A DNA stretch of 64,000 nucleotides from Tieghemostelium lacteum. Taxonomy: Eukaryota > Evosea > Eumycetozoa > Dictyosteliales > Raperosteliaceae. Shown here one piece after another: positions 1 to 64,000 of this stretch. Position 1 is the stretch's first letter. Every line of letters begins with the position of its first letter. Below the pieces are notes generated by a model. That model was not told the DNA's origin. It saw nothing but the letters and a program-made list of their open reading frames with translations, and did no database searches. The DNA is taken from positions 796,658-860,657 of the forward strand of contig LODT01000035.1 of NCBI GenBank assembly GCA_001606155.1. The letters are read 5' to 3'. The position numbers and the translations under genes were made by a program.

Positions 1-2845
1 ATTTAAAATTGTTTATAATTCTAAATTTACTATGGATATTTGTGATCTTTCTAGTGGAAACTTACAAAATGGTGTATTTGAAAAAGTTTGGGATACTAAA
101 TACGCAGACTTACAGTTATTAAATAGTGGTCTGTTAGAGATTTACGATTTAAGAGGTAATAAGGCTACAATTGTAAATGCACTATATGCCTTTAGTCAAC
201 CTTATCCATATGTTGCTCGTACTGCAACTACAGGTATGTTTATAAAATATCTAATATAGATGATTTAATGTAATATTAATTTTAGAATAACAGTAAATGT
301 AGTATATGGTACTATTACCTATTTTGAATTTGACCAAACTTCAATGACAATAGGATCAACATCACAATCAAATATTTTATATGTTAACTTCAAAGAAACC
401 AACAATGCTTCTCTAGTGAGATTTGAAATATTAGATGGTATAAATGATGTTTTCTGGGGTGCTTGGGATACACAACTACAAATGTATAAAATTAATTTTG
501 TAGTCAGACCAAATCCAGTACCAGGTGTAATGGAATGGAAACTCACATATCTACCAAATGAATTCTATAATCATCAATTACCATTTTTTGGTTTTTCAAG
601 TCAACAATTAACTCTATCATCTACTAGTAAGTATAAAAGATTATTTAAACTAGTGAACTTGTATTTACTTACACTTTATCTTAAAGATACTGATAGAATG
701 CCACCTATTATAACTTATTTAATGCCATCAACTGCTGTGGAAAGTAACAGTTCAACCAACTATGCTGGATATGTCAATTGGAATATTACAGTTCAAGATC
801 AATTCAATGGTATTAAAAGTATAAAATTATCAGTTTTAGCAGACTTTGATATGAAACCATATAACTTTAGTTATGTTTTAGATGATGCTACAACTGTGAA
901 TAATTACAATTTTAAAATTGAAATTCCATTGCCAATTGGTTGTAGAACTCAAAAATATACAATCAACTATATTGAAATTACAGATAAACTAGGTCTCACT
1001 AGTTTCTTTGAGAATCAACATCTTGAAATGGAATCCACCTTCAATCAACCTCTTGCACCATGGTACAAGATTTTAAATACAAGTCTCCGTTCTATTACCT
1101 ATACTTGTAGTTCAACAACTAGTGATGTAACAGCACCTGTTTTCAATATAATTTCCTATTCAACTGAACTTTTAGATGTTGGTGGTGTTAATAGAAAGTT
1201 TGATATAACATTCGTTGTCATTGATGCTGTAAGTCCTATTTCTATGAGACATTTACCATTTTGTTATGCTCATGGTCCACTATTCCAAGAGTACAAAGTA
1301 GAGGCTACACTAGTTTCAAATAATCCTACAACCAATGGTCGATTCAAATGTTCTATGGATATACCCTATGGATTTGCCTATCCATCTGATTCTATAAGAT
1401 TCAGTATTCATGGTTATGCAGATATCTATTCAAACATTGGTGGTATCAGTTATTATGATCTAGACGCTAAAAGTCTTAAAAACAACCTTCCATTGAATTT
1501 CTCTAGAGGTATACCAATTATTAGAGAAACTTCACCTATATCACTTCCAGTTGGAATTGTAACTCTATATGGATACCAATTTGCCAATGGTAGTACTGTA
1601 CAAGTTGATTACGTCGGTGGAACACATTCAACATTGACACCAACCTATATCTCACCTTCTATGGTTGTGTTCTCTGGTGTATCACCCAACCAGGTTAGCT
1701 TTGGTATATCAGTTTTCTCAAATTCAATTCAATCCAATATCTATCAAGTTACACTATCACCGTTAACTACATCTCAACCACCTATCACTCAATCTCAAAG
1801 TGAAACCATTCCAAACTGTCCTGGAACACCTGCTTGTGGAGGCACTTCCAATGGTATATGCAATAGTGATGGAAGTTGCAAATGCATAGATCCATGGGCA
1901 GGCTTCGACTGTCTCTCTCAAAAGGTTATAGTCAAACCAGTAATTGATCCAACTAATCCAGACACTGGAATTGATTATAATACAACTCTTCCAGATGGTG
2001 AAAGTGTTACTATAAAAAGTGTTATCAATATCATATCACTACGAGAATTAAATAGCAAAGGAGATATGATCAATGAACACCCATTTAAAGAATGGTATTT
2101 CACTAATATCACTGGAAACTCTACTGATTCTCTTCAGTTCCTTTACACATCTAATATCACCAAAGGTAATCTCACAACCCTCGTATCAGTAACTCTACAA
2201 TACTTCATAGTAGCCAAAGAGATTATATTTGCCAATCAACCTCTTGAAATGTTACCTTCAGCTTTAAAATACAATATTCAGATTTCACCGTACTCTTTTG
2301 ATTCATTAGTAAACTATCTACAAATAGTTATGGGTGCATCAGTAGAACTCAATAGCAACAATCAGGATACATGCTCATTCCAAGAAAACCAAGTTAGTGA
2401 TACCAACTCTGACTACTTTAAACTACAAATCAATGAACACTCTCTCTATGGACGTTTCATTAAAAGAGGTTTAATAGATGGTAATATTAGAGTCATTAGC
2501 AACTCCGTTTTGAATTCCACCTCCTCTGATACTCAAAAATCCAATTTTGTAAGTCAATTCATTGGTATCAATATACCATATTACAAAACAGATGTTGTCT
2601 TAGACCCTGATTTTTCACTCCTTCTTGACTCTAGTCCAGCATCTGATAAAGAAACATCAGTTTGTGAATCCTCCAAAGACTCAGGTCTTTCAAAAACTCA
2701 ATTAATAGGTATCATTATTGGTGCTGTAGGTTTAGCACTTATCGCTATCATCTCTGTATCTTATTACATTTACAAAAAGAAGAAATATGAAAAATTCTCT
2801 AGACATGTAACCAAAAAACTCCAACAACAGAATAGTGAATATTAA
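1..2845 (+). CDS. ComC-like EGF/IPT-TIG membrane protein, 5' partial
   Basis: The open frame runs in from the left edge, so the N-terminus is missing. A 60-bp intron (234-293, GTATGT...CAG) joins the first piece to the long exon; without it the frame meets a stop. The long exon shows a TIG/IPT-like segment around 1500-1750, an EGF-like knot at about 1816-1910 (CPGTPACGGTSNGICNSDG, then CKCIDPWAGFDC), a long beta-rich ectodomain with many N-x-S/T sites, one transmembrane helix (about 2701-2775) and a short Lys-rich cytoplasmic tail. This order matches the ComC-like family of dictyostelid surface proteins (family knowledge), which are linked to cell communication and adhesion. A second, in-frame intron is likely at 627-686 (GTAAGT...AAG, 60 bp); removing it replaces an odd hydrophobic patch by SSTNTDRMPP. 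Family call is firm; the exact ortholog is not determined. Confidence 0.8.
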
Positions 2846-2943
2846 TCAGAGTAATCTTGCCTAAATAAACTCAGTTTCTAAATAACCCCACCCAATTTTA
2901 TTTTTAATTTTTTTCTAAGATTTTTATTTTTAGTAAAAGTACA

Positions 2944-3700
2944 ATGGCAACTAATCTAAATTATCTAAAAGATTCTGAGCCATTTTTAATTGTAAATATA
3001 TTGATAAACATTGGATAACACTAGGTTTACTAACTGATAAGTACTTGTAGAGTAATAGATTTAGTAATAAAGAAATTGAGGTTTTTGAAAAGATATTTAA
3101 GAATATTGATAAGCAAACTAAAGGATATATAACCAAAGATGATTATGATAAATATATAGAAGAATTTAAACAGTCACAATCTAAAACTCAAAATGAAGAG
3201 GATAATGTAAATTTAATAAATAATACAATAGAATATGAAAAACTATTGGTTTTCAATAGTGGAAGTAATAATGTATCATTTTGTAGGTTAATCAATGGGA
3301 AATGAACACATTATGACGTTAGTTACTAACATTTTAGTTTAAATCAGATAATTTTTTATCAATGTTAAGTTTATCTGGCATTTCGTTGACTATTAAAGAA
3401 CCAATAGTTAAAGAAGAACCACAACCTATAAACTTTGTTTCTAATCCTTATAGACGTTCAATTGTAACAAATTTAAAACAACAAAAAGATATTAAAGATA
3501 TGATAGAAAGCATACCTAATAGTAACACACCTACATCTCCTACTAAAGAGCAATCAATTACATCTTCATCCGATAGTATACAGGCACAATCGCCAGATAA
3601 TTCTACAACCAAAACACCAACAACCAATACAGAAAATAACTCAGAACCAGAAAGAAGAATAAGTAGAATGGGTAATCATAGACAGCAATCCCCAAAATAA
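2944..3700 (+). CDS. small EF-hand-like protein, three exons
   Basis: Predicted join(2944..2991, 3051..3272, 3338..3700), 210 aa. No long single frame exists, but both introns have GT...TAG ends and a TTACTAAC branch-like box 7 to 26 bases before the acceptor, and the spliced frame is open throughout. Residues about 17-50 read SNKEIEVFEKIFKNIDK then QTKGYITKDDYDKYIEEF, a single degenerate EF-hand: helix, a D-K-Q-T-K-G-Y-I loop with Asp instead of Glu at position 12, helix. The last two thirds are Ser/Thr/Pro/Gln-rich and probably disordered, ending in a basic stretch (RRISRMGNHRQQ). Function unknown; calcium binding is uncertain because the loop is imperfect. The donor of intron 2 (GTATCA at 3273) is the least certain boundary; 3283 with an acceptor at 3347 also keeps the frame. 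Confidence 0.6.
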
Positions 3701-3940
3701 ATTGTACAACAGATATTTATAAAGTGTATATAACAAATAATAATTAGAAACTCAAATATACTTTATCATAAATATTAGCATACAATGAAATAATAATAAT
3801 AATAATTATTGTAAAAAACAACAGATTTCACCCCAATGGTTCGTGGTGTTTTAAAAAAAAAAGATAAATAATATTTTTATAAGTATAAAAATAGATATTT
3901 TATTTATTTATTTCCATTTGTGGTTATAAACATTAAAAAA

Positions 3941-5265
3941 ATGAAACTATTGTTGACCATAGCTTTAACAATAGTTATTTTCCAAATTTGTATATTCAAA
4001 AGTATAGAGGCAAAAAAAGAAGATGTTTTACCAATAATTTTACAACTTTGTTATGTCAATATCCATTTGAATGGAAGTTGTTTAGATCAAGGGTTTGTAT
4101 AACTTTACATTTTAAATTATTACCCATTACTAATTTATTAATTTAGACAAAAATATGAACTTAAATGCGACTATTTTGGATATTGTTCAGATGGTTATTG
4201 TGTAAAAGCATTGAAATTAGGTGAAAAATGTGATTATAAACTTACAAAATGTGAACTTGGTAGTTATTGCAGTAATGTAACCAATATATGTACTCCATAT
4301 AGATCAGTACTTTTAGATGCAAGTTGTAAAGTAGATAATGATTGTATAGGAAACAACACAATTTGCTCCAATTCAGTTTGTAAAACTGATGTTGAAGGTT
4401 GTGTTGAACATATAGATTGTAAATTTAATTATTATTGCAAAAAGGATATAAACTCAACCTATGGAAATTGCACTGAAAAACATGATTCTGTGAGTATAAA
4501 CATTTCATTACCAATGAAGAACAGTTTTACTGACATGATAAATATTAGGGAAAGTGTATCTCAAGTTCAGAATGTATCTATCCAAAAATTTGTGGTATAT
4601 CAGATAAAAATCAAACAGAATGTGTAGTTAGAAATACTAAAGAATTACATCAATCCTGTTTTGAAACTGATAATTATGAATGTGTAGAAGGTTTATATGT
4701 TTGTATTCTATTAAATCTTTAACTGAAATATAAAAAGTATTAATATAACTCATGTGATCTAGTGTAACAAACAAAAACATATGTGTCTAAAAGTTTATAG
4801 AAATAAGAATAAAAATTGTACAAATTCATGTGACTGTGATTTAGACCAACAGTGTGGGTATGATTTAGACACTCATAAACTAATTTGTCAGAATTTTACT
4901 GATAGATACCAATCAAAGAATTGTAATTTATATCAATCTGTAAGTAATATTTATTATAATTAATTTTAATAATTATTTTAATTAATATAAAATTTATTAT
5001 CATTTAAAATAAACAGAATCTATTAGAGTGTCTTGAAAATAATAAATGTCCTTATTCAAATACAGCTGAAGTTACAGTCAATGATTGTTTATTTGAACAT
5101 TGTAATTCAGAATATATATACTATACATATTCTTGTGTTACTTACCAACAACAGTCTACCAAATCTATAATTGAAGCAACCGGTGGAAAATCATCATCTT
5201 CAGTTTTGTCTATAAACTTTATTCTAATATTCACAAGTTTATTATTATTAATTTTAACACCATAA
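3941..5265 (+). CDS. cysteine-rich secreted, probably GPI-anchored protein, five exons
   Basis: Predicted join(3941..4092, 4147..4489, 4549..4698, 4763..4939, 5017..5265), 356 aa; all phases agree. The first 25 residues (MKLLLTIALTIVIF...) form a signal peptide ending near SIEA/KK. The body is a series of CxxxxYC...C modules (CDYFGYCSDGYC, CELGSYCSNVTNIC, CKFNYYCKKD, CDCDLDQQCGYD), resembling the Dickkopf-N-type cysteine-rich surface proteins common in dictyostelids (resemblance only). The C-terminus is Ser-rich followed by a hydrophobic tail (INFILIFTSLLLLILTP) with nothing after it, the usual GPI-attachment signal. Introns 1 and 3 both use the unusual donor GTTTGT, intron 2 GTGAGT, intron 4 GTAAGT. 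ATG 3941 is chosen because it begins the signal peptide. Likely a cell-surface or matrix protein; role unknown. Confidence 0.65.
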
Positions 5266-5422
5266 ACACTAAAAAAATTAACTTTTAAAATAAAAGATAG
5301 GGTTTATACTAGTGGTTATTTGTTATTTGAATACATTTTTCGATCTTCTAATACCACACAATTTTTAAAGATGTTATATTTATTCATTTATTCTTGATAT
5401 CTAACTGTTTAGTTAATTAATT

Positions 5423-6257
5423 ATGAAGTTTATAGTTTTATTAATAGTAATGGGTTTATGCTGGTTGATGGACCCAAATTATAAAAATATAGAAAATAAA
5501 AGTGGAGTATTTTATTATAGTTATAGGTCATCTTATATAGTGTGTAAAACAACACCTTGTTTTAAATATTATAATAAAAAAAGTAAACACAAATGAAGAT
5601 GAAATTTTAATTTATGATTTCAATTTTGGTGATGATTTAAACCAAACTTATATTTTAGATGGTGATAGTGGTTCTGTTTTGGTGTATGGAAATTACAACT
5701 CAGATAAAAATCTTGTAGTAGAAAGAATATACAAATATTTACCTGTAGATTTTAAGGCTTCAACAGAGAGTAAATTCTATCAATTCTCTTTAACTAAATA
5801 TACATGTCTTAGACCACCATGTCCAATTTACACTGGATATGAACTGAATACTAATAAATCAGTAGCATTAATGAATATAACAAGTAATTATGATGGTATT
5901 TATTTTGATACAAATTGGTTCCAAGCTAGAATCATTGATAGAGAAGAACATCGTCTTATATCAAGAGGCTATAGTGACAAGAGAAGTAATTTTCAAATTG
6001 AAAATGCTTTTGTTCATCTTCCAGATCCTTATACATCATGTACTAAAATAGAACATCAAAATTGTAACAAAAATCAAACAGAAACATTTACAAGAGATTC
6101 TAACCGATGTTATAAAAGTGAAGGTTGTTTTCCAAAAATTACATGTAATCAATTAACTCCTCATTGTGAGAATGGATATACTTTAGTAAACTGGACTAAA
6201 ACTGATGGTTGTCTAAATTTTGTATGTGACTTTATGTTATTGGATACAACAAAATAA
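5423..6257 (+). pseudogene. frameshifted paralog of the gene at 6857 (cysteine-rich secreted family)
   Basis: It begins MKFIVLLIVMGLCWLMD (signal-peptide-like) and runs GVFYYSYRSSYIVCKTTPC, colinear with GVFYYSFHPTDDIRCKRPPC of the neighbour. At a run of seven A (5576-5582) the frame ends within a few codons, while the +1 frame continues the homology (VNTNEDE against INSNEDK) without further breaks to a normal stop at 6257. The rest keeps the family features: a second C-x-x-PPCP-Y motif at about 5811-5840, YDGIYFDTNWFQARI, and a Cys-rich tail from CTKIEHQNC to CLNFVCD. Either a young pseudogene with a single lesion or a homopolymer sequencing error. An intron is unlikely because it would have to remove the conserved Cys motif. 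Confidence 0.7.
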
Positions 6258-6856
6258 ACTAAATTTTTATAATTCCTTTGGAAAAAATCAAATTAGTTAT
6301 TCCTATTAAGGCATTGACTTAACCTAAGGTCATATATGTTTCAAAAAGAATGAGTAAAAAGAGTCATAGGAGGGTTGAATAACTATTTATCTGTTGTATC
6401 AAATTAAAATTATATTGGGGTTTTAGCATGTTTTATAATATCTAGATTAGATTATATAATTGAGATCTTTATAGAAGGTAATATGTAAGTAAAAGTTTGA
6501 ACAATCTTTAATTAAAAAAAATATTTATTTATACCACACACCCTGCTGTTTAGACAACCCCATTTATATGGTATTTGCATAAAATTTCTAAGCAACGTTA
6601 GAATTATCAAGTGAGTGGAACTTGAAAAAATTTACTTTTTAAGAAGATGAATTTATATTCAAGAAATGAGGAAATTATAATTTCTATGAATGTTTAGTGG
6701 TTATATATATTTTTCCAACTGAAATGTTAACAAGCACAAATCAGGTATTTAAATGAACACCAAAAAAAAAAATTAATTCATTTTCTTTATAATAATTTCT
6801 AAATTATATAAATTATTTAAATTAATAATTTTACAATAATAGATCATTTATAAAAA
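6258..6856. other. intergenic gap with a run of short hairpins
   Basis: No coding frame seen. Three consecutive perfect small inverted repeats lie at 6560-6571 (CCAT/ATGG), 6586-6603 (TTCTAA gcaacg TTAGAA) and 6607-6625 (TCAAGT/ACTTGA). The last 100 bases before the next gene are nearly pure A/T, as expected for a dictyostelid core promoter and leader. No tRNA or C/D-box pattern was found. Confidence 0.5.
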
Positions 6857-7759
6857 ATGAAATATTTTATAGCTTTAATAGTTTTGGGCATATTGTGCTC
6901 TCTATCTCTTGGACAGAAAACTGATGCTCCAAAACCAACTGAACCTGCTAGTAGTAAAGTTGGTGTTTTTTATTACAGTTTTCATCCAACTGATGATATA
7001 CGTTGCAAAAGACCACCATGCCCAAAATACCATGTTAAGAGAATAAATTCAAATGAAGATAAACAACTGATTACTGATTTCACCTTTGAAAGTGGTGTCA
7101 ATAAATCACATGTTGTAGATGCTAAACCTGGTACTGTTGTTGTCTATGGTTATCTCATCTCAACCAAAACTCTTCCACCAAGTACCTTTCTACATGTAGT
7201 TAGATACTATAAAGAACTACCACATCAGGTCGGCAGTGTTGAAAGAGGTAGTAAATACTATAGCTTCAAGTTCTCTGGTATTGTTTGTGTCACAACTCCA
7301 TGTCCAGCTTATACTGCTGTAGAACTTAACACCAATAATGCTACAAATCATTTTGGTATTTTGAATAGTTATGCAAATGTAACTTTGTTTGACAATGAAT
7401 GGTTCAATGCTAGAATTTATGATAAAGAGGAACATAGACTAGTTGCTACTGGTTACTATACCAAAGAAGGTTATTTCCAAATTGAAAGTGCATTTGTTCA
7501 TATTCCGGATCCACTAACAAAATGTCAACCACCAGCTGTAGCAGTCTGTAAACCACCAAATCAAGTTAGAATCTATACTCGTGATTCTAATAGATGTTAT
7601 GTCAGTGATGGTTGTACTGAATCAGGTGCTTGTATTCTCTCTATTCCAACTTGTCAACCAGGTTACAGATTAGTTGGACATCCAGCTGGTAAATTTGGTT
7701 GCCCTGCATACTATTGTGATTATGAATATTTAGATGTTATCCCATCACCAAACAAATAA
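6857..7759 (+). CDS. cysteine-rich secreted protein with a repeated YY-x-C-x-x-PCP-x-Y domain
   Basis: Intact single-exon gene, 300 aa. MKYFIALIVLGILCSLSLGQ is a clear signal peptide. Two copies of one domain follow: GVFYYSFHPTDDIRCKRPPC-PKYHVKRIN (about residues 36-65) and YYSFKFSGIVCVTTPC-PAYTAVELN (about 133-160), each followed by a beta-rich stretch. A third region has paired cysteines (CKPPNQVRIYTRDSNRC, GCPAYYCDYE). The motif recalls small secreted domains of unknown function shared with bacteria (I think of DUF6748, not certain). The gene at 5423 is a diverged, damaged copy in the same orientation, so this is a local duplication. No catalytic residues are recognisable; probably extracellular or within secretory vesicles. 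Confidence 0.75.
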   Translation: MKYFIALIVLGILCSLSLGQKTDAPKPTEPASSKVGVFYYSFHPTDDIRCKRPPCPKYHVKRINSNEDKQLITDFTFESGVNKSHVVDAKPGTVVVYGYLISTKTLPPSTFLHVVRYYKELPHQVGSVERGSKYYSFKFSGIVCVTTPCPAYTAVELNTNNATNHFGILNSYANVTLFDNEWFNARIYDKEEHRLVATGYYTKEGYFQIESAFVHIPDPLTKCQPPAVAVCKPPNQVRIYTRDSNRCYVSDGCTESGACILSIPTCQPGYRLVGHPAGKFGCPAYYCDYEYLDVIPSPNK

Positions 7760-7867
7760 ATTTATAATTATCTGTGAGTGATGTATTTTTGTAAAAAAAG
7801 TCAAAAGACTTGATTAATTTTTTTTTTTTATTTTCATATTTTGATCATCACCAAAGTTCAAAAAAAA

Positions 7868-8172
7868 ATGACAAGATTAGAGCCATACTATTCACCAATT
7901 GATCCAATATTATATCCAATTTTTGCCTTTTTATTCGTAGTAGTTGGACTTGCATTTTTAGCATCATTTATTGTGTAATTATTTCACATATTTTAATTAA
8001 ACATTTAATTTCAACACCCAGATATCTAATTCTTTAATTTAACAGAGCTCAAATTACCAACCAAAAAAGTCAAAGAAACCTATATAGAGAATTAACTATG
8101 GCATTAGTTGCCTCCATTACATTAGGATTAGGTGGATTTTTCGTATTTTTAGCCTCTGGAATCTATGTATAA
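7868..8172 (+). CDS. tmem258: TMEM258 / OST5-like subunit of oligosaccharyltransferase
   Basis: Two exons, join(7868..7974, 8046..8172), 77 aa. The protein begins MTRLEPYYSPIDPILYP, crosses the membrane (FAFLFVVVGLAFLASFIV), has a short polar loop with RNLYRELTMALVAS, and a second helix ending GGFFVFLASGIYV. This is the conserved pattern of TMEM258 (Y-x-SP-x-x-P at the start, LYxELxxxLVAS, WVGIYV-like end) and the length is typical (about 79 aa). TMEM258 sits in the ER oligosaccharyltransferase complex that transfers the N-glycan to nascent proteins (established role). Intron 7975-8045 uses GTAATT...CAG in phase 2; the frame stops in the intron if it is not removed. Confidence 0.88.
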
Positions 8173-8306
8173 AATAAACAAATCAACAACTATAAATAAC
8201 CCCCCAACTTACAATATCAATATTCACAATAATCTATCATCATTTGAAAAAAAAACAAAAGATTATCAAATCTAATTTTAGGCATTTAGAGATAGAATCG
8301 GACACT

Positions 8307-9271
8307 TTATTTATCATCTTTACTAAATAATTTATCCAATTGTTCTTCAAATTTATAATAATCAAGGTATTTGTATAAGTTCTCACGAGTTTGCATTATA
8401 GGTACAACAGATTTTTGAGTTTTTTCCTCTTTGATTGCTTTATAGACATTCAAAGTGGCTTCGGATGCAGCTCTGAATGCTGATAATGGATAAAGACACA
8501 TTGAAACTCCAACACTACCCAACTCATCAGTAGTAAATAGAGGTGTTTTACCAAACTCTGTAAGATTAGCTAAAACTAAATTTTAAACAAAAAGAAATGA
8601 GTTTTGTGTTAGAATATATTTGGGTACCTAAAGGAGATGGGGGTAAACTACATACTTGGTACATTTGGTAAGGCATCTTTGAATTTTTGATATTGAGATA
8701 ATTCAGTTAGTGCTTCTGGGAAGAGCATATCAGCACCTGCTTGAATGTAGGCTTTTGATCTTTCAATTGCTTTTTCAATACCTTCATTAGCAAGAGCATC
8801 AGTTCTAGCCATAATTACAAAATTTGGATCTTTTCTAGCGGCAACAGCAGCTTTAATACGATCTACCATCTCTTCTAGAGATACAATTTGTTTACCTGGT
8901 CTGTGACCACATCTTTTTGCAGCTACTTGATCTTCAATGTGACAACCAGCAGCACCAGCTCTTTCAAATTCCTCAATGGTACGTGCAATATTGAATGCAC
9001 TACCAAATCCTGTGTCGGCATCTACCAACAATGGTACTTTAGTAACTTTAGTGATTCTTCTGATATCCTCTACAACATCATTAAGAGTTGTTATACCGAG
9101 ATCTGGTAGTCCAAAACTAGCAGCAGCTACACCACTACCTGAAAGATAGATTGCATTAAATCCTGACTTTTCTGCTAAAATTGCTGAATATGCATTAATT
9201 GTACCCACGATTTGTAGTGGTTTATTATTGGAAATTGCCTGTCTAAATAGTAATCCTGCACTTTGCATCAT
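8307..9271 (-). CDS. methylisocitrate lyase-like enzyme (isocitrate lyase/PEP mutase family)
   Basis: Complement(join(8307..8575, 8656..9271)), 294 aa, the usual PrpB length. It contains [11 protein letters not shown] (metal-binding region), the catalytic loop KRCGHRPGK, the MARTDA segment, and the C-terminal block [20 protein letters not shown] then [10 protein letters not shown], all diagnostic of 2-methylisocitrate lyase rather than long isocitrate lyase. PrpB-type enzymes split 2-methylisocitrate into pyruvate and succinate in propionate breakdown. Intron 8576-8655 (GTATGT...TAG, phase 1) restores PNVP-I-LANLTEF across the join. ATG 9271 is preferred because upstream in-frame codons offer only TTG. 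No clear mitochondrial presequence; a related activity on another C-C substrate cannot be excluded. Confidence 0.88.
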
Positions 9272-9544
9272 TGTCCTCAAATCAAAATAAAATTTTAAAT
9301 TTTTAATGCATTGAAAATTCAGTTTTAAATTTTATTTTAATTTTCTTTTTGGGGATTTAGTGATTATATAATCTGATAATCTTATCTTCTAAATAAAATA
9401 AATATTTGCTAATACTTAGAGTATTTTAAGAATTTCAAGATAAATTTTCTGATTAATTTCACATTGGAGGTGGAAATGAGAAAAAAAAAAAATCTTAGAG
9501 ATTTTCATCAAATTTGGTTTTGTTATTGAATAAGACCTATAAGA

Positions 9545-12500
9545 ATGACAAAAAAAGATCAAAATCCGTCTGTGGAGCTTAGTGTAGTAATTAACCAACT
9601 TAAGTTAGAGCTTGTAAAAAACCAAAATGTGGATTACTTAACTATTAAATTAATTAAATGCCTAGTTAATATTAAAAAAATTGATGAGGCTGAATCAGAA
9701 TGTTTCAATTACTTAAATACAAAGAACCTTTCAAATGAAAAAGTATGATATGTTCATTTATTACTTTAGGGTGAAAATCTAATCTTTTCAACACTACTAA
9801 CACAGTAAATTGTTGCAGATTAAATTACTCTATGTTAAAATTTTAGTAATCAAGGGTAAACTAGAGGATGCAATTGATTTTTTGGAAAAAGAGTTATCTA
9901 AAGGTATAAATGATAAGATGATTTCAATTTTATCACATTGTTTTATGGAACAATCGAAAAAGGTTTATACTGAGGAAAACAAACAAAACTTTACAGCTAC
10001 AATTAGAGGAAGAGTAGATTCCTATGCACATCAGGTTGGTAATTTAACAAACTATGTGAATGGTGCAGGACCTACTGATTTCATTCATGACAATGTAAAT
10101 TTACTCTGTGCTACTAAAGCTCGTATTTTGTTCACTCAAAAGAACAAACCAAGAGAAGTAATGACAATTCCTCGTGATCAAAAAATTATTGAATTTAAGT
10201 ATCAGGTAAAAGAGGTTGCATGTGGTTTGAGATTTTTCATGGTTTTGGATGTTCAAGGTAGAGTTTTTACATGGGGCGACGAAAGCAGTTGCAATATTGG
10301 GTATCCAGTAACTGCCTTGAAATTCAAACACATTTCAGCAGGTTTTGAGCATTGTGCTGCTATCAGTCAGGACAATCAACTCTATACTTGGGGAAGAGGA
10401 AGTTTTGGTAAATTGGGTTTAGGTACTTCAAATGGTGACTCTGAATATAAAACACCAACTCTTGTAGTTGCACTTTGTAGAGATTCTGTAAAGAAAGTAT
10501 CATGTTTTGGAATGAACACTTCAATTATAACTGATGATGGAAAACTCTTTGTTTGTGGAAGAAATCATCGTGGTCAATTAGGTATTGAAAATGCTCAATA
10601 TCCTGAAACCAATCCCATCTCAGTAAAGAAAGGTGCTAAAAGAGCTAAACCAACTATTTTCACAAGTGCTTCAGTATTGAAACAAGATATTCTCAGTCTA
10701 TTCAATCAAGTGAAGTTTTCTAATCTTCATTTGCACTTTAAAGGTCAGACACTGCACCTTCACACTGTTATCCTCGCATGCAATGATACACTGAATGATT
10801 TCTTTGAAAAAGAAATTGTACAACAAAAATCATCAATTCTTAATTTTGAACTCAATGATTTTCTAATTAATGTTCATTTCCTAACTCGTTCTGGAATCTT
10901 TAAAATCTCAGAAAGTAAAATACATATTGATGAAATCTACCCTTCATTAACTGATGAAGATGTTTCTCAATTCTTCCGATCGTTCTATTCTAATGAACCA
11001 TTGGTAACACCAAATAATGTGGTTAAAACTCTCTTTACCATCTTTAATCTTGAAGTTGACCATCAGGTTTCTGAATACCATTTCAAATCACACTTTAACA
11101 GTAACAACAAACAATCTGATTTTAAAATCAAAACTCAAGATGGTAAAGTAATTCACTGTCATAAATCCATCATGTCAGTCAGATCACCATATTTCAAGAA
11201 TTTATTAAACAGTAACTTCAAAGAAACCACCAATGGTGAGATTTCAGTTGATTTACCTTGCCATGTTGCATTACCACTCTATAGATACATGTACACTGAT
11301 AGATTTTCACTTCCTGTTGAATGTACTGGTGATGATCTATTATCACTGTTAGATGCCACCAATCTCTATGAAGTCAAAAGACTTCACAATGCAATGGAGA
11401 AACTCATCTCTGTATCATTGGATCTTGATAACGCCATTCCATTAATGAAATATGCACATGATAGAAATGCCAATCAATTAGTTGATTACATTGCTGACTT
11501 TATTGCTACTAATAAAGACATGTATGGCAACCAACAAGACATTCAAAATCTTCCAAAAGAATTATACAACAAAGTTCAAAGCTGTTCAGATTTTGTAGTT
11601 GTTAGTGTTGTTGGTGGTCAATACACACCAATTCATGTCCTACAAGGCATCAAATTTTTTGATATTGCACAAGGAGAGAAATTAACATTGGCATTAGACG
11701 AAAACAATTTAGTTCATCAATTGGGTAGAGGGTCATCAATTAATTTTAAAGATAATACACCTGCCAGAGTAGTTGTACTGCCCAAATCATCACAAATTGC
11801 CTCAATTTCTGCTGGTAGCAGTCATTGTATTGTTGTGACTGAAGAAGGAAAGTTTTATGGTTGGGGTGCTGGTTTCCTTGGTCAATTAGGTGATAAACGT
11901 ACTTTTTTATTAGAGAACCAATTGAATTGAATTCCAAACCATTTGATGATCAAGCTTCATGTGGAAATTGGTCAACATTTAATTGGATGGGTAGTTCAAA
12001 ATCACAATTACTACAACCACCAATTGGCTACAACCCATGTCCATTCTTCAAATCAACTGATGAATTAAAACAAAATGCTGATATTTGGGATTTGTTATTA
12101 AAGAGTACAGACACAGATTGTACTATCCATGTTTATGATTTTGGAAATCAAGATCAAGACATTGTGAATATGATCTCAAAATTGAATTTGAATATCTCAA
12201 ATCCATCAAGCGACACTCAATCTGAAAGCACCTCAACAACATCTGTTACATCAGATACCAACACTTCAATTTCAAACAAACCAAGCTCATTCACTGTTTT
12301 GAAAGTTCATTCAAGCGTTCTTCCAATCATTTTATCAAGAAGATTCAAGAAATCATCAAATGAAGCTATTCCAATCTTTGGATTCTCACTCAACCTGGTA
12401 AAGAAACTCTTTGAATATCAATACACCAACAAAATCACTGTTGAAGGAAATGACTTTTTGAATTTAATTTTATTGGCACAAAACACTGGTTCTTATCTAT

Positions 12501-12706
12501 CTATGGAACTCTATCGAAAACTAAAATCCACCAATAGCATTGAATTATCAATTTCCATTTTGAAAACATTACACCACACAGGAAACATTTCCAAACTACC
12601 ATATATTTCAAAATGTGCCATCAATTTCCTCAAAAGCAATAGAATTGAAGCTGTTAAATCTGATGATTTCCATTCTCTACCTCTTGACCTTCTTAATTTA
12701 ATTTAA
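9545..12706 (+). CDS. RCC1-repeat / BTB-domain protein, interrupted by a one-base frameshift
   Basis: Exon 1 (9545..9742) and exon 2 from 9819 are joined by a 76-bp intron (GTATGA...CAG, phase 0). The N-terminal about 130 residues are helical and TPR-like. RCC1-type blades follow (GRVFTWGDESSCNIG, QLYTWGRGSFGKLGLG, KLFVCGRNHRGQLGI), then a BTB/POZ domain (SDFKIKTQDGKVIHCHKSIM, SPYFKNLLNSNFKE), a further RCC1 blade (GKFYGWGAGFLGQLGD) and a second, divergent BTB region (FTVLKVHSSVLPIILSRRF). At the T6 run 11903-11908 the frame shifts; the next frame continues at once with REPIELNSKPFDDQ and runs to 12706. One missing T would explain it, as an assembly error or a recent lesion. BTB proteins of this layout often act as cullin-3 substrate adaptors (inference). 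Confidence 0.75.
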
Positions 12707-12910
12707 TAAACTTTGACACCTATCCATTCCACTCTATCCTTTGTTTATATATAAATATATACCTGCATGACATATTTCTGCGGTTATTGACATTCAAAAA
12801 TTCATCTGATTGATCTTAGATGTATAGATCTCTTTGTAACTGTTTATCAAATCTCAGAATCTCTGTATCTCTAACACCTCAAGTAATCAAATTAATTTTA
12901 AATTTTATTT

Positions 12911-14473
12911 TCAATAATCTATTAGTCTTTTATAGAATAATGGAAATTTGATTGGTTTTAAAAAGGATGTTTGAGAGAAACCATACATATGAATGGATCT
13001 CCATTGAGGTGATTGTGATAATGCATTATCTAAACTATCTAATTGGTTTGGTGACAGTTGTTTATGTTCTAGAGGTTGCGGAAAGCTAATATGTAACAAG
13101 GTTTTATTATTAGATAAAATAGAGATTATAGATTGAAAACCAGAATCAATATCAGTGAATTTAAAGAATAGAGATAAACTTCTTAGTGACTTATTATAAA
13201 TAATGTCATGTTCGAATTCCTCTAGAGTAATCTCGTGACTATAGTCCATTGTGAAGTCTATGAGAGTTGGGTGATCTAGACGTAGAATTTCTTTAAATGC
13301 TTCAGGATTGTCATCACCTAATTTTAATGATGTTAAATTATTGTTTAATTTTAGACTTCTAACTAACATTTCTGGTATTGATTTATCTGGAACGCAAAAC
13401 AAAGTTGACAACTTTTTCAAAGATAAATTAGTAGCTATCAACTCGCACAGCACTGAAAAATCATACCTAGTAATTACCAGTTTTTTTAGTTTTTTGTTAT
13501 GATAGGCTACTAGGTTATCAACCGTTTTCTTTGTTAAAAGACTAACGTTTATAGTCTTTAGATTGGATATGCATTGCCAATTATCTGATAGATTATAGTT
13601 ATTAGGTGCGTCATAATAGATACTTTTCAGTACTGTATTTCTAATTTCAAATGTAGGTAATTCATGTGGTAAATTTGCTATCAATGATAGTTTGGTGATT
13701 GTTGGATGTTGGAGTATTTCAATAAATGAAGTCTCTGTGAATTCCAAAAAGTAATTAAAGATTTGAAATGATGTGATGAAATGACACTTCATGACCTCTG
13801 TAATAAGAATATCATAATTGGTTTCATTATTTTGATAGGGTGTAGATTGCAGTGTTATTGATTGCGGTTTAACACTATAGATTAAATCTATAATTTTTCC
13901 CATTGTAATTTTAAAATTACTAAGACTTATATGCTTTAGGTTCCTAAAGCAATCAACGCAATTCAATTGACAATGAGATAAATGTAGTATTTCAATATTG
14001 TGAAGTGATTTAAAACCTTTAATCATATCAACAATCTTTTGTTGATCTTTATCACTTACTGTAGGTTTACAAACAATTCCAAGTTCCTTTACATATTTAA
14101 AATTGTCAGTTAAGCTTTCCATTAATTCTAAAGTCATATTATTAAATCTTAATATACCAAAGTTTATATTACTGATTTTAGGGTGATTAAGTAAACTAAT
14201 TGACTTATCTGTTTGAGAATTAATAAATAATAAAAATAGTGACAATTTTGTCAAGCCTCTATTCAATAAACCATCAATAGCTCTAAAAAACAAACTATCC
14301 ATAGGAATTTTTCTTCCGAAATCTATGTGTAATCTAGGTAATATACTGTTTTTCCATTCTCTTGACACTAATGAAATAGTTTCAATCAAAGAGAAATTAT
14401 TAATAGAGGATCGTATTGTTGAAAACAATATATTTAAAATATTGATTATCAAATAATTTGGTAAAAAAATCAT
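12911..14473 (-). CDS. F-box-like / leucine-rich-repeat protein
   Basis: Single exon, 520 aa from ATG 14473; the frame extends upstream only with a GTG. The first 50 residues (LPNYLIINILNIL, then ISLVSREWKNSILPRLH) resemble the F-box or F-box-like start of dictyostelid LRR proteins. The rest is built of irregular leucine-rich repeats (HNIEILHLSHCQLNCVDCF, LKHISLSNFKI, LTSLKLGDDNPEAF, LRSLSLFFKF). Such proteins usually serve as substrate receptors of SCF ubiquitin ligases (family knowledge), but here the F-box is too weak to be sure. It is convergent with the RCC1/BTB gene, whose stop lies about 200 bp away. Confidence 0.65.
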   Translation of the reverse strand: MIFLPNYLIINILNILFSTIRSSINNFSLIETISLVSREWKNSILPRLHIDFGRKIPMDSLFFRAIDGLLNRGLTKLSLFLLFINSQTDKSISLLNHPKISNINFGILRFNNMTLELMESLTDNFKYVKELGIVCKPTVSDKDQQKIVDMIKGFKSLHNIEILHLSHCQLNCVDCFRNLKHISLSNFKITMGKIIDLIYSVKPQSITLQSTPYQNNETNYDILITEVMKCHFITSFQIFNYFLEFTETSFIEILQHPTITKLSLIANLPHELPTFEIRNTVLKSIYYDAPNNYNLSDNWQCISNLKTINVSLLTKKTVDNLVAYHNKKLKKLVITRYDFSVLCELIATNLSLKKLSTLFCVPDKSIPEMLVRSLKLNNNLTSLKLGDDNPEAFKEILRLDHPTLIDFTMDYSHEITLEEFEHDIIYNKSLRSLSLFFKFTDIDSGFQSIISILSNNKTLLHISFPQPLEHKQLSPNQLDSLDNALSQSPQWRSIHMYGFSQTSFLKPIKFPLFYKRLIDY

Positions 14474-14736
14474 ATTGTAAATTAAAAAAAAATTAAAAAT
14501 AATCAAATTGATTTTGTTTATATATATATATTCAAACACTAAAATGAAATATCAAAATACCATATATTTCTATATAGCTATAATACATCTAAAAATTCAT
14601 AGAGTTGAACCTGCTAAATCAAATGTTTTCCTATCTATAAATAATGAGATATAGTAAATAGTATTTAAATAAATAAAAAAACAATTATCAATATTTCTCT
14701 ATTCAAATTTATAAAGGAGTTTTATTAACATGTTAA

Positions 14737-15553
14737 TTACAATGCAATGGATAGCATTAGAACCAAGATTGCAAAGAATGTTGAGGTTTCTAATAAAGAA
14801 GCACCACTATCTTCTGGATCAGTTGGTGTTTTAGTTGCAGGTCCTGAACCACTTTCACCTAAATTATCTTCAGAGTTTGTTTGAGTAGGAGTTGGAGTTG
14901 AAGTCTGGGTTGGAGAAGGCGTTGTGGTATCTGATGAGGATTGAGTATGTGATGAATCCTCTGGAACTACAGAAGGAACAAAATACAATTGACATCTAGA
15001 GACTGGATCTTCTCCACCAGTTTTGGTATCTAATATTAGATAAATATTAGATTTGGAAGGAGCTTTGTTATCAGGACTGGTAATAGTAGGTAGAATAGAT
15101 GGAATATAATTGAACTCCAATGTATTTGGTAATATTCTAGTTGAACCATAGGTTTTGTAAGTAGTATTGGTAATTACTTCATTTGGTGAACCAGATCTTG
15201 TTAAAAACAATTTAAGAGCCCCACTAGTCTGTTTCTCTGGAGCAGGTCCTCTCAACACAATACCAGTTATATCAGCACCAACTACATTCTTTAATGTAAT
15301 ATTATAACTGACAATATACATTCCAGATTCTCTAGATAAAATTGTGACACAATCTCCACTGATATCATTTACTTTTGGTATAGTTAAACTATCTGGTGTA
15401 AATTTACCTGTAAATGTATAATTTTCATCTAAAATTAAAATATTATTGAAATTAGTACAAATTAAAATATAAATATATATTTTACTTATATTTACTTTGA
15501 CAAAATGCAAAACCAATAAAATTTAAAACTAATAATAAAATTATTCTATTCAT
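14737..15553 (-). CDS. secreted, GPI-anchored CHRD-like protein
   Basis: Complement(join(14737..15428, 15496..15553)), 249 aa. The short first exon supplies a signal peptide (MNRIILLLVLNFIGFAFCQ); without it the frame has no plausible start. Intron 15429-15495 is GTAAAT...TAG, phase 1, with TACTAAT upstream. The body starts ENYTFTGKFTPDSLTIPKV and continues with YNITLKNVVGADITGIVLRG-PAPEKQ, resembling the CHRD domain (chordin-like, usually FTGxLxPxQ...HIHGPA), although the His residues are absent. A Thr/Ser/Pro linker (about residues 185-225) leads to a hydrophobic tail (TSTFFAILVLMLSIAL) typical of GPI attachment. Likely a surface or matrix protein; the CHRD assignment is tentative. Confidence 0.65.
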
Positions 15554-15878
15554 TCTCTACTATTTAAGTACTAATTTAATAATTAAAAAAAAAAAAAAGT
15601 TTAGAGTTCTTAAATCTTAAATTTTGTAACTTTTTTTTCCAAGGTACTAAAAAAGAATTATTAGGTTGAATTAAATAGTGTTGGTTAGCATCATGATTTG
15701 AAGATTTAATCGGTTAAGACATGTCATTATAATTAAATTTTTTATAATTTTTAAAAAAATACAAAATTTTTTCTCCTTTTTTGGAAAGATTATTTTTTTT
15801 TAAGTCTCGAGGCTTTTTTAGACCAACGATTTAATATTATATAATTTAGTCTATATATTTATAGAATATTATAGTGTG
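15554..15878. other. AT-rich intergenic gap
   Basis: Lies between the start of the CHRD-like gene and the end of the oxidoreductase gene, both on the reverse strand. It holds poly-A and poly-T tracts (15585-15597, 15630-15638, 15789-15800) and no open frame, RNA gene or repeat that I can support. Confidence 0.5.
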
Positions 15879-16910
15879 TTAATTAGTTTGAGGAATTTCT
15901 AATAATAATTTACCAGTTGACTTTCTGGTTTCTAATAGAGTATGAGCTTCACCAGCTTTCTCCAAAGGTAGAACAATTTGATTGTTTAGGGTTAATTTTT
16001 TGGATTCTACCCAACTGAAGATCTCTTCCATACGTTTTTGCATTGAACCTGGTTCACGAAGATAATCAACCAAAGTTGGTCTGGTTACAAATAGAGAACC
16101 ATTAGCAGAGAGTAATAATGGATCAATAGGTGGAACAGGTCCAGATGCATTACCAACTAAAGCTAAATAACCTAATGGTTTTAGTGATTTGAGACTTTGC
16201 ATCCAAGTACTTAAACCAACACCATCATAAACTACATCAACACCTTTACCTCCTGGAGTAAAACTCTTTACAATCGATGCAAAATCTGGTGTCTCTGTAT
16301 AATTAATAATGTGATCAGCTCCTAAACTTCTACAAATCTCTTCTTTTTCCTTACTGGAAACAGTAGTGATAACCTTTGCACCTACAATCTTTGCCATTTG
16401 AATGAGGATTTGACCTAAACCTCCAGCACCAGCTTGAATGAGACAATAGTGTGTATTGTTGAGTGGGAATGTAGAACGTATTAAATAGTGTCCTGTTAGA
16501 CCTTGAAGTGTGTATGCTGCACCAGATTGAAAATCTACATTATCTGGTAATCTAAAACATGATCCTTCAGGTGCCAATGTAAATTGTGCATAGGAATTGG
16601 GACTAAAGTAACAAACTCTGTCTCCGGCTTTAACTGATTTAACTTGGCTTCCTACAGATTCAACAATACCTGATCCCTCTCTACCCAAAGTAAATGGTGT
16701 CTCTAATTTATACAAACCAGTTCTATGATAGATATCAATAAAGTTTATACCTGAATATTGGTTCTTAATTAAAACTTCATTTTCTTTTGATACTTGTGGG
16801 ACTGGTATAGTATCATATTTTAATTGCTCTACACCACCAACTTGAGATACTCTGATTGCTTTCATATTAAAATTAACAAATGTAAAAAAATTTTTAGTGA
16901 TTCTGTTCAT
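15879..16910 (-). CDS. NADPH:quinone oxidoreductase (zeta-crystallin-like MDR family)
   Basis: Single exon, 343 aa. After a basic, Phe-rich leader (MNRITKNFFTFVNF, possibly mitochondrial) the protein reads MKAIRVSQVGGVEQLKYDTI, NQYSGINFIDIYHRTGLY, LGREGSGIVESVGSQV, and the Rossmann motif AGAGGLGQILIQMAK (about residues 160-175), all hallmarks of quinone oxidoreductase. There is no zinc-binding Cys cluster, as expected for this class. It reduces quinones or conjugated carbonyls with NADPH (family knowledge). An alternative start is the internal Met16, which gives the usual family start MKAIRV. The gene is divergent from the Argonaute gene with only 59 bp between the two ATGs. Confidence 0.9.
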   Translation of the reverse strand: MNRITKNFFTFVNFNMKAIRVSQVGGVEQLKYDTIPVPQVSKENEVLIKNQYSGINFIDIYHRTGLYKLETPFTLGREGSGIVESVGSQVKSVKAGDRVCYFSPNSYAQFTLAPEGSCFRLPDNVDFQSGAAYTLQGLTGHYLIRSTFPLNNTHYCLIQAGAGGLGQILIQMAKIVGAKVITTVSSKEKEEICRSLGADHIINYTETPDFASIVKSFTPGGKGVDVVYDGVGLSTWMQSLKSLKPLGYLALVGNASGPVPPIDPLLLSANGSLFVTRPTLVDYLREPGSMQKRMEEIFSWVESKKLTLNNQIVLPLEKAGEAHTLLETRKSTGKLLLEIPQTN

Positions 16911-16969
16911 ACAAATTTATTTATTTTACACTTTTTTTTTATTTTTTTCATACAGATAGTTTTCTGACA
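16911..16969. promoter_or_regulatory. very short bidirectional promoter
   Basis: These 59 bases separate the divergent ATGs of the oxidoreductase and Argonaute genes. The stretch is T-rich on the + strand (two T tracts, 16932-16940 and 16942-16948), and contains no G/C box. It must hold both core promoters or parts of both leaders. Confidence 0.5.
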
Positions 16970-19900
16970 ATGGATAGCCATAAAAGAAAACTTGAAGATG
17001 AGAACAATGATCAGTATTATAAAAAATTAAAAGAGGATACTAGTCAACCACCATATGCACCATATCCACCACATGGTGCTTATCCTCCTCAACCACCACC
17101 ACCACAACATGGTGCATATCCTCCTCCACCATCACCTCATGGTGCATATCCTCCTCAACCACCACCACCACAACATGGTGCATATCCTCCTCCACCACCA
17201 CATGGATACCCACCTCATGCTCCACCACCACCACCACATGGATACCCACCTCATGCTCCACCACCTCCTCACGGTTATTCGCCTCAACCATATGGATACC
17301 CATATCCACCTCATAGTGCATATCCTCCACCACCTCCTCATGGTTATCCACCTCCACCATATGGATACCCATATCCACCTCATAGTGCATATCCTCCACC
17401 TCCACCACACGGTTCATATCCATATCCTCCATATGCATATCCACCACATGCTCCACCACCAACACCTCAAAGCCAGCCATCACCACAACAATTACCACAC
17501 CATCCACCTCCACAACATTCCCCACAACAATCACCACCACACCAATTACCTCATCATGAACCTGAAGGCCCACCTCCACCTCCACCTTCCTATGGATATA
17601 AAGAGGAGCCACCTAGACAATCACATTGGGAGCCAAATGAACCTGAAAGAGAACAAAACAGCAGAGGAGACTTTAACAAGTGGAATGATGATAGAGGTTT
17701 TAGACAATCTAGAGATAGTGAACCAAGTTTCAGAAACTCTAGAGACAGAGATTTTGAACCTGAACAAAGAGGAGGTCAAAGAGGCCATAGAGATAGAGAT
17801 GATCGTTATATCAGCAATAATAATAATAATAATAGTATATCTATTTCACCACCTCCACAACCTCAGTCATTCACAACACCAACTTCTCACCAAAACAATG
17901 CATTAACATTGACAAGAAAAACTGGAACAGATGCATCATTTAACAACTCAACTATGGTCAAACAGTACATAAGAAATACTGATTCTAGAAAAGTTCAATT
18001 AAAAGTTAACCAATTCAAATGTGTAATTGGAATAGAGTCATTGTATCAATATTGTGTTTCTTTCTCACCAACTCTAGAAAACAAACAAACAAAAATTGAT
18101 TATATCGCTAAACTGTCTAAGCAAACTGAACATTTTGGTGACTATCAATATGATGGTTTTGCTATGTTATACTCTGTAAAAGAATTCAAAGCCATCGAAC
18201 ACACAATTAATGATACCAAAATTGTTATTTCCTTTGTTAAACACCTACCATCTTCTGATCCATCCTTTTTACAATTTTATAATATTTTACTAAAAAGAGT
18301 TTGTATTTTAAACATATTTTATACATTAAAAATATTAACATTTAAATAATTAGATTATGGTCATGTTGGATCTTTCATTGATTGGAAGACAATATTATAA
18401 TTCCAAGTTGAAAACAAGAATTGAAACTGCATCTTTGGAGGTATGGCCCGGATATTTTGCTAGTATAGGGCAAATTGAATGTGGTATTGCTCTGAATACG
18501 GATATCAGTCATAAAGTTGTAAGAGTTGATTCTGTATTGGACCAATTGCACAGATGCAGACTTGATCCAGACAAGGGTGAAAGTGCTCTTATAGGAAAGA
18601 TTGTCATTACTAAATACAATAACAAAACCTACAGAATCCATTCCATCAAATGGGATATGAATCCAAGTAATGAGTTTGATACTGATAATGGAAAAATCTC
18701 CTTCTTCAGATACTACAAGGAACACTATCCAAACTATCAAATTACACGAAGTAACCAACCATTGATTGCTGTAGAAGTCAAGAGAAAAGGTGCAAAAGAA
18801 ATTCTATACCTAATCCCAGAGCTATGTTTCCTCACTGGTTTGACTGATGAGATTAGATCGAATATCGGTACAATGAAATTGCTTGCTGACAAGACCAATG
18901 TTGATAGTAATACTAGATACAATCAAATTTGCGAATTCATTAAATCCATTAAAGAAAATCCAAAAATTAGAGCTGAAATGGCAAAGTGGTCACTCAAATT
19001 TGAAGATGCTCTACATGTCAATGGTGTTCAGTACCATGAAGGTGGAATCAGAGCAACTGAGAATTCAGCTGAGAAATGGGCTATCATCTTCCCTGAAATG
19101 TTGGAAAAATCTGTTCATGAGATTACTAGAGAAATAAGAATGGCACAGGTTGTAACAGCTCCGGTTAGATCTAACAATGTAAATGAATATATTGACACCA
19201 TGAGACATTTTAAAGAAAATAAGAATATTGATAAGTTTATTTGCGTCATTCCCAAAGGAAATCAAATTGCAAATGCCAGATTTTATAATTCAATTAAAAG
19301 AGCTTCTCTTATTGAATTAAAGGTTGTTACCCAGTGTATAACCAACAAGGTTGTTGATAACTCTAGAAGAGGTCCAATTATCAGTAAGATTACTAATCAG
19401 TTAGTTGCAAAAACTGGTAAAGCTCCTTGGATGCTTAGAGAACCTCTTCGTAACATTCCAAAAGGTACTATGGTTATCGGTATTGATGTTGGTCACAATA
19501 GTGATATCAATGCCAAATCTGTAGTTGCACTTTGCGGTACTCTCAATGATGATTTCAATCAATTCTATAGTTCTGCTCAACTTCAACAGGTCCCAGGTAA
19601 AGAAGTAATTGAAAATCTTACACCTCTCATGTCAGGAGCTCTCAAAGCCTATCATGCCAAAAACAAAACTCTTCCAAAAACTTTAATAATCTACAGAGAT
19701 GGAGTTGGTGATGGTATGTTAGAGGAAATCAATCGTTGTGAGATTGAAGCCATTCGTGTCTCAATCAATTCAATGCCACAATCCATGGGTGAGAAACCAA
19801 CCTTTATCTACATTATTGTCAAAAAGAACACTAATACTAGATTTTTCAATATGAACAATAACTTTGGTAACCCAGATCAAGGAACTGTTATTTTTGAAGA

Positions 19901-20186
19901 ATGTGTGCACAAGGGATGGTATGACTTTTTTTTAATTTCTCATAGAGGTATCAGAAATGGGTCCACCAATCCAACACATTTCCATGTTATTCATGATAAT
20001 ACAAATATTGAAAGAGAACCACTTCAACAGTTAACTTTCTATCTCAGTTATTTATATTTCAACTATGAAATGGCAGTTAGAACACCAGCAGTTTGCCAAT
20101 ATGCTCATAAATTGGCATTTTTCATTGGTAAAACTATTCATCAATCACCTCCTGAAGATCTAAGTCTGAAATTATTTTTCCTATAA
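16970..20186 (+). CDS. Argonaute (PIWI-domain) protein with Pro/Tyr/His-rich N-terminal repeats
   Basis: Join(16970..18298, 18354..20186), 1053 aa. Intron 18299-18353 (GTTTGT...TAG, 55 bp, phase 0) links FLQFYNILLKR to IMVMLDLSLIGRQYY, the conserved linker of Argonautes. Residues about 25-205 are PPHGAYPPQPPPPQ-type repeats, followed by an Arg/Asp/Gly-rich stretch (about 230-285). The N domain starts near 310, PAZ lies at about 500-610 and PIWI at about 720-1050. The slicer tetrad is complete by spacing: D821 (GIDVGHN), E860 (GKEVIENL), D892 (YRDGVGDG) and H1028 (QYAHKLAF), intervals 39, 71 and 207, nearly identical to human Ago2. It should bind a small RNA guide and cleave targets; in dictyostelids Argonautes act in transposon silencing and small RNA pathways (family knowledge). 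Divergent from the oxidoreductase gene. Confidence 0.93.
17041..17590 (+). repeat. coding tandem repeats (Pro/Tyr/His/Ala) in the Argonaute N-terminus
   Basis: Imperfect repeats coding HGAYPPQPPPPQ and HGAYPPPPSP alternate from 17071 to about 17200, then HGYPPHAPPPP units, then two near-identical 70-bp blocks starting at about 17287 and 17358 that code YGYPYPPHSAYPPPPPHG. The reading frame is kept throughout. Such tracts expand and contract easily, so copy number may be polymorphic. Long open frames on the opposite strand and in frame +1 across this stretch are by-products of the repeat. Confidence 0.9.
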
Positions 20187-20324
20187 ATACAAAATTAAAC
20201 CAATTGTTCATTCTTATTATATTTACAAATTTTGAGTTACCTATATCCACAGAATTAAATTTGTAAAATAGGTGTCTTTTATAATTTATTTCTTATTTTA
20301 TTTTTTAAAAAACCGAACGAAACC

Positions 20325-21628
20325 ATGTCATCAACAAAATTAACTATACACATTGGTTTTTGTGAAGAACCAATTGATAGTAAACAATTAACTAGTGATT
20401 ATTTTCCTAGTAAAATTGGTGGTAAACCAGTATTTATCGTATAAACCATTGGATTATTTAAATGTGTATTAATATTTTGGTATTGGAATAGGCATGGTTA
20501 GATTTAGGACACATACCAAAGAGAGACGATTTAAGATGTAAAAGATGTTCAAAACAAATGTCATTTCTATTACAGTTATATGCACCATTAAGTGAAGGTG
20601 ATTTAGAGAATTCTGAAAACTGCTATCATAGAGTTATATATGTGTTTTGTTGTCAGGATGGAATATGCAGTGAATATGTAGTTTTAAGATCACAGTTACC
20701 TAAAAAGAATGATTATTATTCAGAAACTGCAGATGAAGATAAATTTAATGATGACTATAAAGTAGAGGATAAGTATCTTTCAAAGAGAACATTACTTTGT
20801 GAGTTTTGTGGTTCCGGTTCAACTGCAAAGTGTTCTGGTTGTCAAAAGTATAGTTATTGTTGCAGAGAACATCAACAAGAGGATTGGGCTTTAGGACACC
20901 AATATGAATGTAGATTATTAAGAAGTAGTAATAATAGTACAACTACTACCGCAACTACAGATGCAGCATTTAAAAAGAAAAAATCAGTATTTCATTTTAA
21001 GGAATTTGAAATTATAAATGAGCCAGAGGATATTACAGTATTACCACCTGTAGATCCAAATAATAATGGTCAAGAAATTGACAGTGATGACGATGAAGAT
21101 GATGATGATGAAGAAACTACTACAACAGAAGGTACTAGTAAAGATTTAATAGTTACCTCTCAAAATCAAATTATAAATGAAGATATTGAACAAGATGTTC
21201 AAGACTTTTTAGAGGCAACTGGTCAGTCAGAGTTTCAACTAAATGATGATGAGTATTTGAAAAAAGATAAAACTCTATTGCATTTCAAGAAATCAATTGC
21301 ATCAGCACACGATCAGATACTTAGATATTCAAGAGATGAAAAATACCCAATTCTATGGGTTTCAGATGAACATAAACCCACTAGTGAGGATATTCCAAAT
21401 TGTGAATCATGTGGTTCTAAAAGAAAATTTGAATTTCAAATTCTACCCCAACTCTTGTATTTCTTGGGTGTCGATACTGTAAACTATGACAGTGGTAGAG
21501 TAAATGAAAATGATATTGATTTTGGTATACTTTCTGTATACACTTGTGAAAAATCTTGTAACTATTCTAAAGATCCTACAAAAGGTTTTATTAGAGAGTA
21601 TATATGGAAACAAGATTTTACAAAATAA
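20325..21628 (+). CDS. pdcd2: PDCD2 / Tsr4-like protein with MYND zinc finger
   Basis: Join(20325..20438, 20492..21628), 416 aa; intron 20439-20491 (GTATAA...TAG, phase 0). The N-terminus shows the PDCD2 signature: LTIHIGFCEEPID, FPSKIGGKPVFIAWLD, LRCKRCSKQMSFLLQLYAPL, YVFCC then LRSQLPKKNDYYS. A MYND-type zinc finger follows (CEFCGSGSTAKCSGCQKYSY then CCREHQQEDWALGHQYEC), then an acidic linker (DSDDDEDDDDEETT) and the C-terminal PDCD2_C block (KYPILWVSDEHKPT, CESCGSKRKFEFQILPQLL). PDCD2/Tsr4 is a dedicated chaperone of ribosomal protein uS5 (Rps2) in 40S assembly (established for yeast, fly and human). Stop codons of this gene and the next are only 34 bp apart, tail to tail. Confidence 0.93.
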
Positions 21629-21662
21629 AGTTTATGTTATAGATAAAAGATTGTTTGATCCT

Positions 21663-22649
21663 TTATTGATCCTCTTGTCTTGGGGGATAGAATGATTCAA
21701 TGGACAGGATATTTTTAGCCCATTTAACCATTGGCATATCTATCATTTTACCATCGACTTCGAATGCACCTTTACCTAGTGCTTGATGAATATCGTTTTG
21801 TTCAATAATCTTTGAGGCAAATTCAAATTTCTCTTTTGAGGGACGGAATGAGTCACGAATAATGTCAATTTGGTTTGGATGAATTGCTTGTTTTCCGTGG
21901 AAACCCATTTGAATACCTTCTCTAGTTTCCTTCTTGAGTGCTTCTTGGTCCTTGTAGTTGATACAAACCATATCGATAGCCTGTAGACCATAGGCTATGG
22001 AATGGTTAACTATAGCTGATCTGGCATATAGAAGTTCATTAGCAGTTGGTGTTCTTGTAATTCCAGTATCTGCACAATAGTCTTCTGATGCAAATATCAA
22101 AGCTTCCAATTGATAAGGTATAACTGCAGAGGTAGTTTCACTGTAACATATAATATCCTTTAGTGATACTACAGCTCTTGCAGATTCAATACTAGCAAGA
22201 AACTTTAATTTGTTTCCTGGTGCTTTGTTTTGTAATAGAGTTGATATGTATTTTAGATGATCTGGATGGTCCACTTTTGGAATAACAATACCATCTATAT
22301 AGGTGTAACATTGAGATAGCATTTCAATATCCTCTTCTAATAATCCTGAATCTACTGAATTTACACGTACTAGTAACTCACTAGTTCCAAATGATTGTTC
22401 AACCACAGACTTTTTAATAAGATCTCTAGCCTCTTGTTTTCTGTTTATTGCTACACCATCCTCAATATCTAATACAATACAATCAATATGATCCTTTAGT
22501 GTAACTGCTTTATCGATTTTTCTCTGATCACTACCAGGTACATTAAATAAAACTCTTCTAAGTGGTTTATCATAAATATTCGATGATAGTGATTTAATAT
22601 TTGGTTTGCTTATATTTGCAAATAAAAATTTACAACTTTTAGTGAACAT
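21663..22649 (-). CDS. clybl: citramalyl-CoA lyase-like (CLYBL), mitochondrial
   Basis: Single exon, 328 aa. The first 25 residues (MFTKSCKFLFANISKPNIKS) are basic and acid-free, fitting a mitochondrial presequence. Then come RRVLFNVPGSDQRKIDKA, the metal/CoA motif CIVLDIEDGVAINRKQEAR, LLVRVNS, YIDGIVIPKVD and FASEDYCADTG, the HpcH/HpaI aldolase (citrate lyase beta-like) pattern. CLYBL splits citramalyl-CoA into acetyl-CoA and pyruvate, detoxifying itaconate-derived CoA species in mitochondria (established for the human enzyme). Malyl-CoA or beta-methylmalyl-CoA could also be substrates. Confidence 0.88.
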   Translation of the reverse strand: MFTKSCKFLFANISKPNIKSLSSNIYDKPLRRVLFNVPGSDQRKIDKAVTLKDHIDCIVLDIEDGVAINRKQEARDLIKKSVVEQSFGTSELLVRVNSVDSGLLEEDIEMLSQCYTYIDGIVIPKVDHPDHLKYISTLLQNKAPGNKLKFLASIESARAVVSLKDIICYSETTSAVIPYQLEALIFASEDYCADTGITRTPTANELLYARSAIVNHSIAYGLQAIDMVCINYKDQEALKKETREGIQMGFHGKQAIHPNQIDIIRDSFRPSKEKFEFASKIIEQNDIHQALGKGAFEVDGKMIDMPMVKWAKNILSIESFYPPRQEDQ

Positions 22650-22838
22650 CGCAATTTAGAAATATGATATATGAAATTTAAAAAAAAAAATAAAATTTTT
22701 GATAATCATAAATTTATTCCTTTTTTGATCTAAAGATATATATATTATATTTCTAATTATTATTAAAAATGTTTGTTTTTTTTTTGTTTAATTTAATTAC
22801 TCAATTTTCACTAAAGTTTCAGTTAATCTTTTATTACA

Positions 22839-24477
22839 ATGTCTTTCACAGTTTATATCATTCTATATGCTTACAAATTCATTTGTAATTTATATTTTTA
22901 TATTACAAAAGGAAAGTAAAGATACTGTTGGTATCTTACGTGTAGAGATTGAAGATCTGATGGAGAAGTTCAACATCAAAACTTCTGAACTGGAAGAGGT
23001 TCTAATGAAGAATCAAGATCTAGAGAGCCAAGTTTTAATTTTAAATATGGAATTGGTTGAAAAAAGTAATATGGTTATTACTCTGAACCAAAAAATTTTA
23101 TTTCTCAAAGGTTCAACATCAAAGATCCAGAGTGAAGCTTGTGAAAGTATATCTGACTCTGATGTCCAACAAAAACAACCACAATCCAATGGTAGTCTCT
23201 CATTATCTAAATTGGTTTCTTCTTCTGGTGTCACCAAGACTAAATCTACATTCAGTGCTCCAATTGATGATGACTCTGACGACGAAGAAGAGGATGATGA
23301 AAATACTACAACCACTAAAACCACTACAACAACCACTATAAATACAACTTCAACTGCCATCACAGAGATTCCAGTTGGTTCTGCTGATTCCACAGAGCTG
23401 AAATTAAAACAATTAGAAGATGTTACTCATTTAGAATTAAATAATATTAAAATTGATAAAGTTAGAGAAAATAATAATAAAGAACAAATCAGATTACAAC
23501 AAGAAAAAGAAGAAAAATTAAAATCAATACAACAACAGGAACAACAAACTTTAAGACAATTAAATAATGATTTACAACTTAGACTACAAACAGTATTATT
23601 AAATACTCAAATTCAACTACAACAACCACAACAGCAATCTACTTTGGTTTCTCCTCCAGTTTGTGTTCAAGCTGTATCAAATATTCAACAACAGCAACTA
23701 CTTGAGCAACAAGCTCTTCAACAACATGCTTTACAACAACAAGCACTACTACAAGAGCAACAAGTACCACTAGCTCAGCCTAATCAATTGCAACAGTTTA
23801 CAATTGAATTATATCAGAGATGCTTTGCTATTTCTGGTCTTGGTGTTGCCATTCCAATGAATGTTTTACCATTCACCCCTAGAAGTTTGGTTTTCAATGG
23901 TAAATTGGGTAAACAATTAGATTCAGCACCCACCAATAGAAATCATTCTAAGAATATGGAAGATGGCTGGAGAGGCTTTAAGAAGAACAGCGGAATTAGA
24001 AATAATAGAATTTCTAATTTCAGAAAAGAAATAGTCAATCAAACTCTAGCTATGTCTAGAGAAAGACTCAATAATGTTCCAGGGTGCCCTTTCAACCCTC
24101 TATTAGTCTTTCCAAGAACTGTTGTTCAAGCTCAAGAAGCTCTACCTCAAGTCTCTGATGTTCAAGCTCAACCTCAAACTCAAGAGACTGTTTCCGAAGT
24201 CGATGTTCCAAATGTCCAAGAGGAACAACCAAGATTGCCAGTTTCTTCTGAAACTTCACAACAACATAGAACAAATACCACTGATGAAGAAGAAGAAAAT
24301 TTTAATAACTTTTTTTCAACACAAGAAGTACCTGAAGGTACAAATGAAATTACCTTTGTCGATGAGTCAATTTCTAACCCAAATTCTGAATTGGTTATTA
24401 ATGTTGACGATGACTCTGATTCTGATGAAGAAGAAGAAGTAGTAGTCGTTGAAAACGAAGATGAAGAGAAAATATAA
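22839..24477 (+). CDS. coiled-coil, Gln-rich, acidic-tailed protein of unknown function
   Basis: Predicted join(22839..22850, 22912..24477), 525 aa: a 4-codon first exon (MSFT) spliced across 22851-22911 (GTTTAT...AAG) to ESKDTVGILRVEIEDLMEKF. Without splicing the only start gives a hydrophobic, intron-like N-terminus, so I prefer the spliced form. Residues about 5-75 form a heptad coiled coil; an acidic patch (DDDSDDEEEDDE), a Thr run, and a long Gln-rich helix (LQQEKEEKLKSIQQQEQQ, about 200-330) follow. One compact region (GWRGFKKNSGIRNNRISNFR, ERLNNVPGCPFNPL) may be folded. The end is strongly acidic (DDDSDSDEEEEVVVVENED). No known family recognised. Confidence 0.6.
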
Positions 24478-24624
24478 AAATAAATAATTAACTCAACATG
24501 ATTTTAATTGTTTTTTAATATTAAAATACAAAAAATTTAAAAAAATTATTTTTTTGGTCATTTATTAAATTTACTTTAGCAAGTTCAAATGTCAACTAAA
24601 TTAGGTTTTATATAATTAAAAACA

Positions 24625-25416
24625 ATGTTTGATCCCATGTACGATTCTTTTATAACAACCATGACACAAGAAAAGCTAAATACACAAGATAGAGAAAATA
24701 TAAATAATAATAGTAATAAACAATACAATAATGATAGTGGTATAGACACAGTAATAGCAAACCAAACTATAGATAGCCAGGTTTCATCTTCATTGTCGTC
24801 ATCTTCAAATGACGCTGTACAGAATAACAATGTAGTTGAACAAAACCTAAATTCAACACACAAAAGTAATGTTGAGAAACTCAATAACAAAATTACAGAT
24901 TGGAGAAATGAAATATACCCTGGTTTATCATTTAACTCTGGTAATAGAGATACGAATAAAACACAGGTACAAAGTGATATTCAAGACTTTGAACAACAGA
25001 ATAGCAGCACTATATCTAGTAGTCAAAATTCAAATTTAAATAAGTCACTTTCAAATAGTAATAACAGTATAAACACCAATAACAACTTGAGGGCCTCTGT
25101 AAATAATAATACTACTACTCAAGAAAATCCAAAATTTATGAACCTTTTTAATCAATATCAATCCTTTGTTCAAAGTGATATCACATCAACATCAAATCAA
25201 TTTATAAAACAATTATCAACTGAAAATGTTTTAACACCCAAAGAAAACCAACAGAGTAAACAACAGCAACAGGAAAACTATGAATCCTATTTTAATGATA
25301 TTGAAAGTAATTTTAAAAAATGGAGAGAATATTTTAATGAGTCTATGGATGAAAATATGAAGGAATCTAAAAGAACAACAAATAAAATAATTATAACTTC
25401 ATCCTCATATTCCTAA
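24625..25416 (+). CDS. Asn/Ser/Gln-rich low-complexity protein
   Basis: Single exon, 263 aa, starting MFDPMYDSFITTMTQEK. Most of it is Asn, Ser, Gln and Thr. Two segments look related and more ordered: VEKLNNKITDWRNEIYPGL (about residues 78-100) and YFNDIESNFKKWREYFNES (about 220-245), both amphipathic helices around a W-R-E/N pair. No signal peptide or membrane segment. I do not recognise the family. Codon use and A-rich leader match its neighbours, so it is probably a real gene. Confidence 0.55.
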   Translation: MFDPMYDSFITTMTQEKLNTQDRENINNNSNKQYNNDSGIDTVIANQTIDSQVSSSLSSSSNDAVQNNNVVEQNLNSTHKSNVEKLNNKITDWRNEIYPGLSFNSGNRDTNKTQVQSDIQDFEQQNSSTISSSQNSNLNKSLSNSNNSINTNNNLRASVNNNTTTQENPKFMNLFNQYQSFVQSDITSTSNQFIKQLSTENVLTPKENQQSKQQQQENYESYFNDIESNFKKWREYFNESMDENMKESKRTTNKIIITSSSYS

Positions 25417-25657
25417 TATAAAAACAAAGAATTATGATTAATTGGTATTTGGTATTTTGAAATATGTACATTTGTTAATCCAAAATCATTCTAAAATACT
25501 AGTTATTTAGTAATTTAGTATCTTTTGTGTGTTTTATTATTATTGTTTTCTAAATATCTAAAAATAGTTGTTGTTTTTTATGTGTGAATGTGAAATATTT
25601 ATATATTATAAATGGAGTGATATGATTTTGGTTGGGTGTTTTTTTTTCAGTAATAAA

Positions 25658-26754
25658 TTAAATAGAAACAATACCAGCACATTTCTCTTTGAAAGATTTT
25701 GATTTTAAAAATTCATGAAGGGAGTTTTCTATCATCATCTGTTCTAATTCTTCTTGAATGTCATTAAATAGATTACAACACTTTAATAAACCAAACTTTA
25801 TACTTTTTCTATCGAAATCCTCTACATAATCGCTAATTTCACCGCTGGTGCCACTAGGTTCACCAATGTTACTTGGAATAGAACCACGAACAGAACTACT
25901 ACCACCATTCTTAAAAATAACCACAAAAGAATCGTCAGAGGAATTTCCCTCCTTTTCATCTAATCTTAAATTTAATTTTGATGGAGATGAGGGAGGTTGA
26001 ATTGGATGCGCACTAATAAACCCATTTTGTTGATGATGATGATGATTCTCATTGTGTAGTAATGATGTAGAATTGGCAGAAGATGTTGTTCCTGCTGTTT
26101 GATTCGGATCTGAAAATATACTGGATAAATTGGATTTAGATATCAGTTTTCTGAATCTTAATTTCTTTCTTCTCTTTGGAAATGTATCTGACTGTGCTCC
26201 ATTAGATGGAGGTAATATAAATGTCTTTTTTAATGTCTCTTTCAGACGATCTTTTTGTTTTCCATATATATTGATTTCATATCTTGAATTATCTCTAATA
26301 AACTATTTTTAATTAATACAAAAAGGTTTTAGTTATTTGGAATTTTTAAAATAAAATGGGTATATATATAATAATAATAACATACTAATAAATAAATTTC
26401 CTCTGCTATGGAATACATCTCTGGAGGTGTACCGTTTTTATGTTTAAATTTTTCAATTGCTTCCCAACATAATAGATTCTCTACACAAAACTGAAAGCAT
26501 AGAAAATCGTAGAATGCTGACCTGTTTTTGTTTATATTTATAATGGAAAATGTTAAAATTAGTAAATTAGAAGAAATGGTAGAGAGTATCAATACAAACC
26601 TTAAATCTTTATTTTTTATAATTTCCATTAACTTTAACCGCGATGCTTTATTTGATGAACAATATTTTAATGATAGATTGTTCAATATTGAACTTGCGCT
26701 ACTATCATTATTTGGTCCATCATTAGGTGTTGTTGTTGTTGTCGTTGCCATCAT
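25658..26754 (-). CDS. RGS-domain protein (regulator of G-protein signalling)
   Basis: Complement(join(25658..26302, 26386..26521, 26600..26754)), 311 aa. Splicing rebuilds a compact RGS domain: LKLMEIIKNKDLR, SAFYDFLCFQFCVENLLCWE, AIEKFKHKNGTPPEMYSIAE, EIYLLFIRDNSRYEINIYG. This is the canonical F-x-x-FL-x-x-EFxxENLxFW and FI-x-x-x-x-x-x-xIN pattern. The donors are GTTTGT (26599) and GTATGT (26385); introns are 78 and 83 bp. After the domain come a basic stretch (KRRKKLRFRKL), a His run, Ser/Pro-rich linkers and a helical C-terminus. RGS proteins speed GTP hydrolysis by G-alpha subunits; in amoebae this tunes chemotactic cAMP signalling (family knowledge). The core is short, so activity is not assured. 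A 2-kb upstream region suggests complex regulation. Confidence 0.82.
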
Positions 26755-28423
26755 TTAGTCTAAATATTTAAAAAAAGTATAGTCTAAAACTATACAATTT
26801 GAAAAATAAAAACCACTATATATTAATAACAATGTGATAAATTAAATAAAAAAAAAAAAAAAACCAAAAACTAAACAAACCTAAATCCTTTTAAATTAAA
26901 CAAATTAAAACCCTATTTATAGTTTGTTTTTTTTTTTTTTTTTTTGTTGTGATATAAAGTTTTTAAATAAATGTGTTTAGATGTATAAATAGAAATTATA
27001 TGAAAATAAAAAGAAAAACACAAAAATAAAACTAAAAGATAATGTGACAAGCAGAGAGATTTTTGTCCATTAAATTTTGATGGAAGTTGTTTTGTAAACA
27101 CAAAAAGAACAACTAGAGCAAGAACAAAAAGGAGTGTGGGGGTGGTGGGAATAATTTACTTTATCCTTTTATAGGATAATAGGTACCTGTTGTGCTTTTA
27201 GGGGTAGTTTCCAATCAAAACTCTCCATCTTTTTCTCACTAACTCACACTCCCCCTTGAATAAAAGGAGAAAGTTAAATATTTATAGAAGAAAGTATTTA
27301 CTTACTAACTTTATAATTGCTTTTTTTAGTTGTTAAAGCCCAACAAAAAAATAATATTATATAGTTGATGAATATGATGTTAATGTCAAAACAAAAAAGA
27401 AATAAAAATAAAAAGTTTGTTTGTTTTGTTTTGTTTGTTTGTTGTAGTTGTTGTAGTTATTGGTTGTTTGATTTGTGATTTTGTTTTGTGTTTTTCCAGT
27501 TATGTATTTACTTGAGTTATTAGATTGAGAATATCAATAATAGATAGTAAATAAATGTGTGATAATAAATAGATCTCTTCCTCTTAATTATTGAAAGGCT
27601 TTCTTGAATTAGAAAAAAAGAAAAAGAAATAATATATCCAATAAACAAAATTATTTAAACCAAATAAAACAAAAACAAATTTAAATTTGTTGTAAGAGGA
27701 AAATAGAGTGAGAGAGATAGTACTGCTATTCTCTATTTTAAACATTAACCTAATACACACTAACTAATATATTGTAAGAGTAAAAAAGAGAGGGGATATA
27801 TTGGGGTGTTGGGTGAAGGGGTATAGTGGGTTAATTTATGGGGGTGTGTGGATGGTGACTATTATCGAGTGAATTTTTATGATTTGTGATGTTAATTTTA
27901 TTTTTACCTACCCAGTTGAATTGTTTTTAGTGTTTATATTAGAGATTGTTAGATTCTTTGTTCTGATGGTTTAAATGTATATTTTTGGGTGAATTGTTAT
28001 AATCAATTAAAAATTATTATATAATTGTATATATATTTATGCTACCCCCAATAAAAATGTTTACGAGAGAGTAAAGTGTTTGTTTAAAAGTTGAGTGTGA
28101 GAGTGAGTGTGTATCTATTTTTTTGAACCCATTTCATTAAAGATTTGATGAGGAATTCAATTTAGAAAAAACAATCAAAATATAGATTGGATAGTTAAGG
28201 TAATTGATTAATCCTCTTCTCAAATTTTAAAATTTTAAAAAAAAATCAAAAAAATCGATCATTACTTCAATTAAATTCTTTTTCCTATTTACTTTCATTT
28301 AAAAATCATTAATTCAATATTAATAACCATCCAACCCACCTGTAATATAACTTAAAAGATAGTTATAATGTCTTTTGATTAATTAAAAGTACATATGTTT
28401 TTTCATTAATTTTATAAAAAAAG
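26755..28423. other. long intergenic/promoter region upstream of the RGS gene
   Basis: About 1.7 kb without coding potential. It contains pure A or T tracts (26849-26863, 26929-26945), a hairpin TTATCC/GGATAA at 27161-27179, an 8-bp inverted repeat GGAGTGTG/CACACTCC at 27131-27138 and 27245-27252, and several G-rich stretches (27131-27150, 27803-27860). A GTAAGT on the reverse strand (donor at 27305) with a TAG just before the RGS ATG could mark a leader intron, weakly supported. Confidence 0.5.
27803..27860 (+). promoter_or_regulatory. G-rich cluster with G-quadruplex pattern
   Basis: Four G runs (27803-27806, 27811-27813, 27818-27821, 27828-27830) with loops of 4, 4 and 6 bases fit the G3N1-7 rule, followed at 27840-27855 by GGGGGGTGTGTGGATGG-like sequence (read from the G at 27840). 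In D. discoideum, G/T-rich boxes of this kind bind the G-box factor GBF and drive post-aggregation genes (established there). In this very AT-rich setting the cluster stands out. Its target could be the RGS gene on the left. Confidence 0.4.
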
Positions 28424-28639
28424 AGCAAGTCAGAAACTTTCACAACAACTAAATAGAAATCCTACTTCCTATAAAGACGATCATCAATGACAGTGACTGT
28501 TGATAGAAATCAATAATCAAAGTCGGCTTCCCGCTAAAGCTGTGAAAGTGTGGATCAACATCCTTGCTGAGATTTTGAGTATTTTCAGAATAAAAAATAC
28601 TTTGACGTTCCTCTTGAAATGAATCCTAAGAGTTTGGTC
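28424..28639 (-). ncRNA. U3 small nucleolar RNA
   Basis: The reverse strand reads as a full U3 snoRNA of about 215 nt. The 5' part is GACCAAACTCTTAGGATTC followed by ATTTCAAGAGGAACGTCA, matching the box A'/A region of U3 (AGGATCATTTC...AGGAA-CGTCA in yeast). Box B is AGCGGGAAGCCG (28524-28535), and box C is TTGATGATCG (C core at 28481-28486). Box D is CTGA at 28430-28433, followed within a few bases by the 3' end and a T run. Order and spacing follow the family, and the length equals human U3. U3 pairs with the 5' ETS and 18S precursor and directs early small-subunit processing (established). The exact ends are estimated to a few bases. D. discoideum U3 is known as D2 RNA. Confidence 0.92.
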
Positions 28640-28696
28640 ATAACTTTAAAAAATAGATAATTCAATTTTTCTATTTCATTCTACTCGCCTTCTTTT

Positions 28697-28703
28697 TTAT
28701 GGT
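28697..28703 (-). promoter_or_regulatory. DUSE-like upstream element of the U3 gene
   Basis: The reverse strand reads ACCATAA, one mismatch from the Dictyostelium upstream sequence element (CCCATAA) that precedes many small RNA genes about 60 bp from their start (established in D. discoideum). Here it lies about 58-64 bp upstream of the inferred U3 5' end. Confidence 0.65.
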
Positions 28704-28771
28704 TTAGAAAAAAAACGAGTTCTTTTTGAATAATTATTATTTTTAATTTTTTATTTAATTTAATTTAGAGA

Positions 28772-29165
28772 ATGAGTATTTCATCATTTTTATTTGGTGA
28801 AGAAACTTGTTTTACAATTTATGGATTTCCGTCATGTAGGGTTTCTACTACACAATAATCAACAAGTAATATTATAAATAAAAACTAATCTATTTAAAAT
28901 AGGTCAATTCTATCAAAGAGCTGTAAAATTAGGACAAAATCTTGAGAATAATAACTCAAAAATTAAATTTACAATTAATGAAATCAAAAGAGAGGAATGG
29001 AAAGATTATTTAGAATCTAAAAAACAAGAGTTAGGTGATAAATCTAGATATCATAATACTTGTCCATTGGTAGTTTCAGGTTGTGGAAATGATACTAAAA
29101 CTTTTATTGGTGGTTATTCTGAATTCCTAAATGAAGCCAAAAGAAAGAATTATAAAAGATCATAA
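28772..29165 (+). CDS. glutaredoxin-like protein
   Basis: Join(28772..28835, 28903..29165), 108 aa; the intron (28836-28902, GTAGGG...TAG, phase 1) splits the Cys codon of the active-site region. The spliced protein reads CFTIYGFPSCQFYQRAVKL, then EIKREEWKDYLES, YHNTCPLVVSG and FIGGYSEFLNEAK. The order beta-strand, xPxC-x-x-x-x-x-A, then TxPxV and FIGG-x-x-E is that of a glutaredoxin fold. The active site has a single Cys (PSCQFY instead of CPYC), hinting at a monothiol mechanism, but the protein lacks the usual CGFS motif. The cellular role cannot be told from sequence. Confidence 0.75.
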
Positions 29166-29166
29166 T

Positions 29167-29274
29167 ATCTTTATAGAATATAACATAGGACCTGGTTCAC
29201 CATTAATTTTCTTTAAAGATCAATCTATAGTTTTTGTTAATCTCAAAATTACCTATAGTAGATGTAAATTATGA
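29167..29274 (+). other. short coding-like segment, unassigned
   Basis: One frame is open for 35 codons and reads GPGSPLIFFKDQSIVFVNLK in its middle, with amino-acid usage like real coding sequence. It begins just after the glutaredoxin stop, in a different frame, and has no ATG. It may be an alternative last exon, a remnant of a duplicate, or chance. Confidence 0.25.
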
Positions 29275-29393
29275 GTTGTAAATATCAAAATAAAGTAATC
29301 AATATTCACTTTGATTTTTTTTCAAATTCACACTAATAGTTTTTTTTTGTTTTTTTTTTTTTTTTTTATTTTTGAAATCATAGTGATAATTCG

Positions 29394-29892
29394 ATGTCTG
29401 CATTATTTAAATTAATTCCAAGATCATTTGTTAAAACTTTACAAAACTCTGCATGGTTAGAGCACAGAAAGATGGGTATGTGGAAATTTTAGAATCATTC
29501 ACAATATTGGAATTATATGGGTAGGAGCACAGGTTTCGATCAGATTATTAATACAAATGGGGATCAATATAGGTTTATATTATGCCGATCTTTACAATGA
29601 GACACCAGTTTTACAAGAAGTTTACAGAAGAATGCCAGATGATCTTATGGTTAAAAGAGACAGAAGATTAAGAGTCGCAATGGATTTAAGCGTTCAAAAG
29701 AAACTCTTACCAGGTATGTGTAATTTTAGAGTAGACTTAATTCAAAATCAAGAATATCATATTAATAGGATAATACATTTAGAAAACGAATGGTCAGATG
29801 TTAAAGAGGATTTAAAATATACAGAATTTATTGAAAGTGAAATGAAAAAAGTTTCATCTGAATTCGAACTCAGAAAAGCTTTCAGAGATTAA
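29394..29892 (+). CDS. uqcrb: UQCRB / QCR7 subunit of respiratory complex III
   Basis: Join(29394..29475, 29573..29713, 29783..29892), 110 aa. The product contains GLYYADLYNETPVLQEVYRR, MPDDLMVKRDRRLRVAMDLS and, after the second join, KKLLPENEWSDVKEDLKYTE, matching QCR7/UQCRB (YGLxxDDL, RRLPED, LLPKNEWTKPEED). Intron 2 (29714-29782, GTATGT...TAG) is 69 bp with no stop, so an unspliced reading stays open and carries a spurious 23-residue insert; homology demands its removal. Intron 1 (29476-29572) runs to the TAG at 29570-29572 rather than the nearer CAG at 29532. The protein is a matrix-side subunit of the cytochrome bc1 complex (established). Confidence 0.88.
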
Positions 29893-30082
29893 ACTTATAT
29901 ATAGGTTAATTTAATATTAAGATTAAACTTCAAATAAATAACAGCAACAATAACACATAGTATTCTAGCACAAAATATCAACATTAAATGTAATACAGAA
30001 ATGAATTTTATAGTGCCAATTCATTGTTAAATGAATGATTGAACAAAGTATTTTTTGTGTATGTTATATATTTATTTATATT

Positions 30083-33000
30083 TTATGGATACTGATTTGG
30101 ATTTTGATGATCACCACCACCTATATTATCAAGATTTTCATCAACAGCATTATTGTTATTATCATTGTTATTGTTATTATCATTTGGAATTGGATTTGGG
30201 TTTAAATTTGGAGAATCGTCAATGGTGATATTATTGAAATTATTATTGTTGTTGTTTATATTCATTGGGGGCATTTCAATGTCATCATCATCATCTTCAC
30301 CTTTGTCATGGAACATCTTGTGATATCTACCCTTGTTGGCAATGAGTTCATCATGGGTACCTTGTTCAACTAAATAACCTTTTTCAAGTACAAATATTCT
30401 ATCACAATCACGAACAGCAGCAACCTTGTGAGCAACCATAACAACAGTGTGACCTTGAGTAAGTTTCTTTATAGAGTTTGTAATAGCCTCTTCAGATTCA
30501 GGATCCAATTCAGAAGTAATTTCATCGAGTAACATAATCTTTCTCTTTGCACATATAGCTCTGGCAATTGCAATTCTCTTCTTTTGACCACCTGACAACA
30601 AGTTACCAGCAGATCCTAAAACAGTTTGGTACTGTCCTGGTAAATCTACAATAAATTCATGAGCATTTGCCAATTTGGCAGCTTCTTGAATCTCTTCTAG
30701 TGTTGGATCATCAATGGCATAACCAATATTCTCAGCAATAGTTGCATCGAATAGATATGGTTGTTGATGTACACAGGTAACAAATCCTCTAAGAGTTGAT
30801 GGTCTTATCTTATTGATATCGATATTGTCCAGTAGAATCTTACCGTCTTGTAATTGATAGAATTTGGAAATCAATTCTAATAATGTTGATTTACCACTAC
30901 CTGATGGACCTACTAAACCATAACATTTACCATTCTCCAATTTCATATTGATATTATGTAGAACTTCAACTTCAGGTCTAGTTGGATATCTAAAGTTAAC
31001 ATTCTTGAATTCAATGTCACCTTTAACATTATCCAATTCAACATAGTTAGATTCCAATACATTCATCTCCATAACTGAGATACCAGTTTGTTTATAGTAC
31101 TGTTCTTGTTGTTTCTTCTTTTGTTTTTTCTGTCTCTTTTTAAGTTCCTTAGCACTCAATGTACTCTCATCTACATTATCTTCTGTAATTTCACTTTCAG
31201 TATTATTGTTATTATTATTGTTGTTATTATTATTTGGATTTGGAGTATTGATGATTGCACCATCAACTTTTGGAGATGTTGATGTAACTACAGAACCCTT
31301 TTCATCTTCTAATCTCTTCTTTTCAGCTTCATCTCTATCAGCCTTCTCCTCTTCTAATGTAGTACGTTTTCTAGGAGCTGAACGAAGGATCATAAAGACT
31401 CTAGTAGCAGAAGCAAGAGATTGTACATAGGATATATAGACACCAAACAATGTGTTTGAAGATTCAATTACATAACCAATATACAATGAAAAACTGACTA
31501 AAAGACCAACTGAGAATTCCTTATTGATTGATAAATAAGTACCATAGTAGAGAATAGTGAATGCAAGTGACTCAACCATAAGCCATTTAATGGAACTTGC
31601 CAAGGTATTGTTGATAATAAGTTTACGAGCTGTAATGAAGACGTCCATCAACTGTGTAGAGTACATTTTAATTTCCTTTTCTTGACGACAATAGTTGGTG
31701 ACAACTTGCATGTTTACCATAGACTCTGTACCGTGTTTAGATGCCTTACTGTTGTGGTAGAGAAGTGCTCTGGTTAGACGTTTAGAGAACTTGGATTGAA
31801 CTTGAGTTACAATTGCCAAAACTGGAATGGTAGCAAAGAATGCTAAGGATAGCTTCCAAGAAATGGAGAAGATGAATACCAAAGATCCAACAAATTTACA
31901 AATACCAGTAGCAATACTCAATGGAATACCAGTTAGTGCACTTCTGAGCATTGGTGAATCTACAATTAAAACATTCATTAAAACTTGTGGATTGTTCTTT
32001 TGGAAGAAACCCATATCCTGTGCAATCAGTGCTCTAAAGACCTTGTTTTGAAGTTTCATAACCATTCTTTCATTTACAATACCAGTGATCCATGATGATA
32101 TGGTTGAGAATACAAATTCAATGAATGCCAAGACAAAAATGTAGATAAAGTCTGAACGAAGGTCTCCAATACTATTGGTTGTTGGAATGGCTTGAATAAT
32201 CTTACCGATGTAGAATGGTTGGAGAATGGAAGCTGCTGTAGATACCAATGAACACCCAGTTGCAATAACCAATGAGATTATAAATGGTGATACAAGACAA
32301 TATAAATCTGGAATGGTGACTTTGGATGTCTTATCCTTGTATTTAATATTGATATCTGATCTCTTTCCTTTTCCACCATAATAAGAACCATTTCCATCCT
32401 TGTCTTCTTTATACTCTAGATACTTGATTAGACCAATGAAGACACTCATTAAAATCATAGTACCACCAGCAACAATCATTATGATATAGTTATAAGATAA
32501 GAATTTATCACATTTCTTGCTGAGTGAATTGTAATTGTAACCATCATTACATGAGGAAACTATACAAGTAGACCATTGAAGATCGCCCTGACAATGTTGT
32601 GAACCTACACCATTGGGTACTGAACAAATTTGAATTTCACCAGGACCACATTGGGGACATGTTTCAGCCCATTCATATGTACCTTGATCACCATGTACTA
32701 CAAATGAAAAAGGTTGACCTACTGGTTTACCTTCAGAATTTAATCTAGGGATAGGAACATTAGTTCCGATAATTGTGAATTTCAATACACTGGTTTGATT
32801 AGGTTTGAATATAATAGTTTCAACATTATTAATTGTATCAGGAATGGGTATTCCTGCACCATTATTAATTGAATTTCCAAGGAAAATGGTGTTGAGAACT
32901 CTCAATTGTAGATCGAGGTTATTTACAAGATTATAAAATGCACCACTGTTGGAGGGTGGATCTGACCATACTAATGTACCAGTAACTGAAGGAACTGATG

Positions 33001-35421
33001 TATTTCCACTGATTGGAGTATATTTTACACAATAGCTAACAGATTGATTTGTTGTGACAGAAGATTCTTTCCAATCTAATGGAGATTGGCCACGATCAAG
33101 TCCACCTAAACCAATCCATCTTTTTGATGGGTTACTGGAGAATGATAATAAGTCACCGAGTTTAATAGCACCCCAACCTTGAGCATTGGAGGATCCTGGG
33201 ACTTTACCTTCATTTGCCTTTGGGAAGGTACCATCCGCAATTTGATATGTTCCATTTACAAGCTCTGCATTATTGATCAAAAGTGCTTTCAAAAGACTTG
33301 CTGTGGGTTTCATTTTGTGTTGAGCATTTGGAGATCCACTTGGGTAGTAACCTTCTGTCAAATACTGACGGAGGATAAGTGCAGAACCAGCAGCTAATGG
33401 AGTTGCCATAGATGTTCCTTCAAGTGCCAAAAGATTATCAGAAGTTGGTGTACCAGCACCACACTGATCAGTAGCATCGTTACCATTAGATCTAGAAGAT
33501 ACAATAAATTGACCTGGTGCTACCAAATCTGGTTTAATTCTACCATCAAATGTTGGACCTCTACTTGAAAATGATGCAATATTATTTGGAGAGAATTTAG
33601 CTGGACCTCCAATTTGTGTTTGATTCAAACTTATTGCTTTTAGAGTATCTGGACAACATGCTTGTAAACCCCTTACAGTTGCCTGATCAGTACAACATTG
33701 AGTTGGTGTATAGGTACAATATATATCATTGAATGCACATGCTCCTCTAGTTATAAAACTCTGAGCTGTTTCTACATAATTTGTAAATGTTGGTGCATCC
33801 AAAAAACTTTCAAATCTATTCATTTGAGCACCAATAACCAATGCATTCTTTGCAGTGGCTTGTGATAACAATGCTCCAAACTCTCCTTCATTACCTGCAG
33901 CTCTTAAAATTAAAAAGTCCTGTATTTAAAAATATTAGTATATAATTAATATATTCGTTAAATGTTTTGTAAAGTGTGAAAACATACTTCATTTTTGTAA
34001 ATAAAAGTGTCAATTTCCATTGCAGGCACTGAATAACTGCCATCAAAACCCAAGAGTGAGAAAGAACCCCATGAATCACCGTGAATTCTTGCACCGACAT
34101 CATAGATTCTCTGGTACATATCAATAAGTGATGCTGGTGGTTGTGGACCTGTATCAGTGGGCTTTTGAATATCATAAAATGCAATTTTAGCTTGATTAGC
34201 AACACCTTGGTACTCGGCAATTGGTAGTGTAGATTGAGCAGGTGCACCAGCCATTGAGCCAGCTACATGTGTACCATGACCTTCAACAGTATCTTCCAAA
34301 TCAGCTGATGTTGAGATATAGGTAACAATTTTTCTGTGATTCATATTTATGGTATTGAATGGAACTGGATTGTTAACATCAGAGAAGAAACAATGACTAA
34401 CATCTATACCAGTATCAGCAATACCAATGATTTGACCTTGACCTCTCAATGGAATATCTTGATTGTTATTCTGAACAAAATCACCATTGACACGTGAGAA
34501 CAGTACAGTAGGTGCAAATTTATTTGCAGTTTTACTTGGTAGATATCTTTCAAGCCACATACACTCCATCTGAGATGCAATCCAATTGTATACAATTTTT
34601 TCGTATCTCTCTAAAGGATATTGATCACCATTTTTAGAAACTACTAATGAACGAATTTTAAAACCAACTGGATCTAAATCAAATTGAATATCAACCATTG
34701 GATCACCCCTAATTAACTGATTGAGGTATGATTTTTCGTCTATAATCCATTTGGTTTTTAGATTTTCCAAGATTTGTAATTTTTCAATGGTTGTGAGAAT
34801 GTTTAGAATTTCATCATGACTTGGAATATTTAGGAGAATGTCAACTGGAAGACCAACTAGAACATTGAAATCATTGGATACCTTGTGATTGGATTCATAT
34901 TTACCAACCCATGAGATAAATTTCATAGTTTTGGCTAGATCTAGAGCCTGTTGATTTGACATTACGACTAAGAGACTGTCATGTGGTATATAGCTTATAA
35001 TTCTAGACTGATACAATATATCACTGTGATCCCATTTAGTCTCACCAGAAGATAGATAGTCACTAACAATGGATTTATCATTGTGATCAATTGTGGATTT
35101 GAATTGTACCAAATAAAGATCCATATCCAAATGACTGTTTACTTGTTGGCTTAGTGCCTTTTGATTGTATCGATAATTGTCATGATGAATACTTGGTACA
35201 GATCTAGTATCTATAACTTGACTCTTCAAATGAATATTTTTTGCATTTGGAGAGATCTCTACAGATTTTATAGAATTTCCAAACCAATCTTGAAACGTAT
35301 AGGTACCACTACTTTTATTGGTTTTATATGTATACTGACTTACTGAATACTCCAGAGCAAACAACAATGCAACTGCTACAAATCCCAATAATAGGAATCT
35401 AATATATGGTTGATTTTTCAT
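30083..35421 (-). CDS. tag-family serine protease / ABC transporter fusion
   Basis: Complement(join(30083..33919, 33988..35421)), 1756 aa; one 68-bp intron (GTATGT...CAG, phase 0). An N-terminal signal anchor ([17 protein letters not shown]) precedes a subtilisin-like domain with the triad D336 ([11 protein letters not shown]), H382 (GHGTHVAG) and S648 (EGTSMATP). The wide H-to-S spacing reflects a Cys-containing insert ([16 protein letters not shown]). A further beta domain and membrane helix (about 960-985) lead to one ABC membrane domain and one nucleotide-binding domain: Walker [10 protein letters not shown] (about 1480), signature LLSGGQKKR, Walker [10 protein letters not shown]. The tail is acidic and Asn-rich. 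This architecture is known from dictyostelid TagA-TagD; TagC is thought to process and export the SDF-2 peptide precursor in prestalk cells. Which paralog this is cannot be decided here. Confidence 0.95.
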
Positions 35422-35634
35422 ATTATATTATAAATTCAAATTATTGTATAATAGTTATCATAAATGTATATATAAATTTCAGAAATAAGATGACTATTAA
35501 CTAATTAATTTGGTGATTAAATAAAGAAAATATGATTATTAATATTTGTGATTTATAATTTTAAATAAAAGTTTTTTTTTTCTTTAATTGAGTAAAGATG
35601 ATTTGAAACAACTAATGTATAGCTTTCAATCTAT

Positions 35635-35754
35635 ATGTTTGTGGGTTATAAATTAGATGAAACAATTAATTGTTTTGATGTAACACAAGTGATTTCAAAT
35701 AATTTGAAACGAAAAAGGACTTTAACTCCTAGTGGAAAGAAATTAAAAGTATAA
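35635..35754 (+). CDS. possible small gene or first exon (39 aa)
   Basis: ATG to stop codes MFVGYKLDETINCFDVTQV followed by ISNNLKRKRTLTPSGKKLKV, with normal codon use and a basic, nuclear-signal-like end. The last codons contain GTATAA (35749), which could be a donor; a CAG at about 35857-35859 would then join KKLK in phase 0 to MKLQLDKKQQTTYKQ and a stop. No family recognised. It might also be chance, but the amino-acid order looks unlike random AT-rich translation. Confidence 0.3.
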   Translation: MFVGYKLDETINCFDVTQVISNNLKRKRTLTPSGKKLKV

Positions 35755-36504
35755 ATGAAGAGATAATCTATCTTTTTTCAATCTAACCAAATAAAGATAA
35801 AAAAAAAAATATATTTTTTTTTAAATAAAACTGATGATTTTTCTTATTGGTATCAGATGAAGTTGCAGTTAGATAAAAAACAACAAACAACATACAAACA
35901 ATAATATATAAAAAATTGAAAAACACCAGATATGTGATACCAAATTAATATTTGTAAATTTTAATATACCAGAATATTTAAATGATGGCAAAAACAATTT
36001 TTATATAGTAATACTCTACTGTTACTTTCAGTAGAAAATAACATCATTTTTTAACCAAACCTGCTCTTATTAGTTGTATATATATATCTTTTTTTTTTAA
36101 AAATAGTACACAGTGCTAACCCCATCCCACACACTTTACTATTATTATATTTTAAAAAAAAAAACATCAATTGTGTTTTAGAAATGACAAATTGTTTAGT
36201 TGATATAATTGAACAAGTGTGAAATTTGGAGAGTGTGAGTGTGAAATGTGAGTTTGTTGTTGTTGCTTTGATTGATATTTACATATAAATATTTGATATC
36301 TTCACTAAAGGTAGGGTTGTAAAAAAAAACAAAGATTCTTTTGAAAGAGTTTATCTGTAGAAGTGTAGTGTTTAATTGCTTTTTGATTGTTATGAGATGT
36401 ATATCTTTATCTACCTCTTTTAATATATCTACAGCTGAGATTCAAATGTATGGTGGTCGATTATTTATTTTATATACATTGTGTTTTTTTTTTTTTGTGA
36501 GAAA

Positions 36505-36630
36505 CATCTGGTGTTGCCCACACTGACTGTACTTGATGAATAGGAAGAGGGGTAGGTATTGACCTTATTTAGCCAAGGTCTTTAATTCTGTGGAGAGGAA
36601 GAGTTATTTGAACTAATTTTGATTCGTCTG
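36505..36630. ncRNA. candidate structured RNA (GC-elevated island)
   Basis: A 125-bp stretch clearly less AT-rich than its flanks. It contains a perfect 6-bp hairpin GACCTT/AAGGTC (36561-36580), the string GTGGAGAGGAA (36590-36600) and AATTTTGA (36615-36622), which would do as an Sm site on the + strand. The last two recall the 3' half of U5 snRNA, but the invariant U5 loop (GCCUUUUAC) and the pairing 5' strand are missing. No open frame of note. Strand and class are undetermined. Confidence 0.3.
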
Positions 36631-36725
36631 TGATGTGTGGTTTTTTTTTTTTTGCCTGCATTTTTGAAGGTTTGTTGTTTTTTTGAAAAAGAGGTATTTT
36701 AGGTAGTTGACATTTTTAGGTTGGT

Positions 36726-37133
36726 TTATAGTTTTTCTTTTATTAGCCTTTTATTGAAATGTGCTAGATTAACTTGTGTACTATTATTACTATTAAAAAT
36801 GAAAGTTTTTACTATATGACTATTATTACTATTTAGATCTTGTATAGAGGGTAACTCTTCACAACGAAGTGCACCACCAATACCCATAAATACACCAAAT
36901 GTACCTGCTAATTGCAATGTAATTTTACCTAAATTAAAGAATAACATTCTACCTTTTATTCTTCTACCAAATAACGATATAGATCCAACGAGGAAACCAA
37001 ATACTGAACCTACTGCAGCACCCATTGTAAAACCCATTTTTATACTCTCCCAACATTGATTAACATTCTCAACTGTTTTCTTTTTATCTTCAACAGGAGT
37101 CTGTTGATGAACTTCTCTTTTTGGCATTGGCAT
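36726..37133 (-). CDS. romo1: ROMO1 / Mgr2 homolog with C-terminal extension
   Basis: Single exon, 135 aa. The core CWESIKMGFTMGAAVGSVFG, then GRMLFFNLGKITLQLAGTFG and VFMGIGGALRC, is the ROMO1/Mgr2 signature: two glycine-zipper membrane helices joined by a basic loop (RRIKGR). Mgr2 is a TIM23-complex subunit that gates lateral release of inner-membrane proteins; ROMO1 is its human counterpart (established). The homologs end near the final RC (79 aa in human), whereas this one adds about 45 residues rich in Asn and Ser after it. The core call is firm, and the extension is continuous with it in one frame. Confidence 0.92.
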   Translation of the reverse strand: MPMPKREVHQQTPVEDKKKTVENVNQCWESIKMGFTMGAAVGSVFGFLVGSISLFGRRIKGRMLFFNLGKITLQLAGTFGVFMGIGGALRCEELPSIQDLNSNNSHIVKTFIFNSNNSTQVNLAHFNKRLIKEKL

Positions 37134-37496
37134 TTTTTTTTTATAATATAGATATCTGTAATTGAGATTTCTGATGTTTTAGTCTCACTGCCGATTTTTA
37201 AAATTAAAAAAAAAATTAATAAAACATTTTGAAAATCATTATTTGTAAATGAATCATAATTATGTTTTTAGAGTGATAATAAATATAAAGTAATATTTAA
37301 GATAAGTTGAATTTTATATCATTTTTATAGTAATTTTAAAAATGTATTTTTATTTTTCTCAAGAATATTTTAGAGGTAGGAAATTAAAACAAGCTTATAT
37401 TTTGGTTTGTGATGAGGTGATAATATAATGAAATATTATATTTTGAAATTGAGTTTTTTTGAAATTATTATAATATATTTTGATGTAATTGGTTTT
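37134..37496. other. AT-rich intergenic gap
   Basis: Between the ROMO1 start and the dcsA stop, both reverse strand. Nearly all A/T with several A or T tracts; it must hold the ROMO1 promoter and the dcsA 3' end. No open frame or structured element seen. Confidence 0.5.
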
Positions 37497-40400
37497 TTAA
37501 CCAACTCTTGGAATACAGACTTTAACATCAACAAAGAGTAATACCAAGAAGGCCAAAATAATGAATACCAAAATATTGTGTGCATGGTAAGATGAAGCAT
37601 ATGGCCATTGTTTCTCAGATTGACGGAGAGCCATAGGAATGAATGACCATAAATGCCAGCAAGTTGAGAATGCAAAACCAGCTACAACGATAAGTAACCA
37701 CATATCATTTTGGAAACAATTGAAACGAAGGAATGCTGAAAGCATTGCAACAATATTGAGGATAAACAAGATAATATTTGGGAAGAACAGACGAGAGTTC
37801 TTAATGGTATCAGATTCCTTGTTAGATGAACGGAAAGATTGTTCAGCCTTCTTATTTCCACCGGTTTCATGAGCTTGTAGATCTTGATTGGCTAAATGGT
37901 ATTGACGGAAACCTGGTACTACAACTGGTTTCTTTACGAAATCTCTTTGCCAGTTCCACATGGCTAACTTGTGACGAGATAATTTTCTGGCTTTGAGTAA
38001 TTTGACAATGGATGCACTACCTTCTTTCCAAGCACTGATATATGTACCAGCAAAAGCAAAGAAAGTTTGTTCTGCTCTCCATAAATCAGTAGCTTCTACC
38101 CAAAGTGATGGACCAGCTTTGTTGGCTTCGTATGGACGACGTGCTCTTAAAACCATATATTGAATAACTCTTGGTAAGATCATAACTGGAATCATACCGA
38201 CCAAAATGAAAATAATTGGATCTTTGACGACAATTGGTACACACCATACAGACATAATTAAAGGAGAGATACCATAGAAGAAAGCAGTTGGGGATAAGAA
38301 TGGATAGATACATGAATCCAAATTATAAAGCATCTTTCTCCAACCTAACTTCTTTCTGATGTAACCCCATGGAGTGAGTGAAAAGATTTCAACAGCACCT
38401 TGTGCCCAACGTTTTCTTTGTTCTAGAGTTTCTTTGATATCAACTGGAGCAGTACCTACTACTAAAACTTCATTGTGATACCATGATTTATAACCAGAGA
38501 CTTGTAATTTCATACCAGTATACATATCTTCTGTTACAGAGTTGTACATAATACCACCGATATTGTAAAGTGGGAGACGACGGAAAATAGCATTAGTACC
38601 TACGAATGGACATGCATCATTTGCAGAACGACCTTCCATTACTGGACCATAAAACTCCATGTTTCTGTGACCTAGAGGATCATCAACTGGATAGATATTA
38701 TTAAAGAACTGAGGAGTTTGTACAAATGCACAATCTTTACCTGCATCAGAATAGAAATATGGCATAACACGATTGAGGAACTCTGGATGTGGTTGTTGAT
38801 CTGCATCAAGAAGACCCATAAATTCAAAGTCATCATGAGTTGATTCATTAAAGAGTGCATTGTTAATGTTACCAGCTTTGTTATGTGGAATGGGTGGTTT
38901 ACGTCTACGTAAATAAGTACATTTTGGAGAGACAACTGTACCAGCACCTTGGAAGTCAATACGAACATTACCAGCAGAGATTTCATCCCATGGTACTTCT
39001 TGACGACCCATCATCAATACATGGTAGTGAGCCATATCCAAAGTCTCTGGGTTGATAAATCTGAGACGATATTGGTCATTTTGTTCACGAACAAAGTCTT
39101 TAATATAGTCTCTTCTCATGAGTACGGAACGAATCAATGGTCTAAAGAAAGCAGATCCGTGCCATAAGGATTGTAGTGATTCAATTGAGAAACCATAGAT
39201 TGTATCTCTTTCACGATCAGTAAATGTTCTGTATGGTGAGAATGAATCTTCACGGAGTTTAGTAATTAAATCTCTCTCGTCATTTGAAACCTCAGTTGAA
39301 CGTTCATTTTCAGAACCATTCCAGGCATTCAATAAAAAGTATTCAATGAACCATTGTACTTCAGATTCAATGACTTCTTTGGTGGATTGTTCAATTCTTG
39401 CTGAGGTTTCAGTCAAGATACCATGTGGGTCATTGGACTCATTGGATTCGGGTGGATTGATTCTGTGAACTGCATAGACAGCTCTTTGTAAGAGAATGTA
39501 AAGGAAGTTCTTTTCAACGGATTGGAGATGTGCCCAACCTCTAGATTCTCTGAAATTGATAGAATCATCCAAAAGACCAATCCATAATTTGTCAGATGGA
39601 TAGTTCATTGAGATTGCAGTTCTAAAGGTACGACTGACAATTGAGGGTGGTTCTTTATAGGTACAAACATACATCATAATAGTAGGATGTGTTTTTCTTC
39701 GTTTTTGAAGGATCTGTTCCAATGTTACAACAAGAATAAAGGTACATGGATTGGTGAAATTATTCAAATGTAAAGCTGAACCCAAGAAGGAGATAAACTC
39801 TACAATCAAGAAAATAATACTATAACTGGTAGTGTACCAATCCGTTTTGTTAATAGTCCAACCAGAACGATAGGCAAAGTAAAAGAGATTCCAAATCAAG
39901 AAAACAGCCATCGTTGCCTGCAAGACACTGTGAGAGAAATATGGTTTGACCTCATAGACGACTTCTCTCTTTTCTTCGCCCACAATAATATCCAATGTAT
40001 CTTCATTGTCCTTTGGTTTTGATTTGGTCTTGGACTGAGAACTAGCAGATTCCTTTTGAGAAGATTTAGATGAACTTGAGCTTTGAGTGTTGGTACCATA
40101 CAATTCCTTTTGCAATTGTTGTTCGTGATATATTCTAGCCTGTCTCATCTTTTCTTCCATCTCTTTGGGAGTGAGATCAGGGTCAACCAAAGTATCAAAC
40201 TCACCATTGGTAGCTGGAGTTGAAGAGGTCTTCATTGGTGATTTTATATCTTTTTGAGAAGAAGAGGAATATGGTGGTGGATTAGAAGATGAATTGGAGC
40301 TTACTTGAAGTGGAGTGCTGTTATCAACCTCCAAACCCTCGGTAATTGGTAAACCTTCGGTTATATTACCATCACCAGTACCTAGATTATCATCACCAGT

Positions 40401-40736
40401 GTGGTCACCATAGATATCCATTAAAGTATTTTTCTTTTTCAGAATACCACCACCACTACTCTTGTTTAATTTTCTTTCAGATTCCTTACGGAGGGCTTTC
40501 TTTTTCAAGTCTGATCGATCTGCCATTGTAGGTTTACCAGCTGAATCTTTATTCTTCCATTTTAGATTATTGGATGAATTTTTATATTTTAAATTCTTGC
40601 TGCTACCTGCTCCACTACTAATTAAATTGTGACTACTTGTTGCATTATTATTGTTTTGACTACTACTGCTACTAGTTGTTGTTGTTGTAGTAGTTGTTTT
40701 ATTAGTTGGAGTATTTATTGGAATATCTCCATCCAT
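37497..40736 (-). CDS. dcsA: cellulose synthase
   Basis: Single exon, 1079 aa, close to D. discoideum DcsA. A long low-complexity N-terminus (Thr/Ser/Asn-rich, then Lys-rich, about residues 1-250) precedes two membrane helices (ATMAVFLIWNLFYFAYRSGW; IIFLIVEFISFLGSALHL). The GT2 catalytic core has YKEPPSIVSRTF, LLDDS, DAD (GLLDADQQPHP, about 642), TED (NSVTEDMYTG, about 734) and QRKRW (about 775), the full D, DxD, TED, QxxRW set of processive beta-glucan synthases. At least six further membrane helices follow. DcsA makes the cellulose of stalk, slug sheath and spore coat (established in D. discoideum), and the gene is developmentally induced there. The long upstream intergenic DNA fits such regulation. 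Confidence 0.96.
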   Translation of the reverse strand: MDGDIPINTPTNKTTTTTTTTSSSSSQNNNNATSSHNLISSGAGSSKNLKYKNSSNNLKWKNKDSAGKPTMADRSDLKKKALRKESERKLNKSSGGGILKKKNTLMDIYGDHTGDDNLGTGDGNITEGLPITEGLEVDNSTPLQVSSNSSSNPPPYSSSSQKDIKSPMKTSSTPATNGEFDTLVDPDLTPKEMEEKMRQARIYHEQQLQKELYGTNTQSSSSSKSSQKESASSQSKTKSKPKDNEDTLDIIVGEEKREVVYEVKPYFSHSVLQATMAVFLIWNLFYFAYRSGWTINKTDWYTTSYSIIFLIVEFISFLGSALHLNNFTNPCTFILVVTLEQILQKRRKTHPTIMMYVCTYKEPPSIVSRTFRTAISMNYPSDKLWIGLLDDSINFRESRGWAHLQSVEKNFLYILLQRAVYAVHRINPPESNESNDPHGILTETSARIEQSTKEVIESEVQWFIEYFLLNAWNGSENERSTEVSNDERDLITKLREDSFSPYRTFTDRERDTIYGFSIESLQSLWHGSAFFRPLIRSVLMRRDYIKDFVREQNDQYRLRFINPETLDMAHYHVLMMGRQEVPWDEISAGNVRIDFQGAGTVVSPKCTYLRRRKPPIPHNKAGNINNALFNESTHDDFEFMGLLDADQQPHPEFLNRVMPYFYSDAGKDCAFVQTPQFFNNIYPVDDPLGHRNMEFYGPVMEGRSANDACPFVGTNAIFRRLPLYNIGGIMYNSVTEDMYTGMKLQVSGYKSWYHNEVLVVGTAPVDIKETLEQRKRWAQGAVEIFSLTPWGYIRKKLGWRKMLYNLDSCIYPFLSPTAFFYGISPLIMSVWCVPIVVKDPIIFILVGMIPVMILPRVIQYMVLRARRPYEANKAGPSLWVEATDLWRAEQTFFAFAGTYISAWKEGSASIVKLLKARKLSRHKLAMWNWQRDFVKKPVVVPGFRQYHLANQDLQAHETGGNKKAEQSFRSSNKESDTIKNSRLFFPNIILFILNIVAMLSAFLRFNCFQNDMWLLIVVAGFAFSTCWHLWSFIPMALRQSEKQWPYASSYHAHNILVFIILAFLVLLFVDVKVCIPRVG

Positions 40737-43713
40737 TCTAATATCACAATAGAATAAAAAAAAAATATGTTAATATATTAAATCAATAAATACATGTGTG
40801 ATTATTATTTTTTTTCTAATAATAATGCTTTTGATGTTTTTACCAAATCGATCATAATTACTTTTAATATTATAAATTGGTATTACAAATAAATTAATAT
40901 TATGAAGTCTTTTTGTAAATATATATATATTTTTTTGTTATTTTTTTTTGTTATTGATATGATTATTTCTTTTTTTTTTGTGTCTAATTTAAAAACTAAA
41001 ATAAAAGAAATATTTTAAAATGTTAGTAATCAATCAGTCAATTGAGTTGAACAAAATGTAATGAATGAATAATAAAATTAATTTTTTTTTTATGATTTTA
41101 AAACAAATCAATCAAAGAATAGTCACACTGTAAATAATAGTTGTTGATTGTTTGGAGTTGGATTTGCAGATTAGTGTGTAATATTACAGGCTATGAATGT
41201 GTAGTGGTACTACTGTTGAATTCTTTGAGAATATTCCACCTTTTCAATCTTTAATATAATTATTTTTTTTTTAAATATTTTGATTATCACAAGTAGCGGA
41301 ATAATTATATATAATAATACTAGATTTGGAGAAAGGGGGTATTGTTATCAATTTTTAAAAAAAAATAAATACAAAGTGGGAGAGTCAAAATAAACTATAA
41401 ATATATAATGAGATTTTTAAAAGAGAAAGATAAGGAAAGAAAGAGAGAGATGGAGTATTGGTGGTCTCTACTACTTATTAATCAATCTAAATAGTTTAAT
41501 ATTTGAAAAAAAAACAAAATAACATAAAAACAGGAATATTGAATAGTTTTTGAAAATATATCAAATCTCTTTCCTTTTGGATATTATTATTATTAATATC
41601 AAAATGATTATTATTATTATTATTATAATATAAAAATTAATTATATGTTTGTTTCTTTCTTTCTTTCATCTTCCAATTAAACAATTATTGTAATTGTGGG
41701 AGTGTTTGTTTGAATTTGGTCATTACCATAATTATTAAAACTCTGTGTGGATAGTTTCTAAATTATTAAAATACTAACTACTCTAAATTATTTGACTTCA
41801 CAAAAACAACAAAAAAATAAATAAAAAAAAATACAAATATTATTTATTTGTTGTGAAAAAGATAATATTTTAGAGAGATTTTGGAAATAAATAAATTGTG
41901 TACTACTCGAATATTAAATTATTTTTTGGCAGTAGTAAAAGGGGTTTGATTAATTTTTTTTAGTCAAACACAACTTTGGGGTGTTGGTGGTGAAGTAGTG
42001 TGTGTTCTATAAATGTCAACAATAGCAGTAGTAACAACAGAACAACAAGTAACGAAGATACACAAATTTGCTTTTACTTTTTTAATAAATTATTATAATG
42101 TTGAGATATTATTCTTGCTTTAATTCTTTGTCCAATTTTATACTTGTCTTTATTAGAACACACACTCTTATATTCCAACACTAATTTTATTATTTATAAA
42201 AACGAAATCTTAAACAACTACACCAAAACAAATAATTATAATAGTTATAATAGGATCTTTAAAAAAATTTTTTAATAACACAAATTTGATGATGTTGATG
42301 TGACACTACCAAATATAGTGTGGTTGATGATTTTGATTTTTTATAATTAAAAAAAAAATAGTAGGTGTTGGGGTTATAGAATAGAAACTTACCTTTACAG
42401 ATTAGATTTATAAGTGAATGATCTTAGTATATAGTAGAAATAATTACTATAACAATAAGGTTATTAAAATTGACAAAATATATATATATAGGTATATATA
42501 TTTTATAATAAATAATATTTAATATGAAATTGAAAAGGGGGAAATGGGGTGGAAAGAGATCTTTGATTTCTTTTTAAAAATCTAATAAATAATTTTAATA
42601 AATAAGTTTGAAGGTGTGAAGTGAACAAGTAATATATTATATATTTTAAAAGAAAAAAAGAGAGAGAGTGCAAAAGTTAAACTCTCTTTTTTGAAGTTGA
42701 TATGTGAATAAGTAAATAAATAATAAAATAATGAAATAAAAATAAATAAAAAGTTACTTTTTCTATTTGTTGTTGTGTTGCACTGTATTTGATGAATTAC
42801 TTGTTGATTTAATCAAATATGATTCACAGTAAAAAGGTTAGAAAATATGTTGTGTTTGATATAAATCAAAATCACACATTCTATGTATGGGTGTTTTTAT
42901 TTAGAGGTGTTGAGTTAGTAGGGGTGTGGGTGTTCAAACACAATTTTGATTTGAATTATTTTTTTTAATATATTGCAAACGTGTGAATAAAATGGGAGGT
43001 GGTGGTGAGGGTGGGTGGGTGAAACAGTAAAATGATCAAGATTTATAGCATGTTATCTGTTTTTGATATTTAATGTTTCAAATTAAAAGGGCATTTTAAT
43101 CACAACCACAACAAATCAAAATTAAAAAACAGAAGCACCTATATATTCTTTGTTGTTATTGATATTTTGTGATGAGCTAGATAGAGGTATATATTTGTGC
43201 ATTGATTGATTGAATAATAAAACTATTACTTTTATTGGTGCTATCATTCACACAAACTAAAAACCCATTTTCTGAGTAGAAGTGTATTGATCTATTTTTG
43301 AATTCACTTTGATGATTAAATTACTTTCAGTTAGTGTTCTATTCTACTACTTCTACTATTTTTTTAAAAACGTTTAAAGATTGTTTTCTAAATCATGCCA
43401 ATAGCATTTAAAATAAACACTCGTAATTTGTTATCATCGACATTTTTAATATTTTGATTGCCATTTCACTTGTTATGTAAGACAATAATAAAAAAAATAA
43501 AAAAACACCTTCAAAATAGCAATGAAAAATTTGTAAATAATCTAAAATGGAAAGAATAGAAAGTAGAATGAATAATCCATGTCCTTGTGATGTCACTCAT
43601 TCAATTTTTTATTTTTAAAATATTAAATGGTTGTTTTGTTATTACCAACCTCTTTACAAAATCATAATGTTGATTTTTTCAAACTATTAACTATAATAAA
43701 ATATTAATTTTAT
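40737..43713. promoter_or_regulatory. 3-kb intergenic region upstream of dcsA
   Basis: No supported gene. It contains an (ATT)n-like microsatellite at 41583-41625, many A/T tracts, and GBF-like G/T boxes: 41978-42004, 42921-42935 (GGGGTGTGGGTGTTC) and 43000-43021 (GGTGG...GGGTGGGTGGGTG). On the reverse strand a perfect AAG|GTAAGT donor (donor base 42392) and a TAG acceptor two bases before the dcsA ATG (40738-40739) would define a 1655-bp leader intron. A 36-codon frame at 42013-42123 (MSTIAVVTTEQQ...) is noted but unsupported. The right end is the 3' flank of the NSF gene. Confidence 0.5.
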
Positions 43714-46018
43714 TTAAATATGTTTTAATTGGAATTCAGTTAACATATATTTTAGATTTTCAACAGGGTCACCTTTTTCTTGTCTAGCCATTTCAATAAT
43801 CATAATGAGTTGTTTGATAGTTACACGATCATTAAAGTATTGAGAAGCCAATTCAGCTTCTTTAGAAGAGAATGCACCCAATTCCTGAAGAATAGCTTTG
43901 AACTCTGATTTTTTGGTAATGGATGGAGTTTCAACTTGAATTGGGAAACAATCCATAAGATCCATGTCACGTAGAACAGATGGATTGGAAGTTGTTGAGA
44001 GAATGAGTAATCTACCTTTCTTTGGTGGAGTCTTTTTATACAATACATGTAGAGTCTGTAGAATGAGATTTGAGAATCTAGGTCCAATTGGAACATACTC
44101 AATCAAACGTTCAATATCATCAATAATGATACATGACAATGGTGTTTTGTAACTGTCTTCAAATGCTTTGGTGATACGTTGAGCTTTAGCAGTTTCGGTC
44201 ATACCCAACATATCCTGTGGACTGATAATACGAACAAATGGGAATTCAGATTGTTTAGCAAAGTAGGTTGCAAGAGATGACTTTCCACTTCCTGGTTCAC
44301 CAGTTAACAATACACTAACCAATGGAGTTCTGAGTGAGGTTTTAACCTGCTCAATAAAGAGTTTTCCAGAGTTTGCAACCTTTTCAAATTCACTTCCATA
44401 ATTGACAATACCATTGTGTGCATAGTTTTCATATTGGTCTTCTACAGCACCGAATCCTGGTTTAACCTCTGAAATGGCTCTACGGAAATCTTGGTCTGTG
44501 ACCTTGATATCATCTGGTTTGATTTCCATATTTGTAAGGTTCTTGGTATCGATTTGTCTAGAGAATGTATAAGAAGCAGCAGCCTTTACAACACCTTCAA
44601 TTTCAGCACCACTGTAGTTCTTTGTCTCTTTAGCATAGGCAGCAAGGTTAACTGAACTATCTAATGCATTGTTCTTCTTCATTTTTGCAGTGTGGATAGT
44701 AAATATTTGTTCACGACCCTCTTCGTTAGGTAATGAGATTTCTACATGAACCTCCAAACGACCAGGTCTCAAAAGAGCATCATCAATCATTTCTTTTCTA
44801 TTAGTCATACCAATGACTAAGATATTATTGAGAGATTCCACACCATCAATCATTGCTAGAAGTTGATTGACTACAGAATCACCTACACCAGAGTCACCTT
44901 GTCTGGTACCTCTAGTCTTGCAAATGGCATCCAACTCATCAAGAATGATGATATGTAATCCTGAATTTTCACCCTTTTGCTTCTGTTCAATTTCAGCTTC
45001 TCTAAAGAGCATTCTTACATTGTTTTCAGAACCACCTACATATTTATCCAAAATTGATGGACCTGAAACGAGTTTAGGTTCACGACCATTAAGCATCTTA
45101 CCAATCTGTCTGGCAATGAGTGTCTTACCAGTACCTGGTGGTCCATACAATAGCATACCTCTAACATGGTTTACACCCAACTTTGTAATAAGTGAAGGTG
45201 GGAACAATCTACTGGCAAAAGCTCTTCTGAAAATATCTCTAAATTCTGCATCCAAACCACCAATACCCATATTTTCAAAATCCCAATCAATTTTGAACAT
45301 ATTAGATTTCAATGAAAGATCTCCGTTAGTCTCTATATCCAATCTAGAACCTTCTGCTTTGACCAATAGTATCTGTGTTATACCTGATAGCATACCAAAA
45401 GTTCCTTTTGGATTGGAACTATCTGGAGATAATTGAATCTTTTCTACTTTTAATCTCAATGGTTGATTACCAAAAGCGACCATAGCAATGACCTGACCAG
45501 GTGTAAGAATCTGGTTATCGTAATCACTTAAAAATTGACCAATCACCGATTGGGCATCTGCTTTACCATCACTACCTGCTTTAAAACAGTCAACTACTAA
45601 TGTTATACTAGTTAGCATTAATAACTCTGGTTCGTATATTTCTACATTACAAGTGGCATTTACAGTACCAACTTGCATCCAATCTCTTTGTACTCTAGAT
45701 AACATTATATTTCTTACTGGTACATTCCCAGTTGGACTATAGTTATACATATTAGTTAGTACTAACAACTTCCAACTATACAACTTTTTGATAATATACT
45801 TACGCAGCAGATAATATAAACTTATTATTAACAATTACATAGTTTGTATTAATACGTCTTTGTGAACCATTTGGAAACATTTCTTTGAATTTCTGTTCTG
45901 ATATAAAGCATCTGTTGGTATATGATTGTTCTTCATTGGTCATACCTTGTGGTATGAATACAGTATCATTTACTTCGGCACCAGCCATACCGCCACCACG
46001 AATATTACTATAACTCAT
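43714..46018 (-). CDS. nsfA: N-ethylmaleimide-sensitive factor (NSF/Sec18)
   Basis: Complement(join(43714..45736, 45804..46018)), 745 aa, the normal NSF length. The 67-bp intron (GTAAGT...TAG, phase 2, with TACTAAC upstream) joins YVIVNNKFILSA to PTGNVPVRNIMLSRVQRDW inside the N domain. D1 has Walker A GPPGTGKT and Walker B IIILDELDA, and the GIGGLDAEFRDIFRRAFASR region unique to NSF. D2 has GEPGSGKSS and CIIIDDIERL. NSF hexamers use ATP to pull apart SNARE complexes with the help of alpha-SNAP after membrane fusion (established). No unusual residues seen. Confidence 0.97.
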
Positions 46019-46279
46019 TAAATCTGTGTTTTTTTTATAAATAAATATTGAATATTAATTAAAAATTGTTATATTTGTGTAATAGAGATTTTTTTTTTTT
46101 TCTTTTTAAAAATTAATAATTCTGCAAAAAAAAATTATTTGAATTACAAAGAAACTTGATTTCTCTTGATTTTTGCTGTTGACTCAAAAGGGGTGATCGA
46201 CGTTTGCAAAAGAAATTTTATTGTTAAGAATATTTATAATTAATATTAATAATAAATTGCAAAGATAATTTATTGTATT

Positions 46280-46936
46280 TTACATGGGAATATCTACTAT
46301 AGTTGGGGAGACTTCATTTTCATTTAAATTTTTTAAAAATACATGATAATGGAATACTTCTTTGATACTTTGAAGATGATGTGGATTTACAAAAAATAAA
46401 TAGTCAACACCATGAGTTCTGTTAAAGAACTTGGATAGGTATTGTTTGGCCTCATCAAATGACATTGGTTTCAGACACCACAGTATCCAATGTGAGATTG
46501 GTTCCTCACAACTGTATGGGAAATCGTTTGGTCTTATAACCAGTCTTTGTTTGATACCTTCGTCTCTAACGACACGTTTCTTTATCTGTACTACTCTTTG
46601 GCTACTGTTATCAAGTTCCTCTGTACTTGTACCACCACTACTGCCATTACACATAACAGGTGTAGAAGTACTACTACTTGCACTAGTGCAATCACCACAA
46701 ACTATATTTTCATGATCTACAATCACATCTTCCAATGGAAATTGAAAAACTTTAGATAATATATAATCTTTAATTGAAAGGTAATTTGATCTCACCCAAA
46801 CCATATGTTCTAACATTGATTCTTGTACTGCATCTTTTCTACCCAGTTCATGTAGTCTAGATTCAAATATAATCTTTTCTAAATCCTTCCATGATTTAGT
46901 GTAATCTTTAATTTCTCTTGAACTGTCTATTAACAT
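46280..46936 (-). CDS. DUF3605 family protein
   Basis: Single exon, 218 aa. The conserved block RLVIRPNDFPYSCEEPISHW then ILWCLKPMS (about residues 130-160) followed by FFNRTHGVDYLFFVNPHHLQ SIKEVFHYHVFL (about 168-200) is the signature of DUF3605, a family found in fungi and protists with the motif N-D-x-PY-x-x-x-x-x-IxHxxxW. The N-terminal half is helical and contains a Cys/Ser-rich low-complexity insert (CGDCTSASSSTSTPVMCNG). Function unknown; His-rich, Trp-rich conserved positions hint at a nucleotide- or metal-related enzyme, but this is a guess. Confidence 0.75.
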   Translation of the reverse strand: MLIDSSREIKDYTKSWKDLEKIIFESRLHELGRKDAVQESMLEHMVWVRSNYLSIKDYILSKVFQFPLEDVIVDHENIVCGDCTSASSSTSTPVMCNGSSGGTSTEELDNSSQRVVQIKKRVVRDEGIKQRLVIRPNDFPYSCEEPISHWILWCLKPMSFDEAKQYLSKFFNRTHGVDYLFFVNPHHLQSIKEVFHYHVFLKNLNENEVSPTIVDIPM

Positions 46937-47500
46937 ATTATCACAAAATACTGATTCTAATAATCACACTATTCTTATAAGAATAACTTTTCTATTATAT
47001 AATTATTTATGTATATTAAATGATACCTTTTTATATCAATACAGTGACACTTTAAAGTTTTTTGAGGTCACCTTTGTACTAGAAATATTAAAGAAGGTTT
47101 TTCCCTCGCATGCTCGAAAAAGATAGATTTCTTTTTCCGTCCTATGTAATTATCGATAAACTGCAAATATCTAAAAAAAAAAAAAAAAAATAGAAATGAA
47201 ATTTCTTTAATTTAGGCAACAAAAATAGATCAATCTACATTTTAAATGAATTCATCTTAAAATTTATTTTTATTTATATATTCATCTTTAAATTATATTA
47301 ATGTAAATTTTAACCTGCATTTATTTTAGATGTATAAATCTCACTATATATAAAAAGTTTATCATAAAGTTTTAAAACTCGAAAATTTGTAATTATCCAT
47401 TTGAAAAAATATCGAAAATATCTAAGAATAAAATTTATAAATTTTATTTCCCACCTTTTCATTGTTTAAGGTTGTTTGTATTGTAAAACACTCGGTAAAA

Positions 47501-47558
47501 CCAACTCGGCACAGAATCAAGTTCTATTCAAGGAGGACTTTGTTGTTTCTTGAGTTGG
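47501..47558. repeat. 58-bp imperfect palindrome
   Basis: CCAACTCGG (47501-47509) can pair with TTGAGTTGG (47550-47558), seven Watson-Crick plus two G-U pairs, enclosing about 40 nt that is richer in G and C than the flanks. Inside, TCAAG occurs twice 11 bp apart. It could be the stem of a small RNA or the trace of a short mobile element; no sequence evidence decides between them. Confidence 0.35.
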
Positions 47559-47607
47559 CATATTAAAATCTGATTTTTTCTTGCTGTAATTTAGTTTTAT
47601 GTTCTCA

Positions 47608-47811
47608 TTACTTTTCTATATATTTGTCCAATCTTTCTGTATCTTTAAAATATCTTCTGATTTTCTTATCCACTTCTTCATTACTCATTCTATTTTCTAA
47701 ATAATTTGCAATTTTTAAGTCATATGGGTAATCGCCTTCGAGACCTAGCTTTAAACTTGATAGCATATCAATTTGGTAGTCTGCCCATTTTTTTGGCAGT
47801 GCCCAATTAAT
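47608..47811 (-). pseudogene. 3' remnant of an unidentified protein-coding gene
   Basis: A reverse-strand frame of 67 codons without an ATG reads NWALPKKWADYQIDMLSSLK, LGLEGDYPYDLKIANYLENR, then EEVDKKIRRYFKDTERLDKY and a stop. Composition and order are clearly protein-like (charged helices, two Trp). A further stretch upstream (about 47830-47900) also looks coding (KENDQVIIILNNHCKLKC) but is not in continuous frame with it, and I find no splice pair that connects them. I take it as the degraded end of a gene or gene family member. Family not recognised. Confidence 0.5.
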
Positions 47812-48125
47812 TTAGATATGGATTCTTAAGTGCATTTGAGTTTACAATGATTGTTCAATATTATAATTACTTGGTCATTTTCTTTCCAATTTTATATAGA
47901 GTTGTTCATTCTGAATCCATATTTATTTATTGAAATTAAACCCCACCACTTTACAAATGTATTAACATTAAAATAATTCAAAACTTTTCAATTAAAAAAA
48001 GTGTAAAGAAATTTCAAAAAGTAAATAAACTTTGAATTTGAATTCTTTATTTATAGAGCATGATACTACGATGATTTAGATTACAATAATTCACTTTTTT
48101 TAAATTTTTTTTGATTTTAAAACCA

Positions 48126-50234
48126 ATGTTGAAGGTACTGCTGAGCAAAAATGTTCTGTTATTGAATAATCAAATATACAAAGTAACTCTAAAAAGATGT
48201 TATAGTAGTAGTAGTAGTAGTAATAGTTGTGGATTATTTGGAGTTGGTACATTACAAGGTGCCAATTGGGATAGATTGTGTAGAGAGAAAGAAGAGAATA
48301 TCAATGAGATTTGTAGAGATGTAACTTCAAAAGATATTAGAAATGTTAAGGATCTAAAATATATTGCGCATAAGATTGACCAAATATCACAGGATATATG
48401 TACAGTTACAGATACTTCTCAGTATGCCATTAATGTCTTTAGAAACAGTTCAAATAGTCTCAATAAACTTCACTTTGAACAAGCATATAAAAGTCTACAG
48501 ACATTTGGTGGAATAGTGCATAGGTTGAATGCCGATGTACCTTTGTTTGATAAACTTAAACAAACTCAACAACATCAACTCTTTAGTCAACTTCCTTTCG
48601 ATTACCAGAGAAACATTAATGAGACTGTAAAGGAATCCGAACAGAATGGTATCAATCTACCTCTAGACCAAAGAAATAACCTTATAAGGTACAAAGAAGG
48701 CATAGATTACCTAGGTTCACAACTTGACCATCTATACAATGGAAATGATACCGGCGATGACCTTCCACAACTCAAAAACGTACCTGAATCAGCACTTGTC
48801 GATTTGCCATCTGAGTTTATGCAGTACTGTCAAAAACAGGTGAATGGAAAGTTCACTTTAAAACTCTACAGTTTTATGGCAAATGGGATATTGAGATACT
48901 CCCACGACAGTGAGATTAGAGAGAAAGTCTATAATTTGACAAATAGTAATAAAAGTGGTACTTTGATAGCGCAGACTTTGAGTGGTATTATAACTCAAAG
49001 AAATCTAATGGCAAATCAATTGGGGTATAGAGACTTTGCACAATATGATTTATCGACAAAATTAATGAAGACTCCTGAAAGTGTTTCGGAATTCTTATGG
49101 AATTTGTCTACAAGAACTAAAGAGCAATCCGATAAGGAACTGGATTTGATGATAAAGGTTAACAATGGTCAGCCTATAAAGATGTCTGATCATGCCTATC
49201 TAAAGAACCAGATTCTTTCACAATATGCTGATGTCACAGGTCAACTAAACCAATACTTTTCCTATGAAAATGTGTTTCAAGGATTAGATATATTCTGTCA
49301 GGATCTATTTGGTCTGACATTTCGAAGAGTTCCAATGGAGGAGGGTGAATGTGGTTACAATGAAGATGATATAATTAAAATGGAATTACACTCTCCAACT
49401 GAAGGTACACTAGGATACTGTTACATTGATTTATGGTCAACTCCAAATCGACCAAAATCCTCAAACAACACTCTCTCCATACAATTGGGGTGTATAAAAA
49501 GTGAATTTATAGATTTCTCTGAAAAACCTCAACAAGGTCACAAGAAATCACTTGATCTAACACATTACCAAATACCTCGAGTTGGAATGTCATGTGACTG
49601 GTCTAGAAGTCACACGATATCCTATGATCAAGTTCTAGTCCTTTTCCATGAATTTGGACACTGTCTCAATATCCTTCTATCCAGATGCAATTTTCAAAAT
49701 CTCTGTGGTACCAGAGGACCTATTGACTTTGTAGAGATTCCTAGTTCACTCATGGAATGTTTTATGAGATACTACCCATTCATCTCAAAATTTGCACGAG
49801 ACTCTCAAGGTAGAACGCTACCACAAGACCTCTTTGACCAGTACCTCCAAAATCATAACCTATTCCGAGGCATTAACACTCAAGAGCAGATATGTCTTGC
49901 TCTATTTTGTCTGAATGTCTACAATCACAATTTCCCAAACACCAATCAATCCCTTGAAAAACTTATGCAAAAATATTATAATGAAATTCTAGGTTATACT
50001 GGTGAAATTGGTAATCAATTTCTTTCTAAACTACCTCACCTATATTACTACGGTCCCAGCTACTATTGTTATCTTCTAGATCAACATTACGCAGACCAAA
50101 TATGGAAGAATCTATTTGATTCAGGTAAGAATATCTCATTACAATCTGGTAATTTTTGGAGAAAGAATTTCCTAGAGTTGGGTGCTTCCTGTGATTTAGA
50201 TACTGTACTCAATAAATTTATAAAATCCAACTAA
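48126..50234 (+). CDS. mipep: mitochondrial intermediate peptidase (M3 family)
   Basis: Single exon, 702 aa from ATG 48126 (the frame extends upstream only with TTG). The first about 35 residues (MLKVLLSKNVLLLNNQIYKV TLKRCYSSSSSS) are basic and Ser-rich, a mitochondrial presequence. FGVGTLQGANWDRLC is the typical MIPEP start after the presequence. The zinc site is HEFGH (His508 first) with the third ligand Glu in FVEIPSSLMECF, which fits M3A metallopeptidases. The C-terminal YYGPSYYCYLLDQHYADQIW block is also diagnostic. MIPEP removes an octapeptide from some imported matrix proteins after MPP cleavage (established in yeast and human). No introns seen. Confidence 0.94.
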   Translation: MLKVLLSKNVLLLNNQIYKVTLKRCYSSSSSSNSCGLFGVGTLQGANWDRLCREKEENINEICRDVTSKDIRNVKDLKYIAHKIDQISQDICTVTDTSQYAINVFRNSSNSLNKLHFEQAYKSLQTFGGIVHRLNADVPLFDKLKQTQQHQLFSQLPFDYQRNINETVKESEQNGINLPLDQRNNLIRYKEGIDYLGSQLDHLYNGNDTGDDLPQLKNVPESALVDLPSEFMQYCQKQVNGKFTLKLYSFMANGILRYSHDSEIREKVYNLTNSNKSGTLIAQTLSGIITQRNLMANQLGYRDFAQYDLSTKLMKTPESVSEFLWNLSTRTKEQSDKELDLMIKVNNGQPIKMSDHAYLKNQILSQYADVTGQLNQYFSYENVFQGLDIFCQDLFGLTFRRVPMEEGECGYNEDDIIKMELHSPTEGTLGYCYIDLWSTPNRPKSSNNTLSIQLGCIKSEFIDFSEKPQQGHKKSLDLTHYQIPRVGMSCDWSRSHTISYDQVLVLFHEFGHCLNILLSRCNFQNLCGTRGPIDFVEIPSSLMECFMRYYPFISKFARDSQGRTLPQDLFDQYLQNHNLFRGINTQEQICLALFCLNVYNHNFPNTNQSLEKLMQKYYNEILGYTGEIGNQFLSKLPHLYYYGPSYYCYLLDQHYADQIWKNLFDSGKNISLQSGNFWRKNFLELGASCDLDTVLNKFIKSN

Positions 50235-50451
50235 TCACTAAAATTTCATAATACATAATCCAATTGATTATTTTATCAGATCAGATAGTTTATGTAAAAA
50301 TATTGTAACGAATATGCAAAAGTAATTACTTTTTACACATTTTTTTTTTTTCGATCATAAAAAACGAAAATTTTTTTTTATTTTATTATTATTCATTGGA
50401 ATTCTATACCAAATAGTAAGTGTTTATACAAAAAAGAGGATTTAAAAAATA

Positions 50452-50553
50452 TTGGTTTCTTTCATGATGACACGAAAATAAACTCAGCTCTATGATTTTT
50501 AGTGATTTAAACTTATTTTTATCTCACGACAGTCTTCTGACCTTTGAAACCAA
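50452..50553 (+). ncRNA. C/D-box snoRNA candidate 1
   Basis: All marks of a C/D snoRNA are present: an 8-bp perfect terminal stem (TTGGTTTC 50452-50459 with GAAACCAA 50546-50553), box C ATGATGA (50464-50470), box D CTGA (50537-50540), and a box C'-like GTGATTT at 50502-50508. The guide region before box D (50521-50536) is the reverse complement of AAGACTGTCGTGAGAT, which matches the strongly conserved large-subunit rRNA sequence AGACCGTCGTGAGA with one difference. By the D+5 rule the C of AGAC would be 2'-O-methylated. From memory this rRNA segment carries several methylations in yeast. Not intronic; it lies in an intergenic gap with a second candidate. Confidence 0.8.
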
Positions 50554-50730
50554 AAAATATACTTTTTTAAATTCATATTCATAATTGTATATCAAAACAA
50601 GTAAACTAATTAGAGCATTTATTTTCAGATTTTTAATGATTAGTCATTACTCAATTATTTAGTACAGAATTTCATCCGAAAATGTTAAACTCTTTTGCTC
50701 ATAAAATGTAGGTCTTATTACAACTTTATT

Positions 50731-50839
50731 GTTAACAATAGACTTTATGATGATTATTGGACACTATTGAATTATACTTGATATCAACATCAATTTTTAA
50801 AGCGTTATCTATATTTTAAATGTCTGACCTTTTGTTAAC
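50731..50839 (+). ncRNA. C/D-box snoRNA candidate 2
   Basis: About 180 bp downstream of candidate 1 and in the same orientation. It has a perfect 8-bp terminal stem (GTTAACAA 50731-50738 with TTGTTAAC 50832-50839), box C ATGATGA (50747-50753) and box D CTGA (50824-50827). As in candidate 1, box D is followed by CCTT. Box C is 8 nt from the stem, a little further than usual. The guide before box D is very AU-rich (TCTATATTTTAAATGT) and I cannot name an rRNA target. Clustered, independently located snoRNA genes are known in Dictyostelium. Confidence 0.6.
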
Positions 50840-51160
50840 TTTATATATTTTAATATATTTATACATTTTTGAATATATTCTAATATTTCTTCTCTCTTAT
50901 CATTTAACAGTATTTTTAAAGAAACATATTTAAAATAAAATATAATTATTTACTTAATATAACATATTTTTGATTTTTTTAATATCTGTTTTGAGTAATT
51001 ATTTGTTTTCAAAAAAACAATGTCGTAATCAAAAAACGATATGAAATTTCCCAATAGGTTCATCACACACATTTATATTTTTTTTATTTTTTATGATATT
51101 TTAAATTTTATACAAGGTGAAGATAGAGATACAATCAATCATAAATTGGAAGAATAAAGA

Positions 51161-52099
51161 ATGTCAACAACCAATACAAGTGTACCTTTACCAACAGTTT
51201 CAAAGATAAATACCACCAGATTAACATTTAGTGAATTTTTAAAATGTGGTATGGGAGGTGCACTAGGATGTTGTTTTACTCATGTTATTGTAGTACCAAT
51301 GGATGTCGTTAAGACACGTCTTCAAACTGATCCTGCAAGATACAGGACCGGAATGATAGGTACCATGAAAACAATTGTAAAAGAAGAAGGTTCAGGTATG
51401 CTTTTACAAGGGTTAGGCGCAACAACATTTGGATATGCAATTCAAGGTTTCTTTAAATTCGGACTCTACGAAGCATTCAAAAGAGAGATTTCCGGAATGT
51501 TTTCAAAGGACTTTGCAGAGACTTACAGAATTCCAATTTGGTTGACAGCATCATCTATTGCTGAGACAATAGGTGATATTGCATTATGTCCATTTGAAGC
51601 CACACGTATCAGACAGGTATCAGACCCAACATTTGCAAGTGGAATGATACCGGCAATGAAAAGAATCTATAGAGAAGAAGGGTTCTATAAAGGATTCTAT
51701 AAAGGACTATCACCAATTATTCTCAAACAGGTACCTTATACATGCAGTCAATTTGTTACCTATGAGCTTACAAACAGCTATTTCAATAAATATCTCTTAG
51801 AGACTAGAAATATTCAAAAGAAGGATTTGAGTAACAGTCAACAGTTAACTGTTATTCTAGGTACTGGTGCTATTGCTGGTTTGGTAGCTTCTATTGCTTC
51901 TCATCCAGCCGATACCATTCTCTCTAAAATCAATCAAGAGAAAACTGATGGTGGTGTTACTAAAGCAATAGGTAATATTGTTAAAAGATTAGGTGTTCGT
52001 GGTCTATTCCTTGGTGTTGAAGCAAGATGTGTTATGGTTACTACATTAGTAACTGTACAATTCCTAATCTATGATGGTATAAAATTATTATTTAAATAA
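51161..52099 (+). CDS. mitochondrial phosphate carrier (SLC25A3/Mir1 type)
   Basis: Single exon, 312 aa, with three solute-carrier repeats. The signature loops are PMDVVKTRLQ (repeat 1), PFEATRIRQ (repeat 2) and PADTILSKIN (repeat 3); the last two deviate from the PxD/ExxK/R consensus in the way typical of phosphate carriers. Other phosphate-carrier marks are CGMGGALGCCFTHVIVVPMD, GYAIQGFFKFGLYEAFK, ETIGDIALCPFEATRIR and PYTCSQFVTYE. The protein imports phosphate with protons across the inner membrane for ATP synthesis (established). Like other carriers it has no cleaved presequence of note. Confidence 0.93.
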   Translation: MSTTNTSVPLPTVSKINTTRLTFSEFLKCGMGGALGCCFTHVIVVPMDVVKTRLQTDPARYRTGMIGTMKTIVKEEGSGMLLQGLGATTFGYAIQGFFKFGLYEAFKREISGMFSKDFAETYRIPIWLTASSIAETIGDIALCPFEATRIRQVSDPTFASGMIPAMKRIYREEGFYKGFYKGLSPIILKQVPYTCSQFVTYELTNSYFNKYLLETRNIQKKDLSNSQQLTVILGTGAIAGLVASIASHPADTILSKINQEKTDGGVTKAIGNIVKRLGVRGLFLGVEARCVMVTTLVTVQFLIYDGIKLLFK

Positions 52100-52277
52100 A
52101 AAAAAATAAAATAAATAATTAAAAGAACTAAGAAAATAATTAGTTTATATATATACAATATTTTTATAATTTATTTATAACGTTATTTTACAACAAGGAT
52201 TATTTGAATTTGTTTTTTTGTGGTATTTGTGCATTATTTTTTTTTTTTGCATATGCAAAAATATATGACTGAAATGT

Positions 52278-53732
52278 TTAGATGATTTCTAGATAACGTT
52301 CAATTTCCCATGGATGAACAGCATTATTAAATTGTCTATATTCCCAACGTCTAGTAGAGACAAAATGGTTAACAAAGTCCTCACCTAAGAGTTCTTTGGC
52401 AACCTTTGATTTTGCTAAGGCTTCTGTAGATTCATTTAGAGTTCTTGGAAGACGACTTACTTGACCTTTTTTATAGTAGTCATAGGAGTTACCTTGTATT
52501 GGTTGATCTTTTAGTGGAATTTTATTTAGCACACCATAGAGACCAGCAGCAAAAGAGGCAGCAATTGCAATGTAGGGATTTACATCACTTCCTGTTACTC
52601 TAAATTCTGATCTCATTGCTTTACCACCTCTTATGACTCTAATAGAGACTGTTCTATTGTCATAGGACCATGTTGGTGTTGTAGGTGCCCAATAGCCATC
52701 TACCAGTCTCTTGTAGCTATTGATTGTAGGTGCATAGAATGGTAAGAACTCAGGTAGAAGCATCAATTGTCCAGCTAGAAAATGCTTAAAGGTATCTGAC
52801 ATTTCATTAGGATGCTTTTCATTGATAAAGAGATTTTTCTTTCCATCGAGACTATTGAAATTCTGGTGCATATGTCCTGAACATCCTGGTAGATTTACAT
52901 TAGGTTTAGCCATAAAACTTGCCATTATACCCTGTCTATGTGCAATCTCTTTACAAGCGGATTTGAAGAGAGTTGCACGATCTGCAGCTTCTAAAGCACC
53001 AGAGAACTTGATAGCAACCTCAAAGACACCAGGTCCAGTCTCTGTATGTAGACCTTCTAGTGGAATACCAAATTTCCATACATCCCACAAAGCCTTATTA
53101 AAACTCTGGTATTGACTGGTACGCAATGTGCTATACCCAAACATTCCACGACTCATTGGGTCCAAGTCTTGAAATTTCTTTGCATGTAGACTATGGTTAT
53201 CTTCTAGATAGTTATACCATTCAAATTCCATACCCATCATTGGTTCAAAACCAGCATCTCTACATTGGTCTATAACCTTCTTCAACAGTTGTCTTGGACA
53301 TATAGGCAATGGTTTACCATCATCCTTGTAAAAGTCTAGTAAAAAGAATGGAATTTTGCTCTCCCAGGGTATAGTTCTATAGGTATTAGGGTCAAGTTTA
53401 ACATTGACATCAGGGTATCCAGTATGATTACCAGTAAAGGTTACATTATCATACGTTACATCACTACTATCCCAACCAAAAACAACTGAACAGAACCCAA
53501 AACCACCTTTACATGCCGATTCAAATTTATCTTTTTCAATATATTTACCTCTCAGTATACCATCAATATCAGAGCCTGCTACTTTAATTACTGGTGATTC
53601 ATTATTCTTTAGTTCTGATACTAAATATTCACTTGTAAGACCTATTGGACTTTTTCCGCCTCCACTATTGATACTACTAAAGTGTCTTTGAAACTTACTT
53701 AAAAGTATTCTATTATTTAATTTTCCTAACAT
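52278..53732 (-). CDS. type I glutamine synthetase-like enzyme (lengsin/FluG/GlnA family)
   Basis: Single exon, 484 aa. After a basic, Ser-rich leader (MLGKLNNRILLSKFQRHFSS), possibly mitochondrial, the beta-grasp domain carries VIKVAGSDIDGILRGKYIEK. The catalytic domain has MMGMEFEWYNY (metal Glu), TETGPGVFEVAIKFSGALEA (metal Glu residues), NLPGCSGHMHQNF (metal His, ATP loop) and VRGGKAMRSEFRVTGSDVNP YIA (adenylate/substrate Arg and Glu). This variant pattern is that of class I GS relatives such as lengsin and glutamyl-polyamine ligases rather than classical eukaryotic GSII. True glutamine synthesis is possible (D. discoideum has a type-1 GS) but the ammonia/amine specificity cannot be read from here. 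Confidence 0.85.
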   Translation of the reverse strand: MLGKLNNRILLSKFQRHFSSINSGGGKSPIGLTSEYLVSELKNNESPVIKVAGSDIDGILRGKYIEKDKFESACKGGFGFCSVVFGWDSSDVTYDNVTFTGNHTGYPDVNVKLDPNTYRTIPWESKIPFFLLDFYKDDGKPLPICPRQLLKKVIDQCRDAGFEPMMGMEFEWYNYLEDNHSLHAKKFQDLDPMSRGMFGYSTLRTSQYQSFNKALWDVWKFGIPLEGLHTETGPGVFEVAIKFSGALEAADRATLFKSACKEIAHRQGIMASFMAKPNVNLPGCSGHMHQNFNSLDGKKNLFINEKHPNEMSDTFKHFLAGQLMLLPEFLPFYAPTINSYKRLVDGYWAPTTPTWSYDNRTVSIRVIRGGKAMRSEFRVTGSDVNPYIAIAASFAAGLYGVLNKIPLKDQPIQGNSYDYYKKGQVSRLPRTLNESTEALAKSKVAKELLGEDFVNHFVSTRRWEYRQFNNAVHPWEIERYLEII

Positions 53733-54015
53733 CTTTTACTGAGGAAAAGGTTTTTTTAATTTTTAGAAAATAAATTAAATTGACTTCAAAATGTGACTGC
53801 CATTTTACAATTTATTAAAAAATTTTCAAATCCACCAATTTACAATGAATTCAATCTAAAGTTCAAAATATATATATATTTCTCCAACTTAAGAAGTTAG
53901 AAATTTTGAATGAATAATAAAAACTTTTTTTTAATTTAAAAATCAAATCCTAAACTTTTAAGTAACTTTCTAAATCAATTTAGTTTTTTTTTTTTTACAA
54001 TGCATTTATTTATTC

Positions 54016-57000
54016 ATGAGCTATTTGGATGTAATTGATGGACACTGTGGTTACACATTGGAGGAGGAGGAATTTGTTTCATATACCATTTTCTTATCTG
54101 AAAAACATATATTTTCAAATGGACAAACAACACTAGAAACCAGAATTAAAAAAATCCTAAACTCACACTCAGCAAAGAGTTTACAAAAAGATTATGTAAT
54201 TCCAATTACTAAATCTATGCCCAATATCAATCTACCTCGTAATATACACATAGTACCTGCACATGATATACTTTACAAAGAGATATTAGATAGAGGTAAT
54301 CAAAATATACAAAACGAAGATAACTCATTGATAGTTAGCTACTCGGATTTTACTGTTTTATTTATATCAAAAGGTTTTTATTAAATTATAATCGGAATTA
54401 TTATGAATTTATAGATTAATTAATGTATTTTAACAGTAAATACAAGTATGGTGCAGTTATTTGACTATCAAGGCGTTGATGATCTACAATATCTTAAAGA
54501 AAGACCATTACGATATCTATCACAAGATACATCATTGAGTGATCTAAAGAGATATTTTGTAGATGGATTAATTGGTCATTCAGATAAACAATTTAGATTG
54601 GCAAAGAAATGTTACAAATACTCTTTGATAAATTTACCAAAATCACATGAACAGTATCAAAGTATTGAAAGAGATTTATGTATGCTTTTAGGAGGAGTCT
54701 ATAGAGAACTTGGTAAATATAGGATATCAAGACTCTACTATCAAAGAGCACACTCACTAAATCTGACATTGGATGAAAGGAATGGATTTGATAGATATCT
54801 ATCTTGTTATCAGTATGCAAGATCATGTGATTTGATGGGATATCATGTAGAGGCATATTCCTATTGTTCAATGATACTTTTTGATGATAGAACATGTGCA
54901 TCAGAATCAGTACACACTCTATGTGACCAAATCAAAATCTATTGTAAGATGATTTGTAAGCCTGTTTTGGAGTTTGATATGACACTTTTCAAAAACCAAG
55001 TATTATTAGAAATAGAATCACATCCGGGATTGAAATATATTGCTGTACTGGGATCTAATAATTTCTTTGATACTGTAAAATCAATGAATTTTATACCTCA
55101 ACATGTTAAACTGGTTCGTGAGAGTAACCCTATATTTGATATTGTACTTCAAGGTGCTGAAAAACTCTCTATTTCCTTGAGAAAACAAAGAATAGATAGA
55201 CTCAAGAAACAACAGTCAACTGATGTAGAGATGAAAGATGCAAGTGTCAATCAAACTGAACTTTTCTTTAGAGTCTTTAGAAATAAGTATCTTAAATCAA
55301 AGATACTACAGTACCTACCAACTGGTAAACCAGGTACCTATAAACACTCAAATATACCTTCACTCAAATGGTTGTTTAAAAACCGCCATTTTGGTTTGAT
55401 TAAGGATATGATACTGAGATGTGGTAAAACATTCACTGATCAACCAGATCAAGAATGTATAACATTGCTATGTAAATATTCTAGAGATATGGAGCTATTT
55501 ATATACATGTTTAGATATCAACAATATTTCTTGACTCTTCCACTAATTGATTTGATATCTGCTCTAGGAAGTCTAGATATTCTCAAATTCCTCTTTGTTT
55601 GGGAAATCAATTTTGGGGCTAGAGATAACCTCTTTAATTGGTGTACAACAGATGCCATGGATTACGCAGCAAAGAATGGGCATTTTGATATTGTAAGGTT
55701 TCTAAACAATTCCAGAAAAGAGGGGTGCACTGTCAATGCTATAGACTATGCATCTAGAAATGGCCATTTACAAGTCGTAGAATATCTCCATTCTATTAAG
55801 AAACCATGTACTGTCAATGCAATGAATTGGGCTGCTAGATACGGTCATTTTGACATTGTAAAGTTTCTACACATCAATAGATTAGAGGGATGCACCAGTG
55901 CAGGTGTAGACAGTGCACTTATCAACGGTCACTATGAAATTGCTAATTTTCTAATGATTCACAGACAAGTTAGTATAAGTAATGACAAGGACTTGATAAA
56001 AAAAGTTGCGAGTCATGGTCATATGGATTCCTTGAATTTTCTAATTCAAAGAGGCATTTCAACTCGTGAGTGTTTGAATCCAGCAATTCGTAGTGGAAAT
56101 TTAGAAATGGTTAGATATCTCTGTGAAAGACATCAATTGGCATCGGATATTAATAGTATGAATATAGCTGCAGAATTTGGCCATTTGGAAATTGTGAAAT
56201 ACCTTCATGAGAAACGGTTGGAGGGGTGTTCCATTAGGGCAATGAACATGGCCGCAAGGAATGGTCATTTAGAGGTTGTTCAATTTCTACATTTTAATAG
56301 AACGGAAGGGTGTACATTGGATGCATATGATCAAGCTGCTGAGAATGGACATTATCATGTTTTAAAATTTCTTCATAATCATAGATCAGAGATGGGAAGT
56401 CAATATACACTATCAAAGGTTATAAGAAATGGTCATATTGATATCATACGTTTTCTCTATGAAAACAATAAAGATGATTCCTTCTTACAGCCATATATTA
56501 AAGAGACTCCAAATGCCGATAATCAAGAAATTAAATCATACATTGCATTGGCTACACTTAGATTCAAAGCTAGTTTGGTCCTCTATAAAGATCTAATTGA
56601 AAGTTTAGGATTTAAATTTGATTCCAAAGTGCGTCTGTGTAAGAATGAAAATTATAATGTAGCTTTCAAACAGTTTTTCAATAACCATTCCAATGTCAAG
56701 GAACTTACGAAATGGAATCTCTCACCTGAGATCTTTTACTCCACTAGAAATGATTCCATAGTCTCTATAATTGAAATTGCTGTGATATTTGATTGCAATC
56801 CAGAGTCTACTGAAAGAAAAGAAAAAGAGTTATTTGAAAAGTTTACTCCTTTGGTATCCAAATACAATAATCAAAACAGAGATTTTCAAATTACAAATAT
56901 GATCCCAATCGTATTTAATCTCTATGATCCCAAACTTATCAATTATCAAAAACTTTTAGACCAACTAAAAGGATTACCATTTAAAGATCTACAACATTCT

Positions 57001-57093
57001 ATTCATCTAATATCACAATATATATCTCCAAAACATCTCTATGTTATCAACCAACAACAGAACACTCAACCCCAACCTCAACAATCACAATAA
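54016..57093 (+). CDS. ankyrin-repeat protein with TPR-like N-terminal part
   Basis: Join(54016..54373, 54437..57093), 1004 aa; intron 54374-54436 (GTTTTT...CAG, phase 1) joins DFTVLFISK to VNTSMVQLFDYQGVDDL. Two separate genes are the alternative, but the phase fit and the closeness favour one. Residues about 120-270 are helical and TPR-like (AKKCYKYSLINLPKSHEQYQ, GKYRISRLYYQRAHSL). From about 490 to 810 run at least nine ankyrin-type repeats of the dictyostelid style (DAMDYAAKNGHFDIVRFLNN, AIDYASRNGHLQVVEYLHS, AMNMAARNGHLEVVQFLHF). The C-terminus is helical with a Gln/Pro tail. Large families of such proteins exist in dictyostelids; the specific role is unknown. Confidence 0.82.
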
Positions 57094-57160
57094 ATATTAT
57101 AATTTTAATTCCATTTACCTATTTTATATTATTTTTTTTATTTTTTTTATAATTATAAAA

Positions 57161-57983
57161 ATGAACAGACATCAATACCAAAATGCAGGATCACCAATAG
57201 CAGGTGTAAATAGTCATACAATGATGGCAGGAGGAGGAGTTTCTAATAGTTCAAATCAAGATCAAAATACATTAAACTCACTATTGACAACTAATATATA
57301 TGAGTGTTCCTTACATGGAATACTTACTACACCTCAATCTACTTTTATTCAAAGAGTAAAAGGAATGATGAGATCTGAGCAATTGGTATCATGGAAAGAG
57401 ATGGTATATAAAACTACAATTCAATCAGCAGGACCATCATGGGCAGAAGGTTCAATTATGCCATCTGAAATACATGTTAGATATGAAAGAAACAATTGTT
57501 TTGTCAGATATATAGGTACACCTCAAATCAAAGACAACATTAATGCAATGATAAGAAATGTTGTAGATATTAAAGTTAGTGATAGATTCTTTATATTATT
57601 ATCAAATTTAGGTTATGTGTAGGTTTTTATTTTCAAACTCTTTACATTAGCTTTAAACTCTTTTATTTACAATATAATATAAATATATATACAGTAAAGA
57701 TTACGAATACTTTGTAGATGGATATTGTTATAGTACATATAGTTTAGCATTATACCTAGTAAATCATAGAAGAGTACTTCAAGATGGTACTAAAGGTGAA
57801 TTATTAATTAAAAATAATATGGTAGAGTTACAATGTTTATCAGGTGAAGAAGGTTTTATGTCAGCATCTGAACATTTAAATACATATGCTGAATACCTAT
57901 ACCCATTTATAGAATTAATTAAATTTGATCATAGAAATTTAATTTTAGATCCACCTTCACTACAACAATCTCAACAGCAATAA
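57161..57983 (+). CDS. med18: Mediator complex subunit 18
   Basis: Join(57161..57618, 57695..57983), 248 aa; intron 57619-57694 (GTAGGT...CAG, phase 2). After a disordered Asn/Gly start the protein reads NIYECSLHGILTTPQSTFIQ RVKGMM, then NNCFVRYIGTPQIKDNINAM IRNVVDIKVSDRFF, and across the join NLGYVKDYEYFVDGYCY, ending NTYAEYLYPFIELIKFDHR. These align in order with human MED18 (hGSVLDxSLExLIxRLRGL, LRYLGQPE, VRNCVDIATS, MGFRMDHEFVAKG, FAEQLKPLVxLEKID). MED18 belongs to the Mediator head module with MED20 and contacts RNA polymerase II factors (established). It starts 67 bp after the ankyrin gene's stop. Confidence 0.88.
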
Positions 57984-58195
57984 CATAGATTACGATTATT
58001 TATTCAAATTATAATATATATATATATATCAATGTTAATTTCAATTAAATATGGATATATTCAATGCAAAAGAAACTCAATGATTTGGGTTTATCAAAAT
58101 GTAATTTTATGTAAAATAGAATAAATTTGATTTATTCTAGTTATCAACAAAAACTCAACCATTTCTAGAGTTCTTCTTCTTCTTTATACAATTAA

Positions 58196-59579
58196 TTAAT
58201 TGGCAGATGTAGTATAAATACTTTGATTCCATATACTTGATTTATCACTCATTTCAATTAATTTACCATTTCCATGTACCCAATCAGTTGTTTCATTTGT
58301 TTTGTTTATAGTCAATAATGGATATAATGATTTTTTAATGACTAAGTAGTCACCTTGTTCAACTTTAATAGATTTTGTTCCATCAAATGTGGCACTAATA
58401 GATTTACCTTTAGATTGTGAAATCTAATATAGATAATTAGTAAAATATATTATAAATAAATTAATACTAGTTTGAACTTACATTTAAAGTCAATATAGAA
58501 TCATCAGGTAATAGAGAAGGTTTAGATGAATAGGAGCTTGGTGCAATAGGTGTAATTAATATACAATTAATGCAAGGATGAACTAGAGGACCACCACATG
58601 AGAGGGAATAGGCAGTTGAACCAGTTGCTGTTGCTACTATAAGTCCATCACCAACTATATCAGATAATACATGACCGTTAATGATACAATTGATTGTAGT
58701 TGAATGTGGGTTTGAACCTCTGTGAAGTGTAACTTCATTTAGTACTTGAAAACTACTGCTACTACTGCTGTTTTGTGAATTGTTATTAACTGATTTTTGG
58801 TGATGAATATCACAGATGAGTCTCATTCTATTAGTACACAAGAATTCGCCACTCATAATGTTTTTAATGGCATCTTGGTAGTCTTCAACTTTAAATGGCA
58901 TTAGAAAGCCTAAAGTTCCTAAATGAAATGAAATTATGGGGGGAACTTCTTCTTTGAAAAGTGAGGATACATGTAAGAGAGTTCCATCACCGCCAAGAGT
59001 AATGACAAAGTCTACGACTTTACCGAGGTTATGTGAATCCTCTTCGGTGTAGGTTCCCACAGAGGTACCATGTAGAGATGAATATACATTAGGTTCAACT
59101 AAAACTCTTAGACCAAACTGTTGATGTAACCACTGACTGATGGTATTCAACCACATTGTGGTTTTTTTGTCTTTGTGTTTTTTGATTATTAAAACAGTTT
59201 TAGGTTGCTCTATCCATTGGAATCTTGTTCTACTACCTCCTACTTCAATCTGATAGGATGATTGTTGTTCATCTTCACTATTACATTTATCTGTGTTTTT
59301 CTTTTGCTTATTACTATTGTTTTGAACCCTGTTCTTATTCATTATGGGGTTCATTAAAGATGGGTTATTGTTCTCCCTGAGAATTTTGTATTTAGCTTTA
59401 TGAGATATCTCTGATAACTTTATAATGTTTTTTGTGAGGTGTTGTTCATGTGTATTAATGTTGTTTACATTAGATTTATTGTTTGATGATATATATCTAT
59501 ATGTTCCATTATTAAGACTTTTAGTATAATTCGAAATTAAAAAATTATTCTTACTAATAAATTTTTGTAGAGAGTTCAT
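58196..59579 (-). CDS. NAD kinase, possibly mitochondrial
   Basis: Complement(join(58196..58423, 58482..59579)), 441 aa; intron 58424-58481 (GTAAGT...TAG, phase 0). The catalytic core has VITLGGDGTLLHVSSLF (GGDGT, about residue 196), FHLGTLGFLMPF, and LIVATATGSTAYSLSCGGPL (TGSTAY), then the C-terminal ATFDGTKSIKVEQGDYLVIK strand. NAD kinase phosphorylates NAD+ to NADP+ with ATP (established). The long N-terminus is basic, Asn/Ser-rich and begins MNSLQKFISKNNFLISNYTK, which could be a mitochondrial presequence. The last 75 residues are only visible once the intron is removed. Confidence 0.92.
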
Positions 59580-60072
59580 TGAACTTTTGTTTAAAATGAA
59601 AAATAATATTTTTAGATAATAATTTTAATGTTTAAAAGAACTATTGTTTAAATTTACATTTCAATGATATTAATATATTTAGATAATTGTCATAAAAATG
59701 GGAATCAGTGCTCTGGTATCACTAACAAAAATGGTGAATGAAAATAACTAAAATTTATCAACGGTTTACCCCTCCTTGGGTTAAGATAATATATTTTTTA
59801 TTTTATACTTCTATTTCTCCATGGATTAATTTTTAATATATATCAAAGGCAATTTGTGAAGTTCAACTATACATACTCTATCACCAATTTAACCGAGTTT
59901 ACTATACATTGATATAAAACCTCTAGCAATACACTATCTTTATCTTTTTTAGAGATTCTCTAGATAGAAAGAATGAAAATATTATATTTACTAATAGAGT
60001 TTCTTAATGAATTCCATTCTCCTAAATGGTATAATTTATATACATTTAAAAACTAAAAAATTTGATTTTCAT
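59580..60072. other. intergenic gap
   Basis: About 490 bp between the start of the NAD kinase gene and the end of the Glu-Gln gene, both reverse strand. A slightly GC-richer word (GGGAATCAGTGCTCTGGTATC, here described as 59700-59720) and CCCCTCCTTGGG (59768-59779) stand out, but no full C/D, H/ACA or tRNA pattern could be built. Confidence 0.45.
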
Positions 60073-60510
60073 TTAATTAATAACAGGGATATTTTTATTT
60101 AAATGTTGTAAAAATTGTTCCGCAGATTTCTTAAGGTTTGTTAATAACCTTTCAGCAGCTTTCTTCAATAAACCTATGAAAAATTTTATCTTTAACTCTA
60201 CTATATTTGAAAGAGCTTGTTGTTGTTGCTGTGATTGTTGTTGTTGTTGTGGTTGTGGTTGTTGTTGTTGTTGTGGTTGTTGTTGTTGTTGTTGTTGATG
60301 TTGATGTTGCCAATCAATAATTTGATCAGTATCAAGTTCTTGTTCTTGTTCTTGTTCTTGTTCTTGTTCTTGTTCTTGTTCTTGTTCTTGTTCTTGTTCT
60401 TGTTCTTGTTCTTGTTCTTGGATAGTTTCAGAGAAATCAATTTCACCAATCCATCTACCAATTCTACCACGTGTCCAGTATTTTGGATACTGTTGTTGTT
60501 GAGAATTCAT
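60073..60510 (-). CDS. small protein with a long Glu-Gln repeat and poly-Gln tract
   Basis: Single exon, 145 aa. It starts MNSQQQQYPKYWTRGRIGRW IGEIDFSE, then about 14 Glu-Gln pairs coded by a pure 6-bp tandem repeat, a short link (LDTDQIIDWQHQ), a Gln-rich run, and a basic amphipathic helix (KIKFFIGLLKKAAERLLTNL KKSAEQFL). No known domain. The frame is chosen because it alone has an ATG and non-repetitive, plausible ends; the two alternative frames of the repeat give Leu-rich and Lys-Asn-rich tracts. The C-terminal helix could bind membranes or nucleic acid (guess). Confidence 0.55.
   Translation of the reverse strand: MNSQQQQYPKYWTRGRIGRWIGEIDFSETIQEQEQEQEQEQEQEQEQEQEQEQEQEQELDTDQIIDWQHQHQQQQQQQPQQQQQPQPQQQQQSQQQQQALSNIVELKIKFFIGLLKKAAERLLTNLKKSAEQFLQHLNKNIPVIN
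60219..60420 (+). repeat. coding microsatellites: (GTTCTT)14 and GTT-rich tract
   Basis: From 60336 to 60420 a 6-bp unit GTTCTT is repeated about 14 times without a mismatch; from 60219 to 60300 a GTT-rich tract (poly-Gln on the reverse strand) is broken by a few GTG and GAT units. Perfect repeats suggest recent expansion. Confidence 0.95.
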
Positions 60511-60805
60511 TGCAGTTTTATAATAAATTCTTTCTTGTATCTAAAGCACTATTATTAATATTATTTGAGGTATTTAATTTAGTTGTTTCACTGGTATTTA
60601 TACATGGTGTCTCCTTATCAAATCAATTGATTTTTCAAAAAAAAATTTTTGAGATATTAAAAAAAAATCTAAATTCGTAAAATAATTTTTGAATTGATTA
60701 TATTTTCTAATTCAAAAAATTTTTAATTAAATAATAAGATATAATTTTTATTTTTCATTTTTTTAGGATTTTCATTCTTATCCCTATTTATTTAAATGAA
60801 AATCT

Positions 60806-61444
60806 ATGAATATTCTACCACATAAATCATGGAACCCATATAGCCAAAAAAATAAAGATAAAGTTGAAAAAGATGAAAAGGAGCATCAGATCAAACTAGA
60901 TATAGAGAATCAAAAACAAATTAATGCTCAATCTGAGTCTAGATACAGACAATTAAAGAATGATCTAAAAAAAAGAAAATTTGAGGATTTTATTGAAGGT
61001 ACAGATGATCAAAATGTAGTTAAACCAGAACAATTTACTATATTTCCACAGGAACTATATGGTAAATCTTCTGAACTTCAAAGTAAATCATCTGCAGGTT
61101 ACCAATACAATACCAAATTAGGAGGCACAGAAGCAGAGGAAAAAGGCAAACCAAAACCTTGGGATTCGAACTCTATTAAAGATAGTTCGAAAACTACAAG
61201 TAAAAAAAAGTTAAAAACAGATAAATGGTTAAAACATAAAGAGGATCCTATGATATTAGTTAATAAAGTTTTGGGTAAACCAAATTACACTAATACCGAT
61301 TTAAAACCTGTAATTATACAACCAAACTCAATTGTAAAATCTCAAAAGAAATCAATAGAACAACTTCGACAAGAGAGATTAGAAAGAGAGCTAAAAGAGA
61401 GAAAGAGAGTAGAACATATGACAAAAGATCTCAAACATAAATAA
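60806..61444 (+). CDS. leng1: LENG1-like protein (CIR_N domain)
   Basis: Single exon, 212 aa. The start MNILPHKSWNPYSQKNKDKV EKDEKEH is the CIR_N motif (N-terminal CBF1-interacting corepressor-like), in the form MNILPKKSWHVRNKDNVxRV found in LENG1. A charged coiled coil follows, FEDFIEGTDD, a mid-region with NTKLGGTEAEEKGKPKPWDS, and a basic C-terminus ending in an Arg/Glu helix (QLRQERLERELKERKRVEHM). LENG1-type proteins are nuclear and turn up with spliceosomal factors, but their role is not well established. Length is similar to animal LENG1. Confidence 0.82.
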   Translation: MNILPHKSWNPYSQKNKDKVEKDEKEHQIKLDIENQKQINAQSESRYRQLKNDLKKRKFEDFIEGTDDQNVVKPEQFTIFPQELYGKSSELQSKSSAGYQYNTKLGGTEAEEKGKPKPWDSNSIKDSSKTTSKKKLKTDKWLKHKEDPMILVNKVLGKPNYTNTDLKPVIIQPNSIVKSQKKSIEQLRQERLERELKERKRVEHMTKDLKHK

Positions 61445-61506
61445 AATGTTTGTAATTTTGAATATACAATATTCCCTAGTTGCGCTTATAAGGGTGGATA
61501 GAAAGT

Positions 61507-63939
61507 TTACTTTTTATTTTTGTTAGATGGAATTGGTATGGATTTTGAAGGTGATATAGGAGGTACTATTGAAGTAGGTCCAATTAAATCCTCATCAAAT
61601 AGATCTTGTGGTTGTTTAACTCCACCAATTAGATTTGGAAAAATTGGTGGTTTAGTTGATTTCATTGTTGTTCCAATTGTGGTATTACTACTAGCACTAG
61701 AAGTGCTATTCACATTATTTAGCGATACTAATGGACTACTTAATTTTACTGATGGTACTGGATTTGCGGTGGTACTGCTATTGGTTGGTTTTAGTTGAGT
61801 GTTATTAACTGATGTTCCAATACCGCTAGAAGACATCATTTCAGATAGTGTTGATACATTTGGTGGTTTGGATATAAAATTATTTTCAGAAAGTGATGTT
61901 GATGGTGATATTGGAGGTGAGGTTAAAAGTATTTCAGTTTGCTCTGAAGATACTTTTAAACTTGTTGATCTAGGTTGAATTGGGAATGCTCTTTCAAGAG
62001 CCAATGAACGTGCAGTGGTATAGAATTTACCTAGATTCTTCCAATCTAAAAGTTCAGAGAGTTTTTCAGTGTGATTTCTTAACTCTATTCTCTGTCTTCT
62101 ATCCAATTGACAGAATTTCCAGAGATATTGAGTCAACTGATCAACTGACTCTTGTGGGGATTTATATCTTCTGTCTACTATATAGATACCTTTGGAATCT
62201 GGGTCTTCAACACCACGTTTCATAAAGTTTGCAAAACCAGTAAGATTACTAGTTACACTTGGAACACCTAAAGCTGTGCATTCACATGGTGTGTATCCAT
62301 AAGGCTCATAGTAACTCACAAAGATTCCCAAATGAGTACCTCTTACAAAGTCAGTATAGTCCAATGGAATTAAGGGGTTAGTGGAATTCAAAAACTCTGG
62401 ATGATAGATAATCTTTACTCTGTCTTCGTGGGCGTTGAATAATTTGATACGACGTATATGGTTGAGAATTGGATCATTTACATCATCAACCATGTTATGT
62501 GTGACTATAGGGGGTAGCGATGATTTTTGTTTGAGGTTGAGTATTCTTCTTTTGAGCATAACCAAGTCCTCTGGTGTTATCAACTGCTCTGGAGATATGA
62601 TTTGACCTTTACTAGTTGCCTCAAAGAGACGTTCACCCATAGCCTCTACAATGGAATTACAAGTTCTTCTAGTATCTCTCAGATAGGATTGACCTTTCAG
62701 AGACTCAACATTGTAATTGTTGGTCTTTGATGGCATGATTATGAATGCTACAATAGTAATTGGACTTCCAGCTTGTTGTAAGAGTTTATTAAGTCCAGCT
62801 AATGCGTCTAGAAACATATCTACACCTTTGTTAAAGTACTCGTTTCTTCCAGCTGTAAAGAAGTACAAGGTATTGTCAAGATCAAAGTCATAATGTCCAT
62901 AGAAATGACCTCTGACAAATTCTTGGATTACTTGCTTGTTCTTTTGATGCAAGTTCTGGAACTCATGCAATGCAGTGAATTTATCCAGTTTTAAACCATT
63001 GGGTAGAATGACATCACATTTTCTCTGGAGAATGTGTTCGGCTTCAAAAGCTGTAATTTCAGAGACTGTTGTGAATACATGTGCATCATGAGCACTTTGC
63101 TTCTCAATCCAATGTCTATGATATATTCCTCTTTTACTAGCCTCTGAATCTATATTGAGATGATGCATTTGATTGTAAAGGTCAACTCCACCAGCACTTA
63201 GGTATCTTCCTAATAAAGTTGCATGAGTTGTGAATATAGTTGCCATTCTAAGTCTCCAACGTTTCAATAGAATCAAAGAGACACTGGATTGCCATTCATG
63301 AAAGTGTGCAATATATTTATCATTTTTATAAGTCTCTGAAAACTCTTTCAACAATAGTGCTACTTGGTACCCAAATACAATGGATTCATTGCATTCTTGG
63401 TCACCAGGTTGTTCAAAACCTGCCATTAAATCAAATCTCCATTCACTTAATTTGTGCATTGAACTCTTTAAATCAATTAAAAAAACTTTGGGGTGAGATT
63501 CAATTAGCCACTTTCCAAAATGAATTTGTATACCATATTTTGCTAACATGTTTTCAATGATTGGTGATGACAATGGTCCAGGCTCCAATGACTCAAATTC
63601 AGTTGCTGCAGTCTCTGGGTTATAAGGTCCTATCAATGCATAAGAACTCTTAAATGTCTCTACAGTAACCTAAAGAATAAGTTAGTATTTTCAACTTTCT
63701 ATACAACTTGATTCTCATTTCAATATATTACATACAGGTGCCTTAGATTTCAAAACTGTGTAAATACCTCCTACTTTCTTTGCAACTTCCCAACCTATAT
63801 CAAATAATACTGTGTTGGGCTCATTAACTGTACCACCACCTAAACCTTGAGGAATAGTGCCACTACTTCCTCTTGGATTCAATAAATTATATCTAGTCTC
63901 TAAAAATGTTGAGTTTGGTGTTCCAAAGACTTGATTCAT
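61507..63939 (-). CDS. glcS: glycogen synthase (GT3 family)
   Basis: Complement(join(61507..63669, 63736..63939)), 788 aa. The intron 63670-63735 (GTATGT...TAG, phase 0, TACTAAC upstream) joins GGIYTVLKSKAP to VTVETFKSSYALIGPYNPE. The UDP-glucose binding start FDIGWEVAKKVGGIYTVLKS (about residues 47-66), HFHEWQSSVSLILLKRW, TTHATLLGRYL, FFTAGRNEYFNKGVDMFLDA and FVSYYEPYGYTPCECTALG (the E-x7-E acid pair, about 520) define eukaryotic GYS. The Arg-rich regulatory helix of animal enzymes is partly kept (WKFCQLDRRQRIELRNHTEK). The last about 150 residues are Ser/Thr/Pro/Asn-rich and could carry phosphorylation sites. It builds alpha-1,4-glucan from UDP-glucose; in amoebae glycogen feeds cellulose and trehalose during development (family knowledge). 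Confidence 0.96.
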
Positions 63940-64000
63940 CTCTTCTTATAAACATAACAATAAAATCTTTGGATTAGATTTTTTTTTGAAATTTTGCAAA

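What the first reader, a model, noticed from the sequence alone, without database searches (positions are those of the whole stretch)
28424..28639. Complete U3 snoRNA gene on the reverse strand with a correctly spaced DUSE-like element
Boxes A, B, C and D are present in order with family-like wording, total length about 215 nt, and an ACCATAA lies about 60 bp upstream. Small RNA genes of non-model dictyostelids are often missing from annotations. The gene sits alone between an RGS promoter and a glutaredoxin gene.
Basis: partly seen in the sequence, partly recalled or inferred. Interest (0 to 1): 0.75.

Follow-up and report, generated by a model that had tools for sequence, protein, structure and literature searches.

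The report
Ordinary U3 snoRNA gene, social amoeba
This is an ordinary, apparently intact gene for U3, a small RNA that nucleated cells use to process their ribosomal RNA, here in a social amoeba and with the promoter element expected for that group.

Summary
Rfam U3 (RF00012) matches window 28425-28641, minus strand, full length (model 1-219 of 219), 81.4 bits against a gathering score of 34, E 3.7e-16 for the whole window; it is the only family above gathering in 64 kb. Boxes C and D match the Rfam consensus; boxes A, B and C' carry one substitution each. In the 3' domain 38 of 42 model pairs stay standard, 21 of them with both bases different from the consensus. ACCATAA lies at -62 to -56; its spacing, not its presence, is the evidence. 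A two-C DUSE is what a published survey reports for dictyostelid Groups 2 and 3. A T7 run starts 2 nt past the predicted 3' end, so Pol III cannot be excluded. No genome, RNA data or other dictyostelid U3 could be reached: expression, exact ends and copy number are open. Verdict: a new member of a very well known family, low interest. By-product: a DdR16...DdR5 box C/D snoRNA pair at 50461-50829, in the order of the D. discoideum CD16-CD23-CD5 cluster.

The parts
28425..28641 (-). U3 snoRNA gene, predicted mature RNA (217 nt)
   Evidence: Rfam RF00012, 81.4 bits, full length
28697..28703 (-). DUSE-like promoter element ACCATAA, -62 to -56
   Evidence: a copy at this spacing is found at 0.075% of AT-rich positions
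28603..28640 (-). 5' hairpin with the GAC, A' and A boxes: stems UGAC/GUCA and CUCUU/AAGAG; the loop holds AGGAUUCAUUUC (28616-28627), in which the predicted fold adds 3 weak pairs
   Evidence: folding, alignment, coordinates
28578..28601 (-). second hairpin of the 5' domain (AGUAUUUUU/GAAAAUACU)
   Evidence: folding, coordinates
28555..28561 (-). box C' AUGUUGA (one mismatch to RUGAUGA)
   Evidence: alignment, coordinates
28526..28535 (-). box B AGCGGGAAGC (U to G against the Rfam consensus gCGUGAAGc)
   Evidence: alignment, coordinates
28477..28487 (-). box C UUGAUGAUCGU, as in the Rfam consensus
   Evidence: alignment, coordinates
28430..28433 (-). box D CUGA
   Evidence: alignment, coordinates
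28416..28422 (-). T7 run starting 2 nt past the predicted 3' end; possible Pol III terminator, not shown
   Evidence: T7 within 10 nt at 2.3-2.8% of AT-rich positions

Best explanation
A probably working, independently transcribed U3 box C/D snoRNA gene of a dictyostelid. A DUSE at about -60 directs transcription from about 28641 towards lower coordinates. The 3' domain would form the C'/D and B/C motifs that carry the core box C/D proteins and the U3-specific protein. The 5' domain would pair with the 5' external spacer and the 5' end of 18S rRNA, and so guide the early cleavages that release 18S rRNA. Shown here: family membership by sequence and structure, kept stems, box order, promoter spacing. 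Weakly supported: a U3-18S pairing in the expected register, with a recalled stand-in for 18S. Inferred from established knowledge of the family: transcription, protein binding and role in processing.
For: Full-length Rfam match, 81.4 bits against 34 needed. 3' domain: 38 of 42 pairs standard, 21 of them changed on both sides against the consensus letters (that alignment is fitted to the model). Box-B-to-box-C pattern found once in the window, mean 0.00 in 100 shuffles. DUSE-like element at -62 to -56. U3 nt 1-20 with the 18S 5' end: -13.0 kcal/mol, with GAC, A' and A pairing in turn; reached by 23 of 2000 shuffles of the 18S piece and 34 of 2000 of U3. Two further Dictyostelium snoRNA family matches point to dictyostelid DNA.
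Against: No transcript data. Box B, a conserved element, carries a U to G change, box C' one mismatch to RUGAUGA and box A one substitution. In the 5' domain 5 of 21 model pairs are non-standard and 3 fall in gaps. Folding energy is only moderately better than shuffles (z -1.89; 9 of 200 as good). With U3 nt 1-45 the 18S duplex is not significant (74 of 1000 and 134 of 1000 shuffles reach it), and 97 of 3000 random window 20-mers pair with the 18S piece as well as nt 1-20 do.
Confidence: 0.93

Rival explanations
1. A diverged, silent U3 copy (pseudogene) beside active copies elsewhere. U3 genes are often multi-copy; the D. discoideum D2 genes were described as a dispersed family (recalled, not seen in a call).
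For: Substitutions in boxes A, B and C'. Copy number could not be tested, as no genome is held.
Against: Full-length match without truncation, most stems of the 3' domain kept with many two-sided changes, boxes C and D as in the consensus, and a promoter element at the right spacing.
Confidence: 0.05
2. A real U3 gene that is transcribed by RNA polymerase III, ending in the T7 run at 28422-28416, rather than by Pol II. This concerns only the polymerase and is compatible with the best explanation.
For: T7 starts 2 nt past the predicted 3' end. PMC2784804 (passages seen) says that trypanosomatid, other protist and plant U3 genes examined are Pol III genes; the abstract of PMC5832005 calls U3 a gene transcribed by polymerase III; PMC7919456 (passages seen) says that DUSE is associated with both Pol II and Pol III genes.
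Against: T7 within 10 nt is found at 2.3-2.8% of AT-rich positions by chance. No TATA[AT] in the 100 nt upstream. Recalled, not checked: D. discoideum D2 RNA has a trimethylguanosine cap, which points to Pol II; PMC5832005 also states that U3 RNAs feature this cap.
Confidence: 0.25
3. A chance match in AT-rich intergenic DNA.
For: None found.
Against: E 3.7e-16 over the whole window, and no other family above gathering in 64 kb.
Confidence: 0.001

Closest known systems
U3 snoRNA, Rfam RF00012
   Same: Full-length sequence and structure match, order of boxes, two-hairpin 5' domain, extended 3' domain
   Different: Box B GCGGGAAGC in place of gCGUGAAGc; box C' AUGUUGA; box A GGAUUCAU where the consensus reads GGaAUCAU; 8 of 21 model pairs of the 5' domain not kept
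D. discoideum U3 (D2) RNA, GenBank V00190 nt 62-271 (accession as cited in PMC2784804, passage seen)
   Same: Similar length (210 nt by those coordinates, 217 predicted here); same group of organisms
   Different: The sequence could not be fetched, so it was not compared base by base
Dictyostelium upstream sequence element (DUSE)
   Same: CCATAA core, first base 62 nt upstream; published as about 60-63 nt
   Different: Two Cs, as reported for most class I RNA gene elements of A. subglobosum (2B) and D. lacteum (Group 3) and all of P. pallidum (2A); Groups 1 and 4, with D. discoideum, have three (PMC7919456, passage seen)

Membership tests
U3 snoRNA (RF00012) | Covariance model score above the gathering score | tested here: met
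   81.4 against 34 bits, model 1-219 of 219
U3 snoRNA (RF00012) | Boxes C and D of the box C/D class | tested here: met
   UUGAUGAUCGU and CUGA match the Rfam consensus
U3 snoRNA (RF00012) | U3-specific boxes B and C' | tested here: met
   Both present at the model positions, each with one substitution
U3 snoRNA (RF00012) | 5' domain pairs with the 5' end of 18S rRNA | tested here: inconclusive
[quoted passage not shown]
   No genome of this species is held
U3 snoRNA (RF00012) | Nucleolar RNA of about 210-220 nt, with its cap type | not testable with these tools
   No RNA data
DUSE-controlled dictyostelid ncRNA gene | [AT]CCCA[AT]AA, or a two-C form in Groups 2 and 3, about 60-63 nt upstream of the start | tested here: met
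   ACCATAA at -62 to -56, the two-C form; pattern, C number and distance from PMC3188802 and PMC7919456. That it drives transcription here was not testable

The most novel reading that the evidence does not exclude
This dictyostelid U3 gene is transcribed by RNA polymerase III from a two-C DUSE and ends at the adjacent T7 run, unlike the capped U3 recalled for D. discoideum: a switch of polymerase inside one group of amoebae.
Probability: 0.15. Interest if true: 0.4.

Novelty: new member of a known kind. Interest (0 to 1): 0.15.

Why it matters
It adds one U3 gene, with a DUSE-like element at the expected place, to a dictyostelid genome. U3 is described as ubiquitous in eukaryotes (PMC5832005), so its presence is expected. 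The useful parts are practical: a U3 sequence and promoter for tests of polymerase choice, and the sign that Rfam searches below the gathering score can recover Dictyostelium snoRNA families in another dictyostelid.

Tried and rejected
Search for other U3 genes by a box-B-to-box-C pattern: 1 locus in viral contigs and 21 in prokaryote genomes. I scanned 15 of these 22 with Rfam at gathering and 0 of 15 held U3 (only two tRNAs were found). The 7 not scanned (L005, L008, L010, L012, L013, L015, L020), left out because of the size limit per call, were only looked at as sequence. Nine of the 22 share a span of 72 bases; of these nine, six look alike and two others look alike by eye, as shared protein-coding sequence would. 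I take them as chance or coding matches; no relative was gained.

The genome of the window is not held, so copy number and rRNA could not be tested. Three papers on D. discoideum ncRNA and spliceosomal RNA (PMC516072, PMC2175303, PMC1489274) are not held. A paper search for 'D2 RNA' gave one unrelated paper. Repeats in 26700-29600 looked like low-complexity A/T-rich runs, nothing that bears on U3 (25 of 99 inverted pairs shown).

The glutaredoxin reading of the divergent neighbour: a two-exon model (28772-28835 joined to 28903-29165) gave no Pfam match up to 0.001, two irrelevant ones up to 10, and three PDB sequences at E 0.028 to 0.092, not significant. I therefore call it an unidentified small protein.

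The 18S pairing test was first run with U3 nt 1-45, and with nt 10-32 (-8.2 kcal/mol, no control), and then, after those results, with nt 1-20. The last is therefore not an independent choice.

Full report
What is there. The minus strand of 28425-28641 matches the Rfam U3 model over its whole length (model 1-219 of 219) with 81.4 bits, where 34 are needed; E is 5.7e-18 for a 1-kb stretch and 3.7e-16 for the 64-kb window, in which it is the only family above its gathering score. ARAGORN (run with the bacterial code) found no tRNA or tmRNA gene in the window.

Anatomy. The 5' hairpin (28603-28640) has stems UGAC/GUCA and CUCUU/AAGAG around a loop that holds box A, AGGAUUCAUUUC; the predicted fold adds three weak pairs inside that loop. 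A second hairpin follows at 28578-28601. The order C', B, C, D is kept. Boxes C and D match the Rfam consensus. Box C' (AUGUUGA) has one mismatch to RUGAUGA. Box B reads GCGGGAAGC where the consensus has gCGUGAAGc. Box A reads GGAUUCAU where the consensus has GGaAUCAU. In fungi C' varies more than C, while the core of box B is conserved (PMC5832005, part 1 of 3 of the text seen), so the box B change deserves comparison with relatives.

Structure. Of 42 pairs of the model's 3' domain, 17 have the consensus letters, 21 differ on both sides and still pair, and 4 are non-standard. Of 21 pairs of the 5' domain, 8 are the same, 4 changed on both sides, 1 on one side, 5 are non-standard and 3 fall in gaps. 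The alignment is fitted to the model, so these counts lean towards it, and they compare with consensus letters, not with an ancestor. The folding energy of the whole RNA is moderately low: z -1.89, 9 of 200 shuffles as good.

Pairing with 18S rRNA. U3 nt 1-45 gave -14.8 kcal/mol, reached by 74 of 1000 shuffles of the 18S piece and 134 of 1000 of U3: not significant. U3 nt 1-20 alone gave -13.0, with the GAC box, A' and A pairing in turn; 23 of 2000 shuffles of the 18S piece, 34 of 2000 of U3, and 97 of 3000 random window 20-mers reach it. The shorter query was chosen after the first result. I count this as weak support.

Promoter and 3' end. ACCATAA is at 28703-28697, -62 to -56. The motif itself is not enriched in the window (15 seen, 17.4 expected), but a copy with its first base 58-66 nt upstream is found at 0.075% of AT-rich positions, or 0.64% for a looser DUSE pattern. 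PMC3188802 (passages seen) gives DUSE as [AT]CCCA[AT]AA, about 63 bp upstream of many ncRNA genes. PMC7919456 (passages seen) reports, for class I RNA genes, three Cs in Groups 1 and 4 and two Cs in most elements of A. subglobosum (2B) and D. [quoted passage not shown] pallidum (2A). A two-C element therefore hints at a Group 2 or 3 species; this is an inference from a single site. A T7 run lies at 28422-28416; such a run within 10 nt occurs at 2.3-2.8% of AT-rich positions. It would suit a Pol III terminator, but proves nothing; no TATA[AT] lies in the 100 nt upstream.

Surroundings. The next gene recognised downstream on the same strand begins near 26754, with a weak RGS match (21.7 bits, cut-off 23.9). 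A divergent plus-strand gene may begin at 28772 (ORF list), so that the U3 promoter would lie in a gap of about 130 bp between the two. I could not confirm that this neighbour is a glutaredoxin. Beyond it lie an ORF with a ubiquinol-cytochrome c reductase 14-kDa subunit domain and one with subtilase and ABC transporter domains.

Is the DNA dictyostelid? A permissive Rfam scan of the window (E up to 1) found, besides U3, DdR16 at 50461-50542 (54.1 bits, E 9.4e-6), DdR5 at 50744-50829 (42.5 bits, E 0.029) and a weak bacterial sRNA match taken as chance; all three are below gathering (70 for the two DdR families). The two DdR matches, in this order on one strand, recall the D. discoideum CD16-CD23-CD5 cluster (PMC8817022, passages and abstract seen). 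No exact CTGA or RTGATGA lies between them, so a CD23 with standard boxes is not evident there. This supports a dictyostelid; that it is not D. discoideum is an inference from the lower scores.

Verdict. The finding is right and ordinary. D. firmibasis, another dictyostelid, has been annotated for snoRNAs with Rfam models (PMC11193728, passages seen). Whether this very locus is already annotated could not be checked. Open points are expression, exact ends, copy number and the polymerase.

Noticed in passing
window 50461-50542 (+) and 50744-50829 (+): Two box C/D snoRNA genes, DdR16 (54.1 bits, E 9.4e-6) and DdR5 (42.5 bits, E 0.029), in the order of the D. discoideum CD16-CD23-CD5 cluster (PMC8817022). 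Both are below Rfam's gathering score of 70 and were missed by the scan at gathering. Between them there is no exact CTGA or RTGATGA, and no ACCATAA or CCCATAA lies in the 100 nt upstream of the first.
   Followed up: partly
window 16970-18346 (+): An ORF with a weak match to the Argonaute N-terminal domain (27.0 bits, cut-off 30.9).
   Followed up: no
window 27836-27843 (-): A canonical DUSE-like CCCCATAA in the long stretch between U3 and the RGS gene; 6 such sites seen in the window, 5.0 expected, and no Rfam match with E up to 1 downstream of it.
   Followed up: partly
window 30083-35421 (-): Two neighbouring ORFs that together look like one subtilase-ABC transporter fusion of the Tag type (name recalled); the subtilase domain is split between them, perhaps by an intron.
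   Followed up: no
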